From positions 86,078-150,077 of the forward strand of contig VBCA01000002.1 in assembly GCA_005881575.1 (NCBI GenBank): DNA of 64,000 nt, in the 5' to 3' direction. A model generated the notes under the pieces. The model was not told the origin of the DNA. It saw only the letters and a program-made list of their open reading frames with translations, and made no database searches. Below are positions 1 through 64,000 of this stretch, piece after piece (the first letter of the stretch is position 1; every line of letters begins with the position of its first letter). Source of the stretch: Betaproteobacteria bacterium. GTDB taxonomy: Bacteria > Pseudomonadota > Gammaproteobacteria > Burkholderiales > SG8-39. The translations under genes and the position numbers were made by a program.

Positions 1-1452
1 CTGCCGAGCGAGGACGCCGGGCAGCTTTTCTGCTTCATCGAGGCGCCTCAGGACATTTCCTTCGACGCCATGGTGACGTATCAGCGCTCCGTGCTGGAGA
101 TCCTCCGCGCCGATCCCAACATCGAAGCCGTGACCGGGTTCCTGGGCGCAACCTCGTTCAATCCCTCGCTCAACGTCGGCCGCGCCACCATGACCTTGAA
201 GCCGCGCTCCCAGCGCAAGTCGGCGGACGAGGTCGTGCGGAGTCTGCGCCCGAAGCTCGCCAATATGATGGGAATCAAGGTTTTCATCCAGAACGTGCCG
301 GCGATCCGCATCGGCGGCCAGCTCACCAAGAGTCAGTACCAGTATGTAGTTCAAGGCGCGAGCACCGAGGAGTTGTACCACTGGGTGCCGGTCGTCGAGG
401 AGAAGCTCAAGACCCTGCCGGAGCTGCTCGACGTGTCGAGCGACCTGCAGATCGCCCGCCCGCAAGTCAACGTCGAGATCGACCGCGAAAAGGCCTCCGC
501 ACTCGGCGTGAGCCCGCAGCAGATCGAAGCGGCGCTCGCCAACGCCTACGGCTCGCGCCAGGTCTCGAACATCTATACCGCCACCAACCAGTACTTCGTG
601 ATTCTCGAGCTCGAGCCGAGGTACCAGCGCGATCCCGCGGCGCTGTCGATGCTCTACGTGCGCTCCTCGAGCGGCGCTCTGGTGCCGCTCAATGCGGTGG
701 CGAAGCTCACTTACGGCGTCGGCCCGATGAGCGTCAGCCATCTCGGCCAGCTGCCCTCGGTTACCATTTCTTTCGACCTGCAGCAAGACGTGGCCCTCTC
801 CCAGGCGATCGCCCTGATCCAGAAGGCGGCGGACGAGCTGCAGGTGCCGCCCACGCTGAACGCGAGATTCACGGGCACTGCGCAGGCGTTTCAAGCTTCG
901 CTCCAAGGCATGGGCATCCTGCTGGTGCTCTCCATTCTGGTGATCTACCTGGTGCTCGGCATCCTGTACGAGAGCTTCATCCACCCGCTCACGATTCTCT
1001 CCGGACTGCCGACCGCGGGTCTCGGAGCGCTGGTGACTTTGTGGGCGTTCAACATCGAGCTCAACATGTACGCATTCGTCGGCATCATCATGCTGGTGGG
1101 CATCGTCAAGAAGAACGCCATCATGATGATCGACTTCGCGATCGAGGCGCAGCGCAAGGACGGCAAGCCCGCCCACGAGGCCATTTACCAGGCCTGCATG
1201 ATCCGCTTCCGGCCGATCATGATGACGACCTTCGCCGCGTTGATGGGGAGCCTGCCGATCGCCCTGTCTTTCGGCGCGGGCGGGGACGCGCGCCGTCCAC
1301 TCGGACTAGCGGTCGTTGGAGGACTCGTGCTCTCGCAGTTCCTGACCCTCTTCATCACGCCCGTGATCTACCTCTACTTCGAGCGCTTGCAGGAATGGTT
1401 GGCGCAACGGCGCGAGACACACCAGATCGCAAAGTTGGGTGCCGCCGACTAG
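1..1452 (+). CDS. RND efflux transporter permease, C-terminal part (5' end outside window)
   Basis: Open frame continues upstream of the ORF-track start ([25 protein letters not shown]...); AcrB/HAE1-like motifs such as [19 protein letters not shown] and [21 protein letters not shown]. Confidence 0.95.
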
Positions 1453-1495
1453 GCCATCGGCTCGACGAGCTGAGCCGGAGTACCACCTTCGGCGA

Positions 1496-2236
1496 TCACG
1501 GATTGAGCTGCTTGTAGACGACTTCGGCGACCTGGAGCAGTTGTTCCTTTCTTATCTCGCCTGAAAGGGCGTACCCGAAATTGCCGTCGACCCAATAGAA
1601 GACCGACACGCGGTCCTCCTGGCTGAAGCGGAAAGCGGTGTCGCGCGGCTCCCCTCTTTGCCTCGAGACATACAGCGTCAGGCGCTGACCGCGCGTATCC
1701 TGATACATGAACTGCGCGACTGGCCCCTGCGGTCCGGAGAGCAGCCGCCCACCCACAAGTTCGTAACCGAGCGGCGCGAGCTTGGGCGCTTTCAAAGTGG
1801 TCCCAAGACGCTTGGACAGCCAGTTCACGAGATGCTCTTCCTCGCCGGCGGGCACCTCCACCGGATGGCGTACCTCGGGCGAGTACACCACGTGCGCGGT
1901 CGCCGCCAAGCGCGCGAGCGAAACCGGCGGCATCTGCGGGGTGTTGAACATTCCACGAACGATCCAGCCGAGTCCGATTCCGAGCGCGAATATCGCGGCG
2001 GCGGCGGCGTAGCGGAGCCCCGCGTGCGGGCGCACCGCAAGCAGGGCCGCCGGTACGGGCTCGTCGAGCACGGGGTTGTACAGCGAACGGAGCAGGGCGT
2101 TTTGCTCGGCGTACGCGCGCAGCCGCTCCGCGTCCTCCGGATGGGAAGCGAGCCAGGCCTCGATCTCGGCGCGAGCGCCCTCGGAGAGCGCACCGTCGAT
2201 GTAGGTGTGCAGTTCAGCCTCGGCGAGCGGCTTCAC
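1496..2236 (-). CDS. Anti-sigma factor (RsiW/zinc-finger-like, single TM)
   Basis: LHTYIDGALSEGARAEIEAWLASHPEDAERL N-terminus, TM segment, 4-bp overlap with upstream ECF sigma gene. Confidence 0.85.
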   Translation of the reverse strand: MKPLAEAELHTYIDGALSEGARAEIEAWLASHPEDAERLRAYAEQNALLRSLYNPVLDEPVPAALLAVRPHAGLRYAAAAAIFALGIGLGWIVRGMFNTPQMPPVSLARLAATAHVVYSPEVRHPVEVPAGEEEHLVNWLSKRLGTTLKAPKLAPLGYELVGGRLLSGPQGPVAQFMYQDTRGQRLTLYVSRQRGEPRDTAFRFSQEDRVSVFYWVDGNFGYALSGEIRKEQLLQVAEVVYKQLNP

Positions 2237-2730
2237 TTCACGACTTTCAGAGGCATCACGCCCTGAGCCCCGAGCAGCTGGCGCATGCGTTCGCGCGCCC
2301 GCGACAGTCGCGACATGACAGTGCCTATGGGAATTTCCAGAGCACCGCTGACCTCCTCGTAAGTCAGCTGCTCCACCGCCACCAGCAGCACGACCTCCCG
2401 CTGCTCCGGCGAGAGGGAACGCAGCACACGGTCCACGTCCTGCAGCTCGAGCTGCTCGCTCTGGGTCGCGCGAACCGACACGGCAGGTACTTCTTCCATC
2501 GCCTGCTCAATTTCGTAGCGGCGGCGCCTTGCTTGATTTACGAACACGTTATGCATGATCGTGAACAGCCACGCCCTCAGATCGCTTCCCGGGCGCCAAA
2601 GATAGAACTTGTTCCAGGCGCGCTCCAGGGTGTCCTGAACCAGGTCGTCCGCGACGTAGCGGTCGCCCACGAGCGCGCGGGCGTAGCGCCGCAGCCGGGG
2701 GATGTGCTCGATGATGAGTCGACGATCCAT
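2233..2730 (-). CDS. ECF RNA polymerase sigma factor
   Basis: DDLVQDTLERAWNKF, DLRAWLFTIMHNVFVNQARRRR, LTYEEVSGALEIPIGTVMSRLSRARERM. Confidence 0.93.
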   Translation of the reverse strand: MDRRLIIEHIPRLRRYARALVGDRYVADDLVQDTLERAWNKFYLWRPGSDLRAWLFTIMHNVFVNQARRRRYEIEQAMEEVPAVSVRATQSEQLELQDVDRVLRSLSPEQREVVLLVAVEQLTYEEVSGALEIPIGTVMSRLSRARERMRQLLGAQGVMPLKVVK

Positions 2731-3016
2731 CTCCTGCGCATTCTAGCGCGCGGCAGGCTTTTTCGGGAACGCTTCGCCCGCTGGGAACCGCGGGGCTACG
2801 CACGAACGCCGTCGCTGCCAGGCGAGGGATGCCGACTTTATTCACTGCCCTCCCCGAAAAAAGAGAACCTGCGATACAAACGCGCGGCTTGGCGCATTTA
2901 TTCCGCAGGTTGCGGCAGCCTCCGTGGAATTCTACCGGGCGCGGCCTGGGTAAACACGAGGCCAGCCCCCGCTATTCCAGTTCGGGAGGCGCGTTTTCGG
3001 AGGGCGGGAAATGAAA

Positions 3017-3037
3017 GAGGGTGGCTCCGCCACCCTC
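3017..3037 (-). terminator. Rho-independent terminator downstream of cytochrome c4 gene
   Basis: GAGGGTGGC-TCC-GCCACCCTC hairpin; on - strand followed by T-rich CTTTCATTTC. Confidence 0.75.
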
Positions 3038-3062
3038 GACTCAGGTCATTGCAACGCGAGGA

Positions 3063-3698
3063 TCACCCGCGGAGGCCGGCGATGTAATCGGCCACCGCGC
3101 GAATTTCAGGATCGCTCATCCTTGCAGCGATCGCTTGCATCATCTTGTTCGCGTCGTTCCTGCGTTCACCCGAGCGAAACGCTTTCAGCTGCGCTTCGGT
3201 GTACTCGGCGTACTGCCCTGCGAGGCGCGGGTATTGCGCAGGCAGACCGGCCCCGCTCGCGCCGTGGCAGGCAGCACACGCAGGAAGGCCCTTGGTCACG
3301 TCGCCGCCGCGCCAGATTTTTCGACCGAGCGCGAGCGCTTCCTGGTTTTTCAACACGCCCGGCATGGCACGTTGCGCGGCGTAATACGCCGCCACATCGC
3401 GCATGTCTCCGGCGGAGAGGTTGGCAACCATGCCGCCCATGATCGGGTTTTCCCGCTCGGCCCTGTTTTCTGCAGCGGGCTTGAAATTGGCGAGTTGCTT
3501 CTGCAGGTATTCGGGCACTTGGCTGGCCAGCTTCGGATTGGCGGGAGTCGGGCTGTTGCCGTCGGCACCGTGGCAAGCCGCGCAAACCTTGTTGGCGATG
3601 CTTTGGCCCTTGGCGGAATCAGCTTTGGCCGCGGGCTCCGCGGCGGCAAGCGGGCCGGCGCAAATCGCAAAGCTCAAAAGCGCCAACGCTCGTTTCAT
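3063..3698 (-). CDS. Cytochrome c4-like di-heme protein
   Basis: Signal peptide MKRALALLSFAICAGPLAAAEP; two CAACH heme motifs (CAACHGADGNSP, CAACHGASGAG). Confidence 0.92.
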   Translation of the reverse strand: MKRALALLSFAICAGPLAAAEPAAKADSAKGQSIANKVCAACHGADGNSPTPANPKLASQVPEYLQKQLANFKPAAENRAERENPIMGGMVANLSAGDMRDVAAYYAAQRAMPGVLKNQEALALGRKIWRGGDVTKGLPACAACHGASGAGLPAQYPRLAGQYAEYTEAQLKAFRSGERRNDANKMMQAIAARMSDPEIRAVADYIAGLRG

Positions 3699-4400
3699 GC
3701 CTTTTTTCCTCCGCGAGCCTTCGCTCAAAAGGCTGATATTCTAGCAAAACCGGTTGCCCCGACTCATGTCACTCTTCCGCAGTGCTTGCTTCTTCAAAAG
3801 CGTTGCCTCGCTAGCGGACGCTCCGGCGAGCGTCGGTGAAATCGCTTTCGTCGGTCGATCGAACACGGGCAAATCAAGCGCCATCAACGCGCTGACGGGG
3901 AGTCAATTGGCGTTCGTGAGCAAGACTCCCGGACGCACTCGACTCATCAATTACTACGCGTTGGGCGGGGAGCGATTCTTCGTGGATCTACCTGGCTACG
4001 GCTACGCCCGGGTTCCCGAGGCGACGCGCGCGCCCTGGGAAAGACTGCTGGGCGGCTATCTCCAGACGCGCGCACCGCTGTGCGGGCTGACCGTAGTGAT
4101 GGACGTGCGGCAGGCGCTGACCGAGCTCGATCAACGCATGCTCGGATGGTTTCGTCCCACGGGGAAACCGGTGCATGTGCTGCTCACCAAAGCGGATAAA
4201 CTGTCCCGGGAAGCTGCGCAGAAAATCCTGCGCCGAGTCGAAGCGGAACTTGCGGTGCTCGCACCCAATGCTTCGGTGCAGTTGTTCTCGAGTCTCAAGA
4301 GATCCGGCCTGGAGCAGGCCGCGGCGGTGCTGCTAGGGTGGCTGGACGCACGCGCGCCAGGGGCCTTGGGGGTGGCCCTTGGCCGAGAGCCGAATGAAAA

Positions 4401-5629
<1,229 letters not shown>

Positions 5630-5633
5630 TCCG

Positions 5634-7418
5634 CTAGCGCAGTGCCAGATCGAGCGACTGGATGAATTTATCCGGCGACTGATAGCCGATCACGCGCAGG
5701 CCTTCGATTTCCCGCCCGCTCGCGTCGAAGAAGACGATCCCCGGCGGCCCGAACAGCCGATAGCGCTTTAGAAGCACCTTGTCCTCCGCGTTGTTGGCAG
5801 TGACGTCCGCGCGCAGCAGCGTCATCCCGGCCAAACGCGCCTGAACTCGCGGATCGCTGAAGGTGAAGCGCTCCATTTCCTTGCACGACACGCACCAGTC
5901 TGCGTAGAAATCGAGCATCACCGCTTTGTCGGCCGTCTTCAGACGCGCATCCAGATCGGCGAGCGTCCGGACCGTCTCGAAGCGCAGCGACGCCTCCGGC
6001 GATTGCGCGAAAAGGCCGGCAAGAGGTCGCAGGGGATCGCGCGCCCCCGAGAGGGCACCGATGCCTTGCGCGGCCCCGGCAAGCAGCGCGAGGATGCCGA
6101 CCGCCTTCGATAACCGCCTCCATCCGCTGGCGCCTTGGGGAGCGGGCTCGAGCGCGCCCAAGAACACCCCCGATCCGACCAGCACTGCCGCCCACAGCAG
6201 CATCTGCACCGCCGCCGGAATAACCGGGCTGATGATCCAGATCGCAACCGCGAGGAGGAGCACTCCGAAAAACTGCCGGACCGCATGCATCCATTGGCCG
6301 GCCCGCGGCAGGAGCACGCCCTCGGACACCCCTACCAGGACCAGCGGCACGCCCATCCCGATCGCCATCGAGAACAGCGCCGTTCCGCCGAGCAAGACAT
6401 CGCGCGTCTGGCCGATATAGAGCAGCGCCCCGGCAAGAGGTGCGGCGACGCAAGGGGAGACGATCGCGGCCGAGAGCACCCCCATCAGCACCACGGCGCC
6501 CCAGTCCCCGCCCCCCAACCGGTTGCTCGCCGCGGTGAGCCGCATCTGCCAGCTTGAAGGCAACCGCAGCTCGTACAAGCCGAACATGGACAGCGCAAGT
6601 CCCACGAAGACGGCCGCGAACGCTCCCAGCACCCAAGCGTTCTGCAGCGCCGCGGAGAACAGGTTCCCGGAAAACGCCGCGCCAATTCCGATGGCGGTGT
6701 AAGTCACCGCCATGCCGAGGACGTAAGCGATCGAGACGAGCGCGGCGCGCCAGCGCGTCACTTTGCGGCCTTCGCCTACGATGATTCCGGACAGGATCGG
6801 GATCATCGGCAGGACACAAGGGGTAAAGGTGAGCAGAAGCCCGGCGCCGAAAAACACCGCCATGACCAGCCAGAGCCGGCCGGATTCCAGGACACCCGCG
6901 AAACGCACGTCCTCGCTCGCCGCGGTCACGCGTTCCGGTGAAGAAGTAAACGGCTCGTTTTCCTTGAAGATCGACGAGCGCGAGCCGCCCAGCGACGCAA
7001 GGCGAAGGTCGGCGCTTTGCACCTGCGGAACATAGCACACGCCCAGATCGGCACAGCCTTGCGAGGTGACCTGGAGCTTCATGCGCTCGGCGCCAGCCGC
7101 CTCGACCGGTAGGCGTATGCGCACTTCCTTGCGGTAGGTTTCCTGTTTGCCGAGGAACTTGTCCTCGTGGATCTCCCCCTTCGGAAACTGAGCTTGGCCC
7201 AGTGCTACCGAAGCGGGCTCGGCTGCAAAACGGAAGCGCTCGCGATAGAGGTAGTAGCCTTCGGCTATTCCATAGCGGACTTCCACGGTCCGCGCGTCGA
7301 TAGCGCGGGCGGAAAAGCGGAATGCCTTGTCCGGCTCGAGCAGATCGTCGGCGCCCGCCGCACGCGCGGGCGGCAGCGCAGCGAGCAGCAACAGCAAGAT
7401 GAGCAGAAGTCGGTGCAT
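5634..7418 (-). CDS. dsbD: Protein-disulfide reductase DsbD
   Basis: Signal peptide, N-terminal DsbD domain, TM core with TPCVLPMIPILSG, C-terminal thioredoxin motif DWCVSCKEME. Confidence 0.96.
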   Translation of the reverse strand: MHRLLLILLLLLAALPPARAAGADDLLEPDKAFRFSARAIDARTVEVRYGIAEGYYLYRERFRFAAEPASVALGQAQFPKGEIHEDKFLGKQETYRKEVRIRLPVEAAGAERMKLQVTSQGCADLGVCYVPQVQSADLRLASLGGSRSSIFKENEPFTSSPERVTAASEDVRFAGVLESGRLWLVMAVFFGAGLLLTFTPCVLPMIPILSGIIVGEGRKVTRWRAALVSIAYVLGMAVTYTAIGIGAAFSGNLFSAALQNAWVLGAFAAVFVGLALSMFGLYELRLPSSWQMRLTAASNRLGGGDWGAVVLMGVLSAAIVSPCVAAPLAGALLYIGQTRDVLLGGTALFSMAIGMGVPLVLVGVSEGVLLPRAGQWMHAVRQFFGVLLLAVAIWIISPVIPAAVQMLLWAAVLVGSGVFLGALEPAPQGASGWRRLSKAVGILALLAGAAQGIGALSGARDPLRPLAGLFAQSPEASLRFETVRTLADLDARLKTADKAVMLDFYADWCVSCKEMERFTFSDPRVQARLAGMTLLRADVTANNAEDKVLLKRYRLFGPPGIVFFDASGREIEGLRVIGYQSPDKFIQSLDLALR

Positions 7419-7421
7419 GAG

Positions 7422-7751
7422 CTAAGCCGGCCGCGTTTCCGAATCGATCCAATCGAGGTACGCGGGCAATCCCCCCCTCAATCGGACCGCGATGATCTCC
7501 GGAAGTTCGTAGGGATGACCCGAGCGGATCGCCTCTTCGAGCTCGGCGTAGCGGCCGCCGGTGGTCTTGATGAGCATCGGGAATTCCTCGGCGTCCTCGG
7601 TCTTGCCTTTCCAGCGATAGATCGAGCGGCACGGCGACAGGATGTTGATGCACGCGGCGAGGCGCTTTTCCACGAGCTCGTGCGCGAGCTTCGCCGCGCT
7701 GCCGCGGTCGGGCAGATTGGTGATGACGAGATAGGCCTCCGCGGCCTTCAT
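7422..7751 (-). CDS. cutA: Divalent cation tolerance protein CutA
   Basis: MKAAEAYLVITNLPDRGSAAKLAHELVEKRLAACINILSPCRSIYRWKGKTEDAEEFPMLIKTT; ATG read at 7751. Confidence 0.95.
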   Translation of the reverse strand: MKAAEAYLVITNLPDRGSAAKLAHELVEKRLAACINILSPCRSIYRWKGKTEDAEEFPMLIKTTGGRYAELEEAIRSGHPYELPEIIAVRLRGGLPAYLDWIDSETRPA

Positions 7752-8626
7752 GCGGCCTCCCTGATCCGGGGAATGCCGTCTCGCACGGTGGAATAGCGCA
7801 GTCGCACGCCGAGCTGCGTCTTCATGCGCCGGTTGGAAAGGCGTCGCGATTCGCTCATGAAAGAAAGCAGTTCCGGGGGCAGCAGGCGCGCGGCTTCCTC
7901 GCGCGAGACGCGCGGGGGCCGAGCCAGCCCGCTGCGGTCGGCCACGAGGTCGAAAAATTCGCCCATCTTCGTCGGGCCGTCGTCGCTCGCATTGTAGACA
8001 CCGCGCGCGCCCGTCGATTCGAGCGCGGCGACGAGGATTCCGGCGAGATCGTCGGCATGGATGTGATTGGTGTAGACGTCCTCCTCCGGCCGAAGGGCCG
8101 GAGTACCACGCGCCAGGCGCTCGAGCGGCAGACGATCGGAGGCATAAATCCCCGGCACGCGCAGGATCGCGATCTCGACCTGGTTGCGTTCGCCCCAATC
8201 ACCGAGCGCCCGCTCGGCGTCCAGGCGCCGCATGGCGCGTTCGGTTCGCGGATTGGGTGGGCGGGTCTCGTCGACCCATTCACCCGCACAATCGCCGTAT
8301 ACCCCGCTCGTGGAAAGGTACACGAATCTCCGTGGTAACATGGCGCCGCGTCCGCGCGGCGCGAGAGCTGCAAGCAGGCTGCGCATACGAGTATCGAGCG
8401 TTCCGCCTGCGGAGGGCGGCGCGAGATGCGCGATGCGCTCGGCGCAGCCGACTAGCGGCGCGAGCGAGGCGGCATCGTCGAGATCGCCCGCGATTTGCCC
8501 GACCCCGGCTGCATCGATCGCGGGATCGGGCGAGCGCACCAGAGCCGTCACGCGATAGCGACGCTGCAATTCCGGCAGAGCGCGGCGCGCGACGTCACCG
8601 CAACCGACGATGAGCAGATTTTCCAC
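7748..8626 (-). CDS. NAD-dependent epimerase/SDR family protein (YeeZ-like)
   Basis: MENLLIVGCGDVARRALP, YLSTSGVYGD, VYTNHIHADDLA; 4-bp overlap with cutA. Confidence 0.9.
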   Translation of the reverse strand: MENLLIVGCGDVARRALPELQRRYRVTALVRSPDPAIDAAGVGQIAGDLDDAASLAPLVGCAERIAHLAPPSAGGTLDTRMRSLLAALAPRGRGAMLPRRFVYLSTSGVYGDCAGEWVDETRPPNPRTERAMRRLDAERALGDWGERNQVEIAILRVPGIYASDRLPLERLARGTPALRPEEDVYTNHIHADDLAGILVAALESTGARGVYNASDDGPTKMGEFFDLVADRSGLARPPRVSREEAARLLPPELLSFMSESRRLSNRRMKTQLGVRLRYSTVRDGIPRIREAA

Positions 8627-8650
8627 GAACGGATTCTACCCCGCGCACCG

Positions 8651-9676
8651 ATGACGCATCAGGTCACGATACGCAACACCGACCACCGGTTTCCGGCGCG
8701 GGACGGCTCGACGATCCTCCAATCGGCGCTCGATGCAGGCCTCGTGCTCCCATACGGCTGCCGCGACGGCGCCTGCGGCAGCTGCAAGGGGAAGCTCGTC
8801 GATGGCAGCATCGACTACGGCCGTTACTCGGAAAAGGCGCTCACCGCACAGGAGCGCGCCCAGGGCTACGCGCTCTTCTGCCAAGCGAAGCCCCTGTCGG
8901 ACGTGGCGATCGAGGCCCGCGAAGTGCGCAAGGCGGGCGATATCCAGGTCAGGAAGCTCCCCGCGCGCGTGCAGAAGCTGGAGCGCGCCGCGGACGACGC
9001 CATGATCGTCTACCTGAAGCTCCCCGCGAACGAGCGCCTGATGTTCCTCCCCGGCCAGTACATCGACATCCTCTTGAAGGACGGCACGCGGCGAAGCTTT
9101 TCCATGGCCAACGCGCCGCACGACGACGAGTACGTTCAGCTGCACGTGCGGCACGTGCCGGGCGGCGCGTTCACCGACCACGTGTTCCAGACCATGAAGG
9201 AGCGCGATATCCTGCGCCTCGAAGGGCCGTTCGGAACATTCTTCCTGCGCGAGGAGTCCGCCAAGCCCATCGTGCTCGTTGCCTCCGGCACCGGTTTTGC
9301 GCCGATCAAGGCGCTCATCGAGGCTGCGCTCAGGAAAGGCATTCCCAGGCCGATGACGCTCTACTGGGGAGCGCGACGGCCGAAAGACCTCTATCTCGAC
9401 GCACTGCCCGAACGCTGGGCCGCCGAGCATTCGGGATTTAAGTACGTCCCGGTCATTTCCGACGCTTTGGCTGAAGACCGCTGGGACGGGCGGACCGGAT
9501 TCGTACACCGCGCGGTGATGGAGGACCTATCCGACCTTTCCGGCCACCAGGTGTACGCCTGCGGGGTTCCAATCATGGTCGATTCCGCGCGGCGCGATTT
9601 CATCCAGAGATGCCGGCTGCCCGAAAACGAGTTTTTCGCGGATTCCTTCACCACCGCCGCGGACAAGGCGCCTTAG
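8651..9676 (+). CDS. 2Fe-2S ferredoxin/FAD/NAD(P)H reductase (CDP-6-deoxy-delta-3,4-glucoseen reductase-like)
   Basis: YGCRDGACGSCKGKLVDG 2Fe-2S motif, GQYIDILLKDGTRRSFSMANAP, ASGTGFAPIKALIE, C-terminal FFADSFTTAAD. Confidence 0.93.
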   Translation: MTHQVTIRNTDHRFPARDGSTILQSALDAGLVLPYGCRDGACGSCKGKLVDGSIDYGRYSEKALTAQERAQGYALFCQAKPLSDVAIEAREVRKAGDIQVRKLPARVQKLERAADDAMIVYLKLPANERLMFLPGQYIDILLKDGTRRSFSMANAPHDDEYVQLHVRHVPGGAFTDHVFQTMKERDILRLEGPFGTFFLREESAKPIVLVASGTGFAPIKALIEAALRKGIPRPMTLYWGARRPKDLYLDALPERWAAEHSGFKYVPVISDALAEDRWDGRTGFVHRAVMEDLSDLSGHQVYACGVPIMVDSARRDFIQRCRLPENEFFADSFTTAADKAP

Positions 9677-9683
9677 CGCCGAG

Positions 9684-10400
9684 CTACCCAGCCGCCTCGC
9701 CGAGATAGGCTTCGCGCACGCGCGGGTCGGCGAGCAAGGCTCGCGCTTCTCCCGAGAGCGTGATCTCCCCGCTTTCCATGACGTAGGCGCGGTGCGCCAG
9801 CGCGAGCGCGCTTCGGGCGTTCTGCTCCACCAGCAGCACAGTGACGCCGCTGCGGTTGATGTCGCGGATCACCTGCAGGATCTTCTGCGCGGCGATCGGG
9901 GCGAGCCCCATGCTCGGCTCATCCAGCGCGAGGAGCTTGGGGCGGCTCATGAGAGCGCGCCCGATGGCGAGCATCTGCTGCTCGCCGCCGGACAGGGTGC
10001 CCGCGGTCTGGCGGCTCCGTTCCGCAAGCCGAGGGAAAATCTCGAACACCCGGGCGCGGTCCGGCTGGACTTCGGCGTCAGCGCGCACGTATGCACCCAT
10101 CGCGAGATTTTCCTCGACGCTCAACCGCGCGAACACGCCGCGTCCCTCGGGCACCATGACGAGCCCCGCGCGCGCGCGCCGGAAAGCGGGAATGCCGGCG
10201 AAATCGCCGCCGTCGAAGCGCACCGCGCCCGGCGCCGTCGGCACGAGGCCCGAGATCGCACGCAGCGTCGAGGATTTTCCTGCACCGTTTGCGCCGATGA
10301 GACACACCATCTCACCCGCGCCGACTTCCAGGTCGATGCCTTTCACGGCGCGGATCCCGCCGTAACGGACCTCCAGGCCGCGAATTTCAAGGAGGCTCAT
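9684..10400 (-). CDS. livF: Branched-chain amino acid ABC transporter ATP-binding protein
   Basis: Walker A GANGAGKS, LSGGEQQMLAIGRALM; ATG at 10400. Confidence 0.95.
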   Translation of the reverse strand: MSLLEIRGLEVRYGGIRAVKGIDLEVGAGEMVCLIGANGAGKSSTLRAISGLVPTAPGAVRFDGGDFAGIPAFRRARAGLVMVPEGRGVFARLSVEENLAMGAYVRADAEVQPDRARVFEIFPRLAERSRQTAGTLSGGEQQMLAIGRALMSRPKLLALDEPSMGLAPIAAQKILQVIRDINRSGVTVLLVEQNARSALALAHRAYVMESGEITLSGEARALLADPRVREAYLGEAAG

Positions 10401-11164
10401 GCGACAGCCGTTCCCAGGTATGCCTCGATCACCTTCGGATCGCGCTGCACTTCGGCGGGGACGCCCTCCGCGATGCGCTTGCCGTAGTCGAGGACCAGAA
10501 CGCGGTCGCATACGTTCATGACCACGCGCATGTCGTGCTCGATGAGGACCAGCGTCGTTCCGTCCCCGCGGATGCGCTCGAGCAGCGCCCGGAGCCCCTG
10601 GGTCTCCGAAGCATTCATTCCCGCCGCGGGCTCGTCCAGCGCGAGCAAGACAGGGTCGGTTGCGAGCGCGCGCGCGATCTCCAGGCGCCGCTGATCGCCG
10701 TAGGCAAGGCTCCCGGCCGGATCGTTCGCCCGGGCGCGGATGCCGACGTAGTCGAGCAGCTCCGCCGCGCGCCGCTCGATTGCCGCTTCCTCGGCGCGCG
10801 TCGCCGGATCGCGCAGCACGGCGCCGAGAACGCCCGCATGCGTGCGCACGTGGCGGCCGATCATGACATTTTCGAGAGCGGACAGATTGGCGAAGAGCCG
10901 GATGTTCTGGAAAGTGCGGCCGATGCCCCGCGCAGCGATCCTGTCGGGCTTGAGCCCGGCGAGATCTCTTCCGTCGAGAAGAAAGCGGCCGCGGTCGGCG
11001 GGGTAGAGTCCGGTGAGCAGGTTGAACAGCGTGGTTTTCCCGGCGCCGTTCGGGCCGATGAGCCCGAAGATCTGCCCGCGCGAAATCGAGAAGCTGAGGT
11101 CGATGAGCGCCTCGACACCGCCGAAGCGCTTGCTGACGTGTTCGGCCTCGAGCAGCACGCTCAC
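10397..11164 (-). CDS. livG: Branched-chain amino acid ABC transporter ATP-binding protein
   Basis: GPNGAGKTTLFNLLTGLYPADRG, LAYGDQRRLEIARAL; GTG start at 11164 overlapping livM stop. Confidence 0.95.
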   Translation of the reverse strand: MSVLLEAEHVSKRFGGVEALIDLSFSISRGQIFGLIGPNGAGKTTLFNLLTGLYPADRGRFLLDGRDLAGLKPDRIAARGIGRTFQNIRLFANLSALENVMIGRHVRTHAGVLGAVLRDPATRAEEAAIERRAAELLDYVGIRARANDPAGSLAYGDQRRLEIARALATDPVLLALDEPAAGMNASETQGLRALLERIRGDGTTLVLIEHDMRVVMNVCDRVLVLDYGKRIAEGVPAEVQRDPKVIEAYLGTAVA

Positions 11165-12240
11165 GGCCGTCGCTCCGCGAGCTCGCGCTTGCGCACCGTG
11201 GACGGCCACAAGCCGCCCGGACGCAGCGTCATGACGAGCACGAGGGCGAATCCGAAGATCAGCATGCGGATAACCTCCGGCTCGATGATCATCCGGCCGA
11301 AGAGCTGTTTTTGCGCGGGCTCGACCGTGAACCGCAGGATCTCAGGAACGAAGGAGAGCAGCACCGCGCCGAGGATCACGCCCCAGACGTTTCCCATGCC
11401 GCCGAGCACGACCATGGAAACCACCATGATGGATTCGACCAGCACGAAACTCTCCGGCGAAACAAATCCCTGGATCGCGGAGAACATGCCGCCCGCGACG
11501 CCGCCGAAGGTGGCGCCCATGGAGAAAGCGAGCAGCTTCACGCGCGTGGTGTCGATGCCCATTGCGCGCGCGGCGATCTCGTCTTCGCGGATCGCCTCCC
11601 AGGCTCGTCCGATGCGCGAGTTCTGGAGCCGCACGTTGATGAAGATCACCGCGAGCAGCACCGCGAGCAGCAGGTAGTAGTACTTGATCGGCCCGCTGAA
11701 ACTGAGGCCGAGGAAGTTGTCGGACTTGGAGAAATCGATCCCGCCCAGCCGGAACGGATCGATGCGCGCGATCCCCTGCGGGCCGTTGGTGATGTTGACG
11801 GGCTGGGACAGGTTGTTCAGGAAGATCCGCACGATCTCGCCGAAGCCGAGCGTCACGATGGCGAGATAGTCGCCGCGCAGCTTGAGCGTGGGGGCTCCGA
11901 TCAGCACTCCGAAGAGCGCGGCCACCGCGGCCCCGAGCGGCAGGATCGCCCAGAACGGCCAGTGGATGCCGAAGTGCGGCGAGGCGAGGAGCGCGTAGAC
12001 GTACGCGCCGACCGCGTAGAAGGCGACGTAACCGAGATCGAGGAGGCCTGCGAAGCCGACCACGATGTTCAGGCCGAGCGACAGGAACACGAACAGAATC
12101 GCAAGATTCGTGATCCGCACCCAGGCCGTGCCGACGGCCGCGAGAGCGAACGGCAGCGCGAGCAGCGCGAGCGCCACGATCGCCGCGCCTGCCCACGGCG
12201 CCGCGGGATGCCGCTTCAAGCGTGCGATCGATCCGGTCAC
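11161..12240 (-). CDS. livM: Branched-chain amino acid ABC transporter permease
   Basis: NIVVGFAGLLDLGYVAFYAVGAY, LPLGAAVAALFGVLIGAPTLKLRGDYLAIVTLGFGEIVR; GTG start overlapping livH stop. Confidence 0.95.
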   Translation of the reverse strand: MTGSIARLKRHPAAPWAGAAIVALALLALPFALAAVGTAWVRITNLAILFVFLSLGLNIVVGFAGLLDLGYVAFYAVGAYVYALLASPHFGIHWPFWAILPLGAAVAALFGVLIGAPTLKLRGDYLAIVTLGFGEIVRIFLNNLSQPVNITNGPQGIARIDPFRLGGIDFSKSDNFLGLSFSGPIKYYYLLLAVLLAVIFINVRLQNSRIGRAWEAIREDEIAARAMGIDTTRVKLLAFSMGATFGGVAGGMFSAIQGFVSPESFVLVESIMVVSMVVLGGMGNVWGVILGAVLLSFVPEILRFTVEPAQKQLFGRMIIEPEVIRMLIFGFALVLVMTLRPGGLWPSTVRKRELAERRP

Positions 12241-13160
12241 GCCCGGTCCCCGACCCGCTCGCCGAGCAGCCCCGAAGGCCGCAGCACCAGCACCGCGATC
12301 AGCACGATGAACGCGAACACATCCTGGTAATTCGAACCGAACACATTTCCGGTGAGGTCGCCGATGTAGCCGGCGCCGAGCGCTTCGACCACGCCGAGCA
12401 GCACCCCGCCGAGCATCGCTCCCGGTATGTTGCCGATGCCGCCCAGCACCGCCGCGCAGAACGCTTTCAGGCCCAGCTGCGAGCCCATGGCGTAGTGAGC
12501 GATGCCGTAATAGCTCGCCACCATGACTCCCGCCACCGCGGCGAGGGCCGCGCCGATGACGAAAGTCAGGGCGATGATGCGGTTCGCGTCGATGCCCATG
12601 AGTCCCGCCACCTGCGGGTTGTGCGCGGTTGCCCTCATCGCCGTGCCGAGGCGCGTGCGATACACCAGCGCCGCGAGTCCCGCCATCATCGCGAGCGAGA
12701 TCGCCAGAATGGCGATCTGCACGCTGGTGATGGTGGCCCCCGCAAAGTGGTACGACTCCACCTTGATGATCTGCGGAAAGGCGAGCGGGTTGCGGCTCCA
12801 GATCATCATCGCCAGGTGCTGCAGGATGATCGACACGCCGATCGCGGTGATGAGCGGCGCCAGGCGGGGCGCTCCGCGCAAAGGACGGTAGGCGAGCCGT
12901 TCCATCGCGTACCCGACCAGCATGCACACCGGGATCGCGCACCCGGCTGCGACGAGGACGATGGCGAGCGGCGGCAGGCCGGAGGGCGCGAGCGCGCCGA
13001 TGACCGAGAAGGCGACCATCGCGCCGATCATCACGACCTCGCCATGGGCGAAGTTGATGAGCTGGATGATGCCGTACACCATGGTATAGCCGAGCGCGAC
13101 CATGGCATAGACCGCCCCGAGCGTCAGGCCGTTGATCACTTGCTGGATGAAAATGTCCAC
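12237..13160 (-). CDS. livH: Branched-chain amino acid ABC transporter permease
   Basis: MDIFIQQVINGLTLGAVYAMVALGYTMVYGIIQLINFAHGEVVMIGA. Confidence 0.96.
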   Translation of the reverse strand: MDIFIQQVINGLTLGAVYAMVALGYTMVYGIIQLINFAHGEVVMIGAMVAFSVIGALAPSGLPPLAIVLVAAGCAIPVCMLVGYAMERLAYRPLRGAPRLAPLITAIGVSIILQHLAMMIWSRNPLAFPQIIKVESYHFAGATITSVQIAILAISLAMMAGLAALVYRTRLGTAMRATAHNPQVAGLMGIDANRIIALTFVIGAALAAVAGVMVASYYGIAHYAMGSQLGLKAFCAAVLGGIGNIPGAMLGGVLLGVVEALGAGYIGDLTGNVFGSNYQDVFAFIVLIAVLVLRPSGLLGERVGDRA

Positions 13161-13181
13161 GCCTGCGCAACACCCATCAAC

Positions 13182-13205
13182 GAAAACGGCACCCGCAGGT
13201 GCCGT
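13182..13205 (-). terminator. Hairpin after the livK-like receptor gene
   Basis: ACGGCACC/GGTGCCGT stem followed on - strand by TTTTCGTTG. Confidence 0.7.
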
Positions 13206-13230
13206 CTTTGGAAATTCCCTTCAAGAGCGC

Positions 13231-14448
13231 TTACTTCTTGGCGACATCTGCCGCGGGCGCCGTGGATTGCGCCACGAAATCTTCGTACTTGACGGTCTTG
13301 CCGCTCTTGATGATGGCGATCGGCAGGAGCTTGCCGCCCTTCATGGTGAAGATGGTCATTTCGGCGTCCTTGCGGTCGCCTTTTTCATCGAAGGAAATCC
13401 TGCCCGTCGCGCCCGCGAAATCGATTTTCTGCAGAACGGGCAGATATCTCGCCGGGTCGGCCGAGTTGGCCTGTTTCATCGCCTCGATCAGCAGGTTGGC
13501 GGCATCGTACGTGAACGGCGCGTAGAGGATCGGGTCGGTATTGAAGCGCTTCTTGTAAGCGTCGAGGAATTTCTTCGATGCCGCTTGCGGCGGGATTCCC
13601 GCCTGCGAGCACAACAAGCCGTCGGCGGCGCTGCCGGCGAACTCACCCATCTTGTCGGTGCAGGCTCCGTCGCCGAAAGAGAACACAGCCTTGACCCCGA
13701 GCTCCTTGCCCTGCTTGAGCAGGGGACCGGCGGTGGAATCCATTCCACCGTAGAACACCGCGTCCGGGGCACGGCCCTTCAACTTCGTGAGGACCGCCTT
13801 CCAGTCCACCGTCTTGTTCGTGCCCTGCTCTCGCGCCAGCACTTTCACCCCGGCGGCCGTGAGCGTCTTTTCGACTTCGTTCGCCAGACCTTTGCCGTAG
13901 GCGGTCGCATCGTCGATGATCGCCACGACCTTTGGTTTGGTGTTGGCGACCAGATAATTCGCGACCGCCGGGCCTTGCTGGTCGTCGCGACCGACGACGC
14001 GGAAGACACCCTTCAGACCCCGCTCCGTAAGTTCAGGATTGGTCGCGGAGCCGGTTATCATCGGGATATTCGCGCCGCTATAGATGTTGGACGCCGGAAT
14101 CGAGGTGCCGGAATTGAGGTGACCGACGACGCCGGCGACTTTCGCGTCCACCAGCTTTTGCGCCACGGTATTGCCAACCTTGGCGTCTTCCTGATCGTCC
14201 TCTGCCAGCAATTCGAACGCGGTTTCCTTGCCGCCGATCCTGATTTTTGCCGCGTTGGCTTCCTCCACCGCGAGGCGCGCGCCGTTCTCGTTGTCCTTGC
14301 CGAGGTGAGCGATGCCGCCGGTGAGCGGAGCCACGCTGCCGATCGCGATCGTGAGGGTCGCGGGAGCCTGCGCCTTCTTGTCTTCGCCGCAGGCGCTAAC
14401 GCCAACCATGGCCGCAATCGCGAGAACGCCGAAATGGGAGCGGATCAT
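13231..14448 (-). CDS. livK: Branched-chain amino acid ABC transporter substrate-binding protein (lipoprotein)
   Basis: Lipobox-like VGVSACGED; IGSVAPLTGGIAHLGKDNENGARLAVEEANA. Confidence 0.93.
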   Translation of the reverse strand: MIRSHFGVLAIAAMVGVSACGEDKKAQAPATLTIAIGSVAPLTGGIAHLGKDNENGARLAVEEANAAKIRIGGKETAFELLAEDDQEDAKVGNTVAQKLVDAKVAGVVGHLNSGTSIPASNIYSGANIPMITGSATNPELTERGLKGVFRVVGRDDQQGPAVANYLVANTKPKVVAIIDDATAYGKGLANEVEKTLTAAGVKVLAREQGTNKTVDWKAVLTKLKGRAPDAVFYGGMDSTAGPLLKQGKELGVKAVFSFGDGACTDKMGEFAGSAADGLLCSQAGIPPQAASKKFLDAYKKRFNTDPILYAPFTYDAANLLIEAMKQANSADPARYLPVLQKIDFAGATGRISFDEKGDRKDAEMTIFTMKGGKLLPIAIIKSGKTVKYEDFVAQSTAPAADVAKK

Positions 14449-14470
14449 GGCAGCCTCCGGTGGGTTTTGC

Positions 14471-14797
14471 CTACTTGATCGTCAGAATGTACTTCGCCAG
14501 AGTCTTTGCATCGTCGTCGCCGACGGTCCCGTTCGGCGGCATCGGGATGGGACCCCACACGCCGGTCGAGCCTTCCTTGATCTTCTTCGTAAGATAGGCC
14601 TCGGCGTCCTTTCTGGACTTGTACTTGGCCGCCACTTCCTTGTACGCGGGGCCGACCAGTTTCTTGTCGACCGTATGGCAGCTCAGGCAGGCTTTTTCCT
14701 TCAAGAGCTCCTGCGCGTCGGCGGCGAAGAGGGGGCCGCTCGCCGCTGTGAACGATGCGGTGAATGCGGCGGCTGCGGATAGCACTAGAGGTTTCAT
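14471..14797 (-). CDS. Small class I cytochrome c
   Basis: Signal peptide MKPLVLSAAAAFTASFTAASGPLFA; CLSCH; C-terminal LAKYILTIK. Confidence 0.9.
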   Translation of the reverse strand: MKPLVLSAAAAFTASFTAASGPLFAADAQELLKEKACLSCHTVDKKLVGPAYKEVAAKYKSRKDAEAYLTKKIKEGSTGVWGPIPMPPNGTVGDDDAKTLAKYILTIK

Positions 14798-14835
14798 GAA
14801 ATTCTCCGGGAGGGTAAAAAAATTCTGCGCAAATG

Positions 14836-16887
<2,052 letters not shown>

Positions 16888-16930
16888 GACAGAGGACTGC
16901 TGGGAGTTTCGTCAGTGTAGACTTGCCCGC

Positions 16931-17584
16931 ATGCACATTCAACGCCGCCGCGCACTGCTCACGCTCGCCGCCGGGATCGGTTTGCCTGCGGCTCTTGGGC
17001 GCGCGCTCGCGCAAGCCTCCGCGAAGCAGGGCGTGCGAACCGTTCAGGGGGACATGAGGATCAACGGCAAGCCCGCCGAGGTGGGGACCCTCGTGCGCCC
17101 GGGGGATACCATCGTGCTCGCGAACGGCGCGCTCGCCACGTTCGTGGTGGGGCAGGACGCGTTTCTCATGCGCGGAGACAGCCGCGCGGAGCTGATCGGA
17201 AGCGGCGTGCTCGTGAGCGCGCTGCAACTGGTCACGGGCAAGCTGCTCGGCGTGTTCGGCTCGGGCCGCGAGCGGCGCCTGGTGACCGTCACTGCGAGCA
17301 TCGGCATCCGCGGCACGGGCGCCTACACGGAGGCCGAAACAGCGCGCACTTACTTCTGCCTGTGCTACGGCACGGCGGAGGTCGCCGCGACGATGGGCGG
17401 GGCGCGCGAGTCCTACAGCACGCGCCACCATGAATCGCCGCGCTACATCTACGGGGACGGTCGCAAGCGAGCCATCGTCCCGGCGGGCGTCGCCAACCAC
17501 ACCGACAGCGAGCTGATCCTGCTGGAGTCGCTCGTCGGCCGCAGCCCGCCGCAGAGCTTCATGGACAGTCCCGTGCGCTACTGA
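16931..17584 (+). CDS. FecR-domain exported protein
   Basis: Signal-like MHIQRRRALLTLAAGIGLPAALGRALAQ; GDMRINGKPAEVGTLVRPGDTIVLANGALATFVVGQDAFLMRGDSRAEL. Confidence 0.8.
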   Translation: MHIQRRRALLTLAAGIGLPAALGRALAQASAKQGVRTVQGDMRINGKPAEVGTLVRPGDTIVLANGALATFVVGQDAFLMRGDSRAELIGSGVLVSALQLVTGKLLGVFGSGRERRLVTVTASIGIRGTGAYTEAETARTYFCLCYGTAEVAATMGGARESYSTRHHESPRYIYGDGRKRAIVPAGVANHTDSELILLESLVGRSPPQSFMDSPVRY

Positions 17585-19261
17585 TCAGCCGTCGGTGATG
17601 GCGCCCTTGCTTGCGGTGGACACGAGCTTCATGTATTTCGCGAGGAGGCCGCGCGTATAGCGAGGCTTGGGCTGCTTCCACTTCTTCTTCCGCGCCGCCA
17701 GTTCCTTCGCGGAGACGTTCAGCCGGATAAGGCGCTTCTTCGCGTCGATCGTGATCGAGTCGCCTTCCTTCACCAGCGCGATCGTTCCGCCCACGTAGGC
17801 TTCCGGCGCGACATGCCCCACGACCATGCCCCAGGTGCCGCCGGAGAAGCGTCCGTCGGTGACGAGGCCCACCGATTCGCCGAGGCCCTGGCCGATGAGC
17901 GCGGAAGTAGGCGCCAGCATCTCCTGCATGCCGGGGCCGCCCTTGGGTCCTTCGTAGCGGATCACGATCACGTCGCCGGCCTTGATCTTCCTCGCGAGGA
18001 TCGCGGTCATCGCCGCCGGCTCCGAATCGAACACGCGCGCCGGGCCCGTGATCGAGGTCTGCTTGAGCCCCGTGATCTTGGCGACGCAGCCTTCGGTCGC
18101 GAGGTTTCCCTTGAGGATCGCGAGGTGCCCTTGCGCATACACGGGCTTGTTCCAGGGGCGGATGACGTCTTGGCCGGCTCTGGGCTCCTCGGGCACGTTC
18201 GCGAGCTCTTCGGCGAGCGTGCGGCCCGTGATCGTCATGCATTCGCCGTGCGCCAGGCCGTGCGCGAGGAGCATCCTCAGCACCTGCGGCACGCCGCCCG
18301 CAGCGTGAAAATCCGTGGCGACGTACGGGCCCGAAGGCTTCAGGTTGCACAGCACCGGCACGCGACGCCTAATGCGCTCGAAATCGTCGATGCTCCATTT
18401 GACGCCTGCGGCGGACGCGATCGCGAGATAGTGCAGCACCGCGTTGGTGGAACCGCCCGTGGCCATGACCATCGCGACCGCGTTCTCGATCGATTTGCGC
18501 GTGATGATGTCGCGCGGACGAATGTTTTTCCGGATCGCGGCTACGAGGACCTTCGCCGATTCCCCCGCGGAGTCCGCCTTCTCGGGATCGGGCGAGGCCA
18601 TTTGCGAGGAGCCGAGGAGACTCATGCCGAGCGCCTCGAACGAGGAAGACATGGTGTTCGCGGTGTACTGCCCGCCGCAGGCGCCCACCGAAGGGCAGGC
18701 GTTCTTCTCGATGCCGTCGAAATCCTCCTGCGAGATCTTCCCGGCGGCGAGCGCGCCCACCGCCTCGAAGGGCGAGACGATGGTGAGCTTCTGCCCCTTC
18801 CAGAATCCCGGCTTGATGGTTCCGGCGTACACGAAGATGCCGGGCACGTCGATTCGCGCCATCCCCATCATCGCCCCGGGCATGTTCTTGTCGCAGCCGC
18901 CGACGCAGAGGACGCCGTCCATCAGCTGGCCGTTCACCGCGGTCTCGATCGAGTCGGCGATCACCTCGCGCGAGACGAGCGAGTACTTCATGCCTTCGGT
19001 GCCCATGCCGATGCCGTCCGTCACCGTGGGAAAGCCGAACACCTGCGGCATCGCGCCCGCCGCCTTCACCGCCGCAGCCGCGCGGTCGACGAGCGGCTGG
19101 ATTCCGGCGTTGCAGGGATTCATGGTCGAGTGTCCGTTGGCGACGCCGACGATCGCTTTCTGGAAATCTCCGTCTCCGAAGCCGACCGCGCGCAGCATCG
19201 CGCGGTTCGGAGAGCGCGCCGCGCCCTGGGTGATGATCCTGCTTCTCCAGTTGTCGGACAT
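17585..19261 (-). CDS. ilvD: Dihydroxy-acid dehydratase
   Basis: [59 protein letters not shown]. Confidence 0.97.
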
Positions 19262-19331
19262 GGAAAAAACTCCGAATGCAGAAAATCAGTTACGCTTCGG
19301 CTGCATTTTACTTGAAAGAGCGCCGCCCTCT

Positions 19332-20120
19332 ATGCTCGTCCATCCGAACTTCGACCCGGTCGCGATCTCGCTCGGCCCGATCGCGATCCGCTGGTACGGA
19401 ATCACGTATCTCGTCGGCTTCGCGTTGTCCTACTGGCTCGGGCGCCTGCGCATCGCGCGCGCGATGGCGGGGCGCGTCACGGTCGCGGTGCTGGACGACC
19501 TGCTGTTCTTCTGCGTGCTCGGCGTGGTGCTCGGCGGCAGGCTCGGATACGTGCTCTTCTACAAGCCGGCGTATTACTTCTCCCATCCGCTGGAGGTGTT
19601 CGCGGTGTGGCACGGCGGCATGTCCTTTCACGGAGGGTTCCTCGGTGTGCTGCTCGCGATCTGGTGGGTCGCGCGAAAGCAGGACTTGCGCTGGATCGAG
19701 ATCACGGATTTCTTTGCGCCCCTGGCACCGCTCGCGTTCGCCGCGGTGCGGCTGGGCAATTTCATCAACGGCGAACTGTACGGCCGGGTCACCGATGTGC
19801 CCTGGGGAATGCTGTTCCGCGGCGCGGGGCCCCTCCCGCGCCATCCCTCGCAGCTGTATCAGTTCGGGCTCGAGGGGGTGCTCCTCTTCGTCATCTTGTG
19901 GGTCTATTCTTCGAAGCCGAGGCCTACGGCGGCGGTGTCGGGCGCGTTTCTCCTGGGCTACGGAACACTGCGGTTCACGGTCGAATACTTTCGCGAGCCC
20001 GATGATTTTCTTGGGCTTCTTGCGTTCAACCTGTCCATGGGCCAGTGGCTGTCGGTACCCATGATCGCAATCGGCATCGGCATGCTCGTTTGGACTTGGC
20101 GCAAGCCGCAAAAGGTCTAA
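19332..20120 (+). CDS. lgt: Prolipoprotein diacylglyceryl transferase
   Basis: [64 protein letters not shown]. Confidence 0.97.
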
Positions 20121-20137
20121 AATAAAAGCGGTGCCCC

Positions 20138-20356
20138 ATGGTGGAAGCGAGGGACGAACGAATGCAGGCACAGATGAGACAGCGGTTGCACGAGCTGCAG
20201 CTCGAGCACCGGGACCTGGACACCGCAATTCACCGCATCGCCGACGACCCCTCCCACGACCAGCTCGCCCTCACCCGCATGAAGCGCCGCAAGCTGCTCC
20301 TCAAGGACCAGATCTCCTGGATCGAGAGACAGCTCGATCCCGATATCCCCGCCTGA
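20138..20356 (+). CDS. YdcH/DUF465 family small protein
   Basis: RLHELQLEHRDLDTAIHRIADDPSHDQLALTRMKRRKLLLKDQISWIERQLDPDIPA. Confidence 0.85.
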   Translation: MVEARDERMQAQMRQRLHELQLEHRDLDTAIHRIADDPSHDQLALTRMKRRKLLLKDQISWIERQLDPDIPA

Positions 20357-20369
20357 CAGGTTCCGCAGT

Positions 20370-21113
20370 TCAGCCGAGCCCGCGCACGATGAGCGACGCG
20401 CCGCTCGCGAGCAGCAGGATCCCCACCGCGCGCATCACCATCTCTCGCGAGATCACCCGGAAAACCCGCGAAGCGATGTAGACCGCAAGGAGCCCGGCCG
20501 GGATCGCAGCGGCCGCGGCGAGCCACACCCCGTCCTGCGCGAGCAAGCCCGTCACCGCGAACGCGACCAGCCGCAGCCCGATGCTGAAGATGGTGGTGAG
20601 GGTCATGGTCGCGCGGAATTTTTCCTTGGTGAGCGAGCGGTGGGAGAGATAGATCGCGTAAGGCGGCCCGCCCGCCCCGAAGAGCGTTCCCGAAAGGCCG
20701 CCGCAGAACCCGGCGAGGAACGCCCAGTTCCGGCTGACGGCCGCGGGGGGCCCGCGCCGCGAGAGGCTGTAGATCGCGTAGCCGAGGACGAAGGTCCCGA
20801 GCGCGACGAGCGAGGCGTTGCGCGGCAGGTTGACGAGGAGCGTCGTGCCCGTGACGATCCCCACGACCATGAGAGGAACCATGCGCGCGATGTCTCCGAG
20901 GACCGCGTTGCGCGGGTTTTCCAGCCCCAGCCGCAGGCCGTTCGCGAAGTCCACCACCGCGAACACGGCGAGCGCGAAGGGAAGCGGGACGAAGAACGTG
21001 GCGAGCGGAATCGAGACGAGGGCGGAGCCGAAGCCCGTGAGGCCCTGGATGAAACCTGCCGCGAAAGCGATCGGCGCGAGCGCGAGCGCCGCTTCGGCGC
21101 CTTCGAGATTCAT
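20370..21113 (-). CDS. TauE/SafE (TSUP) family membrane protein
   Basis: AAGFIQGLTGFGSALVSIPL, FLAGFCGGLSGTLFGAGGPPYAIYL. Confidence 0.88.
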   Translation of the reverse strand: MNLEGAEAALALAPIAFAAGFIQGLTGFGSALVSIPLATFFVPLPFALAVFAVVDFANGLRLGLENPRNAVLGDIARMVPLMVVGIVTGTTLLVNLPRNASLVALGTFVLGYAIYSLSRRGPPAAVSRNWAFLAGFCGGLSGTLFGAGGPPYAIYLSHRSLTKEKFRATMTLTTIFSIGLRLVAFAVTGLLAQDGVWLAAAAAIPAGLLAVYIASRVFRVISREMVMRAVGILLLASGASLIVRGLG

Positions 21114-24050
21114 CTAGGCGAGTGCGCGCGCCAGCACTTGCGCGACGTGAACGGCCTCTCTCGCCGCACCGTCGGCGATTTGATGGCGGCAACTGGTGCC
21201 GTCGGCGACGAGGAGCGTGTCCTCGCCCGCCGTGCGGATCTTGGGAAGCAGCACGAGCTCGGCCATTTTCATCGAGACCGCGTAGTGCCGGGCCTCGTAG
21301 CCGAAGCTTCCGGCCATGCCGCAGCAGGAGGACTCGATCGTCTCGACCTTCAGCTCGGGTACGAGCGAGAGCGCCCGCTGCACAGCGGGCATCGCGCCGA
21401 AAGCCTTCTGGTGGCAGTGGCCGTGCACGAGCGCGCGCTTTTCGGCGAGCGGCTTGAGCTTGAGCGCGAGGCGGCCGGCTTCGTGCTCGAGCGCAAGGAA
21501 CTCCTCGAAGAGCAGCGCCTGCGCGGCGAGCGCGTCGGTCTCGCCGCCTGGAAGCATCGCCTTGAATTCGTCGCGCAGGGTGAGAAGGCAGGAAGGCTCG
21601 AGGCCGACGACATCGACTCCGCGTCCCACGTAGGGCTCGAGCGCGGCGAGCACCCGTCGCGCCTCGGCCTTCGCCTGCTCGACCATTCCCGCCGCGAGGA
21701 AAGTGCGGCCGCAGCACAGCGGCCGCGAACCATCCGTAGCACGCGCAATGTGCACGCCGTAGCCCGCCCGGGCTAGCACGGCGAGAGCGGCGCGCGCGTT
21801 TTCCGGCTCGAAGTAGTTGTTGAACGTGTCGACGAAGAGCACGACCTCGCCGGCCTTTCCGTCGCTGCTCGATCGGCGCAGAGAGCTCAGGAACGAGCGG
21901 CGCCACTTCGGCAGGGAGCGCCGGGCTGCGAAGCCGAAAGCGCGCTTGCTCATCCTCTGCACCGCGTTCGCCGTCCGCGGGAAGCGCGAGGCGAGAGGGC
22001 CATAGCGCGGAAGGTAGGCGATCAACTTGTCCCTCATCGCATAGCCGTGGTGCGCGTGATAGTGATGAAGGAACTCGATCTTCATCTTCGCCATGTCCAC
22101 GCCGGTCGGGCATTCGCGCCGGCATCCCTTGCAGGACACGCACAGGTCCAGCGTCTCGAACATTTCGCCGGACGTGAAGGCGTCGGGGCCCAGCTGCCCC
22201 GCCAGCGCGAGGCGCAGCGTATTCGCGCGCCCGCGCGTGACGTGCTTCTCATCGCCGGTCGCGCGAAACGACGGGCACATCGTACCTGCGTCGAACTTGC
22301 GGCAGTGCCCGTTGTTGTTGCACATCTCGACCGCCGCCGCGAAGCCCTCGCTCGCGGCGCCCGGCGCGCTCCATTCGCTCCAGTCGAGCACGGTGTCCAG
22401 GCGCTCGGCCGCATATCCCGGCTTGAACCGGAACAGCGTCCGGTCGTCCTGCTTCGACGGCCGCACGATCTTTCCCGGGTTCAGGAGGCCCTTCGGATCG
22501 AAGAGGTTCTTGATCTCCTCAAGCGCGCGCACAAGCCGTTCACCGATGATCGGCGCTATCCACTCCGAGCGCACCAGGCCGTCGCCGTGCTCCCCCGAAT
22601 AGGCGGCGCCCTTGTATTTTTTCACCAGCGCGCAGGCTTCTTCCGCGATCGCCCGCATTTTCTTCGCGCCGTCTCTCTTCATGTCGAGTATCGGCCGCAC
22701 GTGCAGCGTTCCCACCGAGGCGTGCGCGTACCAGGTGCCTTCGGTGCCGTGTTTGCGGAAGACCTGCGTCAGCGAATCGGTGTACTCGGCGAGGTTTTCC
22801 AGAGGGACCGCGCAATCCTCGATGAAGGAGACGGGCTTGCTGTCGCCTTTCATCGACATCATGATGTTGAGGCCGGCCTTTCTCACCTCCCATACGTCCC
22901 GCTGGAGTGCGGCGTCGATGATCCGGATCACGCTGCCCGGATGGCCGAGGTCGGCCATGAGTGCGGCGAGCCGCTCGAGCTTGTCGGCAGGCCCATCGCG
23001 ATCGTCTCCGACGAACTCGACCAGCAGGATCGCGTCGGGATCGCCGCGGACGAATCTCTCTACGATCGCGCGGTACGCCGGGTTGCCGCGCGCCAGGCCG
23101 ATCATCGTCCGATCCACGAGCTCGACCGCCGTCGGTGACAGTTTGACTATGTGTTGCGGCGCTTCCATCGATTGGCGGAAGGACCGGAAATGGCACACGC
23201 CCAGGGTCCTGAACCGGGGCAGGGGCGAGAGCTTCAGATGGATCCGCCTGGAATACGCGAGCGTGCCTTCCGAGCCGACCAAGAGCTGCGCGAAGTTCCA
23301 TTCGCCGCGAGGTTTCACGAAATCCAGGTTGTAGCCCTGCACGCGCCGCAGCACCTTCGGCCAGCGCGCCTCGATTTCGCCGGCTTCCCGCTCCGCGATG
23401 GCGCGCACCTTCTTCGCAAGCTCTACATAACGCGCGTCGCCCGAAAGCCGCGAAACATCGGCCGGCACCACGCCGAAGTGGTGCTCGCTGCCGTCGGCGA
23501 GCAGCGCGTCGATGCCGAGCACGTTGTGCACCATGTTGCCGTAACGGATCGAGCGCGAACCGCAGGAGTTGTTGCCGGCCATGCCGCCGAGCGTCGCCTG
23601 CGCGCTCGTGGACACGTCCACCGGGAACCACAGCCCGTGCCGCCGCAGCTGCGCGTTGAGGCCGTCGAGCACGACCCCGGGCTGCACCACTGCGGTGGCA
23701 GCCTCCTTGTCGAAGGAAACGATGCTGTCGAGGAATTTGCTGTGGTCGATGACGAGCGCAGCGCCCACCGTCTGGCCGCATTGCGAGCTGCCCGCGCCGC
23801 GCGGCAGGACCGGAACGCCTTCCTCGACCGCGATCTGCAGCGCGATTTTCGCGTCCTGCTCGGTCTTCGGCACGACCACGCCGACCGGATCGATCTGGTA
23901 GATCGAGGCGTCGGTGGAGTAGCGACCGCGGCTCGCAGGGTCGAACAGGACCTCGCCTTCGATCTCGCGCCGCAAGCGGGCCGCGAGCGCGCTGTTGCCC
24001 GAGCGCGGATGAAAAGAAACGGGGGAGACCGTCGAAGGCGCGCGGGCCAT
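21114..24050 (-). CDS. FAD-binding and Fe-S-binding oxidoreductase (GlcD/D-lactate dehydrogenase-like)
   Basis: PRGAGSSQCGQTVGAALVID, GGMAGNNSCGSRSIRYGNMVHNV, Fe-S motif CVSCKGCRRECPTGVDM, cysteine-rich domain SSCCGMAGSFGYE. Confidence 0.95.
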   Translation of the reverse strand: MARAPSTVSPVSFHPRSGNSALAARLRREIEGEVLFDPASRGRYSTDASIYQIDPVGVVVPKTEQDAKIALQIAVEEGVPVLPRGAGSSQCGQTVGAALVIDHSKFLDSIVSFDKEAATAVVQPGVVLDGLNAQLRRHGLWFPVDVSTSAQATLGGMAGNNSCGSRSIRYGNMVHNVLGIDALLADGSEHHFGVVPADVSRLSGDARYVELAKKVRAIAEREAGEIEARWPKVLRRVQGYNLDFVKPRGEWNFAQLLVGSEGTLAYSRRIHLKLSPLPRFRTLGVCHFRSFRQSMEAPQHIVKLSPTAVELVDRTMIGLARGNPAYRAIVERFVRGDPDAILLVEFVGDDRDGPADKLERLAALMADLGHPGSVIRIIDAALQRDVWEVRKAGLNIMMSMKGDSKPVSFIEDCAVPLENLAEYTDSLTQVFRKHGTEGTWYAHASVGTLHVRPILDMKRDGAKKMRAIAEEACALVKKYKGAAYSGEHGDGLVRSEWIAPIIGERLVRALEEIKNLFDPKGLLNPGKIVRPSKQDDRTLFRFKPGYAAERLDTVLDWSEWSAPGAASEGFAAAVEMCNNNGHCRKFDAGTMCPSFRATGDEKHVTRGRANTLRLALAGQLGPDAFTSGEMFETLDLCVSCKGCRRECPTGVDMAKMKIEFLHHYHAHHGYAMRDKLIAYLPRYGPLASRFPRTANAVQRMSKRAFGFAARRSLPKWRRSFLSSLRRSSSDGKAGEVVLFVDTFNNYFEPENARAALAVLARAGYGVHIARATDGSRPLCCGRTFLAAGMVEQAKAEARRVLAALEPYVGRGVDVVGLEPSCLLTLRDEFKAMLPGGETDALAAQALLFEEFLALEHEAGRLALKLKPLAEKRALVHGHCHQKAFGAMPAVQRALSLVPELKVETIESSCCGMAGSFGYEARHYAVSMKMAELVLLPKIRTAGEDTLLVADGTSCRHQIADGAAREAVHVAQVLARALA

Positions 24051-24053
24051 GCG

Positions 24054-24707
24054 TCACGCGGCCGCGGGTTCCTTCTCGGCTTCGAGCATCGCGTCGAGCA
24101 GCACCTCGGGCGGCTGTGCTCCCTCGACCGCGAGCCGGTTGTTGAAGATGAAGAAAGGCACGCCGTTCACGCCCATGGCGCGCGCCTTGTCTTCCTCCTC
24201 GGCCACGGCGCGGCGCAGCGCCTCGTCCGCGAGAGCAGCCTCCGCTTCCTTGCGGTTCAGTCCCGCCTCCGAGGCGACGCGGACCAGAGTCTGCGTATCG
24301 GTGAGATCCAGGCCGTCGACGAAGAAAGCCTGCATCAGCGCCTCCTTCACCGCGCCCTGAACTCCGCGCCGGCGCGCCGATTCGATCAGCGCGTGGGCCG
24401 CGAGCGTGTTGGGCTGGCGCGTTATCCTGTCGAAAGCGAAGGCGATGCCGAGCGGCTTGCCCGCCTGCACCAGGCGGTCGTGCGCGCTGTAGCCGCGCGC
24501 ACCGAACTTCTTCGCGATGTAATCGGCGCGGGCGATGCCCTCGCGCGGCACGTCCGGGTTCAGCTCGAAGGGGTGGTAGGTGACCTGAGGCGCCGCGGCC
24601 GCGGGCTTGCGCGTCCGGTACAGCTCGAGCGCGGCTTCCAGCCTCCTCTTGCCGATGAAGCACCAGGGACAGACCACGTCGGAGATGATGTCGATGCCGA
24701 GCGCCAT
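24054..24707 (-). CDS. DsbA family oxidoreductase (FrnE-like)
   Basis: MALGIDIISDVVCPWCFIGKRRLEAAL; FNNRLAVEGAQPPEVLLDAM. Confidence 0.93.
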   Translation of the reverse strand: MALGIDIISDVVCPWCFIGKRRLEAALELYRTRKPAAAAPQVTYHPFELNPDVPREGIARADYIAKKFGARGYSAHDRLVQAGKPLGIAFAFDRITRQPNTLAAHALIESARRRGVQGAVKEALMQAFFVDGLDLTDTQTLVRVASEAGLNRKEAEAALADEALRRAVAEEEDKARAMGVNGVPFFIFNNRLAVEGAQPPEVLLDAMLEAEKEPAAA

Positions 24708-24820
24708 GGGATTTCCTTCGAACCGCGCGTGCTCCATGATACCGCAGCCTTGAGCCAAATCATGGAGGCCGGGAGCTTTTCCGATAAACTACCCGTCCTT
24801 CAACGATCAGCGAGCAAGTC

Positions 24821-26014
24821 ATGCCCTACCGGAGCGGACGCCATTTCCTGCAGATCCCGGGGCCGACCAACGTCCCCGACCGCGTTCTGCGCGCGATCGA
24901 CCGCGCTACGATGGACCACCGTGGCCCCGATTTCGGCCCCATGGGGCTGGAGATCCTCGAGGGGCTGAAAAAAGTGTTCCAGACCCGCGCGCCCGTCGTG
25001 ATCTATCCCGCCTCGGGCACCGGCGCCTGGGAAGCCGCGCTCGTCAACGCGCTCTCGCCGGGCGAGCGCGTCTTGATGTTCGAAACCGGCCATTTCGCCT
25101 CTCTGTGGCACAAGATGGCGACCAAGCTCGGCCTCTCCGTCGACCTCGTCCCCACCGACTGGAGACGCGGCGTCGATCCGGCCGCGGTCGAAGCCAAGCT
25201 CGGGGAAGACCGCGAGCACCGGATCAAGGCCGTGTGCGTGGTGCACAACGAGACTTCGACCGGGGTCACGAGCCGCATCGGCGCGATACGCAAGGCGATC
25301 GACGCGGCAGGACACCCCGCGCTCTACATGGTCGACACGATCTCCTCGCTCGCCTCGATCGACTACCGCCACGACGAGTGGGGCGTGGACGTCACCGTCG
25401 CGGGCTCGCAAAAAGGCCTGATGCTGCCGCCCGGCCTGTCGTTCAATTGCGTGAGCGAAAAGGCGAGCAGGGCGTCGCGTACGGCTGCACTCCCGCGCTC
25501 GTATTGGGCCTGGGACGAGATGCTTTCCAACAACAAGAGCGGCTATTTCCCCTACACGCCGGCGACCAACCTGCTCTACGGCCTGCGCGAATCACTCGCG
25601 ATGCTCGAGGAGGAGGGCCTGCAAAACGTCTTCGCCCGCCATGCGCGCCACGCGGAGAGCACGCGGCGCGCGGTGCGTGCCTGGGGCCTGGAGATCCTGT
25701 GCGCGTCGCCCGAGGAATACTCGAACTCTCTCACCGCGGTGATGGTGCCCGCCGGACACGACGCCGACGCTCTGCGCAAGATCATCCTCGAAGCCTACGA
25801 CATGTCCCTCGGCACCGGACTGGGGAGGCTCGCAGGGAAAGTATTCCGAATCGGACACCTCGGCGACTTCAACGATCTGATGCTCGCGGGCACCCTCGCC
25901 GGCATCGAGATGGGCCTCGCTCTGGCGAACGTTCCGCACCGGAAAGGCGGCGTGCTCGCGGCGCTCGATCACCTTGCCGAGAGCGCACGGGCGGCCCCGC
26001 GCAAGGCGGCATAG
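24821..26014 (+). CDS. Class V aminotransferase (serine-glyoxylate aminotransferase-like)
   Basis: FLQIPGPTNVPDRVLRAID, MDHRGPDFGPM, VDTISSLASIDYRHDEWGVDVTVAGSQKGLMLPPGL. Confidence 0.95.
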   Translation: MPYRSGRHFLQIPGPTNVPDRVLRAIDRATMDHRGPDFGPMGLEILEGLKKVFQTRAPVVIYPASGTGAWEAALVNALSPGERVLMFETGHFASLWHKMATKLGLSVDLVPTDWRRGVDPAAVEAKLGEDREHRIKAVCVVHNETSTGVTSRIGAIRKAIDAAGHPALYMVDTISSLASIDYRHDEWGVDVTVAGSQKGLMLPPGLSFNCVSEKASRASRTAALPRSYWAWDEMLSNNKSGYFPYTPATNLLYGLRESLAMLEEEGLQNVFARHARHAESTRRAVRAWGLEILCASPEEYSNSLTAVMVPAGHDADALRKIILEAYDMSLGTGLGRLAGKVFRIGHLGDFNDLMLAGTLAGIEMGLALANVPHRKGGVLAALDHLAESARAAPRKAA

Positions 26015-26101
26015 GAGCTTGTTCAGAGGCTCTTAATCGTTTTCAGCATCCGCGGAACTGTTGGATTAAAAACCGCGGGGCGTTTTTTCCGAGGAGGTGT
26101 T

Positions 26102-27091
26102 ATGAAATCCATGAAACGCAGCACCCTTGCGGTTGCGGTCTTTGCGCTGACCGCGGCGCCCGCCTTGGCATGGGAGCCGACCAAGCCGGTCGAAATCGTG
26201 GTTGCCGCCGGCGCGGGCGGTGCCTCCGACCAGATGGCGCGGATGATGCAGGCTGCGATCCAGAAGAACAAGCTGATGGCGCAGCCGATGGTGGTCACGC
26301 TCAAGGGCGGGGCCTCGGGCGCCGAGGCGCTCATGTACATGAAATCGAGCGCGGGCGACCCGAACAAGGTGCTCATAGCCTACTCGCTCATCTATATGCT
26401 ACCGCTCTCGGCCAAGATCCCGTTCAATTGGCGCGAGCTCACGCCGGTGTCGGTCATCGCGCTCGACCAGTTCGTGCTGTGGGACAACACCACGCTGCCT
26501 CACAAGAACGTGAAGGAATTCATCGCGGCCGCCAAGGCCGCCAACCCGCCGTTCAAGATGGGCGGTACCGGATCGAAGCGGGAAGACCACGTGCTCACGG
26601 TCTTCATGGAAAAGAAGACGGGCGCGAAGTTCGCCTACCTGCCATACAAATCCGGCGGCGAAGCGGCGACGCAACTGGTCGGCAACCACACGCAGTCGAA
26701 CGTCAACAATCCTTCGGAGAACCTCGAAGTCTGGCGCGCAGGCCAGGTGCGCGCACTGTGCGTGTTCGACAAGGAGCGCATCGGCTATAAGACCAAGGTC
26801 ACCGACAAGCAGTCCTGGAACGACATTCCGACTTGCAAGGAAGAAGGCCTGGACGTGCAATACCTGATGCTTCGCGCGATGTTCCTGCCCGGCAAGGTAA
26901 CGCCCGAGCAAGCCGCGTTCTACGTCGATCTCTTCAAGAAAGTGACGCAGACGGCCGAGTACAAGGACTACATGGAAAAGCAGGCGCTGAAGCCGATTTT
27001 TCTCACCGGCTCCGACATGCTGAAATTCCTCGAGGAAGACGACACGCTGAACAAGAATCTGATGACCGAGGCGGGCTTCGTCGCCAACTGA
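26102..27091 (+). CDS. Tripartite tricarboxylate transporter substrate-binding protein (Bug/TctC-like)
   Basis: Signal peptide; WEPTKPVEIVVAAGAGGASDQMARMMQ; followed by TctB and TctA. Confidence 0.9.
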   Translation: MKSMKRSTLAVAVFALTAAPALAWEPTKPVEIVVAAGAGGASDQMARMMQAAIQKNKLMAQPMVVTLKGGASGAEALMYMKSSAGDPNKVLIAYSLIYMLPLSAKIPFNWRELTPVSVIALDQFVLWDNTTLPHKNVKEFIAAAKAANPPFKMGGTGSKREDHVLTVFMEKKTGAKFAYLPYKSGGEAATQLVGNHTQSNVNNPSENLEVWRAGQVRALCVFDKERIGYKTKVTDKQSWNDIPTCKEEGLDVQYLMLRAMFLPGKVTPEQAAFYVDLFKKVTQTAEYKDYMEKQALKPIFLTGSDMLKFLEEDDTLNKNLMTEAGFVAN

Positions 27092-27111
27092 TCGTGCCGA
27101 AGCAGTAGCGC

Positions 27112-27139
27112 CTGCCGCCCCACGCTCTTGGGGCGGCAG
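27112..27139 (+). terminator. Intercistronic hairpin between receptor and membrane genes
   Basis: CTGCCGCCCCA/TGGGGCGGCAG 11-bp perfect stem; no strong U-tract. Confidence 0.6.
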
Positions 27140-27166
27140 CGAAGCGTTCGCAGTTTTCCAAAAACG

Positions 27167-27709
27167 ATGGCCGAATCTGAAAAAGAAATCGTCGTCGAAG
27201 ATCCGAACGCGCCCGCGGAGGACTCGCCCGGGGTCGCGAATACGCGCACGGTCGATATCGTTGTCTCGCTGTTGCTGATCGCATTCGCCGGATTGATGGC
27301 CTTCGACAACTGGCGCACCGGCATGGGCTGGGCGCCCGACGGCCCGAAGGCGGGTTACTTCCCGTTCTATCTTTCCATGGTCCTCGGCGGCGCGAGTCTC
27401 TACGGCCTCGTCGTGGCCTTCCTCGAGCGTGCCGGCGCGCAGCGGATCTTTGTCAACCGCGACCAGCTTCGCCGCGTGATGCAGGTGTTCGTTCCCACGT
27501 GCCTCTTTTGTCTCGTCACCCAGTGGCTCGGGCTGTACGTCGCGAGCTTCTTGCTGGTCGCGGGCTTTATGCGCGTCATCGGGCGCATCGCGTGGTGGAA
27601 GTCGCTGCTGACGAGTTTCATCTTTGCGCTCGCCATGTTCGTCACCTTCGACGTCGCCTTCGACGTCCTCATGCCCAAGGGGCCGATCGAAGCCCTGTTC
27701 GGTCACTAG
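27167..27709 (+). CDS. tctB: Tripartite tricarboxylate transporter small membrane protein
   Basis: TM protein with GWAPDGPKAGYFPFYLSMVLGGASL; position between TctC and TctA. Confidence 0.9.
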   Translation: MAESEKEIVVEDPNAPAEDSPGVANTRTVDIVVSLLLIAFAGLMAFDNWRTGMGWAPDGPKAGYFPFYLSMVLGGASLYGLVVAFLERAGAQRIFVNRDQLRRVMQVFVPTCLFCLVTQWLGLYVASFLLVAGFMRVIGRIAWWKSLLTSFIFALAMFVTFDVAFDVLMPKGPIEALFGH

Positions 27710-27710
27710 C

Positions 27711-29222
27711 ATGGAAGCTCTCGGCCTTCTGCTGCACGGCTTCGAGGTCCTGTTCACGTTCAAGACGCTGGCCTTGATGATGGTGGGCCTCGTGCTCGGC
27801 ATCTTCGTGGGGGTGCTTCCCGGTCTCGGTGGCCCGAACGGCGTGGCGATCCTCTTGCCGCTCACCTTCACCATGGATCCCACATCCGCCATCGTGATGC
27901 TGTCGTGCATCTACTGGGGCGCCCTCTTCGGGGGAGCGATCACTTCGATCTTGTTCAACATTCCCGGCGAGGCCTGGTCGGTGGCAACCACCTTCGACGG
28001 CTACCCGATGGCTCAGCAGGGCAAGGCGGCCGAAGCGCTCACCGCTGCCTTTACTTCATCGTTCATCGGTTCGCTGGTCGCCGTCCTGCTGATCACCTTT
28101 CTCGCCCCGAGCATCGCCTCTTTTGCATTGAGGTTCGGACCGCCGGAATTCTTCGCGGTCTATCTCCTCACCTTCTGCTCCTTCGTCGGCCTGGGACGCG
28201 AGGAGAAGCACAAGACCCTCATCTCCATGTCGCTCGGGCTGCTCCTCGCCGGCATCGGCATGGACACGGTGTCGGCGCAATTGCGCATGACCTTCGGCTG
28301 GAGCGAGCTCTATCGCGGCATCAACTTCCTCGTCGCGGTGATCGGCCTGTTCGGGATCAGCGAGATCCTCCTCACCATGGAGGAGCGCCTCGCCCTGCGC
28401 GGTCACGCGGCGAGCATCAGCTTGCGCGTGGTGCTGAAAGTGTGGAAGGACATGCCGCGTTACTGGGTGACTTTGCTGCGATCGTCCGCCATCGGCTGCT
28501 GGCTCGGCATCACTCCGGGCGGCGCGATCGCCGCTTCCTTCATGGGCTACAACCTGGCGAAACGCTTCTCCGACGACAAGGAGAGCTTCGGCAAGGGACG
28601 CATCGAAGGCGTGTTCGCGCCCGAGACCGCCGCACACGCTTCCGGTACGTCCGCCTTGCTGCCGATGCTCGCCTTGGGCATTCCCGGCTCGGGCACGGCG
28701 GCGATCCTCCTCGGCGGTTTGATGGTGTGGGGACTCAATCCCGGGCCGCTCCTCTTCGTCGAGCACAAGGATTTCGTCTGGGGCTTGATCGCGTCCATGT
28801 ATCTCGGCAACATCGTCGGCCTCGTGATGGTGCTGTCCACGGTTCCGCTCTTCGCCGCCGTCCTGCGCGTGCCGTTCTCGGCCATCGCGCCGATGATCGT
28901 CGTGTCCTGCGCGGTCGGCGCCTACGCGATCCAGAACGCCATGTTCGACATCTGGCTGATGCTCGTCTTCGGCGTCGTCGGCTACGTGTTCAAGAAAATC
29001 GGCATTCCGCTCGCGCCGTTTACGCTCGCGCTCGTGCTCGGCAACCGCGCGGAGGATTCCTTTCGCCTCTCGATGATCGGCGCCGGCGGCGACATGCGCG
29101 TGTTCTGGTCGAACAGCCTGGTCGGTTCCATCACCACGCTCGCGCTCTTGCTCTTGTTCTGGCCGCTGATCGGCGGGGCGTTCGGCCGGATGCGGAGCGC
29201 TTTAGTCAAAAAGACAGCCTAG
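27711..29222 (+). CDS. tctA: Tripartite tricarboxylate transporter permease
   Basis: GIFVGVLPGLGGPNGVAILLPLTF, YWGALFGGAITSILFNIPGEAWSVATTFDGYPMAQQGKA. Confidence 0.96.
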   Translation: MEALGLLLHGFEVLFTFKTLALMMVGLVLGIFVGVLPGLGGPNGVAILLPLTFTMDPTSAIVMLSCIYWGALFGGAITSILFNIPGEAWSVATTFDGYPMAQQGKAAEALTAAFTSSFIGSLVAVLLITFLAPSIASFALRFGPPEFFAVYLLTFCSFVGLGREEKHKTLISMSLGLLLAGIGMDTVSAQLRMTFGWSELYRGINFLVAVIGLFGISEILLTMEERLALRGHAASISLRVVLKVWKDMPRYWVTLLRSSAIGCWLGITPGGAIAASFMGYNLAKRFSDDKESFGKGRIEGVFAPETAAHASGTSALLPMLALGIPGSGTAAILLGGLMVWGLNPGPLLFVEHKDFVWGLIASMYLGNIVGLVMVLSTVPLFAAVLRVPFSAIAPMIVVSCAVGAYAIQNAMFDIWLMLVFGVVGYVFKKIGIPLAPFTLALVLGNRAEDSFRLSMIGAGGDMRVFWSNSLVGSITTLALLLLFWPLIGGAFGRMRSALVKKTA

Positions 29223-29232
29223 GGAAAAGCTC

Positions 29233-30012
29233 ATGTCCGGGGAAATCCTTCTCGCTCGCGATGGCGACATCGCCACCGTTACGCTCAGCAACCCGGGCAG
29301 GCTGAACGCCCTCGGACTCGGCTCCTGGAAGCGGCTGGGCGAGGTCATGCGCGAGCTCGACGCCGACAAGTCTCTGGGCTGCATCGTGATGCGCGGCGCC
29401 GGCGATAAGGCCTTTGCCGCCGGCGCGGACATCTCCGAGTTCGAGACGACGCGCAGGAACGCGAAGAGCGCAAAAAAATACGGCGCAGTGCTCGAGGCGA
29501 CGATGGGCGCGATCGCGCGATGCCGGCACCCGATCGTGGCGATGATCCACGGCGTTTGCGTCGGGGGAGGGCTCGAAGTCATCACGCAGTGCGACCTGCG
29601 CATCTGCGGAGCCTCGAGCCGTTTCGGCATACCGATCAAGAACCTCGGCCTCGTCGTCGGCTACGGTGAGATGCAGGGGCTGATAGCTCTCGTCGGCCGC
29701 GCCGTCGCGCTCGAGATCTTGCTCGAAGGCCGCGTGTTCGGCGCGGAGGAAGCGAAGGACAAGGGCCTGGTGAGCCGCGTCGTGCCCGACGACAAGGTCG
29801 AGGAGGAAGCGACGGCGGCGGCGCGGCGCATCGCCGACGGCGCGCCGCTCGTCGCGCGCTGGCACAAGAAATTCGCGCGCCGCCTCGCCAACCCGCGCCC
29901 GCCCACCGCGGCCGAGCGCGACGAGGCCTACGCCTGCTACGACACCGAGGACTTCAAGGCCGGCGTGAGGGCGTTTCTCGCGAAAAAAAAGCCGGAGTTC
30001 AAAGGCCGGTAG
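29233..30012 (+). CDS. Enoyl-CoA hydratase/isomerase family protein
   Basis: VTLSNPGRLNALGLGSW, GAGDKAFAAGADISEFE, IHGVCVGGGLEVITQCDLRIC. Confidence 0.94.
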   Translation: MSGEILLARDGDIATVTLSNPGRLNALGLGSWKRLGEVMRELDADKSLGCIVMRGAGDKAFAAGADISEFETTRRNAKSAKKYGAVLEATMGAIARCRHPIVAMIHGVCVGGGLEVITQCDLRICGASSRFGIPIKNLGLVVGYGEMQGLIALVGRAVALEILLEGRVFGAEEAKDKGLVSRVVPDDKVEEEATAAARRIADGAPLVARWHKKFARRLANPRPPTAAERDEAYACYDTEDFKAGVRAFLAKKKPEFKGR

Positions 30013-30126
30013 CGAGGTTTTCCGCGGGGAGGAACGGCGACCGGAAGTCCGCTTGAAACCTCGCCTGGATTAGAATCACGCTTCAACGACCGCGCCAAGG
30101 CGGTCAGCCTTTAGGAGGAGAAAATC

Positions 30127-32103
30127 ATGGCACGCAAGGATCCGGGTCCTCAGGTCGATCGCCGCAAGTTCCTGAGCGGAGTCGCCGCGGCCGGCGCCGC
30201 GACCGCCGCAGCTGCGATGAGCACGCCCGTCGCGCGCGCCGCCGAGCCGGCGCCCGCGCCGCGAGTCCCTTCCGCGCTGAGGCCCACGCTGCAGGTCGCG
30301 GCCGCGGAGACCGAGACGCCGCGCGAGACGACGAACCGCATCGGCGGCAGGCCCGGGTCGGATTTCATGGTCGACGTCATCAAGACGCTGGGCATCAAGT
30401 ACCTGCCGGCGAACTGCGCATCGAGCTACCGCGGCATCCACGAGTCGCTCATCAACTACGGCGGCAACAAGATGCCGGAGTTCCTCACCTGCATGCACGA
30501 GGAGTCCGCGGTCGGCATGGCACACGGCTACTTCAAGATCGCCGGCAAGCCGCTGATGACGCTGTGCCACGGCACGGTGGGCCTGCAGCACGCCACCATG
30601 GCGATCTACAACGCGTGGTGCGACCGGGTGCCGGTGATCGTCGTCGGCGGCAACGACATGGACGCCGCGACGCGGCCGCCGGGGGTGCCGACCTTCCACG
30701 CCGCGCAGGACATCAACGCGCTGGTGCGCGACTTCACCAAGTGGGACGACACGCCGGTGTCGCTCGCGCACTTCGCGCAGTCCTTCGTGCGCGCCTACAA
30801 GATCGCGATGACACCGCCCTGCGGGCCGGTGATGATCTCGCTCGACGCCGGGCTGCAGCAGGAGGTGATCCGCAACCACGGCGACAAGCTCGCCATACCG
30901 CGCTACGTGCCCACCGCGGCCCCGCAGGGCGACTCGGGCGCGGTGAAGGAAGCCGCGAGGCTGCTCGCGGAGGCGCAGAACCCCGTCATCGTGGCCGACC
31001 GCGCCGCGCGCACGCCGAACGGCATCAAGCTCCTGGTGCAGCTCGCCGAGACGCTGCAGGCGCGAGTCATCGACCAGGGCAGCCGCGTGAACTTCCCGAA
31101 GACGCACTACCTCAGCGCGCCGCCGACCGCGGTCTCCGGCGCCGACGTGATCCTGGGCCTGGAGCTCTCCGATTTCTGGGCGACGGTGAACTCGTATACC
31201 GACAACGGCGAGAACGGCGGAATCGGCGCGAACGGCACGCGCATCAAGCCCGGCACCAAGCTCATCAGCATTTCATCGGTCGAGCTGAACACCAAGTCGA
31301 ACTACCAGGATTTCCAGCGCTTCCAGGTCATCGACGTGCCGATGGCGGGCGACGCGGAGGCGACGCTGCCGGCGCTCATCGAGGCGGTGAAGGCGGCGAT
31401 CCCCGGCTCGAAGAAGGCCGCGATCGAGCAGCGCGGCCAGGCGGCCAAGAAAGCGCACGCCGAGGCCGAGGCGCGCGCCAAGCAGGCCGCGGCGCTCGCC
31501 TGGGACGCGAGTCCCATCAGCACGGCGCGCCTGTGCGCGGAGACCTACGCCGCGGTCAAGGATCTCGACTGGTCGATCGTGTCCCAGTCGGGCAACGTCA
31601 GCGACTGGCTCAACCGCCTCTGGCCGCTCAGCGAGCACCATCACTGGATCGGCCGCTCCGGCGGCTACGGCGTGGGCTACGGCGCGCCGGCGTCCGTCGG
31701 CGCGGCGCTCGCCAACCGCGACGCCGGCCGCTTCTCGGTGAACATCCAGGCAGACGGCGACCTCATGTACGCGCCGGGGGTGCTGTGGACCGCCGCGAAG
31801 CACAAGATCCCGCAGCTCGCGGTGATGCACAACAACCGCGGCTACCACCAGGAGGTGATGCACGTGCAGCGGCTCTCGAACTTCCGCAACCGCCCGGCGA
31901 ACTACGGCGCCGACATGGGTCCGGTCGGCACGCGCATCGAGAACCCGGACATCGAGTACCACAAGCTCGCGGAGTCCATGGGCTGGTGGGCGAGGGGCCC
32001 GATCAAGGACCCGGCGCAGCTCGGGTCCGCCCTGAAGGAGGCGGTGAAAATCGTGCAGGCGGGCCAGCCCGCGCTGCTCAACGTGTGGACCCAGCCGCGA
32101 TGA
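30127..32103 (+). CDS. Thiamine pyrophosphate-requiring enzyme with twin-arginine signal
   Basis: DRRKFLSGVAAAGAATAAAAMSTPVARA Tat-like leader; acetolactate-synthase-like fold; C-terminal ADGDLMYAPGVLWTAAKHKIPQLAVMHNN ThDP motif. Confidence 0.9.
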   Translation: MARKDPGPQVDRRKFLSGVAAAGAATAAAAMSTPVARAAEPAPAPRVPSALRPTLQVAAAETETPRETTNRIGGRPGSDFMVDVIKTLGIKYLPANCASSYRGIHESLINYGGNKMPEFLTCMHEESAVGMAHGYFKIAGKPLMTLCHGTVGLQHATMAIYNAWCDRVPVIVVGGNDMDAATRPPGVPTFHAAQDINALVRDFTKWDDTPVSLAHFAQSFVRAYKIAMTPPCGPVMISLDAGLQQEVIRNHGDKLAIPRYVPTAAPQGDSGAVKEAARLLAEAQNPVIVADRAARTPNGIKLLVQLAETLQARVIDQGSRVNFPKTHYLSAPPTAVSGADVILGLELSDFWATVNSYTDNGENGGIGANGTRIKPGTKLISISSVELNTKSNYQDFQRFQVIDVPMAGDAEATLPALIEAVKAAIPGSKKAAIEQRGQAAKKAHAEAEARAKQAAALAWDASPISTARLCAETYAAVKDLDWSIVSQSGNVSDWLNRLWPLSEHHHWIGRSGGYGVGYGAPASVGAALANRDAGRFSVNIQADGDLMYAPGVLWTAAKHKIPQLAVMHNNRGYHQEVMHVQRLSNFRNRPANYGADMGPVGTRIENPDIEYHKLAESMGWWARGPIKDPAQLGSALKEAVKIVQAGQPALLNVWTQPR

Positions 32104-32432
32104 AGAGAACCCTGCTGCTCGTCGCGGTTCTCAGCGCGAGTCAGGCGGCCTTGGCAGCCGGCTCCGCCGACAAGGGCAAGACCGCCTTCGCGAAGCACGG
32201 CTGCTGGCAGTGCCACGGCTTCGCCGGGCAGGGCGGCGTCGCCGGCCCGAAGCTCGCGCCGGACCCGATGCCGCTCGAAGCGATGTCGGCTTTCGTGCGC
32301 AACACCCGGGGCGGGATGCCGCCGTACCAGAAGGCGATCCTCTCCGACGCCGATCTCGCCGACATCCACGCCTATCTGCAGTCGCTGCCGAAAGCGCGCG
32401 ACTACAAGAGCATTCCACTGCTCAACCCGTAG
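32100..32432 (+). CDS. Small cytochrome c, ATGA-overlapping with ThDP enzyme
   Basis: MKRTLLLVAVLSASQAALAAGSADKGKTAFAKHGCWQCHGFAGQGGVAGPKLAPDPMPLEAMSAFVRNTRGGMPPY. Confidence 0.92.
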   Translation: MKRTLLLVAVLSASQAALAAGSADKGKTAFAKHGCWQCHGFAGQGGVAGPKLAPDPMPLEAMSAFVRNTRGGMPPYQKAILSDADLADIHAYLQSLPKARDYKSIPLLNP

Positions 32433-32442
32433 CGGGCCTCCC

Positions 32443-33633
32443 CTAGACGACTTGCTTCCGCCGCAGCGTCTCGACCGCAGCCTCGCCGTACCCCAGCTCG
32501 GCGAGCACCTCGGCGGTGTGTTCGCCGAGCTCCGGCGGCGCCGTTGCGATTCGCGCCGGCGTGCGCGAGAGTTTCACCGCCTGGTTGACGATGCGGATCT
32601 CGCCGAGCTTCGCGCTCTTCGTGCTCACTGCGGCGCCGAGGTGCCGCACCTGCGGGTCGTCGAACATCTGATCGATCGAATAGATCGGGCCGCACGGCAC
32701 TTCGGCCGCGGTCATCACCCCGATCCACTCGGCGGTGGTGCGCGCGGCGAGCGCTTTCTCGATCTCGGAATTCAGCGCTACGCGGTTCTTCGAGCGGTTC
32801 TGCTCGCCCTTGAAATCCTCGCGCTCGAGCAGGTCCTTGCGCCCCAGGCCCTCGCAGACCCGGCGCCACATCGCCTCGCCTGTCGCCGCGATGTTCATGT
32901 AGCCGTCCTTCGTTTTGTACGCGGACGTGGGCATGCTGGTCGGGTGGTCGTTGCCGGCCTGCCCGGGGGGCACGCCCGTCATCAGATAGCGCGCCGCCTG
33001 GAAGTCGAGCAGCGCGATCTGCGACATGAGGAGCGAGGACTGCACCCACTGCCCTTCGCCGGATTTCTCGCGCTCGAGTAAGGCCGTGAGGATCCCGAGC
33101 GCCGCGAAGAGTCCCGCCGAGATGTCTGCGATCGCCGTGCCGGCGCGTACAGGTCCTTGTCCGGGAAGCCCTGTTATCGACATGAACCCGCCCATGCCTT
33201 GCGCGATCTGGTCGAAGCCCGGCCGGTCGCGGTAGGGTCCGTCCTGGCCGAACCCGGAGATGCTCGCAAGGATGATGCGGGGATTGATCTTCTTCAACGA
33301 TTCGTATCCGATCCCGAGCCTGTCCTTGACGTCGGGGCGGTAGTTCTCGACCACGACGTCGGCGGTCTTCACGAGCTTCATGAAGATCGTCACGCCCTCC
33401 TTGTCCTTCAGGTTGAGAGTGATCGAGCGCTTGTTGCGGTGCAGGTTCTGGAAGTCCGGGCCGTGGCGCGGCCCGCCCATCGTTTCGCTCTCGATGCTCG
33501 GCGGCGTTTCGATCTTGATGACGTCGGCGCCGAAATCCGCGAGCTGGCGCACGCACGTGGGCCCGGCACGAACGCGCGAAAGATCGAGGACGCGAAAGCG
33601 CGCAAGCGCGGTGGAGGCGGGAACGTGGGGCAT
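32443..33633 (-). CDS. CaiB/BaiF CoA-transferase
   Basis: FRVLDLSRVRAGPTCVRQLADFGADVIKIE, NKRSITLNLKDKEG, DVVVENYRPDVKDRLGIGYE. Confidence 0.95.
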   Translation of the reverse strand: MPHVPASTALARFRVLDLSRVRAGPTCVRQLADFGADVIKIETPPSIESETMGGPRHGPDFQNLHRNKRSITLNLKDKEGVTIFMKLVKTADVVVENYRPDVKDRLGIGYESLKKINPRIILASISGFGQDGPYRDRPGFDQIAQGMGGFMSITGLPGQGPVRAGTAIADISAGLFAALGILTALLEREKSGEGQWVQSSLLMSQIALLDFQAARYLMTGVPPGQAGNDHPTSMPTSAYKTKDGYMNIAATGEAMWRRVCEGLGRKDLLEREDFKGEQNRSKNRVALNSEIEKALAARTTAEWIGVMTAAEVPCGPIYSIDQMFDDPQVRHLGAAVSTKSAKLGEIRIVNQAVKLSRTPARIATAPPELGEHTAEVLAELGYGEAAVETLRRKQVV

Positions 33634-33692
33634 GGGCGAACGGGGACCGGAATGACGTCCACCGTATGATAACCTGTCATCCGGGAGAGAAA

Positions 33693-34853
33693 ATGCCGGT
33701 CCGCGAGCACGACCTGGGCGAAGTACGCGATGCCGTCGCGAAACTCTGCGCTACCTTCCCGATGGACTACTGGCGCGCGACGGACCGCGAGCGGCGCTAT
33801 CCCGCCGAATTCGTGCGCGCGCTCACCGAGGCGGGCTGGCTCTCGTGCCTGATCCCCGAGGAATACGGCGGCGCGGGCCTCCCGCTCGCCGCGGCCGCGG
33901 CGATTCTCGAGGAAATCCAGAAGAGCGGCGCGAACGGCGCCGCTTGCCACGCGCAGATATACACGATGGGGACGGTGCTGCGGCATTGCAACGAGGCCCA
34001 GAAGAGGAAATACCTGCCGGAAATCGCGAAAGGCGAGCTGCGCCTGCAGGCTTTCGGCATCACCGAGCCCTCGGCCGGCACCGACACCTCCTCGATCCGC
34101 ACCGCCGCGGTGAGGAAAGGCGACCGTTACATCGTCAACGGCCAGAAAGTCTGGACCTCGCGCGCCGAGCACTCCGACCTTATGCTGCTCCTCGCGCGCA
34201 CCACGCCGCGCGAGGCGGTGCAGAAGAAGACCGAAGGCCTGTCTGTTTTCATTGTGGACATGAAGGCGGCGCTGAATAAGGGGTTGTCGATCCGCCCGAT
34301 CCGCACCATGATCAACCACGCCACCACCGAGATCTTCATCGACAACCTCGAAGTGCCCGCGGAAAACCTCGTCGGCGAGGAAGGCAACGGCTTTCGCTAC
34401 GTTCTCGACGGCATGAACGCCGAGCGCATCCTGATCGGAGCCGAGTGCATCGGCGACGCGAGATGGTTCCTCGCCAAGGCGACCGCGTACGCGAACGAGC
34501 GCAAGGTGTTCGGCCGGCCGATCGGCCAGAACCAGGGCGTGCAGTTTCCGATCGCGCGCGCCTATATGGCGACCGAGGCCGCGGCGCTCATGGTCGAGCG
34601 CGCAGCCGCGCTCTACGATGCCGGCAGGCCCTGCGGCCCCGAGGCCAACATGGCGAAGCAGCTCGCCGCCGAGGCCTCGTGGCAGGCGGGCGACATGTGC
34701 CTGCAGACCCACGGCGGCTTCGGCTTCGCCGAGGAATACGACATCGAGCGCAAGTTCCGCGAGACGCGCCTCTACCAGATCGCGCCGATCTCGACCAATC
34801 TGGTGCTCTGCTACATCGCCGAGCACGTGCTGCACCTGCCGCGATCCTATTAG
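33693..34853 (+). CDS. Acyl-CoA dehydrogenase
   Basis: LIPEEYGGAGLPL, FGITEPSAGTDTSSIRTAAVRKGDRYIVNGQKVWTSRAEHSDLMLLLART, LQTHGGFGFAEEYDIERKFRETRLYQIAPIS. Confidence 0.95.
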   Translation: MPVREHDLGEVRDAVAKLCATFPMDYWRATDRERRYPAEFVRALTEAGWLSCLIPEEYGGAGLPLAAAAAILEEIQKSGANGAACHAQIYTMGTVLRHCNEAQKRKYLPEIAKGELRLQAFGITEPSAGTDTSSIRTAAVRKGDRYIVNGQKVWTSRAEHSDLMLLLARTTPREAVQKKTEGLSVFIVDMKAALNKGLSIRPIRTMINHATTEIFIDNLEVPAENLVGEEGNGFRYVLDGMNAERILIGAECIGDARWFLAKATAYANERKVFGRPIGQNQGVQFPIARAYMATEAAALMVERAAALYDAGRPCGPEANMAKQLAAEASWQAGDMCLQTHGGFGFAEEYDIERKFRETRLYQIAPISTNLVLCYIAEHVLHLPRSY

Positions 34854-34890
34854 AGCCGCAGCGGCGCGGCGACGCTTCGAGGAGATGGAG

Positions 34891-35859
34891 ATGCTCAAGA
34901 CATTCCTGTGCGCGGTCTGCGCGCTCGTTTTCGTCGCGGCCGCATCGCAGAGTCCGGCGCAGGACTTCCCGACCCGCGCGGTCCGCATGCTCGTGCCGAA
35001 CGCGCCCGGCAGCTCGATCGACACGATGAGCCGCATCGTCGCAGCGAAGCTCGGCGACGCGCTCGGCCAATCGGTGTTCGTCGAGAACCGCGACGGCGCC
35101 GGCGGCCTGATCGGCGTGGAAGCCGGAAAGAGCGCGAAGCCCGACGGCTACACGCTCATCTGCGCGTCGAACGGCTCGATGCTGATCGCGCCGCTTCTTA
35201 AGAAAAACCCCCCCTACGACGCGGTGAAGGACTTCGAGCACATCGGGAGCTTCGCCGTCACGCCCAACGTGCTCATCGTAAACCCCGAGCTGCCGGTGAA
35301 GAGCGTGAAGGAGCTGATCGACTACGCCAGGGCGAACCGCGCGACCATCAACATGGCCTCGGCGGGCGTGGGCTCGCAGAGCCACCTCTCCGGGGTGCTG
35401 CTGATGACGATGGCGAACTTCGAATCGCTCGTCGTGCCGCACAAGGGCGGCGGGCCTTCGGTGAATTCCGTGGTCGCCGGCCAGACGCACTGGACTTTCA
35501 CGCCGGCGCCTGCGGTGATGCCCTTCGTGAAGAACGGGCGGCTGCGCGCGATCGGGCAGAGCCTGCCGCGGCGCTCGGCGATGCTCGGCGACATTGCGCC
35601 GGTCGCCGATACCGTCGCGGGCTACGACTTCAGCGGCTGGGCGGGCCTCGTCGCGCCCAAGGGCACGCCGCAGGCCGTCATCGAGAAGCTGCACGCCGCC
35701 CTCATGAAGACGCTCGATCTCGCAGAGGTGAAAGACGGCCTCGCGAAGCAGGGCGCCGAGGCGTTCACGGGCTCGCCTGAGGATTTCCGCAAGTTCCTCG
35801 CCCAGGACCAGGCGAACACGGTGAAGGTCATCCAGGCGGCCAAGCTTCAGGCGGACTAG
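34891..35859 (+). CDS. Bug/TctC family tripartite tricarboxylate transporter substrate-binding protein
   Basis: Signal peptide ...QDFPTRAVRMLVPNAPGSSIDTMSRIVAAKLGDALGQSVFVENRDGAGGLIG. Confidence 0.95.
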   Translation: MLKTFLCAVCALVFVAAASQSPAQDFPTRAVRMLVPNAPGSSIDTMSRIVAAKLGDALGQSVFVENRDGAGGLIGVEAGKSAKPDGYTLICASNGSMLIAPLLKKNPPYDAVKDFEHIGSFAVTPNVLIVNPELPVKSVKELIDYARANRATINMASAGVGSQSHLSGVLLMTMANFESLVVPHKGGGPSVNSVVAGQTHWTFTPAPAVMPFVKNGRLRAIGQSLPRRSAMLGDIAPVADTVAGYDFSGWAGLVAPKGTPQAVIEKLHAALMKTLDLAEVKDGLAKQGAEAFTGSPEDFRKFLAQDQANTVKVIQAAKLQAD

Positions 35860-35880
35860 CGCGCTTTTAGCGCCGCCGCG

Positions 35881-37203
35881 TCAGCGTCTAAGCGTCGCGC
35901 CCATCAGGTGGTCGGGCAGCCAGGTCGCGATCTCGGGAAAGACGCATAGGACCACGATCGCGAGGAACATGCACAGCACGTAGGGAATCGTCCCCCACAT
36001 GATGCGCGTGACCGGCACGTCGGGCGCGATCGAGCTGACGATGTAGATGTTGAGGCCCACCGGCGGGTGGATCAGGCCGATCTCCATGTTGATGGTGAGG
36101 ATCACGCCGAACCACACCGGGTCGAAGCCGGCGGCCGTGATGATGGGATAGAGGATGGGCGCAGTCATTAGGATGATCGCCGCCGGCGGAATGAAGAAGC
36201 CGCACACCAGCAGGAACAGGTTGATCATCGCCATCAGCACCCAGCGGTTGAAGTGCGCATCGGCGATCGCCTGCGCGAGCGTCTGGGTGAGATAGAGCGA
36301 AGTGAGCATGTAGCCGAAGAGCACGGCCGCCGCGATGATCATCAGGATCATCACCGACTCGCGCGTCGTGTCGCGCAGGATCGCCCACCAGTCCTTCGCG
36401 CTCCACATCCGGTAGATGATCACGGCCAACACCACGCACAGCGCCGCGCCCACGCCGGCGGCCTCCGAGGGCGTCGCGATGCCCCCGTAGAGCACGTACA
36501 TGACGCCGACGATGATCGCGAGAAACGGCGCGATCTTCGGGATCGACTGGAATTTTTCGCGCCACGAGTAGCGGAAATCGACCGCATGCGACCGGAACCC
36601 GCGCTTCCAGATGATGAACAGCGTCCACAACATGAAAAAGCCGGTCAGCAGGATCCCCGGCATCACCCCGGCGAGGAACAGGCGCCCGATCGAAGTCTCG
36701 GTGGCGATGCCGTAGAGGATGAAGGTGATCGAGGGCGGGATCAGGATGCCGAGCGTGCCGCCCGCGCAGATCGATCCGGTCGCGACGTCGTCCGGGTAGC
36801 CGCGCCTGCGCATCTCGGGAATGCCCATCTTGCCGATCGCGGCGCAGCACGCGGGGGAGGACCCGGTGAGCGCGGCGAACAGCGCGCACGCCCCGAGGTT
36901 GGAGATCACGAGGCCTCCCGGGAGGCGGTAGAGCCAGCGGTCGAGCGCCTCATAGAGATCCTTGCCCGCGGGCGAAGAGCCGATCGCAGCGCCCATCATC
37001 ACGAACATCGGGATCGAGACCAGCGTGAAGTCGTTCAGGCCCGCGTAGAAGGTTTCCGCGACGACGTGCAGCGCGCCGAATCCCTGGAAGATCATGATGA
37101 AGACGATCGAGATTGCGCCGAGACCGAAGGCGACCGGCGTGCCCGAGAGGAGCATCGCGAGCGTGACGATCAGCACCATGAGTCCCTGGGTGGTGGGGCT
37201 CAC
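35881..37203 (-). CDS. TRAP transporter large permease (DctM family)
   Basis: ALLCAL-type TRAP permease: SPACCAAIGKMGIPEMRRRGYPDDVATGSICAGGTLGILIPPSITFILYGIATETSIGRLFLAG. Confidence 0.95.
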   Translation of the reverse strand: MSPTTQGLMVLIVTLAMLLSGTPVAFGLGAISIVFIMIFQGFGALHVVAETFYAGLNDFTLVSIPMFVMMGAAIGSSPAGKDLYEALDRWLYRLPGGLVISNLGACALFAALTGSSPACCAAIGKMGIPEMRRRGYPDDVATGSICAGGTLGILIPPSITFILYGIATETSIGRLFLAGVMPGILLTGFFMLWTLFIIWKRGFRSHAVDFRYSWREKFQSIPKIAPFLAIIVGVMYVLYGGIATPSEAAGVGAALCVVLAVIIYRMWSAKDWWAILRDTTRESVMILMIIAAAVLFGYMLTSLYLTQTLAQAIADAHFNRWVLMAMINLFLLVCGFFIPPAAIILMTAPILYPIITAAGFDPVWFGVILTINMEIGLIHPPVGLNIYIVSSIAPDVPVTRIMWGTIPYVLCMFLAIVVLCVFPEIATWLPDHLMGATLRR

Positions 37204-37718
37204 GCTTCACGTTCCTTGGTGATGCCAAAGGGCGGCTCACGCCCGGCGACGAGGTTGTAGATGTCGGCGACGTATTGCAGGGACAAAAGGCCGAGGCCGA
37301 TCGGCATCGAGGAGTACGGGATCCAAAGGCGCGCTCGCCACATGGTGTCGGAGACCCAGTGTTGGTCCCACGCCTCCTTCCAGAAATTGAAAGTGAGCAC
37401 CGCAAGCGTCACGGCGAACGCAAGCGAAATCGCGGCGGCAAACAGCGCGAGCCAGAAGCGCGCACGCGGGCCGAGGTAGTGGGGCAGCACATCGACGTTG
37501 ACGTGGCCGCGCGTCATCAGCACGAACGGGCTGCCGACGAAAGTCGCCGCGATCAGGCAATAGGTGGTGAAGTCGGTCTGCCAGATGGTGTTCTGGTTGA
37601 GCACGTAGCGCACGAACACCATGTGGCAGACGACCAGCACGCCGAGCGCGATCAGCGCGGCGGCAAAGTAGCCGCACAGCTGCGAGACCCGCCTGACGAC
37701 CCGGACGAAGCTATCCAT
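37200..37718 (-). CDS. TRAP transporter small permease (DctQ family)
   Basis: MDSFVRVVRRVSQLCGYFAAALIALGVLVVCHMVFVRYVLNQNTIWQTDFTTYCL; 4-bp overlap with DctM. Confidence 0.9.
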   Translation of the reverse strand: MDSFVRVVRRVSQLCGYFAAALIALGVLVVCHMVFVRYVLNQNTIWQTDFTTYCLIAATFVGSPFVLMTRGHVNVDVLPHYLGPRARFWLALFAAAISLAFAVTLAVLTFNFWKEAWDQHWVSDTMWRARLWIPYSSMPIGLGLLSLQYVADIYNLVAGREPPFGITKEREA

Positions 37719-37755
37719 GGGACGGGTGCGCATCGTGATGTCGGGACGATAAACA

Positions 37756-37777
37756 AAGGGCGGCTCGCGCCGCCCTT
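37756..37777 (-). terminator. Hairpin between TRAP receptor and small permease genes
   Basis: AAGGGCGGC/GCCGCCCTT 9-bp stem, on - strand followed by TGTTTATC. Confidence 0.7.
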
Positions 37778-37796
37778 CGACGTGCAAGGTGCTGTG

Positions 37797-38798
37797 CTAT
37801 TTGACGCTCAGCGCCGCGTCGATGAGCTGCTGGCCGTCCGGAACTTCCTTGGCGAACTCCGCGTACGAGCTTTGCCGGGCCACTTTGAGCCACTGGTCGT
37901 ATTCGGCCGGCGTCAGCGTGACCACCTCGACCTTGTGCTCCTTGAAGGTCTTGACCATCTCGTCGTCCAGTCCCTTCGCCTCCTTGGCGAAATACGCTTC
38001 GGACTTCTTGCCCGCCTTGAGGAGCGCGTCCTGCTGGACCTTGTTGAGGCGCGAGAAGCTCTTCTTCGACATCAGCACCGGCTCGTACATGAACCACAGC
38101 GCGTTGTCCCCGGGCGCCGTGAGGCATTTCACCTGCTCGTAGATGCGGAAGGAGACGAAGCTGCCCGAGCTGGTATCGGTCGCATCGGCGACGCCGGTCT
38201 GCAGGGCGTTGTAGACCTCGTTCGAAGGTATCGAAACGATCGAGGCGCCCGCGGACTGCCACATCGCGGCGAAAGTCGGGCCGGCGGAGCGCACTTTCAG
38301 GCCCCTGATGTCGGCGGGCGTGCGGATGCAGGCCTTTTTCGACGCGATCGCGCCCGCAAGCCAGGCGTCCGCGAGCACGATCACCCCGGCCTTGTCGATC
38401 TTGGTTTTGATCTCCTTCATGAACCCGGAATTGTTCACGCGCGCCGCGCGCTCGTGGCTGCGCACCAGGCCGGGCATCAGCGTCGCGCCGAAGGCGCGCA
38501 CCTTGCCGCTCGCGTAGTCGAGCGGGAAAGACGAAATGTCCAGTTGCCCGTTCACCAGCGCGTTCCACTGCTCGTTCGGCTTGAACAACGACGCTCCGGG
38601 GTATACCTGCACGTCGAGGTCGACGCCCGCCGCCTTGGTGTCGCGCGCGATGATCTGCACCATCTCGTCGCGCACGTCTCCCTTGCCGCCGGGAAACTGG
38701 TGCGAGGCGCGCAACACCACGGGCGCGGCGAGAGCCGAGCCGGCGATCAAACCACCCGCAAGCGCCAGGGCAATACCATCACGCCTGAAATTCGTCAT
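37797..38798 (-). CDS. TRAP transporter substrate-binding protein (DctP family)
   Basis: MTNFRRDGIALALAGGLIAGSALAAPVVLRASHQFPGGKGDVRDEMVQII...; GLKVRSAGPTFAAMWQSAGAS. Confidence 0.93.
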   Translation of the reverse strand: MTNFRRDGIALALAGGLIAGSALAAPVVLRASHQFPGGKGDVRDEMVQIIARDTKAAGVDLDVQVYPGASLFKPNEQWNALVNGQLDISSFPLDYASGKVRAFGATLMPGLVRSHERAARVNNSGFMKEIKTKIDKAGVIVLADAWLAGAIASKKACIRTPADIRGLKVRSAGPTFAAMWQSAGASIVSIPSNEVYNALQTGVADATDTSSGSFVSFRIYEQVKCLTAPGDNALWFMYEPVLMSKKSFSRLNKVQQDALLKAGKKSEAYFAKEAKGLDDEMVKTFKEHKVEVVTLTPAEYDQWLKVARQSSYAEFAKEVPDGQQLIDAALSVK

Positions 38799-38857
38799 GG
38801 ATCCTCCTCCAGATTGCTCGATCAAAAACGCGGGAAACGCCCCGGGCCCCGCCCCGA

Positions 38858-39682
38858 TCATTCGCCCATGGGCGCGCGGATTTCCGCGGTGACTCTCAGT
38901 TCGCTTTTCACGCCCGTGACGCCGTGGACCGAGGTCACGACGCGCGTGGCGTTTTTCCACTCCTCGCGCGTATGAACGATCCCGCGCAGGCGCACCCTGC
39001 CGCCCTCCGAGTCGACGCCGAAGGTGAGGCCGCGCGTCGACGGATCGGCGCGCAGCGCCGCCTTGATGCTCGCCTGCAGCGCGAGATCGGAAAGCGCACG
39101 GTGGGACTCTTCGGTTTCGATGAAGTCGGGTTTCCTGGACAGCTGGATGATTTCCTCCGCGCACTGCTCGACGCTCATGCGCTCGGTGTTGAGCGACAGG
39201 TCGTAGCCCTCCGGGTCCTGCCAGTCGATGTCGAAGTGGCGCCTGGCGATCGCGCCCTGCGCCTCGTCGCTGTTGCGGATCTCGGTCGCGACCGCGTCGC
39301 GGTCGTTCGTATCGAGACGACGCATCATGCGCTGCACGCGCAGCTCGAAAGGCGCGCAAATACGCACGCGGACCGCGTGCTTCACCGGCCGCAGTAAGTG
39401 GGCGGCGCCCCAGCCGCGCATCACCGCGCCCTTGCTCGCGACCTGCAGCATCTCGTCGGCGGTGTAGATGGAAAGGCTGGTCTTGTCGGCGGTGAGCCGC
39501 TCGAACAGGTTGGCTTTCCCGCCCAAAAGCCGGATGACGTGGCTCTTCCTCAAGCGCATCTTGTCAGCGAGGTTGTTGATCATCTCGTGGTAGACCACCG
39601 GCACCTGGAGCTCGGATTCGAGGATTCGGGCGACATCCATGCCGAGGGAACCCATTTCGCGCGTCATTGCGACCAGCGGCAT
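38858..39682 (-). CDS. Cytidylate kinase-like protein fused to C-terminal BON domain
   Basis: MPLVAMTREMGSLGMDVARILESELQVPVVYHEMI... kinase-like half; C-terminal ALQASIKAALRADPSTRGLTFGVDSEGGRVRLRGIVHTREEWKNATRVVTSVHGVTGVKSELRV BON-like. Confidence 0.85.
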   Translation of the reverse strand: MPLVAMTREMGSLGMDVARILESELQVPVVYHEMINNLADKMRLRKSHVIRLLGGKANLFERLTADKTSLSIYTADEMLQVASKGAVMRGWGAAHLLRPVKHAVRVRICAPFELRVQRMMRRLDTNDRDAVATEIRNSDEAQGAIARRHFDIDWQDPEGYDLSLNTERMSVEQCAEEIIQLSRKPDFIETEESHRALSDLALQASIKAALRADPSTRGLTFGVDSEGGRVRLRGIVHTREEWKNATRVVTSVHGVTGVKSELRVTAEIRAPMGE

Positions 39683-39749
39683 AAGACCTCTATTGCCTAC
39701 TCCCAGTTTCGAGCCCGACAGTTTAGACGGTGAACCCGGGGAACCGCAA

Positions 39750-39763
39750 TTGATCTAGGTCAG
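39750..39763. promoter_or_regulatory. Candidate FNR/Anr-type box
   Basis: TTGATctagGTCAG, near-palindrome matching TTGAT-N4-ATCAA except for two positions; about 70 bp upstream of the 39682 start. Confidence 0.5.
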
Positions 39764-39837
39764 CTCGCGGACCGCCCGCAAACGGCCCTGATTCCGTGGA
39801 GTTTACGGCACACGCCCGCAGGAAGCCCCGCGGGCTC

Positions 39838-40626
39838 TCATTTCTTCTCGCCTTCGAGAAGCAGCCCGATCAGCGATACGAGCTCTTTTTCCTTCTTGGC
39901 GAAAAAGTGATCGGTCGCGAACACCATGGTCTGGCTCGAGCCGCGCATGCGCTTGAGCGCTGCGGCGCGCTTCGGCGCGCCTTGCAGCACGGCGTCGTAG
40001 TCGTTTTCCGCGTAGACGTCGAAAATCGGAAACTTTACTCGCTTGATCGGCGCGAACTCCCCGCTCGAGATGGAAAGCGAGATCCAGCCCGCGAGCGGAA
40101 CCAGCGGATGCGCACCGACGTAGTGGTTCGCCATGCGCGAGCCCATGCTGTGCGAGAGCAGCACGATCCTCTCGTAGCGCTTGCGCTTCAGGTAGGTCAT
40201 CGCCGCAGCAAAGCGAGCGTCGGCTTCCCAGAAGAGCACCGGATAGCGCGCCGGCGGCGCTTCCGCGGAGAGGATCGGCATCTGGATCGAAAGCGTGGTA
40301 TAGCCCGCGTCGGCGAGCCGCGTGCGCAGCTCGCCGATCAGGCCGTAGTCGGGATGCACGCCCAGCCCGTGCGCGAGGATGATCGCGCCCTTCGCGTTCT
40401 TCACCTCGGTGTAGATGCCGAGGAATTTCTCGGTGCGCGGCGCTTCGAGCCACACCGGCTCGCCCGAGACGAGCTGCGGAACGATCTCGTCGGCCCAGCG
40501 CTTCTCGCGCGCGTAATCGGAGGGCTGCTGCTGCGCGATAGCGAAAAGCGGCGCGAACATCGCGGCGGCGCAGATCGTCTTCCAGCGAAGAACCCGCATC
40601 CCGAGCTCCGTGAAACCCCCCGTCAT
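39838..40626 (-). CDS. DUF3530-like alpha/beta hydrolase family protein
   Basis: GAIILAHGLGVHPDYGLIGELRTRLADAGYTTLSIQMPIL, IVLLSHSMGSRMANHYV; signal peptide. Confidence 0.8.
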   Translation of the reverse strand: MTGGFTELGMRVLRWKTICAAAMFAPLFAIAQQQPSDYAREKRWADEIVPQLVSGEPVWLEAPRTEKFLGIYTEVKNAKGAIILAHGLGVHPDYGLIGELRTRLADAGYTTLSIQMPILSAEAPPARYPVLFWEADARFAAAMTYLKRKRYERIVLLSHSMGSRMANHYVGAHPLVPLAGWISLSISSGEFAPIKRVKFPIFDVYAENDYDAVLQGAPKRAAALKRMRGSSQTMVFATDHFFAKKEKELVSLIGLLLEGEKK

Positions 40627-40694
40627 TGTAGCGTTCCGCGTCGCCCATACGGGGCTTTCGGATAAAATACCGCGTCTCCAACGGCCGGAAAATC

Positions 40695-41918
40695 ATGGCG
40701 GGACCGCTTTCGCACATCCGCGTCCTCGATCTTTCGCGCGTGCTCGCCGGCCCCTGGGCGGGGCAGAACCTCGCCGATCTCGGCGCCGAAGTGATCAAGG
40801 TCGAGCGTCCGGGCTCGGGCGACGACTCGCGCGCCTTCGGCCCGCCCTGGCTGAAGGACAAGGACGGGCGCGATACCCAGGACTCGGCCTACTACACCTC
40901 GGCCAACCGCGGCAAGAAATCGATCACGATCAACATCGGGAAGCCCGAAGGCCAGAAGCTGGTGCGCGAGCTCGCCCGGATTTCCGACGTGCTCGTCGAG
41001 AACTACAAGTTCGGCGATCTCGCGCGCTACCGCCTCGCCTACGAGGACATCAGGAAAATCAACCCGCGCCTCGTCTACTGCTCGGTCACGGGCTTCGGCC
41101 AGAGCGGGCCCTACCGCGAGCGCCCCGGCTACGACTTCATGATCCAGGGCATGGGCGGCATGATGAGCGTCACCGGCGAACCCGACGATGCGCCGGGCGG
41201 CGGGCCGCAGCGCGCGGGAGTTCCGGTCGCCGACATCATCACCGGCATGTACGCGTCGATCGCGATCTGCGCGGCGCTCGCGCACCGCGAGAAGAGCGGG
41301 GTCGGGCAGCACCTCGATCTTGCGCTCCTCGACTCGCAGATCGCGCTCCTCGCCTACCAGAACAGCAACTACTTCGCCACCGGCTCACCGCCCAAGCGGA
41401 TCGGCAACTTGCACCCGAACATCGTCCCCTATCAGCCCTTCCGGACTCAGGACGGGCGCGTGATCCTCGCCTGCGGCAACGACAATCTCTACTGCAAATT
41501 CTGCGAGGCGGTGGGACGGCCCGAGCTCGCCGCCGATGCGCGCTTCGCCACGAACGGTAAGCGCGTGGAGAACCGCGCCGAGATGACGCGCCTCTTGCAG
41601 GCGATTTTTCTGACTAAAACCACGCGCGCATGGGTCGAGCTGCTCGACGCGGCGGGCGTGCCGAACGGGCCGATCAACGACGTCGCCCAGGTGTTCCGGG
41701 AACCGCAGGTCAAGGCGCGCGGGGTGAAAATCGAGCTCGAGCATCCGGTCGCCGGGAAGATGCCGCTCGTGGCGAGCCCGATGCGCTTCTCCGGGACGCC
41801 GCTCGAGTACGAGCTCGCCCCGCCGGTCCTCGGGCAGCACACCGACGAGATCCTGCGCGAGGTGCTGCGCTTGAGCGACGGCGAGATCGCCAGGCTGCGC
41901 GCCGATGGCGTAATCTAG
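40695..41918 (+). CDS. CaiB/BaiF CoA-transferase
   Basis: IRVLDLSRVLAGPWAGQNLADLGAEVIKVERPGSGDDSRAFGPPW, NRGKKSITINI, DVLVENYKFGDLARY. Confidence 0.96.
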   Translation: MAGPLSHIRVLDLSRVLAGPWAGQNLADLGAEVIKVERPGSGDDSRAFGPPWLKDKDGRDTQDSAYYTSANRGKKSITINIGKPEGQKLVRELARISDVLVENYKFGDLARYRLAYEDIRKINPRLVYCSVTGFGQSGPYRERPGYDFMIQGMGGMMSVTGEPDDAPGGGPQRAGVPVADIITGMYASIAICAALAHREKSGVGQHLDLALLDSQIALLAYQNSNYFATGSPPKRIGNLHPNIVPYQPFRTQDGRVILACGNDNLYCKFCEAVGRPELAADARFATNGKRVENRAEMTRLLQAIFLTKTTRAWVELLDAAGVPNGPINDVAQVFREPQVKARGVKIELEHPVAGKMPLVASPMRFSGTPLEYELAPPVLGQHTDEILREVLRLSDGEIARLRADGVI

Positions 41919-41944
41919 GCGCGCGCTGCAAGTTCGTGGCACAT

Positions 41945-42051
41945 CCCCTCCTCTCTTGAGGAGGGGTGGCGCGAAGCACCGGGGTGGTTGGGCGTTCGCT
42001 AGCGAGACCACCCCGCCGGCTACGCCGGCACCCCTCCTCGGAGAGGAGGGG
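41945..42051. repeat. Dispersed palindromic repeat, full-length ~107-bp copy
   Basis: CCCCTCCTCTCTTGAGGAGGGGTGGCGCGAAGCACCGGGGTGGT...ACCACCCCGCCGGCTACGCCGGCACCCCTCCTCGGAGAGGAGGGG. Confidence 0.95.
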
Positions 42052-42067
42052 AAAAAACGGAGGAACG

Positions 42068-42610
42068 ATGGCCGCACCCGGCAACATGCGTTCCGCGATC
42101 GTCACGGCCGCCGTGATGATCGCGGGCTCGCTCGCCTGGATCGCCGGGATCTGGCTGTCGGGGCTCGAGGGCTCGCGCGGATTTTTCGGCGCGGGTCCGC
42201 TGATCGCCGACGCCAACCTGATTCTCGAAATCTTCCTCGTCGCGGGGATCACCTACGGGTTTCTGCTCGCGCGGCGCGGCAACATCGAGGCGCACCAGAT
42301 CAACCAGACGACCTGGGTCGTCCTCAACCTCGGCCTGATCGCGCTCGTCATGGCGGGTTCATTGGAAGACGTAAAGTTCGCAAAGGCCGCGGCGCTCGCC
42401 GACTGGCGCATCGCCGTGACCTGGCTGCACGCCGCGCTTGGAACGCTCACCGCGCTCGCGGGTCTGTGGATCGTGCTGCAGATGAACAACGTCCTGCCGC
42501 GCGGCCTGCACGTAGCCGCGTGGAAAAACCTGATGCGCGCGGCCTTCGCCGGGTACTGGGCGACTGGGCTGCTCGGCTTTCTCACCTACTACTTCTGGTA
42601 CATCGCATGA
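42068..42610 (+). CDS. Integral membrane protein, unknown (DUF420-like size and topology)
   Basis: Multiple TM segments; coupled by ATGA overlap to downstream methyltransferase. Confidence 0.75.
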   Translation: MAAPGNMRSAIVTAAVMIAGSLAWIAGIWLSGLEGSRGFFGAGPLIADANLILEIFLVAGITYGFLLARRGNIEAHQINQTTWVVLNLGLIALVMAGSLEDVKFAKAAALADWRIAVTWLHAALGTLTALAGLWIVLQMNNVLPRGLHVAAWKNLMRAAFAGYWATGLLGFLTYYFWYIA

Positions 42611-43290
42611 GACGATTCGCAGCGATACTTCTCGCCGCGCTCGCCGCCCTGTGGCCGGCGCTCGCCGCCGCGCAGCACGGCGCCAAGCCGGAAATCAACT
42701 CGCCTTTCCTCGTCAACCCCGACGTCGCGCGCTGGAAGAAGGGTTTCGAGAACGAGGACCGCGAGGTCTACCGCAAGCGCAACGAGATACTCGCCGCGAC
42801 CGGCGTGAAGGCGGGAATGGCGGTCGCCGATGTCGGCGCCGGGACCGGCCTCTTCACCATGCTCTTCGCGCGCGCGGTAAGCCCTGGCGGGCGCGTCTAC
42901 GCGGTGGACATCTCGCGGGCCTTCATCGAGTACATCGGCGAGCGCGCCAAGGCCGAAGGGCTGGACAACGTCACGGCCATCCTCACGAAGGGCACCGACA
43001 CCGAGCTGCCCGAGGCCTCGGTCGACCTCGTGTACACCTGCGACACTTACCACCATTTCGAGCATCCGGGCGAGACCCTGCTATCGATCAAGAGGGCGCT
43101 CAAGCCCGGCGGCCGCATGGTCGTGATCGATTTCGAGAAGATCCCGGGCGAGACGCACCAGCAGCGCATCGATCACACCCGCGCGGACAAGCAGACCGCG
43201 ATCCGGGAGATCGAGGCCGCCGGCTTCCGCTTCGTCGAGGAGAAGAAGCTGATGCGCGAGAACTACTTCCTCGTGTTTCAGCGGCCTTGA
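42607..43290 (+). CDS. Class I SAM methyltransferase with N-terminal signal peptide
   Basis: MRRFAAILLAALAALWPALAAAQ leader; VADVGAGTGLFTMLFARAVSPGGRVYAVDIS motif I. Confidence 0.9.
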   Translation: MRRFAAILLAALAALWPALAAAQHGAKPEINSPFLVNPDVARWKKGFENEDREVYRKRNEILAATGVKAGMAVADVGAGTGLFTMLFARAVSPGGRVYAVDISRAFIEYIGERAKAEGLDNVTAILTKGTDTELPEASVDLVYTCDTYHHFEHPGETLLSIKRALKPGGRMVVIDFEKIPGETHQQRIDHTRADKQTAIREIEAAGFRFVEEKKLMRENYFLVFQRP

Positions 43291-43293
43291 CCG

Positions 43294-43339
43294 ACCACCC
43301 CGCCGGTTTCGCCGGCACCCCTCCTCATTCGAGGAGGGG
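43294..43339. repeat. Dispersed palindromic repeat, half copy between convergent genes
   Basis: ACCACCCCGCCGGTTTCGCCGGCACCCCTCCTCATTCGAGGAGGGG. Confidence 0.9.
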
Positions 43340-43345
43340 AAGGCG

Positions 43346-44140
43346 CTAAAGGAACGTGATCAGCATCCGCGTCGCCATCACGTAGAAGAGCAGAGCGAAA
43401 ATCCGTTTGAGCCACATCGTCGGCAGGCGGTGCGCCGCGGCCGCGCCGAGCGGCGCCACCAGCATGCTCGCTGCGACGATTCCAACCATCCCTGGTAGAT
43501 AGACGAATCCCACGCTGTAGGGAGGAAGCCCCGTCTCGCGCAGGCCGATGGCGACGAATCCTATCGTGCCCGAGAGCGCGATCGGAAAGCCGATCACCGC
43601 CGCCGTGCCGATCGCCTGGAGCATCGGCACGTTGCACCAGAGCATGAAGGGCACGGTCATGAACGCGCCGCCGATCGCCGCGAACGCGGAGAACGCGCTC
43701 ACCAGGAACCCGAAAGCGGACATTCCCGCGAAGCCGGGCGGCGCTCGCGAAGGCTTGGGATTGCGGTTGAGCAGGAGATTGGTCGCCGCGATGTAGATGA
43801 CCGCGGTGAAGAGCGCCGCGAATAGCAGCGGCGGAATGAAGCTCGCGATCCAGGACCCGACGAGGCCGCCCGTCAGGATTCCCGGCGTGATGTTTCGTGC
43901 GATGTCCCAGCGGATCGCGCCGCGCGCCGCATGGGCGCGCACGCTCGCCACCGAGGTGAAGAGGATGGTCGCCATCGCGGTTCCGACCGCGAGATGCAGG
44001 ATATGCGCCTTCGGCAGCCCCTGTGCCTCGAAGAACCAGACGAGGAGCGGCACCATGATCGCGCCGCCGCCGATACCCAGCATTCCGGCGAAGAAACCGA
44101 CGACAGCCCCGACCGCGGCATAGCCGAGCCACCACTCCAC
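43346..44140 (-). CDS. TauE/SafE (TSUP) family membrane protein
   Basis: AAVGAVVGFFAGMLGIGGGAIMVPLLVWFFEAQGLPKAHILHLAVGTAMATILFTSVASVRAHAARGAI. Confidence 0.95.
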   Translation of the reverse strand: MEWWLGYAAVGAVVGFFAGMLGIGGGAIMVPLLVWFFEAQGLPKAHILHLAVGTAMATILFTSVASVRAHAARGAIRWDIARNITPGILTGGLVGSWIASFIPPLLFAALFTAVIYIAATNLLLNRNPKPSRAPPGFAGMSAFGFLVSAFSAFAAIGGAFMTVPFMLWCNVPMLQAIGTAAVIGFPIALSGTIGFVAIGLRETGLPPYSVGFVYLPGMVGIVAASMLVAPLGAAAAHRLPTMWLKRIFALLFYVMATRMLITFL

Positions 44141-44146
44141 GCTAGC

Positions 44147-45664
44147 TCACGCCTTTTCCGCCAGCCAGTCGCGCACCGCGGTCTTCTGGGCCGTGGTCAT
44201 GTGCAGCCCGCACTTGGTGCGCCGCCACAGCACGTCCTCGGCCTCGCGCGCCCATTCGTTCTTCACCAGGTATTCGAGCTCGCGCTCGTAGAGGCCGCCG
44301 CCGAAGTTCGTGCCGAGCGCGCGCTCCTCGCGCGCGTCCCCGATGATTTCCTCGGCGAGCGCCCCGTGCCTGCGCAGCACGCGCGTGAGCCAGACCTTCG
44401 GCAGGCGCGGATAGCGCCTGCGGTAATCGAGGAGCAGCCCGCGAAAGCTCCGCCCGTCCAGGTTCCCGCCGGGGAGGGGCTCGGCGTGCGTCCAGGCGGG
44501 CTTGCCGGGAAAACGCCCGGAGAGCTTTTCCATCGCGTGCTCAGCGAGCTTGCGGTACGTCGTGATCTTGCCGCCGAACACCGAGAGGAGCGGCGCCGCG
44601 CCCGGCTCCGCTCCGGAATCGAGCAGCAGGTGGTAATCGCGCGTCACCGCCGATGGATTCTCGCTCCCGTCGTCGTAGAGCGGACGCACGCCCGAATAGC
44701 TCCACACCACCATGCCGGGCGTGAGCGGCTTCTGTGCGTAGCGGCTCGCCGCCTCGCAAAGGTATTCGATCTCCTTGCGCGAGATCTTCGCCCGGTAGTC
44801 GTCGCGCGTGACCGGCACGTCGGTCGTGCCGACGAGCGTGAACTGCCGCTCGTAGGGAATCATGAATATCACGCGTCTATCAGGGTTCTGCAAAATGAAG
44901 GCGTGGCGCCCCTCGTGGATGCGCGGCACGACGATGTGGCTGCCCTTCACTAGGCGCACCGTCGCCGGAAGGCCGATCTTGAGCGCCTCGTCGAGCACCT
45001 GCCTCACCCAGGGCCCGGCGGCATTCACGATCGCGCTCGCGCGCACCCGGCGGCTGCCGCGCTCCCCGTTCAGGGTCGCGGCCCAGTCCCCGCCCTCGCG
45101 CTGCGCCGACACGAACCGCGTGTGGGTCAGGATGGTCGCGCCGTGCGCGGCCGCCGAGCACGCGTTGAGCACCACCAGGCGCGCGTCGTCCACCCAGCAG
45201 TCGTAGTAGACGAAGCCGCGCTCGAACTCGGGCTTCAAGCCCGCGCCGTAGCCCTCCCCGGCGAGGCGAACGCCCTTCGACATCGGCAGCGAGCTCCTCG
45301 CCCCGAAGCCCAGCATGCGGTGGCCGAGATGATCGTAGAGGAAGAGCCCCGCGCGGATCATCCACGCGGGCCGCAGGTGCGACTCGTGCGGCAACACGAA
45401 TTCGAGCGGCCAGACGATGTGCGGCGCGATCCTGAGCAGCGTTTCGCGCTCGGCGAGCGCCTCGGCGACGAGGCGGAACTCGAAATACTCCAGGTAGCGC
45501 AGTCCCCCGTGGATGAGCTTGGTGGAAGCCGACGAGGTCGCCGAGGCGAGATCGCCCTGCTCGACCAGCAGCACCTTCAGGCCGCGCCCGGCGGCATCGC
45601 GCGCAATTCCCGCGCCGTTGATGCCGCCGCCGATGATCAGCAGATCGTAATGCTCGGTGTCCAC
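44147..45664 (-). CDS. glpD: Glycerol-3-phosphate dehydrogenase
   Basis: YDLLIIGGGINGAGIARDAAGRGLKVLLVEQGDLASATSSASTKLIHGGLRYLEYFEFRLVAEALAER; GTG start. Confidence 0.96.
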   Translation of the reverse strand: MDTEHYDLLIIGGGINGAGIARDAAGRGLKVLLVEQGDLASATSSASTKLIHGGLRYLEYFEFRLVAEALAERETLLRIAPHIVWPLEFVLPHESHLRPAWMIRAGLFLYDHLGHRMLGFGARSSLPMSKGVRLAGEGYGAGLKPEFERGFVYYDCWVDDARLVVLNACSAAAHGATILTHTRFVSAQREGGDWAATLNGERGSRRVRASAIVNAAGPWVRQVLDEALKIGLPATVRLVKGSHIVVPRIHEGRHAFILQNPDRRVIFMIPYERQFTLVGTTDVPVTRDDYRAKISRKEIEYLCEAASRYAQKPLTPGMVVWSYSGVRPLYDDGSENPSAVTRDYHLLLDSGAEPGAAPLLSVFGGKITTYRKLAEHAMEKLSGRFPGKPAWTHAEPLPGGNLDGRSFRGLLLDYRRRYPRLPKVWLTRVLRRHGALAEEIIGDAREERALGTNFGGGLYERELEYLVKNEWAREAEDVLWRRTKCGLHMTTAQKTAVRDWLAEKA

Positions 45665-45703
45665 GCTGGAGTGGATTCTATGTCCACGTCGGAGTTGATT
45701 CTA
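45658..45703. repeat. Two imperfect 23-bp tandem repeats over glpD start
   Basis: TGTCCACGCTGGAGTGGATTCTA + TGTCCACGTCGGAGTTGATTCTA. Confidence 0.85.
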
Positions 45704-45784
45704 CGCGAGTCGGCACGCGGCGGTGACCGGGAGCCCGGACACGTGATTCGGCCGCGGGGGCCCGCTTGCCTCAGAATACGCGCC

Positions 45785-47176
45785 ATGCAACGCAACGTCC
45801 TCATTCCCCTCATCGTCGCCTGTTCCCTCTTCATGGAGAACATGGACTCGACGGTGATCGCGACTTCGCTCCCGGCGATCGCGCTCGATATCGGCGAAAG
45901 TCCGCTCGCGCTCAAGCTTGCGCTGACTTCCTATCTCGTCGGCCTGGCGGTATTCATCCCGATCAGCGGCTGGGTGGCCGACCGCCTCGGCTCGCGCACC
46001 GTGTTCGCGAGCGCCATCGTCGTGTTCGTCGCCGGATCGCTCCTGTGCGCGGTGTCGAGCACCCTCCCGGCGTTCGTCGCGGCGCGCTTCCTGCAGGGCA
46101 TCGGCGGAGCGATGATGGTGCCGGTCGGGCGCCTCGTCCTGCTGCGCGCCGTGCCGAAGAACGAGCTCGTCGCGGCGCTGAACTACCTCACCATTCCGGC
46201 GCTCCTGGGGCCCGTGACCGGGCCGGCGCTGGGCGGAGCGATCACGCTGTACTTCCACTGGCGCTGGATCTTTCTGATCAATCTGCCGATCGGCGTGCTG
46301 GGGCTCTACCTCGTGCTGCGCCACATCCCGAACGTGAAGGAGCCCGAATTGCCGGCGCTAGACCTCGCCGGATTCGCCCTCTCCGGAGTCGGGCTGTCGG
46401 TGCTGATGCTGGGACTTTCTTCCCTCGGCGGGCACCTCCTGCCCGGGAAAATCACCGCGGCCTGCATCATCCTGGGCGCGCTCGCGCTGGCGGCCTACCC
46501 GTGGCACGCGCGCCGCGTCGCGCACCCGGTGATCGACCTCGCGCTCCTCAGGCTACCGACCTTCCGCACGGGCGTCGTCGCGGGGAGCCTGTTCCGCATC
46601 GGCGTCGGCGCGACCCCGTTCCTGCTGCCGCTCCTCTTGCAGCTCGGCTTCGGGATGAATCCGCTGCAGTCGGGGCTGCTCACCTGCGCGACCGCGGTCG
46701 GCGCGATGTTCATGAAGACGCTGACCACGATCATCCTCAGGCGATTCGGGTTCCGCACGGTGCTCACGGTCAACGCCTTGGCGGCATCCGCCGGCGTCGG
46801 CGTATTCGGCCTGTTCACCGCCGCGACTCCGCACCTCGTGATCTTCCTGGTGCTGCTCGCCTCAGGCTGCGTGCGCTCGCTGCAGTTCACCGCCCTGCAG
46901 GCGATCTCGTTCGCCGAGGTGACGCGCGAGACCATGAGCCAGGCCTCGAGCATCGCCAGCATGGCGCAGCGCCTCGCGCAGAGCCTGGGCGTGGCTCTCG
47001 GCGCCTATGCCCTGCAGCTTGCCAGCCTCGCACAGGGGCACGCCGATGTCGTCAGCGCCGACTTCGCGCCGGCCTTTTTCGCGGTGGCGCTTCTTTCCGC
47101 GGTGTCGCTCTTCTTCCACGCCGCGCTCCCCGCCGATGCGGGCGCGGAAGTGTCGGGGCACGGCAAGGGCAGGTAG
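45785..47176 (+). CDS. MFS drug transporter (DHA2/HsrA-like)
   Basis: LFMENMDSTVIATSLPAIALDIGESPLALKLALTSYLVGLAVFIPISGWVADRLGSRTVF. Confidence 0.93.
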   Translation: MQRNVLIPLIVACSLFMENMDSTVIATSLPAIALDIGESPLALKLALTSYLVGLAVFIPISGWVADRLGSRTVFASAIVVFVAGSLLCAVSSTLPAFVAARFLQGIGGAMMVPVGRLVLLRAVPKNELVAALNYLTIPALLGPVTGPALGGAITLYFHWRWIFLINLPIGVLGLYLVLRHIPNVKEPELPALDLAGFALSGVGLSVLMLGLSSLGGHLLPGKITAACIILGALALAAYPWHARRVAHPVIDLALLRLPTFRTGVVAGSLFRIGVGATPFLLPLLLQLGFGMNPLQSGLLTCATAVGAMFMKTLTTIILRRFGFRTVLTVNALAASAGVGVFGLFTAATPHLVIFLVLLASGCVRSLQFTALQAISFAEVTRETMSQASSIASMAQRLAQSLGVALGAYALQLASLAQGHADVVSADFAPAFFAVALLSAVSLFFHAALPADAGAEVSGHGKGR

Positions 47177-47193
47177 CGGCCGGCCGGAAGGCT

Positions 47194-48864
47194 TTAGGCG
47201 GGCCGGAACGTCGCGCTCACCGCAACGCCCTCGCCCGAGGCAAGATTGCGCGCGCGGATGTCGCCGCCGTGGAATTCCGCGATGAGCCGCGCGATGTAGA
47301 GGCCCAGGCCGAGGTGCGGCTCCGCGCTCGTTCCCTCGCCGCGTCGCTCGCCGCGCACCGAGACCATCGACTCGAACAGCTTTCCGCGCATTTCTTCGGG
47401 CAGCGGCGGCCCCTTGTTCTCGACGCCGAGCTCGAGCATGCCGTTCGCGGCCGAAAGCGAGATCCGGACCGGCTCGCTTCGCTTGCCGGCGGCTGCGAAA
47501 TCCACCGCGTTCGCGACGAACTTGTCGAGCAGTTGCGCCGCCAGATCGGGCGATCCCTGTACCCAGGTTTTTTTCTGCGGAAGGGCGAGATCGAAGGCCT
47601 GATGCGGATAAGCGAGCCGGTAGCCCTCCACGCAGCCCGAGACGACGGCGGCGAGGTCGAAGCGCTCGCGCTCGAACGAAGCGAGGCCCTGCTCAAGGCG
47701 CGTCGCCTCGCTCATGCGCGTGAGTATCGTCCCCAGGCGCTTCAAGCCTTCTTCCGCGCGGTCGATGTACACGCGCGCGTCGGCCGGCGCGAGCTTGAGG
47801 TTTTCCAGCGACGAGCGCACCACCGCGATCGGGGTGCGCAGCTCGTGCGAGAGACGGCTCGCCAGGCTCTCCAGGTAGGCGTGGTGCTGCGAGAGCTTGG
47901 CGAGCATCGCCGAGAAGCTGCGCGAGAGGTCGCCGATCTCGTCGCCCGCGTTCTGCGCGGTCAGTAGACGTGAATGCGGGTGCGCGAGCCGCCCGTGCGC
48001 GTCGATCGCGGTTTCGGCCTCGTCGCGCAGCCGCCGAATGCGCGTGGAGATGCGCGTGGCGAACCAGATGAGCACCGCCGCGGCCACCGCGAACGCCGCG
48101 AGCGTCAGCACCAGCAGCCGCTCGAGCGCCTGGCTGCGCACCGAGAGGATGGGGTTGGTGCTTTCCTCGACGACGACCGCGCCTGCGACCTCGTCGCCGT
48201 TCCAGATCGGGTGCGCGGCCGAGATCACCACCGCCTTGCCGTCGGGCGTGTTGCGCAGACGGAATCCCGGCCGGCCCTGCAGGGCGCCGGAAATCTCGCG
48301 CCCCGCAGCGAGCGCATCGTCGTCGATGGCGTCGTCGAAATCCTCGCTCGGGCGCGGAATCAGGAGCCCGAGCACGCGCTGCGTGAGTGTCTCCTCCGCC
48401 TCGCTCTCCTCGCGCCGCAGGCTGCCGGCGAGCGCGAGCACGCGCAGCTCGCGCGTCACCACCCAGATGCGCGCGGTGCTGCGCTCGACCGCCCTCAGGA
48501 TCTCGCCGATCTCCTCGGTCTCGTTCTTCGCCGCGACTTCCTCGCGGTCGATGATGAGCGCAGTCTCCGCGCCTGGCTCGGGCTGCGGCTCGCCGCGCTC
48601 GGCCGCGAGCCGCCTCAGCTCTTCCTCCGCCTCGCGCAGCAGGTCGTTGTCGCGCGACGGGCGCGCGCGCATCAGGCCGGGGCGGTCGTGCAGGGCGGTC
48701 GCCACCGCGCGCGCCGTCGCGAGCAGGGCCTGCTCCTCGCCTTCCAGGAGAAAGCGCTCCATCTCGCGCACGTACTCGTACCCCGCCCAGGGCAGCGCGA
48801 GGAGCACGAGCGCCACCAGGGCGAGCTTGGTGCGGAGGCTCAGGCGTGGGAAAGCGAGTTTCAA
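47194..48864 (-). CDS. Sensor histidine kinase, PdsS-like (proteobacterial dedicated sortase system)
   Basis: N-terminus LALVALVLLALPWAGYEYVREMERFLLEGEEQALLATARAVA; HAMP-like region; SLASRLSHELRTPIAVVRSSLENL; LGLGLYIARLIAEFHGGDIRARN; TTG start. Confidence 0.88.
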   Translation of the reverse strand: MKLAFPRLSLRTKLALVALVLLALPWAGYEYVREMERFLLEGEEQALLATARAVATALHDRPGLMRARPSRDNDLLREAEEELRRLAAERGEPQPEPGAETALIIDREEVAAKNETEEIGEILRAVERSTARIWVVTRELRVLALAGSLRREESEAEETLTQRVLGLLIPRPSEDFDDAIDDDALAAGREISGALQGRPGFRLRNTPDGKAVVISAAHPIWNGDEVAGAVVVEESTNPILSVRSQALERLLVLTLAAFAVAAAVLIWFATRISTRIRRLRDEAETAIDAHGRLAHPHSRLLTAQNAGDEIGDLSRSFSAMLAKLSQHHAYLESLASRLSHELRTPIAVVRSSLENLKLAPADARVYIDRAEEGLKRLGTILTRMSEATRLEQGLASFERERFDLAAVVSGCVEGYRLAYPHQAFDLALPQKKTWVQGSPDLAAQLLDKFVANAVDFAAAGKRSEPVRISLSAANGMLELGVENKGPPLPEEMRGKLFESMVSVRGERRGEGTSAEPHLGLGLYIARLIAEFHGGDIRARNLASGEGVAVSATFRPA

Positions 48865-48928
48865 GATCGGGGTTTCAAGATCGGGGTTTCAAGATCGGGG
48901 CTTCAAGATCGGGGCTTCAAGATTGGGT
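48859..48928. repeat. Five 14-bp tandem repeats at histidine kinase start
   Basis: (T/C)TTCAAGATCGGGG x5, last copy slightly degenerate. Confidence 0.95.
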
Positions 48929-48930
48929 AT

Positions 48931-49034
48931 CCCCTCCTCTCTTGAGGAGGGGTGCCGCCGCAGGCGGCGGGGTGGTTGGCGGCGAGCGGACCACCCCGGC
49001 TGCTTCGCAGCCACCCCCCTTAAGAAAGGCGGGG
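48931..49034. repeat. Dispersed palindromic repeat between response regulator and kinase genes
   Basis: CCCCTCCTCTCTTGAGGAGGGGTGCCGCCGCAGGCGGCGGGGTGGT...ACCACCCCGGCTGCTTCGCAGCCACCCCCCTTAAGAAAGGCGGGG. Confidence 0.93.
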
Positions 49035-49041
49035 AGAAGGT

Positions 49042-49731
49042 TCATGCTTTCCACCGGTATCCCATCCCGTACACCGTATCGATCTGATCGAACGCCGGAT
49101 CGGCCGCGGCGAATTTCCTGCGGATGCGCTTCACGTGCGAGGTGATCGTGCCTTCGTCCACGACGAGGTTCGCCTCACGCATGAGGCCCTCGCGGTCTTT
49201 CACGTGTCCGGGAAATTTCGCGAGCGTGTGCACCATCCAGAACTCGGTGAGCGTCAGCCCGACGGGCCTGCCTTTCCACGACGCGCTGAAGCGCTTCGCG
49301 TCGAGCTTGAGCGCCCCGCGCTCGAGCACTTCCTCGGCCGCTTTCGGCTCGCGCAGCGCATCGATCCGGCGAAACAGCGCCGAGATGCGCGCGAGCAGAT
49401 GCGGCAGGCTCACGTCCTTGGTGAGATAGTCGTCCGCGCCCAGGCGCAGGCCGGAGACCGCGTCGAAGTCGGAGTCGCGCGCAGTGAGAAAAAGGATCGG
49501 CAAGCTGGGGGCCAGGGCGCGCAGCTCGCGGCACAGGGTGAAGCCCCCGTCGGGCTCCTCGCCGAGGCCGATGTCGATCACGGCGAGATCGGGGAGCCGC
49601 GTCCTGAAGGCGCCCATCGCCTCGCCGCGCGCCGCGTGCGCGCTCACCTCGTAGCCGTGCTTCCTGAGCGCGTCCGCGTAGTTGGCGCGGATTGCGGCGT
49701 CGTCTTCGACGATGGCGATGCGGCGAGGCAT
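49042..49731 (-). CDS. Response regulator, PdsR-like (proteobacterial dedicated sortase system)
   Basis: IAIVEDDAAIRANYADALRKHGYEV, FRTRLPDLAVIDIGLGEEPDGGFTLCRELRA, LFLTARDSDFDAVSGLRLGADDYLTKDVSLPHLLARISALFRRIDAL, LTEFWMVHTLAKFPGHVKDREGLM, TITSHVKRIRRKF. Confidence 0.93.
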   Translation of the reverse strand: MPRRIAIVEDDAAIRANYADALRKHGYEVSAHAARGEAMGAFRTRLPDLAVIDIGLGEEPDGGFTLCRELRALAPSLPILFLTARDSDFDAVSGLRLGADDYLTKDVSLPHLLARISALFRRIDALREPKAAEEVLERGALKLDAKRFSASWKGRPVGLTLTEFWMVHTLAKFPGHVKDREGLMREANLVVDEGTITSHVKRIRRKFAAADPAFDQIDTVYGMGYRWKA

Positions 49732-49746
49732 GGTGATTTAGCTTAT

Positions 49747-49768
49747 CCCCTCCTCTCTTGAGGAGGGG
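49747..49768. repeat. Minimal dispersed repeat core upstream of response regulator
   Basis: CCCCTCCTCTCTTGAGGAGGGG. Confidence 0.9.
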
Positions 49769-49955
49769 AAACAAATCTTCGCAGAATATAGCGCATTCCT
49801 TCTCCGTCGGGCCTCTAGCCCAGGGGCATTGCCATCTTCCTGCCACAATTCTTCGGCAGCTTTCCATCTCCTTCGCCCGGCGGAGCCCTATTCGGGCGCT
49901 TCAATAGCGTGCAGGGCCCGAAAGCGGGCCGCGCAACCGGACGAGGAGATTCAAG

Positions 49956-50303
49956 ATGGAAGCTTCGAACAGCAGGTCCAGGGTACGTCTGATCGTCGTC
50001 GATTTTCTCGCCACGCTGTTCGTCACGTTCTGCATCGGCGTCGCCGCGGCCGTAGTGCTCGGCACATGCGCGATGCTGATGGCGGGCGAGGCGCGCGGCG
50101 CGGACCCGGGTGAACGTGCGCCCGTGAAAATGGAGGCCGTGCGCGAGGACGCGTGCGCCGCGGACACGCGCGCGAAAGCGATCGAGCTCGCGCTCACGCA
50201 TCACCTCGTCACCAAGTACGCGAGTCTCATCGCCATCGAGCGCACGCCGGCGCGCTCGGCTCTTGCGCCCGCGCCGAGGCCCCGGCCGGCGAAGATCGAC
50301 TAA
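49956..50303 (+). CDS. Small TM protein with C-terminal tail resembling VIT/vWA sortase-target proteins (possible internal-deletion remnant)
   Basis: N-terminal TM LIVVDFLATLFVTFCIGVAAAVVLGTCAMLMAG; tail RAKAIELALTHHLVTKYASLIAIERTPARS (about 50175-50255); upstream GAGGAG; divergent from PdsRS-like genes. Confidence 0.65.
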   Translation: MEASNSRSRVRLIVVDFLATLFVTFCIGVAAAVVLGTCAMLMAGEARGADPGERAPVKMEAVREDACAADTRAKAIELALTHHLVTKYASLIAIERTPARSALAPAPRPRPAKID

Positions 50304-50494
50304 ACGCGATTGGCCCGAAACCTCGAGCGATGCACAGGCGTTACTCCGTGGAAGGAGCGCCGGTTTTCAGGTGCAGGACACTGGCAATCGCCCGACGCCG
50401 GCGTCGGTTTTCGGAGAAGCGAACTTGCTGGGTGCAACACGGCAACTAACTGTAAACACTCCTGGTTCCGGGTTTTACGGGCCAGGGCATGCTT

Positions 50495-50514
50495 CTTGCG
50501 GGGTTTCCTGCAAG
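50495..50514 (+). promoter_or_regulatory. Hairpin overlapping Shine-Dalgarno of 50524 ORF
   Basis: CTTGCGGGGTTTCCTGCAAG stem-loop, followed directly by GAG of the AAGGAG site. Confidence 0.5.
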
Positions 50515-50523
50515 GAGTTGGAT

Positions 50524-50772
50524 ATGGCGACGCAGATGGCAAACAGGAGAGAGTCCGACCGGGTCCCGATGGGCGTGGAGAGCGCGATGCCCTGGGTCCC
50601 TGTTCCCTCGTCGGCGTCGGTACGGCCGCGCAAGGCGAGGAGCGGGATTCTGGGCAAGCTCGTCGTCGCGCTCCTGGTGCTGATTCTCCTCTTCGGCGTC
50701 TGGCAAATCGGCAAGAAACTGCATGCCCAGGCCAATGCGCCGCTCGCGCAGACGGTCGACAAGAAGGGCTAG
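50524..50772 (+). CDS. Small single-TM protein of unknown function
   Basis: AAGGAG before ATG; TM ILGKLVVALLVLILLFGVWQIGKKLHAQANAPLAQ. Confidence 0.55.
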   Translation: MATQMANRRESDRVPMGVESAMPWVPVPSSASVRPRKARSGILGKLVVALLVLILLFGVWQIGKKLHAQANAPLAQTVDKKG

Positions 50773-50902
50773 TCTAGAACCGAGGCGCCGGCGCTCAGGG
50801 CCGCAAGGGTTTACCTTCCTCCTCTCGTCCTTAAGTGCCCGGCGGCTTCGGCAAATCCTAAAGAGTATTTCCGCGACGAAGCGAATTCCGTTCGCGCGCA
50901 GC

Positions 50903-51112
50903 TTACGCGCTGGCGGCCTGAGCCGGCTGCCGCGGACGCCCGCGCGGGCGATGGCGGCTGCGCGCAAGGGGCGTGACCGCGTAGATCGCCGAGGGCTCCT
51001 CGGCCGCGAGCGTGAACGGGCTGCGCGCGGTTACGCTGCCGAACACCGCGCCGTCGGGGAGGTCCGCGGTGAGGAGCAGCACGCAGTCCTGCAGCTGCGC
51101 CGCGCCCACCAC
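50903..51112 (-). CDS. Putative small basic-tailed protein with AT-hook-like RPRGRPRQP
   Basis: High third-position GC reading frame ...AQLQDCVLLLTADLPDGAVFGSVTARSPFTLAAEEPSAIYAVTPLARSRHRPRGRPRQPAQAASA; start uncertain (GTG), no clear RBS. Confidence 0.35.
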   Translation of the reverse strand: MVGAAQLQDCVLLLTADLPDGAVFGSVTARSPFTLAAEEPSAIYAVTPLARSRHRPRGRPRQPAQAASA

Positions 51113-51135
51113 CGGGTTTAGTGTATTTATCCATC

Positions 51136-52065
51136 CTAGGGCTCGAGCGAGCCCAGGTAGGCGGCGATCGCCACCATGTCCTCGATCGTGAGCTTCGCGA
51201 CCACCGCCTTCATCAGCTCGGCGAGCGAACCGGTGCGATTGCCGTTCTGCATGTCGTTCAGCTGGCGAACGACGTAGATCGGCGGGCGTCCGGCGATGCC
51301 CGGCACTTCGCCCAGTCCTTTCAGCGTCGCGCCGTGGCAGATGGCGCAGGGAACCGTCTGCCCCGAGCCTCCGCCCGACACCAGCGCCTTGCCCTTGGCG
51401 ATGCTGCCGACCGGCACGTAGTCGATGAAGCCCGAATGCGGATCGCGGCTCTGCGCTCTCGCCGCGTCCTGCGGCAGCACGATGATGCGGCTGCCGAGCG
51501 GCTCGGTGCCGCCCTCGAGCACGGCGAAGCGCATCGCTCCCGCGCCGACGTAGGTTTTCGGCACGGTGGCGGTCTCGACCACCTTGGTCCATACCCCCGG
51601 CTTCAAGCCCGCGAAATATTCGCTCGCGGCGCGCACGTCGGCCTCCGACATCGCTTTTGCGATGTCGGTCATCGCGTTCGCCCGGACGCCCTTCCTGCCT
51701 CCGTTCTTGAACTCGGCCATCTGGCGCACGAGGTACGCGGCGGGCAGGCCTGCGAGGCTGGAGGATTCGGGATGGCCGTCTCCGGTCGGAAGATGGCAGA
51801 GGGCGCAGGCGCGGGCCGGCTTTCTGCCGGTTGCGACGATCTCCGGCATCGGCGGATGCTCTTCGGGAAACCAGTCGGGTGGATTGAAGCCGTCGTCGAT
51901 CTGCGCCTGCGTGTATTGCTTTGCGCTCCCGGGCACCTGCTTCTGCACGACCCCGTCCGCGGGCGCGGGCTTGGGCGTGGGCGGGTAGGCCCAATCGGGA
52001 TTCTCCGCCGCGATCGCAAGCCCGGGAAGCAAAGCCATCACCAGAACACAAGCCGGATTTTTCAT
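51136..52065 (-). CDS. Di-heme cytochrome c
   Basis: Signal peptide MKNPACVLVMALLPGLAIAA; CALCHLPTGDGHPESSSLAGLPAAYLVRQMAEF and CAICHGATLKGLGEVPGIAGRPPIYVVRQLNDM. Confidence 0.93.
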   Translation of the reverse strand: MKNPACVLVMALLPGLAIAAENPDWAYPPTPKPAPADGVVQKQVPGSAKQYTQAQIDDGFNPPDWFPEEHPPMPEIVATGRKPARACALCHLPTGDGHPESSSLAGLPAAYLVRQMAEFKNGGRKGVRANAMTDIAKAMSEADVRAASEYFAGLKPGVWTKVVETATVPKTYVGAGAMRFAVLEGGTEPLGSRIIVLPQDAARAQSRDPHSGFIDYVPVGSIAKGKALVSGGGSGQTVPCAICHGATLKGLGEVPGIAGRPPIYVVRQLNDMQNGNRTGSLAELMKAVVAKLTIEDMVAIAAYLGSLEP

Positions 52066-52096
52066 GCGTGCCTCCTTTTCCTTTCGCTCCCGGATG

Positions 52097-53068
52097 CTAC
52101 TCTGCCTTGATCCCCGCTTCGCGGATCACCTTGCCCCACTGCTCGTACTCGCTGCGCAGGAACGCCGCGGCGTCCTCGGGCGACCCCGACGCCGGCTCCC
52201 CGCCCAGCCCCGCGAGGCGCTCGCGGATATCCGCGGCGTTCATCGCTTTCACCGACTCGGAATTCAGGCGGTCGATGATCGCGCGAGGCGTGCCCGCGGG
52301 CGCGACCAGCATGTACCAGTTGACCGCGACGAGCGGGGTCCCGGCTTCGGCGGCGGTCGGCACCTCGGGCATGGCGCTCGAGCGTTTCGAATCGAGCACC
52401 GCGAGCGCGCGCAGGCGTCCCTCCTTCACGTACGAAGCGGCGCTCGAGGCGGCGACGATCACCACGTCGATCTCGCCGGCGATGAGCCCGGTCAGCGCAG
52501 TGGTCGCGCTCTTGTAGGGCACGTGCAGGATGTCGATCTTCGCCCGCGATTTCAGCAGCTCCGCCGCGAGATGGTTCACCGAGCCCACGCCACCCGAACC
52601 GTATGTGAGCTTGCCCGGTGCCGCGCGCGCGAGCTTGAGGAGGTCCGCGAGGCTCGCCGCCTTCACCTTCGGGTGCACCACGAGCACGTTGGGAATCGAG
52701 GTGAGCGGCGCAACGGCTGCAAAGGCGCGCAGCGCATCGTAGCCGGCCGTGGGATTCAGGTGCGGATTGATGACGAGAGGCGGCGCGCCCATCAGCAGGG
52801 TGTAGCCGTCGGGCGCGGCTTCGGCGACCGCGCGGTGCGCGATATTCCCGCCCGCGCCCAAGCGCTGCTCGGGCAGCACCTGCTCGCCGAGCGCGGCAGA
52901 CAGCTTGACCGCGAGCAGGCGCGCCACCGTGTCGGTGCCGCCCGCAAAGGGCAGAAGCAGCCGGATCGGCTTGGACGGATAGCTCTGCGCGGCGGCGAGA
53001 GAGACGGAGAGCGCGAGCGATGCGCAAACGAGCGCACGTGCCGCACGATAGATCCGAGAGCGTTTCAA
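52097..53068 (-). CDS. Bug/TctC family substrate-binding protein
   Basis: SYPSKPIRLLLPFAGGTDTVARLLAVKLSAALGEQVLPEQRLGAGGNIAHRAVAEAAPDGYTLLMG; TTG start assumed. Confidence 0.93.
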   Translation of the reverse strand: MKRSRIYRAARALVCASLALSVSLAAAQSYPSKPIRLLLPFAGGTDTVARLLAVKLSAALGEQVLPEQRLGAGGNIAHRAVAEAAPDGYTLLMGAPPLVINPHLNPTAGYDALRAFAAVAPLTSIPNVLVVHPKVKAASLADLLKLARAAPGKLTYGSGGVGSVNHLAAELLKSRAKIDILHVPYKSATTALTGLIAGEIDVVIVAASSAASYVKEGRLRALAVLDSKRSSAMPEVPTAAEAGTPLVAVNWYMLVAPAGTPRAIIDRLNSESVKAMNAADIRERLAGLGGEPASGSPEDAAAFLRSEYEQWGKVIREAGIKAE

Positions 53069-53207
53069 GGTGCACCCTTTCCGGGCAAGCCTGCGCCGAA
53101 ATTCGGCAACGCGGCATTGTAGCGGGCGCGCTGCTTCCGGGCGATAATCCTGCCCGGACTCTTCCCAACCGCTTCGCCCCCGCCGTCCCCGATTCGCCGG
53201 AGCCGCC

Positions 53208-53939
53208 ATGCAATCGCTCGGGATTCACTACTATCCGCTCACGCTTCCGTTCCTGCTCGCGCTCCTCGGCGTGCTCGTCGTCCTCACTTCACTCGCCGTC
53301 TTGAGGGTGCTGCGGTTCGCGTACTCGCAGCTCGGCATCGCGCCGGGATACTTCTTCACCTGGCTCTTTCTGTCGCTCGCCGGGAGCTACGTCAACCTGC
53401 CGATCATGCGCTTCGCCCCGGAGCAGATGACGCGCCTCGGGGAAGTCCCGTTCTACGGCGTCCCCTACGTGATCCCCACGGTGGAAACCTGGCCGGGAAC
53501 GATCCTCGCGGTCAACGTCGGCGGGGCGATCATCCCGGTCCTGCTGTCCCTGGTTCTGATCGTGAAGAACAATCTCTACAAGAACGCGATCTGGGGTGTC
53601 CTGGTCGTCTCGCTCGCCTGCTACCTGCTCGCCGAGCCGGTCCCGGGCCTGGGCATCGCGATTCCCGTCTTCTACCCGCCCGTCATCGCGGCGATCGTCG
53701 CGCTCCTTCTCTCGCGCCGCTTCGCCGCGCCGCTCGCCTACGTCTGCGGAAGCCTCGGCACCCTGATCGGCGCCGACCTGATGAATCTCGGCAACCTCCA
53801 GGGCCTCGGAGCGCCGGTCGTGTCGATCGGCGGCGCGGGGACCTTCGACGGGATCTTCGTCACCGCGCTCTTCGCGGTCGCGCTTGCCGGCATCCTGACC
53901 CGGCGCAAGCTCGCTCGTTCCGCAAGGCAGCCCTCGTGA
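53208..53939 (+). CDS. DUF1614-like membrane protein
   Basis: YPLTLPFLLALLGVLVVLTSLAVLRVLRFAYSQLGIAPGYFFTWLFLSLAGSYVNLPI; multiple TM segments. Confidence 0.85.
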   Translation: MQSLGIHYYPLTLPFLLALLGVLVVLTSLAVLRVLRFAYSQLGIAPGYFFTWLFLSLAGSYVNLPIMRFAPEQMTRLGEVPFYGVPYVIPTVETWPGTILAVNVGGAIIPVLLSLVLIVKNNLYKNAIWGVLVVSLACYLLAEPVPGLGIAIPVFYPPVIAAIVALLLSRRFAAPLAYVCGSLGTLIGADLMNLGNLQGLGAPVVSIGGAGTFDGIFVTALFAVALAGILTRRKLARSARQPS

Positions 53940-55486
53940 CGAATGCCGCCTTCGACGCGCGCCTCTCCGCGCTTTCGCCCGCACTCCTCAAGGGGCTGAA
54001 GCGCGGGATCGAGAAGGAGAGCCTGCGCGTGCGGCGCGACGGCGCGCTCGCCATGACGCCGCATCCGCGCGCGCTCGGCTCGGCGCTCAAGCACCCGCAC
54101 ATCACGACCGACTTCAGCGAAGCGCTGATCGAGCTGATCACCGGCGTGCACACCGAGCTCGCGGCGTGCCTGGAGGAGATGAAGCGAATCCACCAGTTCG
54201 TCATCCGCCGCATCGGGGACGAGGTGCTGTGGGGCGCGAGCATGCCCTGCAGCCTTCCCGACGAGAACGCGATCCCGATCGCGCGCTACGGGGAATCGAA
54301 CGTCGGCCGCGCGAAGACCGTCTACCGCATCGGGCTCTCGCACCGCTACGGCCGGCGCATGCAGATGATCGCCGGCTTGCACTACAACTTCTCGCTTCCC
54401 GATTCCGCCTGGCCGGTCGCGGGCTTCCCCGGCGCTAGCGAGGGCTACTTCGCGCTCATCCGCAATTTCAGGCGGCACGCCTGGCTGCTGCTCTATCTCT
54501 TCGGCGCCTCGCCCGCGGTGTGCGCGAGCTTCGTCGAGGGCCGCAAGCACGCGCTGGAAGAGCTCGCGCCCGGCACGCTCTACCTGCCGCACGCCACCTC
54601 GCTGCGCATGGGGCGCTTGGGCTACCTCTCCGAAGCGCAGGACTCGGTCGCGGTGAGCTACAACAGCATCGAGAGCTACACGGCCTGTCTCCACGACGTG
54701 CTCACCAAGCCCTACGCGCCCTACGAAGAGATCGGCATCCGCGACGCCGAAGGCAACTACCGCCAGCTCGCGACCAGCCTCCTGCAGATCGAGAACGAGT
54801 TCTACAGCACCATCCGGCCGAAGCGCGTCATCCGCCCGGGCGAGCGGCCGCTGCACGCCCTGCGCGAGCGCGGGGTCGAGTACGTCGAGGTGCGCGCGAT
54901 GGACCTCGATCCCTTCTCAGCCGTAGGCATCACCGCGGACACGGTCCGCTTCCTCGACGTCTTTCTCCTGCATTGCCTTCTCAGCGACAGCCCGCCCGAC
55001 TCGCGCCCGGAGGTCGAGGCCATCGGGCGCAACAAGCTGCGCGCCGCGGCGCGCGGCCGCGAGCCCGGATTGCGGCTGGACCGCGACGGCAGGATGGTGA
55101 GCTTGAGCGAGTGGGGGTCGGAGGTGCTTGCCGAATGCGGGCCGATCGCCGCGGCCCTGGATTCAGCGCACGGAGGCTCGGCGTACCGCGGCGCGCTCGC
55201 GGCCGCGGCGAAGACCGTGGAGCACCCCGAGTCGCTGCCCTCGGCGCGCGTCCTCGCCGAGATGCGCGAGCGCTACGAAAATTCCTACTCCCGCTTTGGG
55301 CTCGCGCGCTCGCTCGAGCACGCCAAGGCCCTGAAGAGCGAGCCGCTGCCCGCCGAAGTCGAAGCGCGCTTCGCGCGCCTCGCGGAGGAATCGATCAGGA
55401 AGCAAAAGGAGATCGAGGCGGCCGACCGCGTCGATTTCGAGACTTACCGGCAGAAATACCTGTCGCCCGAATCGCTGCGCGCCTAG
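53936..55486 (+). CDS. gshA: Glutamate-cysteine ligase, type I
   Basis: GIEKESLRVRRDGALAMTPHPRALGSALKHPHITTDFSEALIELITGVH; QIENEFYSTIRPKRVIRPGERPLHALRERGVEYVEVRAMDLDPF. Confidence 0.97.
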   Translation: MTNAAFDARLSALSPALLKGLKRGIEKESLRVRRDGALAMTPHPRALGSALKHPHITTDFSEALIELITGVHTELAACLEEMKRIHQFVIRRIGDEVLWGASMPCSLPDENAIPIARYGESNVGRAKTVYRIGLSHRYGRRMQMIAGLHYNFSLPDSAWPVAGFPGASEGYFALIRNFRRHAWLLLYLFGASPAVCASFVEGRKHALEELAPGTLYLPHATSLRMGRLGYLSEAQDSVAVSYNSIESYTACLHDVLTKPYAPYEEIGIRDAEGNYRQLATSLLQIENEFYSTIRPKRVIRPGERPLHALRERGVEYVEVRAMDLDPFSAVGITADTVRFLDVFLLHCLLSDSPPDSRPEVEAIGRNKLRAAARGREPGLRLDRDGRMVSLSEWGSEVLAECGPIAAALDSAHGGSAYRGALAAAAKTVEHPESLPSARVLAEMRERYENSYSRFGLARSLEHAKALKSEPLPAEVEARFARLAEESIRKQKEIEAADRVDFETYRQKYLSPESLRA

Positions 55487-55512
55487 CGACGCGAGGTGGG
55501 TGCTACCGATCT

Positions 55513-55694
55513 CCCCTCCTCTCTTGAGGAGGGTGCCGCCGCAGGCGGCGGGGTGGTGCGGCGGTGCGGTTTTCCCCTCCTCTCTTGAGGAGGGGTGGCG
55601 CGAAGCGCCGGGGTGGTGCGGCGGGGTGGTCGCTTTTCCCCTCCTCCCTTGAGGAGGGGTGGCGCGTAGCGCCGGGGTGGTGCGGCGGGTGGTT
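55513..55694. repeat. Dispersed palindromic repeat, three tandem half units (~61-64 bp spacing)
   Basis: CCCCTCCTCTCTTGAGGAGGG(G)TG...GGGGTGGTGCGGCGG starting at 55513, 55574, 55638. Confidence 0.95.
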
Positions 55695-55987
55695 CAGCCC
55701 ACGCCCTCGACGATCCGCATATCGCGCTTCACCGCGTCGCCCAGCACTTTCAGCGACTCCTGGTATCCCGCGCCGTCGTGCGCCGCGATCGCCTTCTGCA
55801 CGCTGTCGAACTCGATCACCACCGTGCGCTGGTTGATCCCCGCCTCGTATACCTTCGCGGGGTTGCCGCGCACCAGGTAGCGCCCGCCCGCCGCCTGCAG
55901 AGCGGGGGCGGCGATCTTCGCGTAGGCAGCGAGCGCATCGGGGTTCTTGATCGAGTGATAACAGACTACCCAATAGGCCTTGGCCAT
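55694..55987 (-). CDS. DUF1330 family protein
   Basis: MAKAYWVVCYHSIKNPDALAAYAKIAAPALQAAGGRYLVRGNPAKVYEAGINQRTVVIEFDSVQKAIAAHDGAGYQESLKVLG. Confidence 0.92.
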   Translation of the reverse strand: MAKAYWVVCYHSIKNPDALAAYAKIAAPALQAAGGRYLVRGNPAKVYEAGINQRTVVIEFDSVQKAIAAHDGAGYQESLKVLGDAVKRDMRIVEGVG

Positions 55988-56354
55988 CGTTCCTTCCTTT
56001 CGTGGTGGGTTTCTCCGGCTCCGGAAGGCTCGATCATAACCGGCCGCGGGCAAAGGCCGCCGGACCCCGCAGCAGGCGCGGGCCCCTTTCGGACACCGGA
56101 GCTACGCCTGCTGCGAGGGGCGATTCAGTACCGCGAGAAGGTTCAGGCAGATGAGGTGCACGATGCGCTTCTTCTCCGGGAGAGCGCGCTTGCGCCTCAG
56201 CTGGTGGCAGAGCACGCGCGCCGCGGTCAGCTCGGGCGCGAGCCTGCGCCTCGCCGCTGGGCTGCGCTTCAGGACGGGTTCACCGGCAAAGAGGTCGCCG
56301 GATTCCACGGGAATGTCTACGGAGCTCGCCAGCGCCGCGCGCCCGCCCAACAAG

Positions 56355-56573
56355 CTATCTGTCGGAGTCAGCGGTCTCACTCGTGCTCCGCCGCAGATAA
56401 TCTTCCATGAACTTGCTGAACTGATCGACGAACTCGACGTAGCCTTCGTCGATCGCCTTGAATGCGATCTTCTCGAACGGATCGAAGCGATCGATCGCCT
56501 GCGCGGTTTTGCTCTGCGCTGGGAGCCTCCGACGAAACTCCGCGATGAATTGTTCCAGACCGTTTTGTCCCAT
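56355..56573 (-). CDS. Hypothetical small protein
   Basis: MGQNGLEQFIAEFRRRLPAQSKTAQAIDRFDPFEKIAFKAIDEGYVEFVDQFSKFMEDYLRR; balanced composition, isolated. Confidence 0.45.
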   Translation of the reverse strand: MGQNGLEQFIAEFRRRLPAQSKTAQAIDRFDPFEKIAFKAIDEGYVEFVDQFSKFMEDYLRRSTSETADSDR

Positions 56574-56836
56574 GTCGGCCTCCCTGCCGTGGGCATCACG
56601 AGCGAGCCTCTCGTTCTCAGACAAGAATGCTGCAACAATGTTTCAGTTGTATGACCGGCTCGACTAGTCCAAACGGCCTATGGCGGCGGTGCCATGTTGC
56701 CTGGAAGGTCATCGCGATCGCTGCAGATACCTGTAGCCAATCCCGGCCCTTTCGCGTACATTGCGGCTCCCGCTGCGCTGCAACACCGCCTCCGGCTCCT
56801 GCACGGCGAACCCTGTCTCATCACGAGGAAATTCCC

Positions 56837-57181
56837 ATGTCCAGCATCACCACGGCAAGCGGCCTGACCATCGAAGACACGGTCATCGGCCAGGGCGCGG
56901 CCGCCGCAGCCGGTCGGGACGTCACCGTGCACTATGCCGGCTGGCTCGCCGACGGGACGCAATTCGATTCGAGCAAGGAAAAGCAGGACCCCTTTCAGTT
57001 CACGCTCGGGAACAAGGAAGTCATGGCCGGCTGGGAAGAAGGCCTCTCCGGTATGAAAGTCGGCGGCACGCGCAAGCTCACCGTCCCGCCGCAGCTCGCC
57101 TACGGCGAAGACGGCGCCGGCGACACCATCCCGCCGAACGCCACGCTCACCTTCGAAGTGGAGCTGCTCGCGGTTTCCTGA
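56837..57181 (+). CDS. FKBP-type peptidyl-prolyl cis-trans isomerase
   Basis: VTVHYAGWLADGTQFDSSKEKQDPFQFTLGNKEVMAGWEEGLSGMKVGGTRKLTVPPQLAYGEDGAGDTIPPNATLTFEVELL. Confidence 0.97.
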   Translation: MSSITTASGLTIEDTVIGQGAAAAAGRDVTVHYAGWLADGTQFDSSKEKQDPFQFTLGNKEVMAGWEEGLSGMKVGGTRKLTVPPQLAYGEDGAGDTIPPNATLTFEVELLAVS

Positions 57182-57190
57182 AGAACCGGG

Positions 57191-57248
57191 CTGTCATCCT
57201 GAGCCCTTCGCCTGCGCTCAGGATAAACTCCGCGAAGGATCTGCTTTT
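57191..57248. repeat. CTGTCATCCTGAGC...GCGAAGGATCTGC repeat, long form
   Basis: CTGTCATCCTGAGCCCTTCGCCTGCGCTCAGGATAAACTCCGCGAAGGATCTGCTTTTT; internal CCTGAGC/GCTCAGG stem. Confidence 0.9.
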
Positions 57249-57682
57249 TCGAACGCTTCGGGCGCCACGATGTGAAAGTGCGCGACCTGCCGCGCGAGAT
57301 CCAATAGCGCACGGTCCTTGGTGACGAGAAACTCCGCGCGCGCTGCAAGCGCGGCTTCCAGGAACTTCTGATCGTCCGGGTCGCGGCAGGCGGGCAGGCG
57401 CGCGCGCTCCGCCCCGGGCACGGCCGATTCGATCCTGCGCGCCACCTGGCGGCAGAGGGCGAGGCAGGCGTCCCGGCGCGCGGCGTCCAGCGTGCGCTTC
57501 CTGCCGAAGTCGTACGCGAGCGCTCGCTCGAGCTCGGCCTCGCAGGCGGCGTCGATGAAGACCTCCGCGCGCTTCGTTTCGACCGCGGCCTTGATCGGGG
57601 CGATCGAGGGATCGTCGAACACCAGCCAGTCGAGCCACACGTTGGTGTCGAGGACAAGGCGCAGGGGAGTGCGCACGCTCAA
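57218..57682 (-). CDS. PIN-domain protein (putative TA toxin)
   Basis: LRLVLDTNVWLDWLVFDDPSIAPIKAAVE; CRDPDDQKFLEAALAARAEFLVTKDRALLDLAR. Confidence 0.9.
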   Translation of the reverse strand: MSVRTPLRLVLDTNVWLDWLVFDDPSIAPIKAAVETKRAEVFIDAACEAELERALAYDFGRKRTLDAARRDACLALCRQVARRIESAVPGAERARLPACRDPDDQKFLEAALAARAEFLVTKDRALLDLARQVAHFHIVAPEAFEKADPSRSLS

Positions 57683-58098
57683 GTCTCGAGGAGCACGAGC
57701 TCCGGGGCGCGGCCGCGCTCGACGAACACGATCGCGTTCTGCCCGAACGCCCGCCCGACCCCTTCGGCCTCCGCCCGCGGGATCCCGACCACCAGAGCGC
57801 TGCGCTCAGGTTTCCAGCGCTCCTGCGGATCGCGCCCCTCACCCTCGAAGCAGCGGTATCCCGCTTTCGTCTGCGTCTCGACCAGGGCGGCGTTGGCGAT
57901 CTCGTTCTTCCAGGCGCTCGTCACCTCGCCATGCGGATTGGCGGCGGTGATAAAGGCCGCGGTCGCCGCGCCCTCGGCTTCGAGCAGCTCGTCCAGGTCC
58001 GGATTCGACTCGCCGATGCGGATCACGAGCTCGGGTCTGCCGAAGACGACGTAGAGCGCCTTTTCGTAGGCGGCGATCAACTCGGGCGTTGCGGGCAT
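57679..58098 (-). CDS. DUF3293-like protein
   Basis: ELIAAYEKALYVVF; AAFITAANPHGEVTSAWKNEIANAALVE; 4-bp overlap with downstream PIN gene. Confidence 0.8.
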   Translation of the reverse strand: MPATPELIAAYEKALYVVFGRPELVIRIGESNPDLDELLEAEGAATAAFITAANPHGEVTSAWKNEIANAALVETQTKAGYRCFEGEGRDPQERWKPERSALVVGIPRAEAEGVGRAFGQNAIVFVERGRAPELVLLET

Positions 58099-58122
58099 CC
58101 CGGCGCTAATTCCCGTAGTTTT

Positions 58123-58167
58123 CCCCTCCTCTCTTGAGGAGGGGTGGCGCGAAGCGCCGGGGTGGTC
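58123..58167. repeat. Dispersed palindromic repeat, half copy
   Basis: CCCCTCCTCTCTTGAGGAGGGGTGGCGCGAAGCGCCGGGGTGGT. Confidence 0.93.
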
Positions 58168-58173
58168 CGACTC

Positions 58174-58539
58174 TCACTTCCGCTTCTTCCCCAGCTCTCC
58201 GCTCTCAATCAGCCGCGCGACATCCTCCGCGCCGCCGACGAGCACGCCCTTCACGAACACCATGGGAAAGGTCGGCCAGCCGGTCCACATCTTGAGCGCG
58301 AGGCGGCGGCGGTATTCGCCGAGATAGCTGCCGTACTCCAGGTATTGGTACGCGAGCCCGGCGGCATCCAGCGCCTTCCTCGCCTTCTTCGGAAACGGGT
58401 TCATGCGCATGCCGACGACGACGATTTCGTTCGCCGCCACCGCCGCCTGGACTTCCTTCAGGATGTCGGACCGGTAGCTCGCGATCTTCTCGCGCACGGC
58501 GGGATGGATCTGCGATTCGGGGAGGATGGCGCGGGGCAT
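58174..58539 (-). CDS. Glutaredoxin-fold protein lacking catalytic CxxC/CxxS
   Basis: IVVVGMRMNPFPKKARKALDAAGLAYQYLEYGSYLGEYRRRLALKMWTGWPTFPMVFVKGVLVGGAEDVARLIESGEL. Confidence 0.85.
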   Translation of the reverse strand: MPRAILPESQIHPAVREKIASYRSDILKEVQAAVAANEIVVVGMRMNPFPKKARKALDAAGLAYQYLEYGSYLGEYRRRLALKMWTGWPTFPMVFVKGVLVGGAEDVARLIESGELGKKRK

Positions 58540-58644
58540 GGGAGTTCCTTTTCGTTTGCCGTCTTCTAGCAGCATACGCGAGGACCGCGGCAGCCTGCCT
58601 ACGAACAATTGGTCTTATAATGCGCGAGCCCCAAGGAGCGGAAA

Positions 58645-59238
58645 ATGCCGGCTGACCGCGACCGACTTCGCGCCCTCATCGATAAGCTCTGCATCAGCGA
58701 GGGCGATTTCGTCTTGAGCACCGGGGCGAAGTCGCGCTACTACTTCGACTGCAAGGCGGTCGCCCTCGACGGCGAGGGGCTCGCCCTCATCGCGCAGGCG
58801 TTCCTCGAGGAAATCGACAAGCTTCCCGTGAAACCCACGGCGATCGGCGGCCTGACCATGGGAGCCGACTTCATCACCGCGGCGGTCATCATGCTGTCGC
58901 ACCAGACCGGCGGGAAAGTGCTGAAGGGTTCGATTGCGCGCAAGGAGGCGAAGAAGCACGGCACCCGCCGCAAGATCGAGAACGAGCTTCCGCGCGGGAC
59001 GAAGATCGTCGCGATCGACGACGTGATCACCACCGGCGCCTCCACGCTCCTCGCGTGCAGGGAATTCGAGGAAGCCGGCTACGAGATCGTCGGCATCCTC
59101 GCCGTCGTCGACCGCGAGCAGGGCGGGAAGAAGACGCTCGAAGAAAAGTACAAGCACGTGAGGACGCTTTTCAAGACCTCGGATTTTCCGAGGCTCGCAT
59201 CGCTCGCGCAGAAAGGCGGCGCGCGGGCGCTCGTCTAG
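58645..59238 (+). CDS. pyrE: Orotate phosphoribosyltransferase
   Basis: GDFVLSTGAKSRYYFDCKAVALDGEG, GGLTMGADFITAAV, GTKIVAIDDVITTGASTLLACREFEEAGYEIVGILAVVDREQGG. Confidence 0.96.
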   Translation: MPADRDRLRALIDKLCISEGDFVLSTGAKSRYYFDCKAVALDGEGLALIAQAFLEEIDKLPVKPTAIGGLTMGADFITAAVIMLSHQTGGKVLKGSIARKEAKKHGTRRKIENELPRGTKIVAIDDVITTGASTLLACREFEEAGYEIVGILAVVDREQGGKKTLEEKYKHVRTLFKTSDFPRLASLAQKGGARALV

Positions 59239-59756
59239 CGTTTCGGCGAAGCCGTCTTTTTCCCGGGGACGCGCAATCTGCGAGGCCGCGCGCCGACTGC
59301 GTATCGTCTCCGCGGCTGCCGCAGCTCCTTCGGGGGCGGGCGTGCATGTGCGAGCAGCGCTTCGGCGATCGAGCGCGGCGAATGGATGGTCACGCCGTGA
59401 ATCGCTTTGCCGTAGAGGCGCCCGAAATGCGTGCGATCCCCGGTGACCAGGGCTTCGCACCGATGGCGGATCGCCGCGGCGAGCACGGGCCGGTCCTTTT
59501 CCGGAAGCGGCAGTGCGTCTTCGAGCGCGGGATCGGGCGCGTGAATCGGCCCGGTGCGCAGGCGCGCGAGGAGCGTGTCTAGGGCAGGCAGGCCGTCGGG
59601 GAATTTCGCGGCAAGATTGCGGCGCGCTTCCTCCGCGACAAATCCGTCCGCCCAGCATTCGTGCCCGGCCTCGATGAGCAGGTCTAGCAGCCGCCTCACG
59701 GCCCCGTCGGATTTTGCGGCCGAAAAAAGGACGTTCGCGTCGAGGAAAATCCGCAT
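59235..59756 (-). CDS. PIN-domain protein (putative TA toxin)
   Basis: MRIFLDANVLFSAAKSDGAVRRLLDLL; PLPEKDRPVLAAAIRHRCEALVTGDRTHFGRLYG. Confidence 0.88.
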   Translation of the reverse strand: MRIFLDANVLFSAAKSDGAVRRLLDLLIEAGHECWADGFVAEEARRNLAAKFPDGLPALDTLLARLRTGPIHAPDPALEDALPLPEKDRPVLAAAIRHRCEALVTGDRTHFGRLYGKAIHGVTIHSPRSIAEALLAHARPPPKELRQPRRRYAVGARPRRLRVPGKKTASPKR

Positions 59757-59766
59757 CGACCGACGA

Positions 59767-60009
59767 TCAGCGCGCGGTTTTCTTTCTTCGGCGCAGGACT
59801 TTCTCCAGATCGGCTTCGGCTTCGTCGAACTCGCCGATCCGCTTCTCGCTGTAGACCTCGACCGGGAGCGTCACCGCGGGACGCAGAAGCAAGCCCTCGG
59901 GCGTCGTTTCGGCGATGAGATGATCGTCGGGCTTGAGGCCGAGCGCGGCACGGAGTTTCGCGGGCAGCGTCACGACGCCGCGGCTGGTGATGGTGAGGGT
60001 GGCTTTCAT
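59767..60009 (-). CDS. AbrB/MazE (SpoVT-like) family putative antitoxin
   Basis: MKATLTITSRGVVTLPAKLRAALGLKPDDHLIAETTPEGLLLRPAV; directly upstream of PIN gene. Confidence 0.93.
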   Translation of the reverse strand: MKATLTITSRGVVTLPAKLRAALGLKPDDHLIAETTPEGLLLRPAVTLPVEVYSEKRIGEFDEAEADLEKVLRRRKKTAR

Positions 60010-60130
60010 CGGCGCAGATTAGCAGAAATGCAGTAAATCGGCAAAAAGGCGGCGCGCCCGCCTGCCCCCTCGGAAGTACTCTGTGCCTCTCCTGCAGGAT
60101 GTCCCCGGGCGCGCTACCCTGCACGCCTCC

Positions 60131-60781
60131 ATGAACCCCACGGCCACGGTCGATCTGCAAATCCCCCGCTCGATCTCCCGCGAGGACATGGCGAAGCTCG
60201 CCATCCGCCGCTACGAGGGGAGGATATGCCTGGTTGCGACGCCCGAAGACCTGGAAGAAGCCCGCGCCGACCTCGGAGAGGAAAGCATCGTCGGATTCGA
60301 TACCGAGACGCGGCCCGCATTCAGGAAAGGCGAGAGTCATCTGCCCGCGCTCGTCCAGGTCGCGACCGCGCGCGCGGTCTACCTCTTCCAGCTGCGCCGC
60401 ACCGAGGTCCACCCGCTGCTCGCCGGGCTCCTCTCCGATCCGCGCACCGTCAAGGCCGGCGTGTCCTTGAGGGACGACCTGCGCGCGCTGAAAGCAGTGT
60501 TCGCCTTCGAGGAGAAGAACATGCTCGACCTGGGGCTCGTCGCGCGCCGCTCAGGGTTCGGCCAGACCGGAGTGCGCAACCTCGCCGGCATGCTCCTCGG
60601 ATTCCGTATCCCCAAGGGCACCAAGACCTCCAACTGGGCCGCGCCGCAACTCTCAGCCGCGCAGATCGCCTACGCCGCAACGGACGCCTGGGCCTGCCGC
60701 GAGCTGACCCTGCGCTTTGCGAGCCTGGGACTGCTCCGGGCAAAGGCGCCAGCTGCGAGCGACGCGGCCCCGGGCGGATGA
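60131..60781 (+). CDS. 3'-5' exonuclease (RNase D-like DEDD domain)
   Basis: SIVGFDTETRPAFRKGESHLPALVQVATARAVYLFQL; AYAATDAWACRELTLRF. Confidence 0.92.
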   Translation: MNPTATVDLQIPRSISREDMAKLAIRRYEGRICLVATPEDLEEARADLGEESIVGFDTETRPAFRKGESHLPALVQVATARAVYLFQLRRTEVHPLLAGLLSDPRTVKAGVSLRDDLRALKAVFAFEEKNMLDLGLVARRSGFGQTGVRNLAGMLLGFRIPKGTKTSNWAAPQLSAAQIAYAATDAWACRELTLRFASLGLLRAKAPAASDAAPGG

Positions 60782-60849
60782 GAACCGGCGCATTGGCGCC
60801 GGGCCGTGGGCTGTAATACAATCCTTAACACTTTGTCGTACATGCCGCC

Positions 60850-61104
60850 ATGCCCATCTCCGTCCGCCTGCCGCCGCGCGTCGAACAGAAACTTGCCGAA
60901 TACTGCGTCTCGCACAAAGTCACCCGGAGCGAGGCGGTGAAGCAGGCGCTCGATCGCCTGCTCGAAACCGGCGCGGAGAAACCCTCGCCGTGGGAGCTCG
61001 GCGCCGACATTTTCGCGCGCCACGAGCGCGTCAAGCCGACCGAGGACCTCGCGCGCCACAGCAAGCGCCTGCTGCGCGAGCGCTTCCGGGGCAAGGCGAA
61101 GTGA
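60850..61104 (+). CDS. Ribbon-helix-helix putative antitoxin
   Basis: MPISVRLPPRVEQKLAEYCVSHKVTRSEAVKQALDRLLE; overlaps PIN toxin start. Confidence 0.92.
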   Translation: MPISVRLPPRVEQKLAEYCVSHKVTRSEAVKQALDRLLETGAEKPSPWELGADIFARHERVKPTEDLARHSKRLLRERFRGKAK

Positions 61105-61511
61105 CGCGGATTCTCGCGGACACGGGATTTCTCGTCGCGCTATTTCATCCCGCAGACCGGCTCGCCCCTTCCGCACGCTCGTACCTGAGCAAGCACCGCC
61201 ATCCGCTTGCCACGGTCGCGCCGGTGATCGTGGAAACCTGCTTCTTCCTGTCCGGCGCCGAGAAGGCGGACCTGCTGGACTGGGCCCAGCGCGGCGGCGT
61301 CGCCGTGGTCGAGACCCCCGTCGAGTCCTATAGGGATATCGCCGCAATCATCAAGCGCTACGCCGACCGCGACATCGATCTTGCGGATGCGGCGCTGATC
61401 CGGCTCGCCAACGCGGGCGGGGAGCATCGCGTCCTCACCGTGGACGAGCGCGACTTCTCGGCCTACCGGCTCAAACAGGGCAAGCGCTTCGAGCGGGTGA
61501 AATGGACCTAG
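61101..61511 (+). CDS. PIN-domain toxin (VapC-like)
   Basis: TRILADTGFLVALFHPADR... DIDLADAALIRLANAGGEHRVLTVDERDFSAYRL; GTG start overlapping antitoxin stop. Confidence 0.92.
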   Translation: MTRILADTGFLVALFHPADRLAPSARSYLSKHRHPLATVAPVIVETCFFLSGAEKADLLDWAQRGGVAVVETPVESYRDIAAIIKRYADRDIDLADAALIRLANAGGEHRVLTVDERDFSAYRLKQGKRFERVKWT

Positions 61512-61512
61512 G

Positions 61513-61547
61513 CTGTCATCCTGAGCGCAGCGAAGGATCTGCTTTTT
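61513..61547. repeat. CTGTCATCCTGAGCGCAGCGAAGGATCTGC repeat, short form
   Basis: CTGTCATCCTGAGCGCAGCGAAGGATCTGCTTTTT. Confidence 0.9.
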
Positions 61548-61968
61548 GGTCGTCCGGCAGCGGCATCGGCTTCTCCGAGGAAAGCGTCATCCAGCCGCGC
61601 GCGATGCGGTACAGCACCCACAACCCCGTCACGATCCACACCGCGAGCGCCACCGGAATCCCGACCATCGTCACGAACGCCACCCCGCCCAGGAAGAGCC
61701 ACAGCAGCGCATACCAGAACGTGCGGATCTGCCAGCCGAAATGCGAATCCAGCCACGTCCCGCTCACCTCCGAGCGCTTCGCGTAATTGAGAATCACCGC
61801 GATGATCGACGGCCAGCCCGTGAGAAACGCCGTCAGCACCAGCACCGAACTCGCGAGGCCCGTGAGCGCGCTGAACGCATGCAGCGCGTACATCACGTGC
61901 GCGAGCGTGATCAGGCCTTCGCTCGGATGGCGGATGGTGGTTTCGGAGGAGGGGGTGGGAGTAGCCAT
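61516..61968 (-). CDS. DUF4870-like small membrane protein
   Basis: LITLAHVMYALHAFSALTGLASSVLVLTAFLTGWPSIIAVILNYAKRSEVSGTWLDSHFGWQIRTFWYALLW. Confidence 0.85.
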   Translation of the reverse strand: MATPTPSSETTIRHPSEGLITLAHVMYALHAFSALTGLASSVLVLTAFLTGWPSIIAVILNYAKRSEVSGTWLDSHFGWQIRTFWYALLWLFLGGVAFVTMVGIPVALAVWIVTGLWVLYRIARGWMTLSSEKPMPLPDDQKADPSLRSG

Positions 61969-62002
61969 GTAAATCCTGATGGTGTGATGAATTGCGAAAC
62001 TT

Positions 62003-62416
62003 CTAGGCCGCTCCATTAAACTTCTCATATCGAATTGCAAGCCGATCTCGATCCGGCCGGTCTCTTGATCTCGCAGGAAGGTGGAGAGTTCCTTTATCAA
62101 GTCGCTTCAAAGTCTCCAGCAACGGGCCGTCTTGCCGAGTCAAGAGCCGGTGTGACACATGGATTCTAAAATCTGGATCGATGCCAATGAGATGCGAGTC
62201 GAATGCTGCATGGTGAATCTTGGAAAGCGGGATTCCATTGGGCACAACCGGCTGCCCGTATTGCTCGTCTTTGTCCGCGATGATATGGGCGGCGTCCAAC
62301 AGCAATGGCTCGGGCAACCCTGATAGCGCGCATCGACCGTTGTAAGCGGCGATAACCGCTTCGCGGAATGAAGCTTGGTGAAGCCGGTGTTTGACGTCCC
62401 GTAACGCATAGCGCCG
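62003..62416 (-). pseudogene. HNH endonuclease, C-terminal fragment truncated at inverted-repeat junction
   Basis: RRYALRDVKHRLHQASFREAVIAAYNGRCALSGLPEPLLLDAAHIIADKDEQYGQPVVPNGIPLSKIHHAAFDSHLIGIDPDFRIHVSHRLL; no start codon with homologous N-terminus. Confidence 0.8.
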
Positions 62417-62455
62417 ATCCGCCACCCCAGCGAAGGCCTGATCACGCTCGCCCAC

Positions 62456-62806
62456 GTGATTTACGCGCTGCATGCGTTCAGCGCGCTCACCGGCCTCGCG
62501 AGTTCGGTGCTGGTGCTGACGGCGTTTCTCACGGGCTGGCCGTCGATCATTGCGGTGATTCTCAATTACGCGAAGCGCTCGGAGGTGAGCGGGACGTGGC
62601 TGGATTCGCATTTCAGCTGGCAGATTCGCACGTTCTGGTATGCGCTCCTCTGGCTGCTCGCGGGCTTGGCGGCGTTCGCGACGTTCGTCGGGATTCCGGT
62701 GGCGCTCGCGGTGTGGATCGTGACGGGCCTCTGGGTGCTGTACCGCATCGCGCGCGGCTGGATGACGCTTTCCTCGGAGAAGCCGATGCCGCCGGCGGCC
62801 GACTAA
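62456..62806 (+). CDS. DUF4870-like membrane protein, second copy with truncated N-terminus
   Basis: Near-identical to 61516-61968 product but homology starts at IRHPSEGLITLAHV; original MATPTPSSETT start lost. Confidence 0.65.
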   Translation: MIYALHAFSALTGLASSVLVLTAFLTGWPSIIAVILNYAKRSEVSGTWLDSHFSWQIRTFWYALLWLLAGLAAFATFVGIPVALAVWIVTGLWVLYRIARGWMTLSSEKPMPPAAD

Positions 62807-62863
62807 AAAGCAGATCCTTCGCGGAGTTCACCCTCGAGCGCAGCGAAGGGCTCAGGATGACGG
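62805..62863. repeat. TGTCATCCTGAGC-family repeat, long form, opposite orientation
   Basis: AAAAAGCAGATCCTTCGCGGAGTTCACCCTCGAGCGCAGCGAAGGGCTCAGGATGACGG. Confidence 0.9.
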
Positions 62864-62864
62864 C

Positions 62865-63275
62865 CTAGGTCCATTTCACCCGGTCGAAGCGCTTGCCCTG
62901 TTTGAGCCGGTAGGCCGAGAAGTCGCGCTCGTCCACGGTGAGTACGCGATGCTCCCCGCTCGCGTTGGCGAGCCAGATCAGCGCCGCATCCGCAAGATCG
63001 ATGTCTCGATCGGCGTAGCGCGTGATGATTGCGGCGATTTCCGCATAGGACTCGACGGGGGTCTCGACGACGGCGACGCCGCCGCGCTGGGCCCAGTCCA
63101 GCAGGTCCGCTTTCTCGGCGCCGGACAGGAAGAAGCAGGTTTCCACGATCACCGGCGCGACCGTGGCAAGCGGATGGCGGTGCTTGCGGAGGTACGAGCG
63201 TGCGGAAGGGGCGAGCCGGTCTGCGGGATGAAACAGCGCGACGAGAAATCCCGTGTCCGCGAGAATCCGCGTCAC
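62865..63275 (-). CDS. PIN-domain toxin (VapC-like), second copy
   Basis: Same as 61101-61511 product except 7 substitutions by eye. Confidence 0.92.
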   Translation of the reverse strand: MTRILADTGFLVALFHPADRLAPSARSYLRKHRHPLATVAPVIVETCFFLSGAEKADLLDWAQRGGVAVVETPVESYAEIAAIITRYADRDIDLADAALIWLANASGEHRVLTVDERDFSAYRLKQGKRFDRVKWT

Positions 63276-63526
63276 TTCGCCTTGCCCCGGAAGCGCTCGC
63301 GCAGCAGGCGCTTGCTGTGGCGCGCGAGGTCCTCGGTCGGCTTGACGCGCTCGTGCCGCGCGAAAATGTCGGCGCCGAGCTCCCACGGCGAGGGTTTCTC
63401 CGCGCCGGTTTCGAGCAGGCGATCGAGCGCCTGCTTCACCGCCTCGCTCCGGGTGACTCTGTGCGAGACGCAGTATTCGGCAAGCTTCTGTTCGACGCGC
63501 GGCGGCAGGCGGACGGAGATGGGCAT
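63272..63526 (-). CDS. Ribbon-helix-helix putative antitoxin, second copy
   Basis: Identical to 60850-61104 product except K->R in VSHRVTRSEA. Confidence 0.92.
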   Translation of the reverse strand: MPISVRLPPRVEQKLAEYCVSHRVTRSEAVKQALDRLLETGAEKPSPWELGADIFARHERVKPTEDLARHSKRLLRERFRGKAK

Positions 63527-63594
63527 GGCGGCATGTACGACAAAGTGTCAAGGATTGTATTACAGCCCACGGCCCGGCGCCAATGCGCCGGTTT

Positions 63595-64000
63595 TCATCC
63601 GCCCGGGGCCGCGTCGCTCGCGGCCGGCGCCTTTGCCTGAAGCAGTCCCAGGCTCTGGAAGCGCAGGGTCAGCTCGCGGCAGGCCCAGGCGTCCGTTGCG
63701 GCGTAGGCGATCTGCGCGGCTGAGAGTTGCGGCGTGGCCCAGTTCGAGGTCTTGGTGCTTTTGGGGATGCGGAATCCGAGGAGCATGCCGGCGAGGTTGC
63801 GCACTCCGGTCTGGCCGAAACCCGAGCGGCGCGCGACCAGCCCCAGGTCGAGCATGTTCTTCTCCTCGAAGGCGAACACTGCTTTCAGCGCGCGCAGGTC
63901 GTCCTTCAAGGAGATGCCGGCCTTGACGGTGCGGGCTCCGGAGAGAAGCTCCGCGAGCAGCGGGTAAACCTCGCTGCGGCGCAGCTGGAAGAGGTAGACC
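63595..64000 (-). CDS. 3'-5' exonuclease (RNase D-like), second copy, 5' end outside window
   Basis: DDLRALKAVFAFEEKNMLDLGLVARRSGFGQTGVRNLAGMLLGFRIPKSTKTSNWATPQLSAAQIAYAATDAWACRELTLRFQSLGLLQ. Confidence 0.9.
   Translation of the reverse strand, partial: VYLFQLRRSEVYPLLAELLSGARTVKAGISLKDDLRALKAVFAFEEKNMLDLGLVARRSGFGQTGVRNLAGMLLGFRIPKSTKTSNWATPQLSAAQIAYAATDAWACRELTLRFQSLGLLQAKAPAASDAAPGG

Follow-up and report, generated by a model that had tools for sequence, protein, structure and literature searches.

Results

The window analysed in this study is a stretch of 64,000 nucleotides from a betaproteobacterial genome (86 contigs, 3.8 Mb). It contains an open reading frame (ORF) for a 658-aa ThDP enzyme whose stop codon overlaps, as ATGA, the start codon of an ORF for a small, predicted secreted cytochrome c, both being present as an earlier note on this DNA had claimed (Table 1). 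Pfam analysis of the 658-aa ORF detected TPP_enzyme_N (PF02776), TPP_enzyme_M (PF00205) and TPP_enzyme_C (PF02775), all above their gathering cut-offs, and identified the protein as a member of the ThDP-dependent decarboxylase/lyase superfamily. The closest named sequence family is that of the equivalog model NF006203 (PRK08327), against which the enzyme scored 220.9 bits (cut-off 456), while the curated benzoylformate decarboxylase (BFD) model NF005485 gave 156.6 bits (cut-off 493); the enzyme thus fell below the cut-off of both models. Paralogues of approximately 35% identity exist in the same genome. The 110-aa ORF yielded a Cytochrome_CBB3/Cytochrom_C match in Pfam and its product is predicted to be a class-I c-type cytochrome on the basis of this match, the CxxCH motif, a signal peptide recognised by eye and an MPPY motif, conserved in the partner cytochromes, which holds the likely axial Met. 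Family searches of the genome of the window retrieved both TatC and CcmF.

Table 1. Location of the gene pair and of its sequence features in the window
Feature	Position	Strand	Remarks
Ribosome-binding site AGGAGGA of the ThDP gene	30113..30119	+	Read from the sequence
ThDP-enzyme ORF	30127..32103	+	658 aa; predicted Tat-exported; decarboxylase/lyase superfamily
Tat signal peptide (predicted), residues 1-38	30127..30240	+	RR at 30160-30165; ...ARA
Catalytic Glu E125 (HEE motif), ThDP-activating (predicted)	30499..30501	+	Invariant in 38 Tat sequences; aligns with the BFD Glu
ThDP/Mg2+ motif D543-G544...N569-N570	31753..31836	+	Invariant in all 42 aligned sequences
H574-Q575-E576, Tat-family-specific, adjoining the ThDP motif	31846..31854	+	Invariant in 38 Tat sequences
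Class-I cytochrome c, secreted (predicted)	32100..32432	+	110 aa; CWQCH at 32202-32216

Conservation of the leader was assessed by scanning the GTDB species, each represented by one genome, with four aligned orthologues as the query, which returned 281 relatives. The best 80 loci, ranked on similarity of the ThDP protein alone and with the neighbouring genes ignored, were retained and supplemented with one Caballeronia plasmid locus to give 81 loci. The leader in the window consists of DRRKFLSG, a hydrophobic stretch and ARA, and an RR-x-F[LMI] leader is located near the start of the protein in 78 of the 81 homologous loci; the Tat motif reported in the earlier note is therefore not a chance occurrence. 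Two of the loci lacking RR begin at a contig edge (L060 and L095), while the third (L113) has no RR motif in the stretch of DNA available for it. In 76 leaders aligned on the motif, F is at the expected place in 75 and RR in 76, the latter being fixed by the use of the motif as the search term so that conservation of RR is tested only by the count of 78 of 81. The surrounding residues of these leaders vary, D, N, A or G, in place of S or T, usually stands before RR, and AxA-like sites follow downstream of RR/F. With a conserved twin-arginine, a hydrophobic stretch, an AxA-like site and TatC encoded in the genome, the enzyme has the sequence characteristics of a Tat substrate, and its predicted export by this route, together with its pairing with a cytochrome, is well supported. 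A paralogue in the same genome (L002, 38% identity) was considered as a further leader-bearing protein since the match spanned query residues 13-658, and was rejected as its true reading frame begins further downstream and lacks RR. The same genome also encodes a second, distant ThDP enzyme of 639 aa with three TPP domains (L115:6664-8583, contig C41, - strand), which carries the classical Tat motif SRRGFLKG without an adjoining cytochrome gene, and for which no close relative was found among 100 genomes of the order.

A frame with the C[WY]xCHG motif of the cytochrome begins within 60 nt downstream of the ThDP gene in 76 of the 79 loci for which enough sequence was available, and only 79 such frames occur in total over the 1.31 Mb of all loci. 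The absence of conserved linkage, which the earlier note had named as an argument against its own proposal, does not apply. The gap between the two genes has a median of 14 nt and is at most 30 nt in 63 of 70 loci, with an overlap in four of the 70, from which we conclude that a two-gene operon is the general arrangement and that the ATGA overlap is not. Distances between the cytochromes correlate with those between the enzymes (r = 0.76, with none of 1000 permutations as high), a correlation to which shared ancestry contributes. In an alphaproteobacterial metagenome-assembled genome (MAG), three Tat-ThDP/cytochrome c pairs lie in tandem, the whole pair being repeated (L100:7265-14834). Three acidobacterial loci (L106, L108 and L112) carry the Tat-ThDP gene without an adjoining cytochrome gene, and in L106 and L108 a small secreted DUF6152 protein is encoded nearby instead.

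In addition to the residues listed in Table 1, H148, which aligns with H70 of BFD, is invariant in the 38 Tat sequences, and S99 aligns near S26 of BFD, while the first G of the GDG motif is variable in the Tat family (S/A/G/N/P). The ThDP site is accordingly intact, and the lack of a functional site, another ground on which the earlier note would have been abandoned, does not hold. At the position of H574-Q575-E576 the four cytoplasmic homologues compared have F/Y-N-D; an acidic residue here presumably matches the catalytic glutamate of pyruvate decarboxylase, which we regard as a lead. An AlphaFold2 model of the enzyme (mean pLDDT 83.6) is confident from approximately residue 71 onward, and its top Foldseek matches in the PDB were an entry with the annotation benzoylformate decarboxylase, itself a putative ThDP enzyme, followed by benzaldehyde lyase and glyoxylate carboligase, with AHAS also among the matches. 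The alignment revealed that the segment bounded by F323-P324 and A339-D340 is approximately 10 residues shorter than in AHAS-like proteins and is devoid of their Gly-rich loop, which we take to be the FAD-contacting loop of AHAS and pyruvate oxidase; on this alignment, no FAD-binding loop of the pyruvate oxidase/AHAS type was found in the central domain. Since this loop is shortened, FAD is unlikely in the 658-aa enzyme, which we predict to be FAD-free as its nearest solved relatives are, and the FAD site suggested earlier is not borne out.

None of nine non-Tat homologues (approximately 35% identity) has an RR leader in its full sequence, and none is followed by a CxxCH frame within the next 900 nt. 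A single branch (SH-aLRT 99) separates the Tat group from all other sequences in a 53-row tree; the deeper branching of this tree is insecure owing to long end branches, with a plasmid sequence (L033) nearest to the cytoplasmic group, and does not indicate the ancestral state.

The loci are hosted by Betaproteobacteria, Alphaproteobacteria (mostly Hyphomicrobiales), Acidobacteriota and one MAG labelled Acidimicrobiia (actinobacterial), whose sequence clusters with the acidobacterial ones in the tree and whose label, as MAG labels can be, may be wrong. The pair consequently spans at least two phyla and probably a third, and is carried by many soil and freshwater bacteria. The Tat-ThDP family is rare: close orthologues in 200 genomes of the order were limited to the window's own genome and three others (71-80% identical), and an E-value of 1e-110 was reached by the former alone among 399 genomes of the phylum. 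A locus of 98% identity (L035) occurs in the MAG Betaproteobacteria bacterium BP_24, the scaffold name of which suggests soil, and a Novosphingobium plasmid protein of approximately 45% identity has a Tat leader and is followed by a cytochrome c and then by a second cytochrome. A pair of 79% identity (L088) was also encountered in a MAG titled Bordetella parapertussis, a name that is probably misassigned to an environmental MAG. The records of the named strains Limnohabitans sp. 15K, Caballeronia zhejiangensis and Novosphingobium sp. KACC 22771 contain the pair, which renders it testable now.

In the window, the neighbours of the pair include TctCBA, an enoyl-CoA hydratase, a BhcA-like aminotransferase and an FAD-oxidase/iron-sulfur protein of the 2-hydroxy-acid dehydrogenase type, none of which is generally conserved with it. 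The BhcA-like gene (aspartate-glyoxylate aminotransferase; 24821-26014, + strand), a few kb upstream, scored 478 bits against a cut-off of 650. Within 10 kb of the loci, where neighbouring genes were called by a simple longest-ORF heuristic, the recurring families are TctC (28 loci), Amidohydro_2 (13), MoCo dehydrogenases (12), UbiD and alpha/beta hydrolases (10 each), FAD monooxygenases resembling 3-hydroxybenzoate 6-monooxygenase or MhpA (9) and PQQ dehydrogenases (4), together with betaine-aldehyde-type dehydrogenases; gene clustering over this distance identified no conserved adjacent gene other than the cytochrome. Amidohydro_2 proteins of one cluster (L065:5288-6406 and L068:6845-7981, - strand) have Tat-like leaders (SKRGFLTG and AKRGWLSG) and are perhaps exported too. 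TctCBA and the enoyl-CoA hydratase, from whose position the earlier note had suggested an imported carboxylate as the substrate, were rejected as parts of the module as the hydratase cluster is common to two near relatives only, and the neighbourhood was likewise set aside as proof of a substrate given its variable genes.

Discussion

The gene pair, its leader and its intact ThDP site recur across bacterial lineages, and an exported ThDP enzyme encoded with a cytochrome c, export being predicted from the leader, is a real and conserved module. Of the earlier reading, the Tat leader, the ThDP site and the dedicated cytochrome are upheld by this conservation, while the FAD site and the association with TctCBA and the hydratase are not. 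We consider it reasonably probable that the pair constitutes a periplasmic redox module, in which a Tat-exported, FAD-free 2-oxo-acid decarboxylase/oxidase forms a carbanion and the dedicated cytochrome c acts as its oxidant. The enzyme would fold and bind ThDP-Mg2+ in the cytoplasm before its export by the Tat system, while the cytochrome would leave by the Sec route, with its haem supplied by the Ccm machinery. A 2-oxo acid (or a related acyloin or aldehyde) would add to ThDP and CO2 would be lost, leaving a ThDP-bound carbanion/enamine without involvement of FAD; this carbanion, which is protonated in a plain decarboxylase, would here be oxidised by the cytochrome in two one-electron steps, after which the oxidised acid would be released and the electrons passed to the respiratory chain. 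ThDP carbanions are oxidisable by one-electron acceptors such as ferricyanide. That the pair represents a widespread periplasmic ThDP oxidoreductase with direct transfer from the ThDP carbanion to the haem of cytochrome c, with no flavin or iron-sulfur centre, and hence a novel kind of extracytoplasmic oxidative decarboxylation, is a more tentative proposition, for which the chances appear to fall a little short of even.

The recurring neighbours loosely point to the catabolism of aromatic compounds or carboxylic acids. The substrate is perhaps a polar 2-oxo acid, possibly derived from the breakdown of aromatic compounds or 2-hydroxy acids, and since the neighbourhoods vary, no substrate is claimed here.

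The presence of a cytochrome gene at the same loci is no proof of ThDP as the electron source, as another enzyme may supply the electrons. The exported protein may thus be a non-oxidative decarboxylase/lyase of the BFD or BAL type whose periplasmic product is an aldehyde, with the cytochrome serving a later oxidation of the aldehyde or alcohol by another enzyme. Both of the nearest solved relatives, benzoylformate decarboxylase and benzaldehyde lyase, are indeed non-oxidative, and the PQQ and Mo-type dehydrogenases within 10 kb of some loci could fulfil such a role; no dehydrogenase is conserved beside the pair, however, whereas the cytochrome is, and the pairs are duplicated as two-gene units, which renders this explanation rather unlikely.

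A bound flavin that relays electrons to the cytochrome, as in a pyruvate-oxidase-like enzyme, would be consistent with the TPP_enzyme_M match of the central domain and with the presence of FAD-binding AHAS and glyoxylate carboligase among the Foldseek matches, yet the shortening of the FAD-contacting loop and the FAD-free nature of the best sequence matches make it improbable. We consider it most improbable that the leader does not function as a Tat signal and that a cytoplasmic enzyme is merely co-transcribed with the cytochrome: the residues that mostly precede RR, which are not S or T, would fit such a scenario, but RR and F are kept in an otherwise variable leader and followed by AxA-like sites, the cytoplasmic homologues have no leader, and a secreted partner is encoded downstream in nearly all loci. 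The preferred reading remains that of an exported enzyme which would pass electrons to its own cytochrome, its chemistry being, as we infer, the oxidation of a 2-oxo acid.

With a cytochrome of its own, a conserved clade of exported enzymes would shift 2-oxo-acid oxidation to the periplasm, where it would spare the uptake of the substrate and send electrons straight to the cytochrome c pool. Should the electrons pass directly, haem would join the short list of acceptors of ThDP enzymes (flavin, iron-sulfur and lipoamide). It is this electron path that merits testing.

Decarboxylase-type ThDP enzymes have been studied as cytoplasmic or organellar proteins. A search confined to open-access literature found no description of a ThDP enzyme that is exported by Tat and accompanied by a cytochrome, the matching words in PMC8880074 being confined to a gene table, and the module is apparently undescribed so far. 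It belongs to a known enzyme superfamily and its fold is not new: BFD and benzaldehyde lyase, which head the PDB matches in the profile search and rank among the best in the fold comparison, have the same three-domain ThDP fold and catalytic Glu and likewise have no FAD loop. The enzyme in the window differs from both (approximately 20% identity) in its Tat leader, the H-Q-E that follows NN and its partner cytochrome c, while the cytoplasmic ThDP proteins of the PRK08327 type (NF006203) have neither the leader nor the cytochrome. PoxB (pyruvate oxidase/pyruvate:quinone oxidoreductase) uses ThDP to decarboxylate a 2-oxo acid oxidatively at the cytoplasmic side and delivers the electrons to the respiratory chain by means of FAD and quinone; the logic proposed here is shared with PoxB, whereas the enzyme in the window combines a Tat leader with a cytochrome c partner and lacks the FAD loop. 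PQQ methanol dehydrogenase and cytochrome cL exemplify an exported oxidising enzyme that is encoded with its own small cytochrome c, and the pair described in this study would follow the same design with ThDP in the place of PQQ, Mo or flavin.
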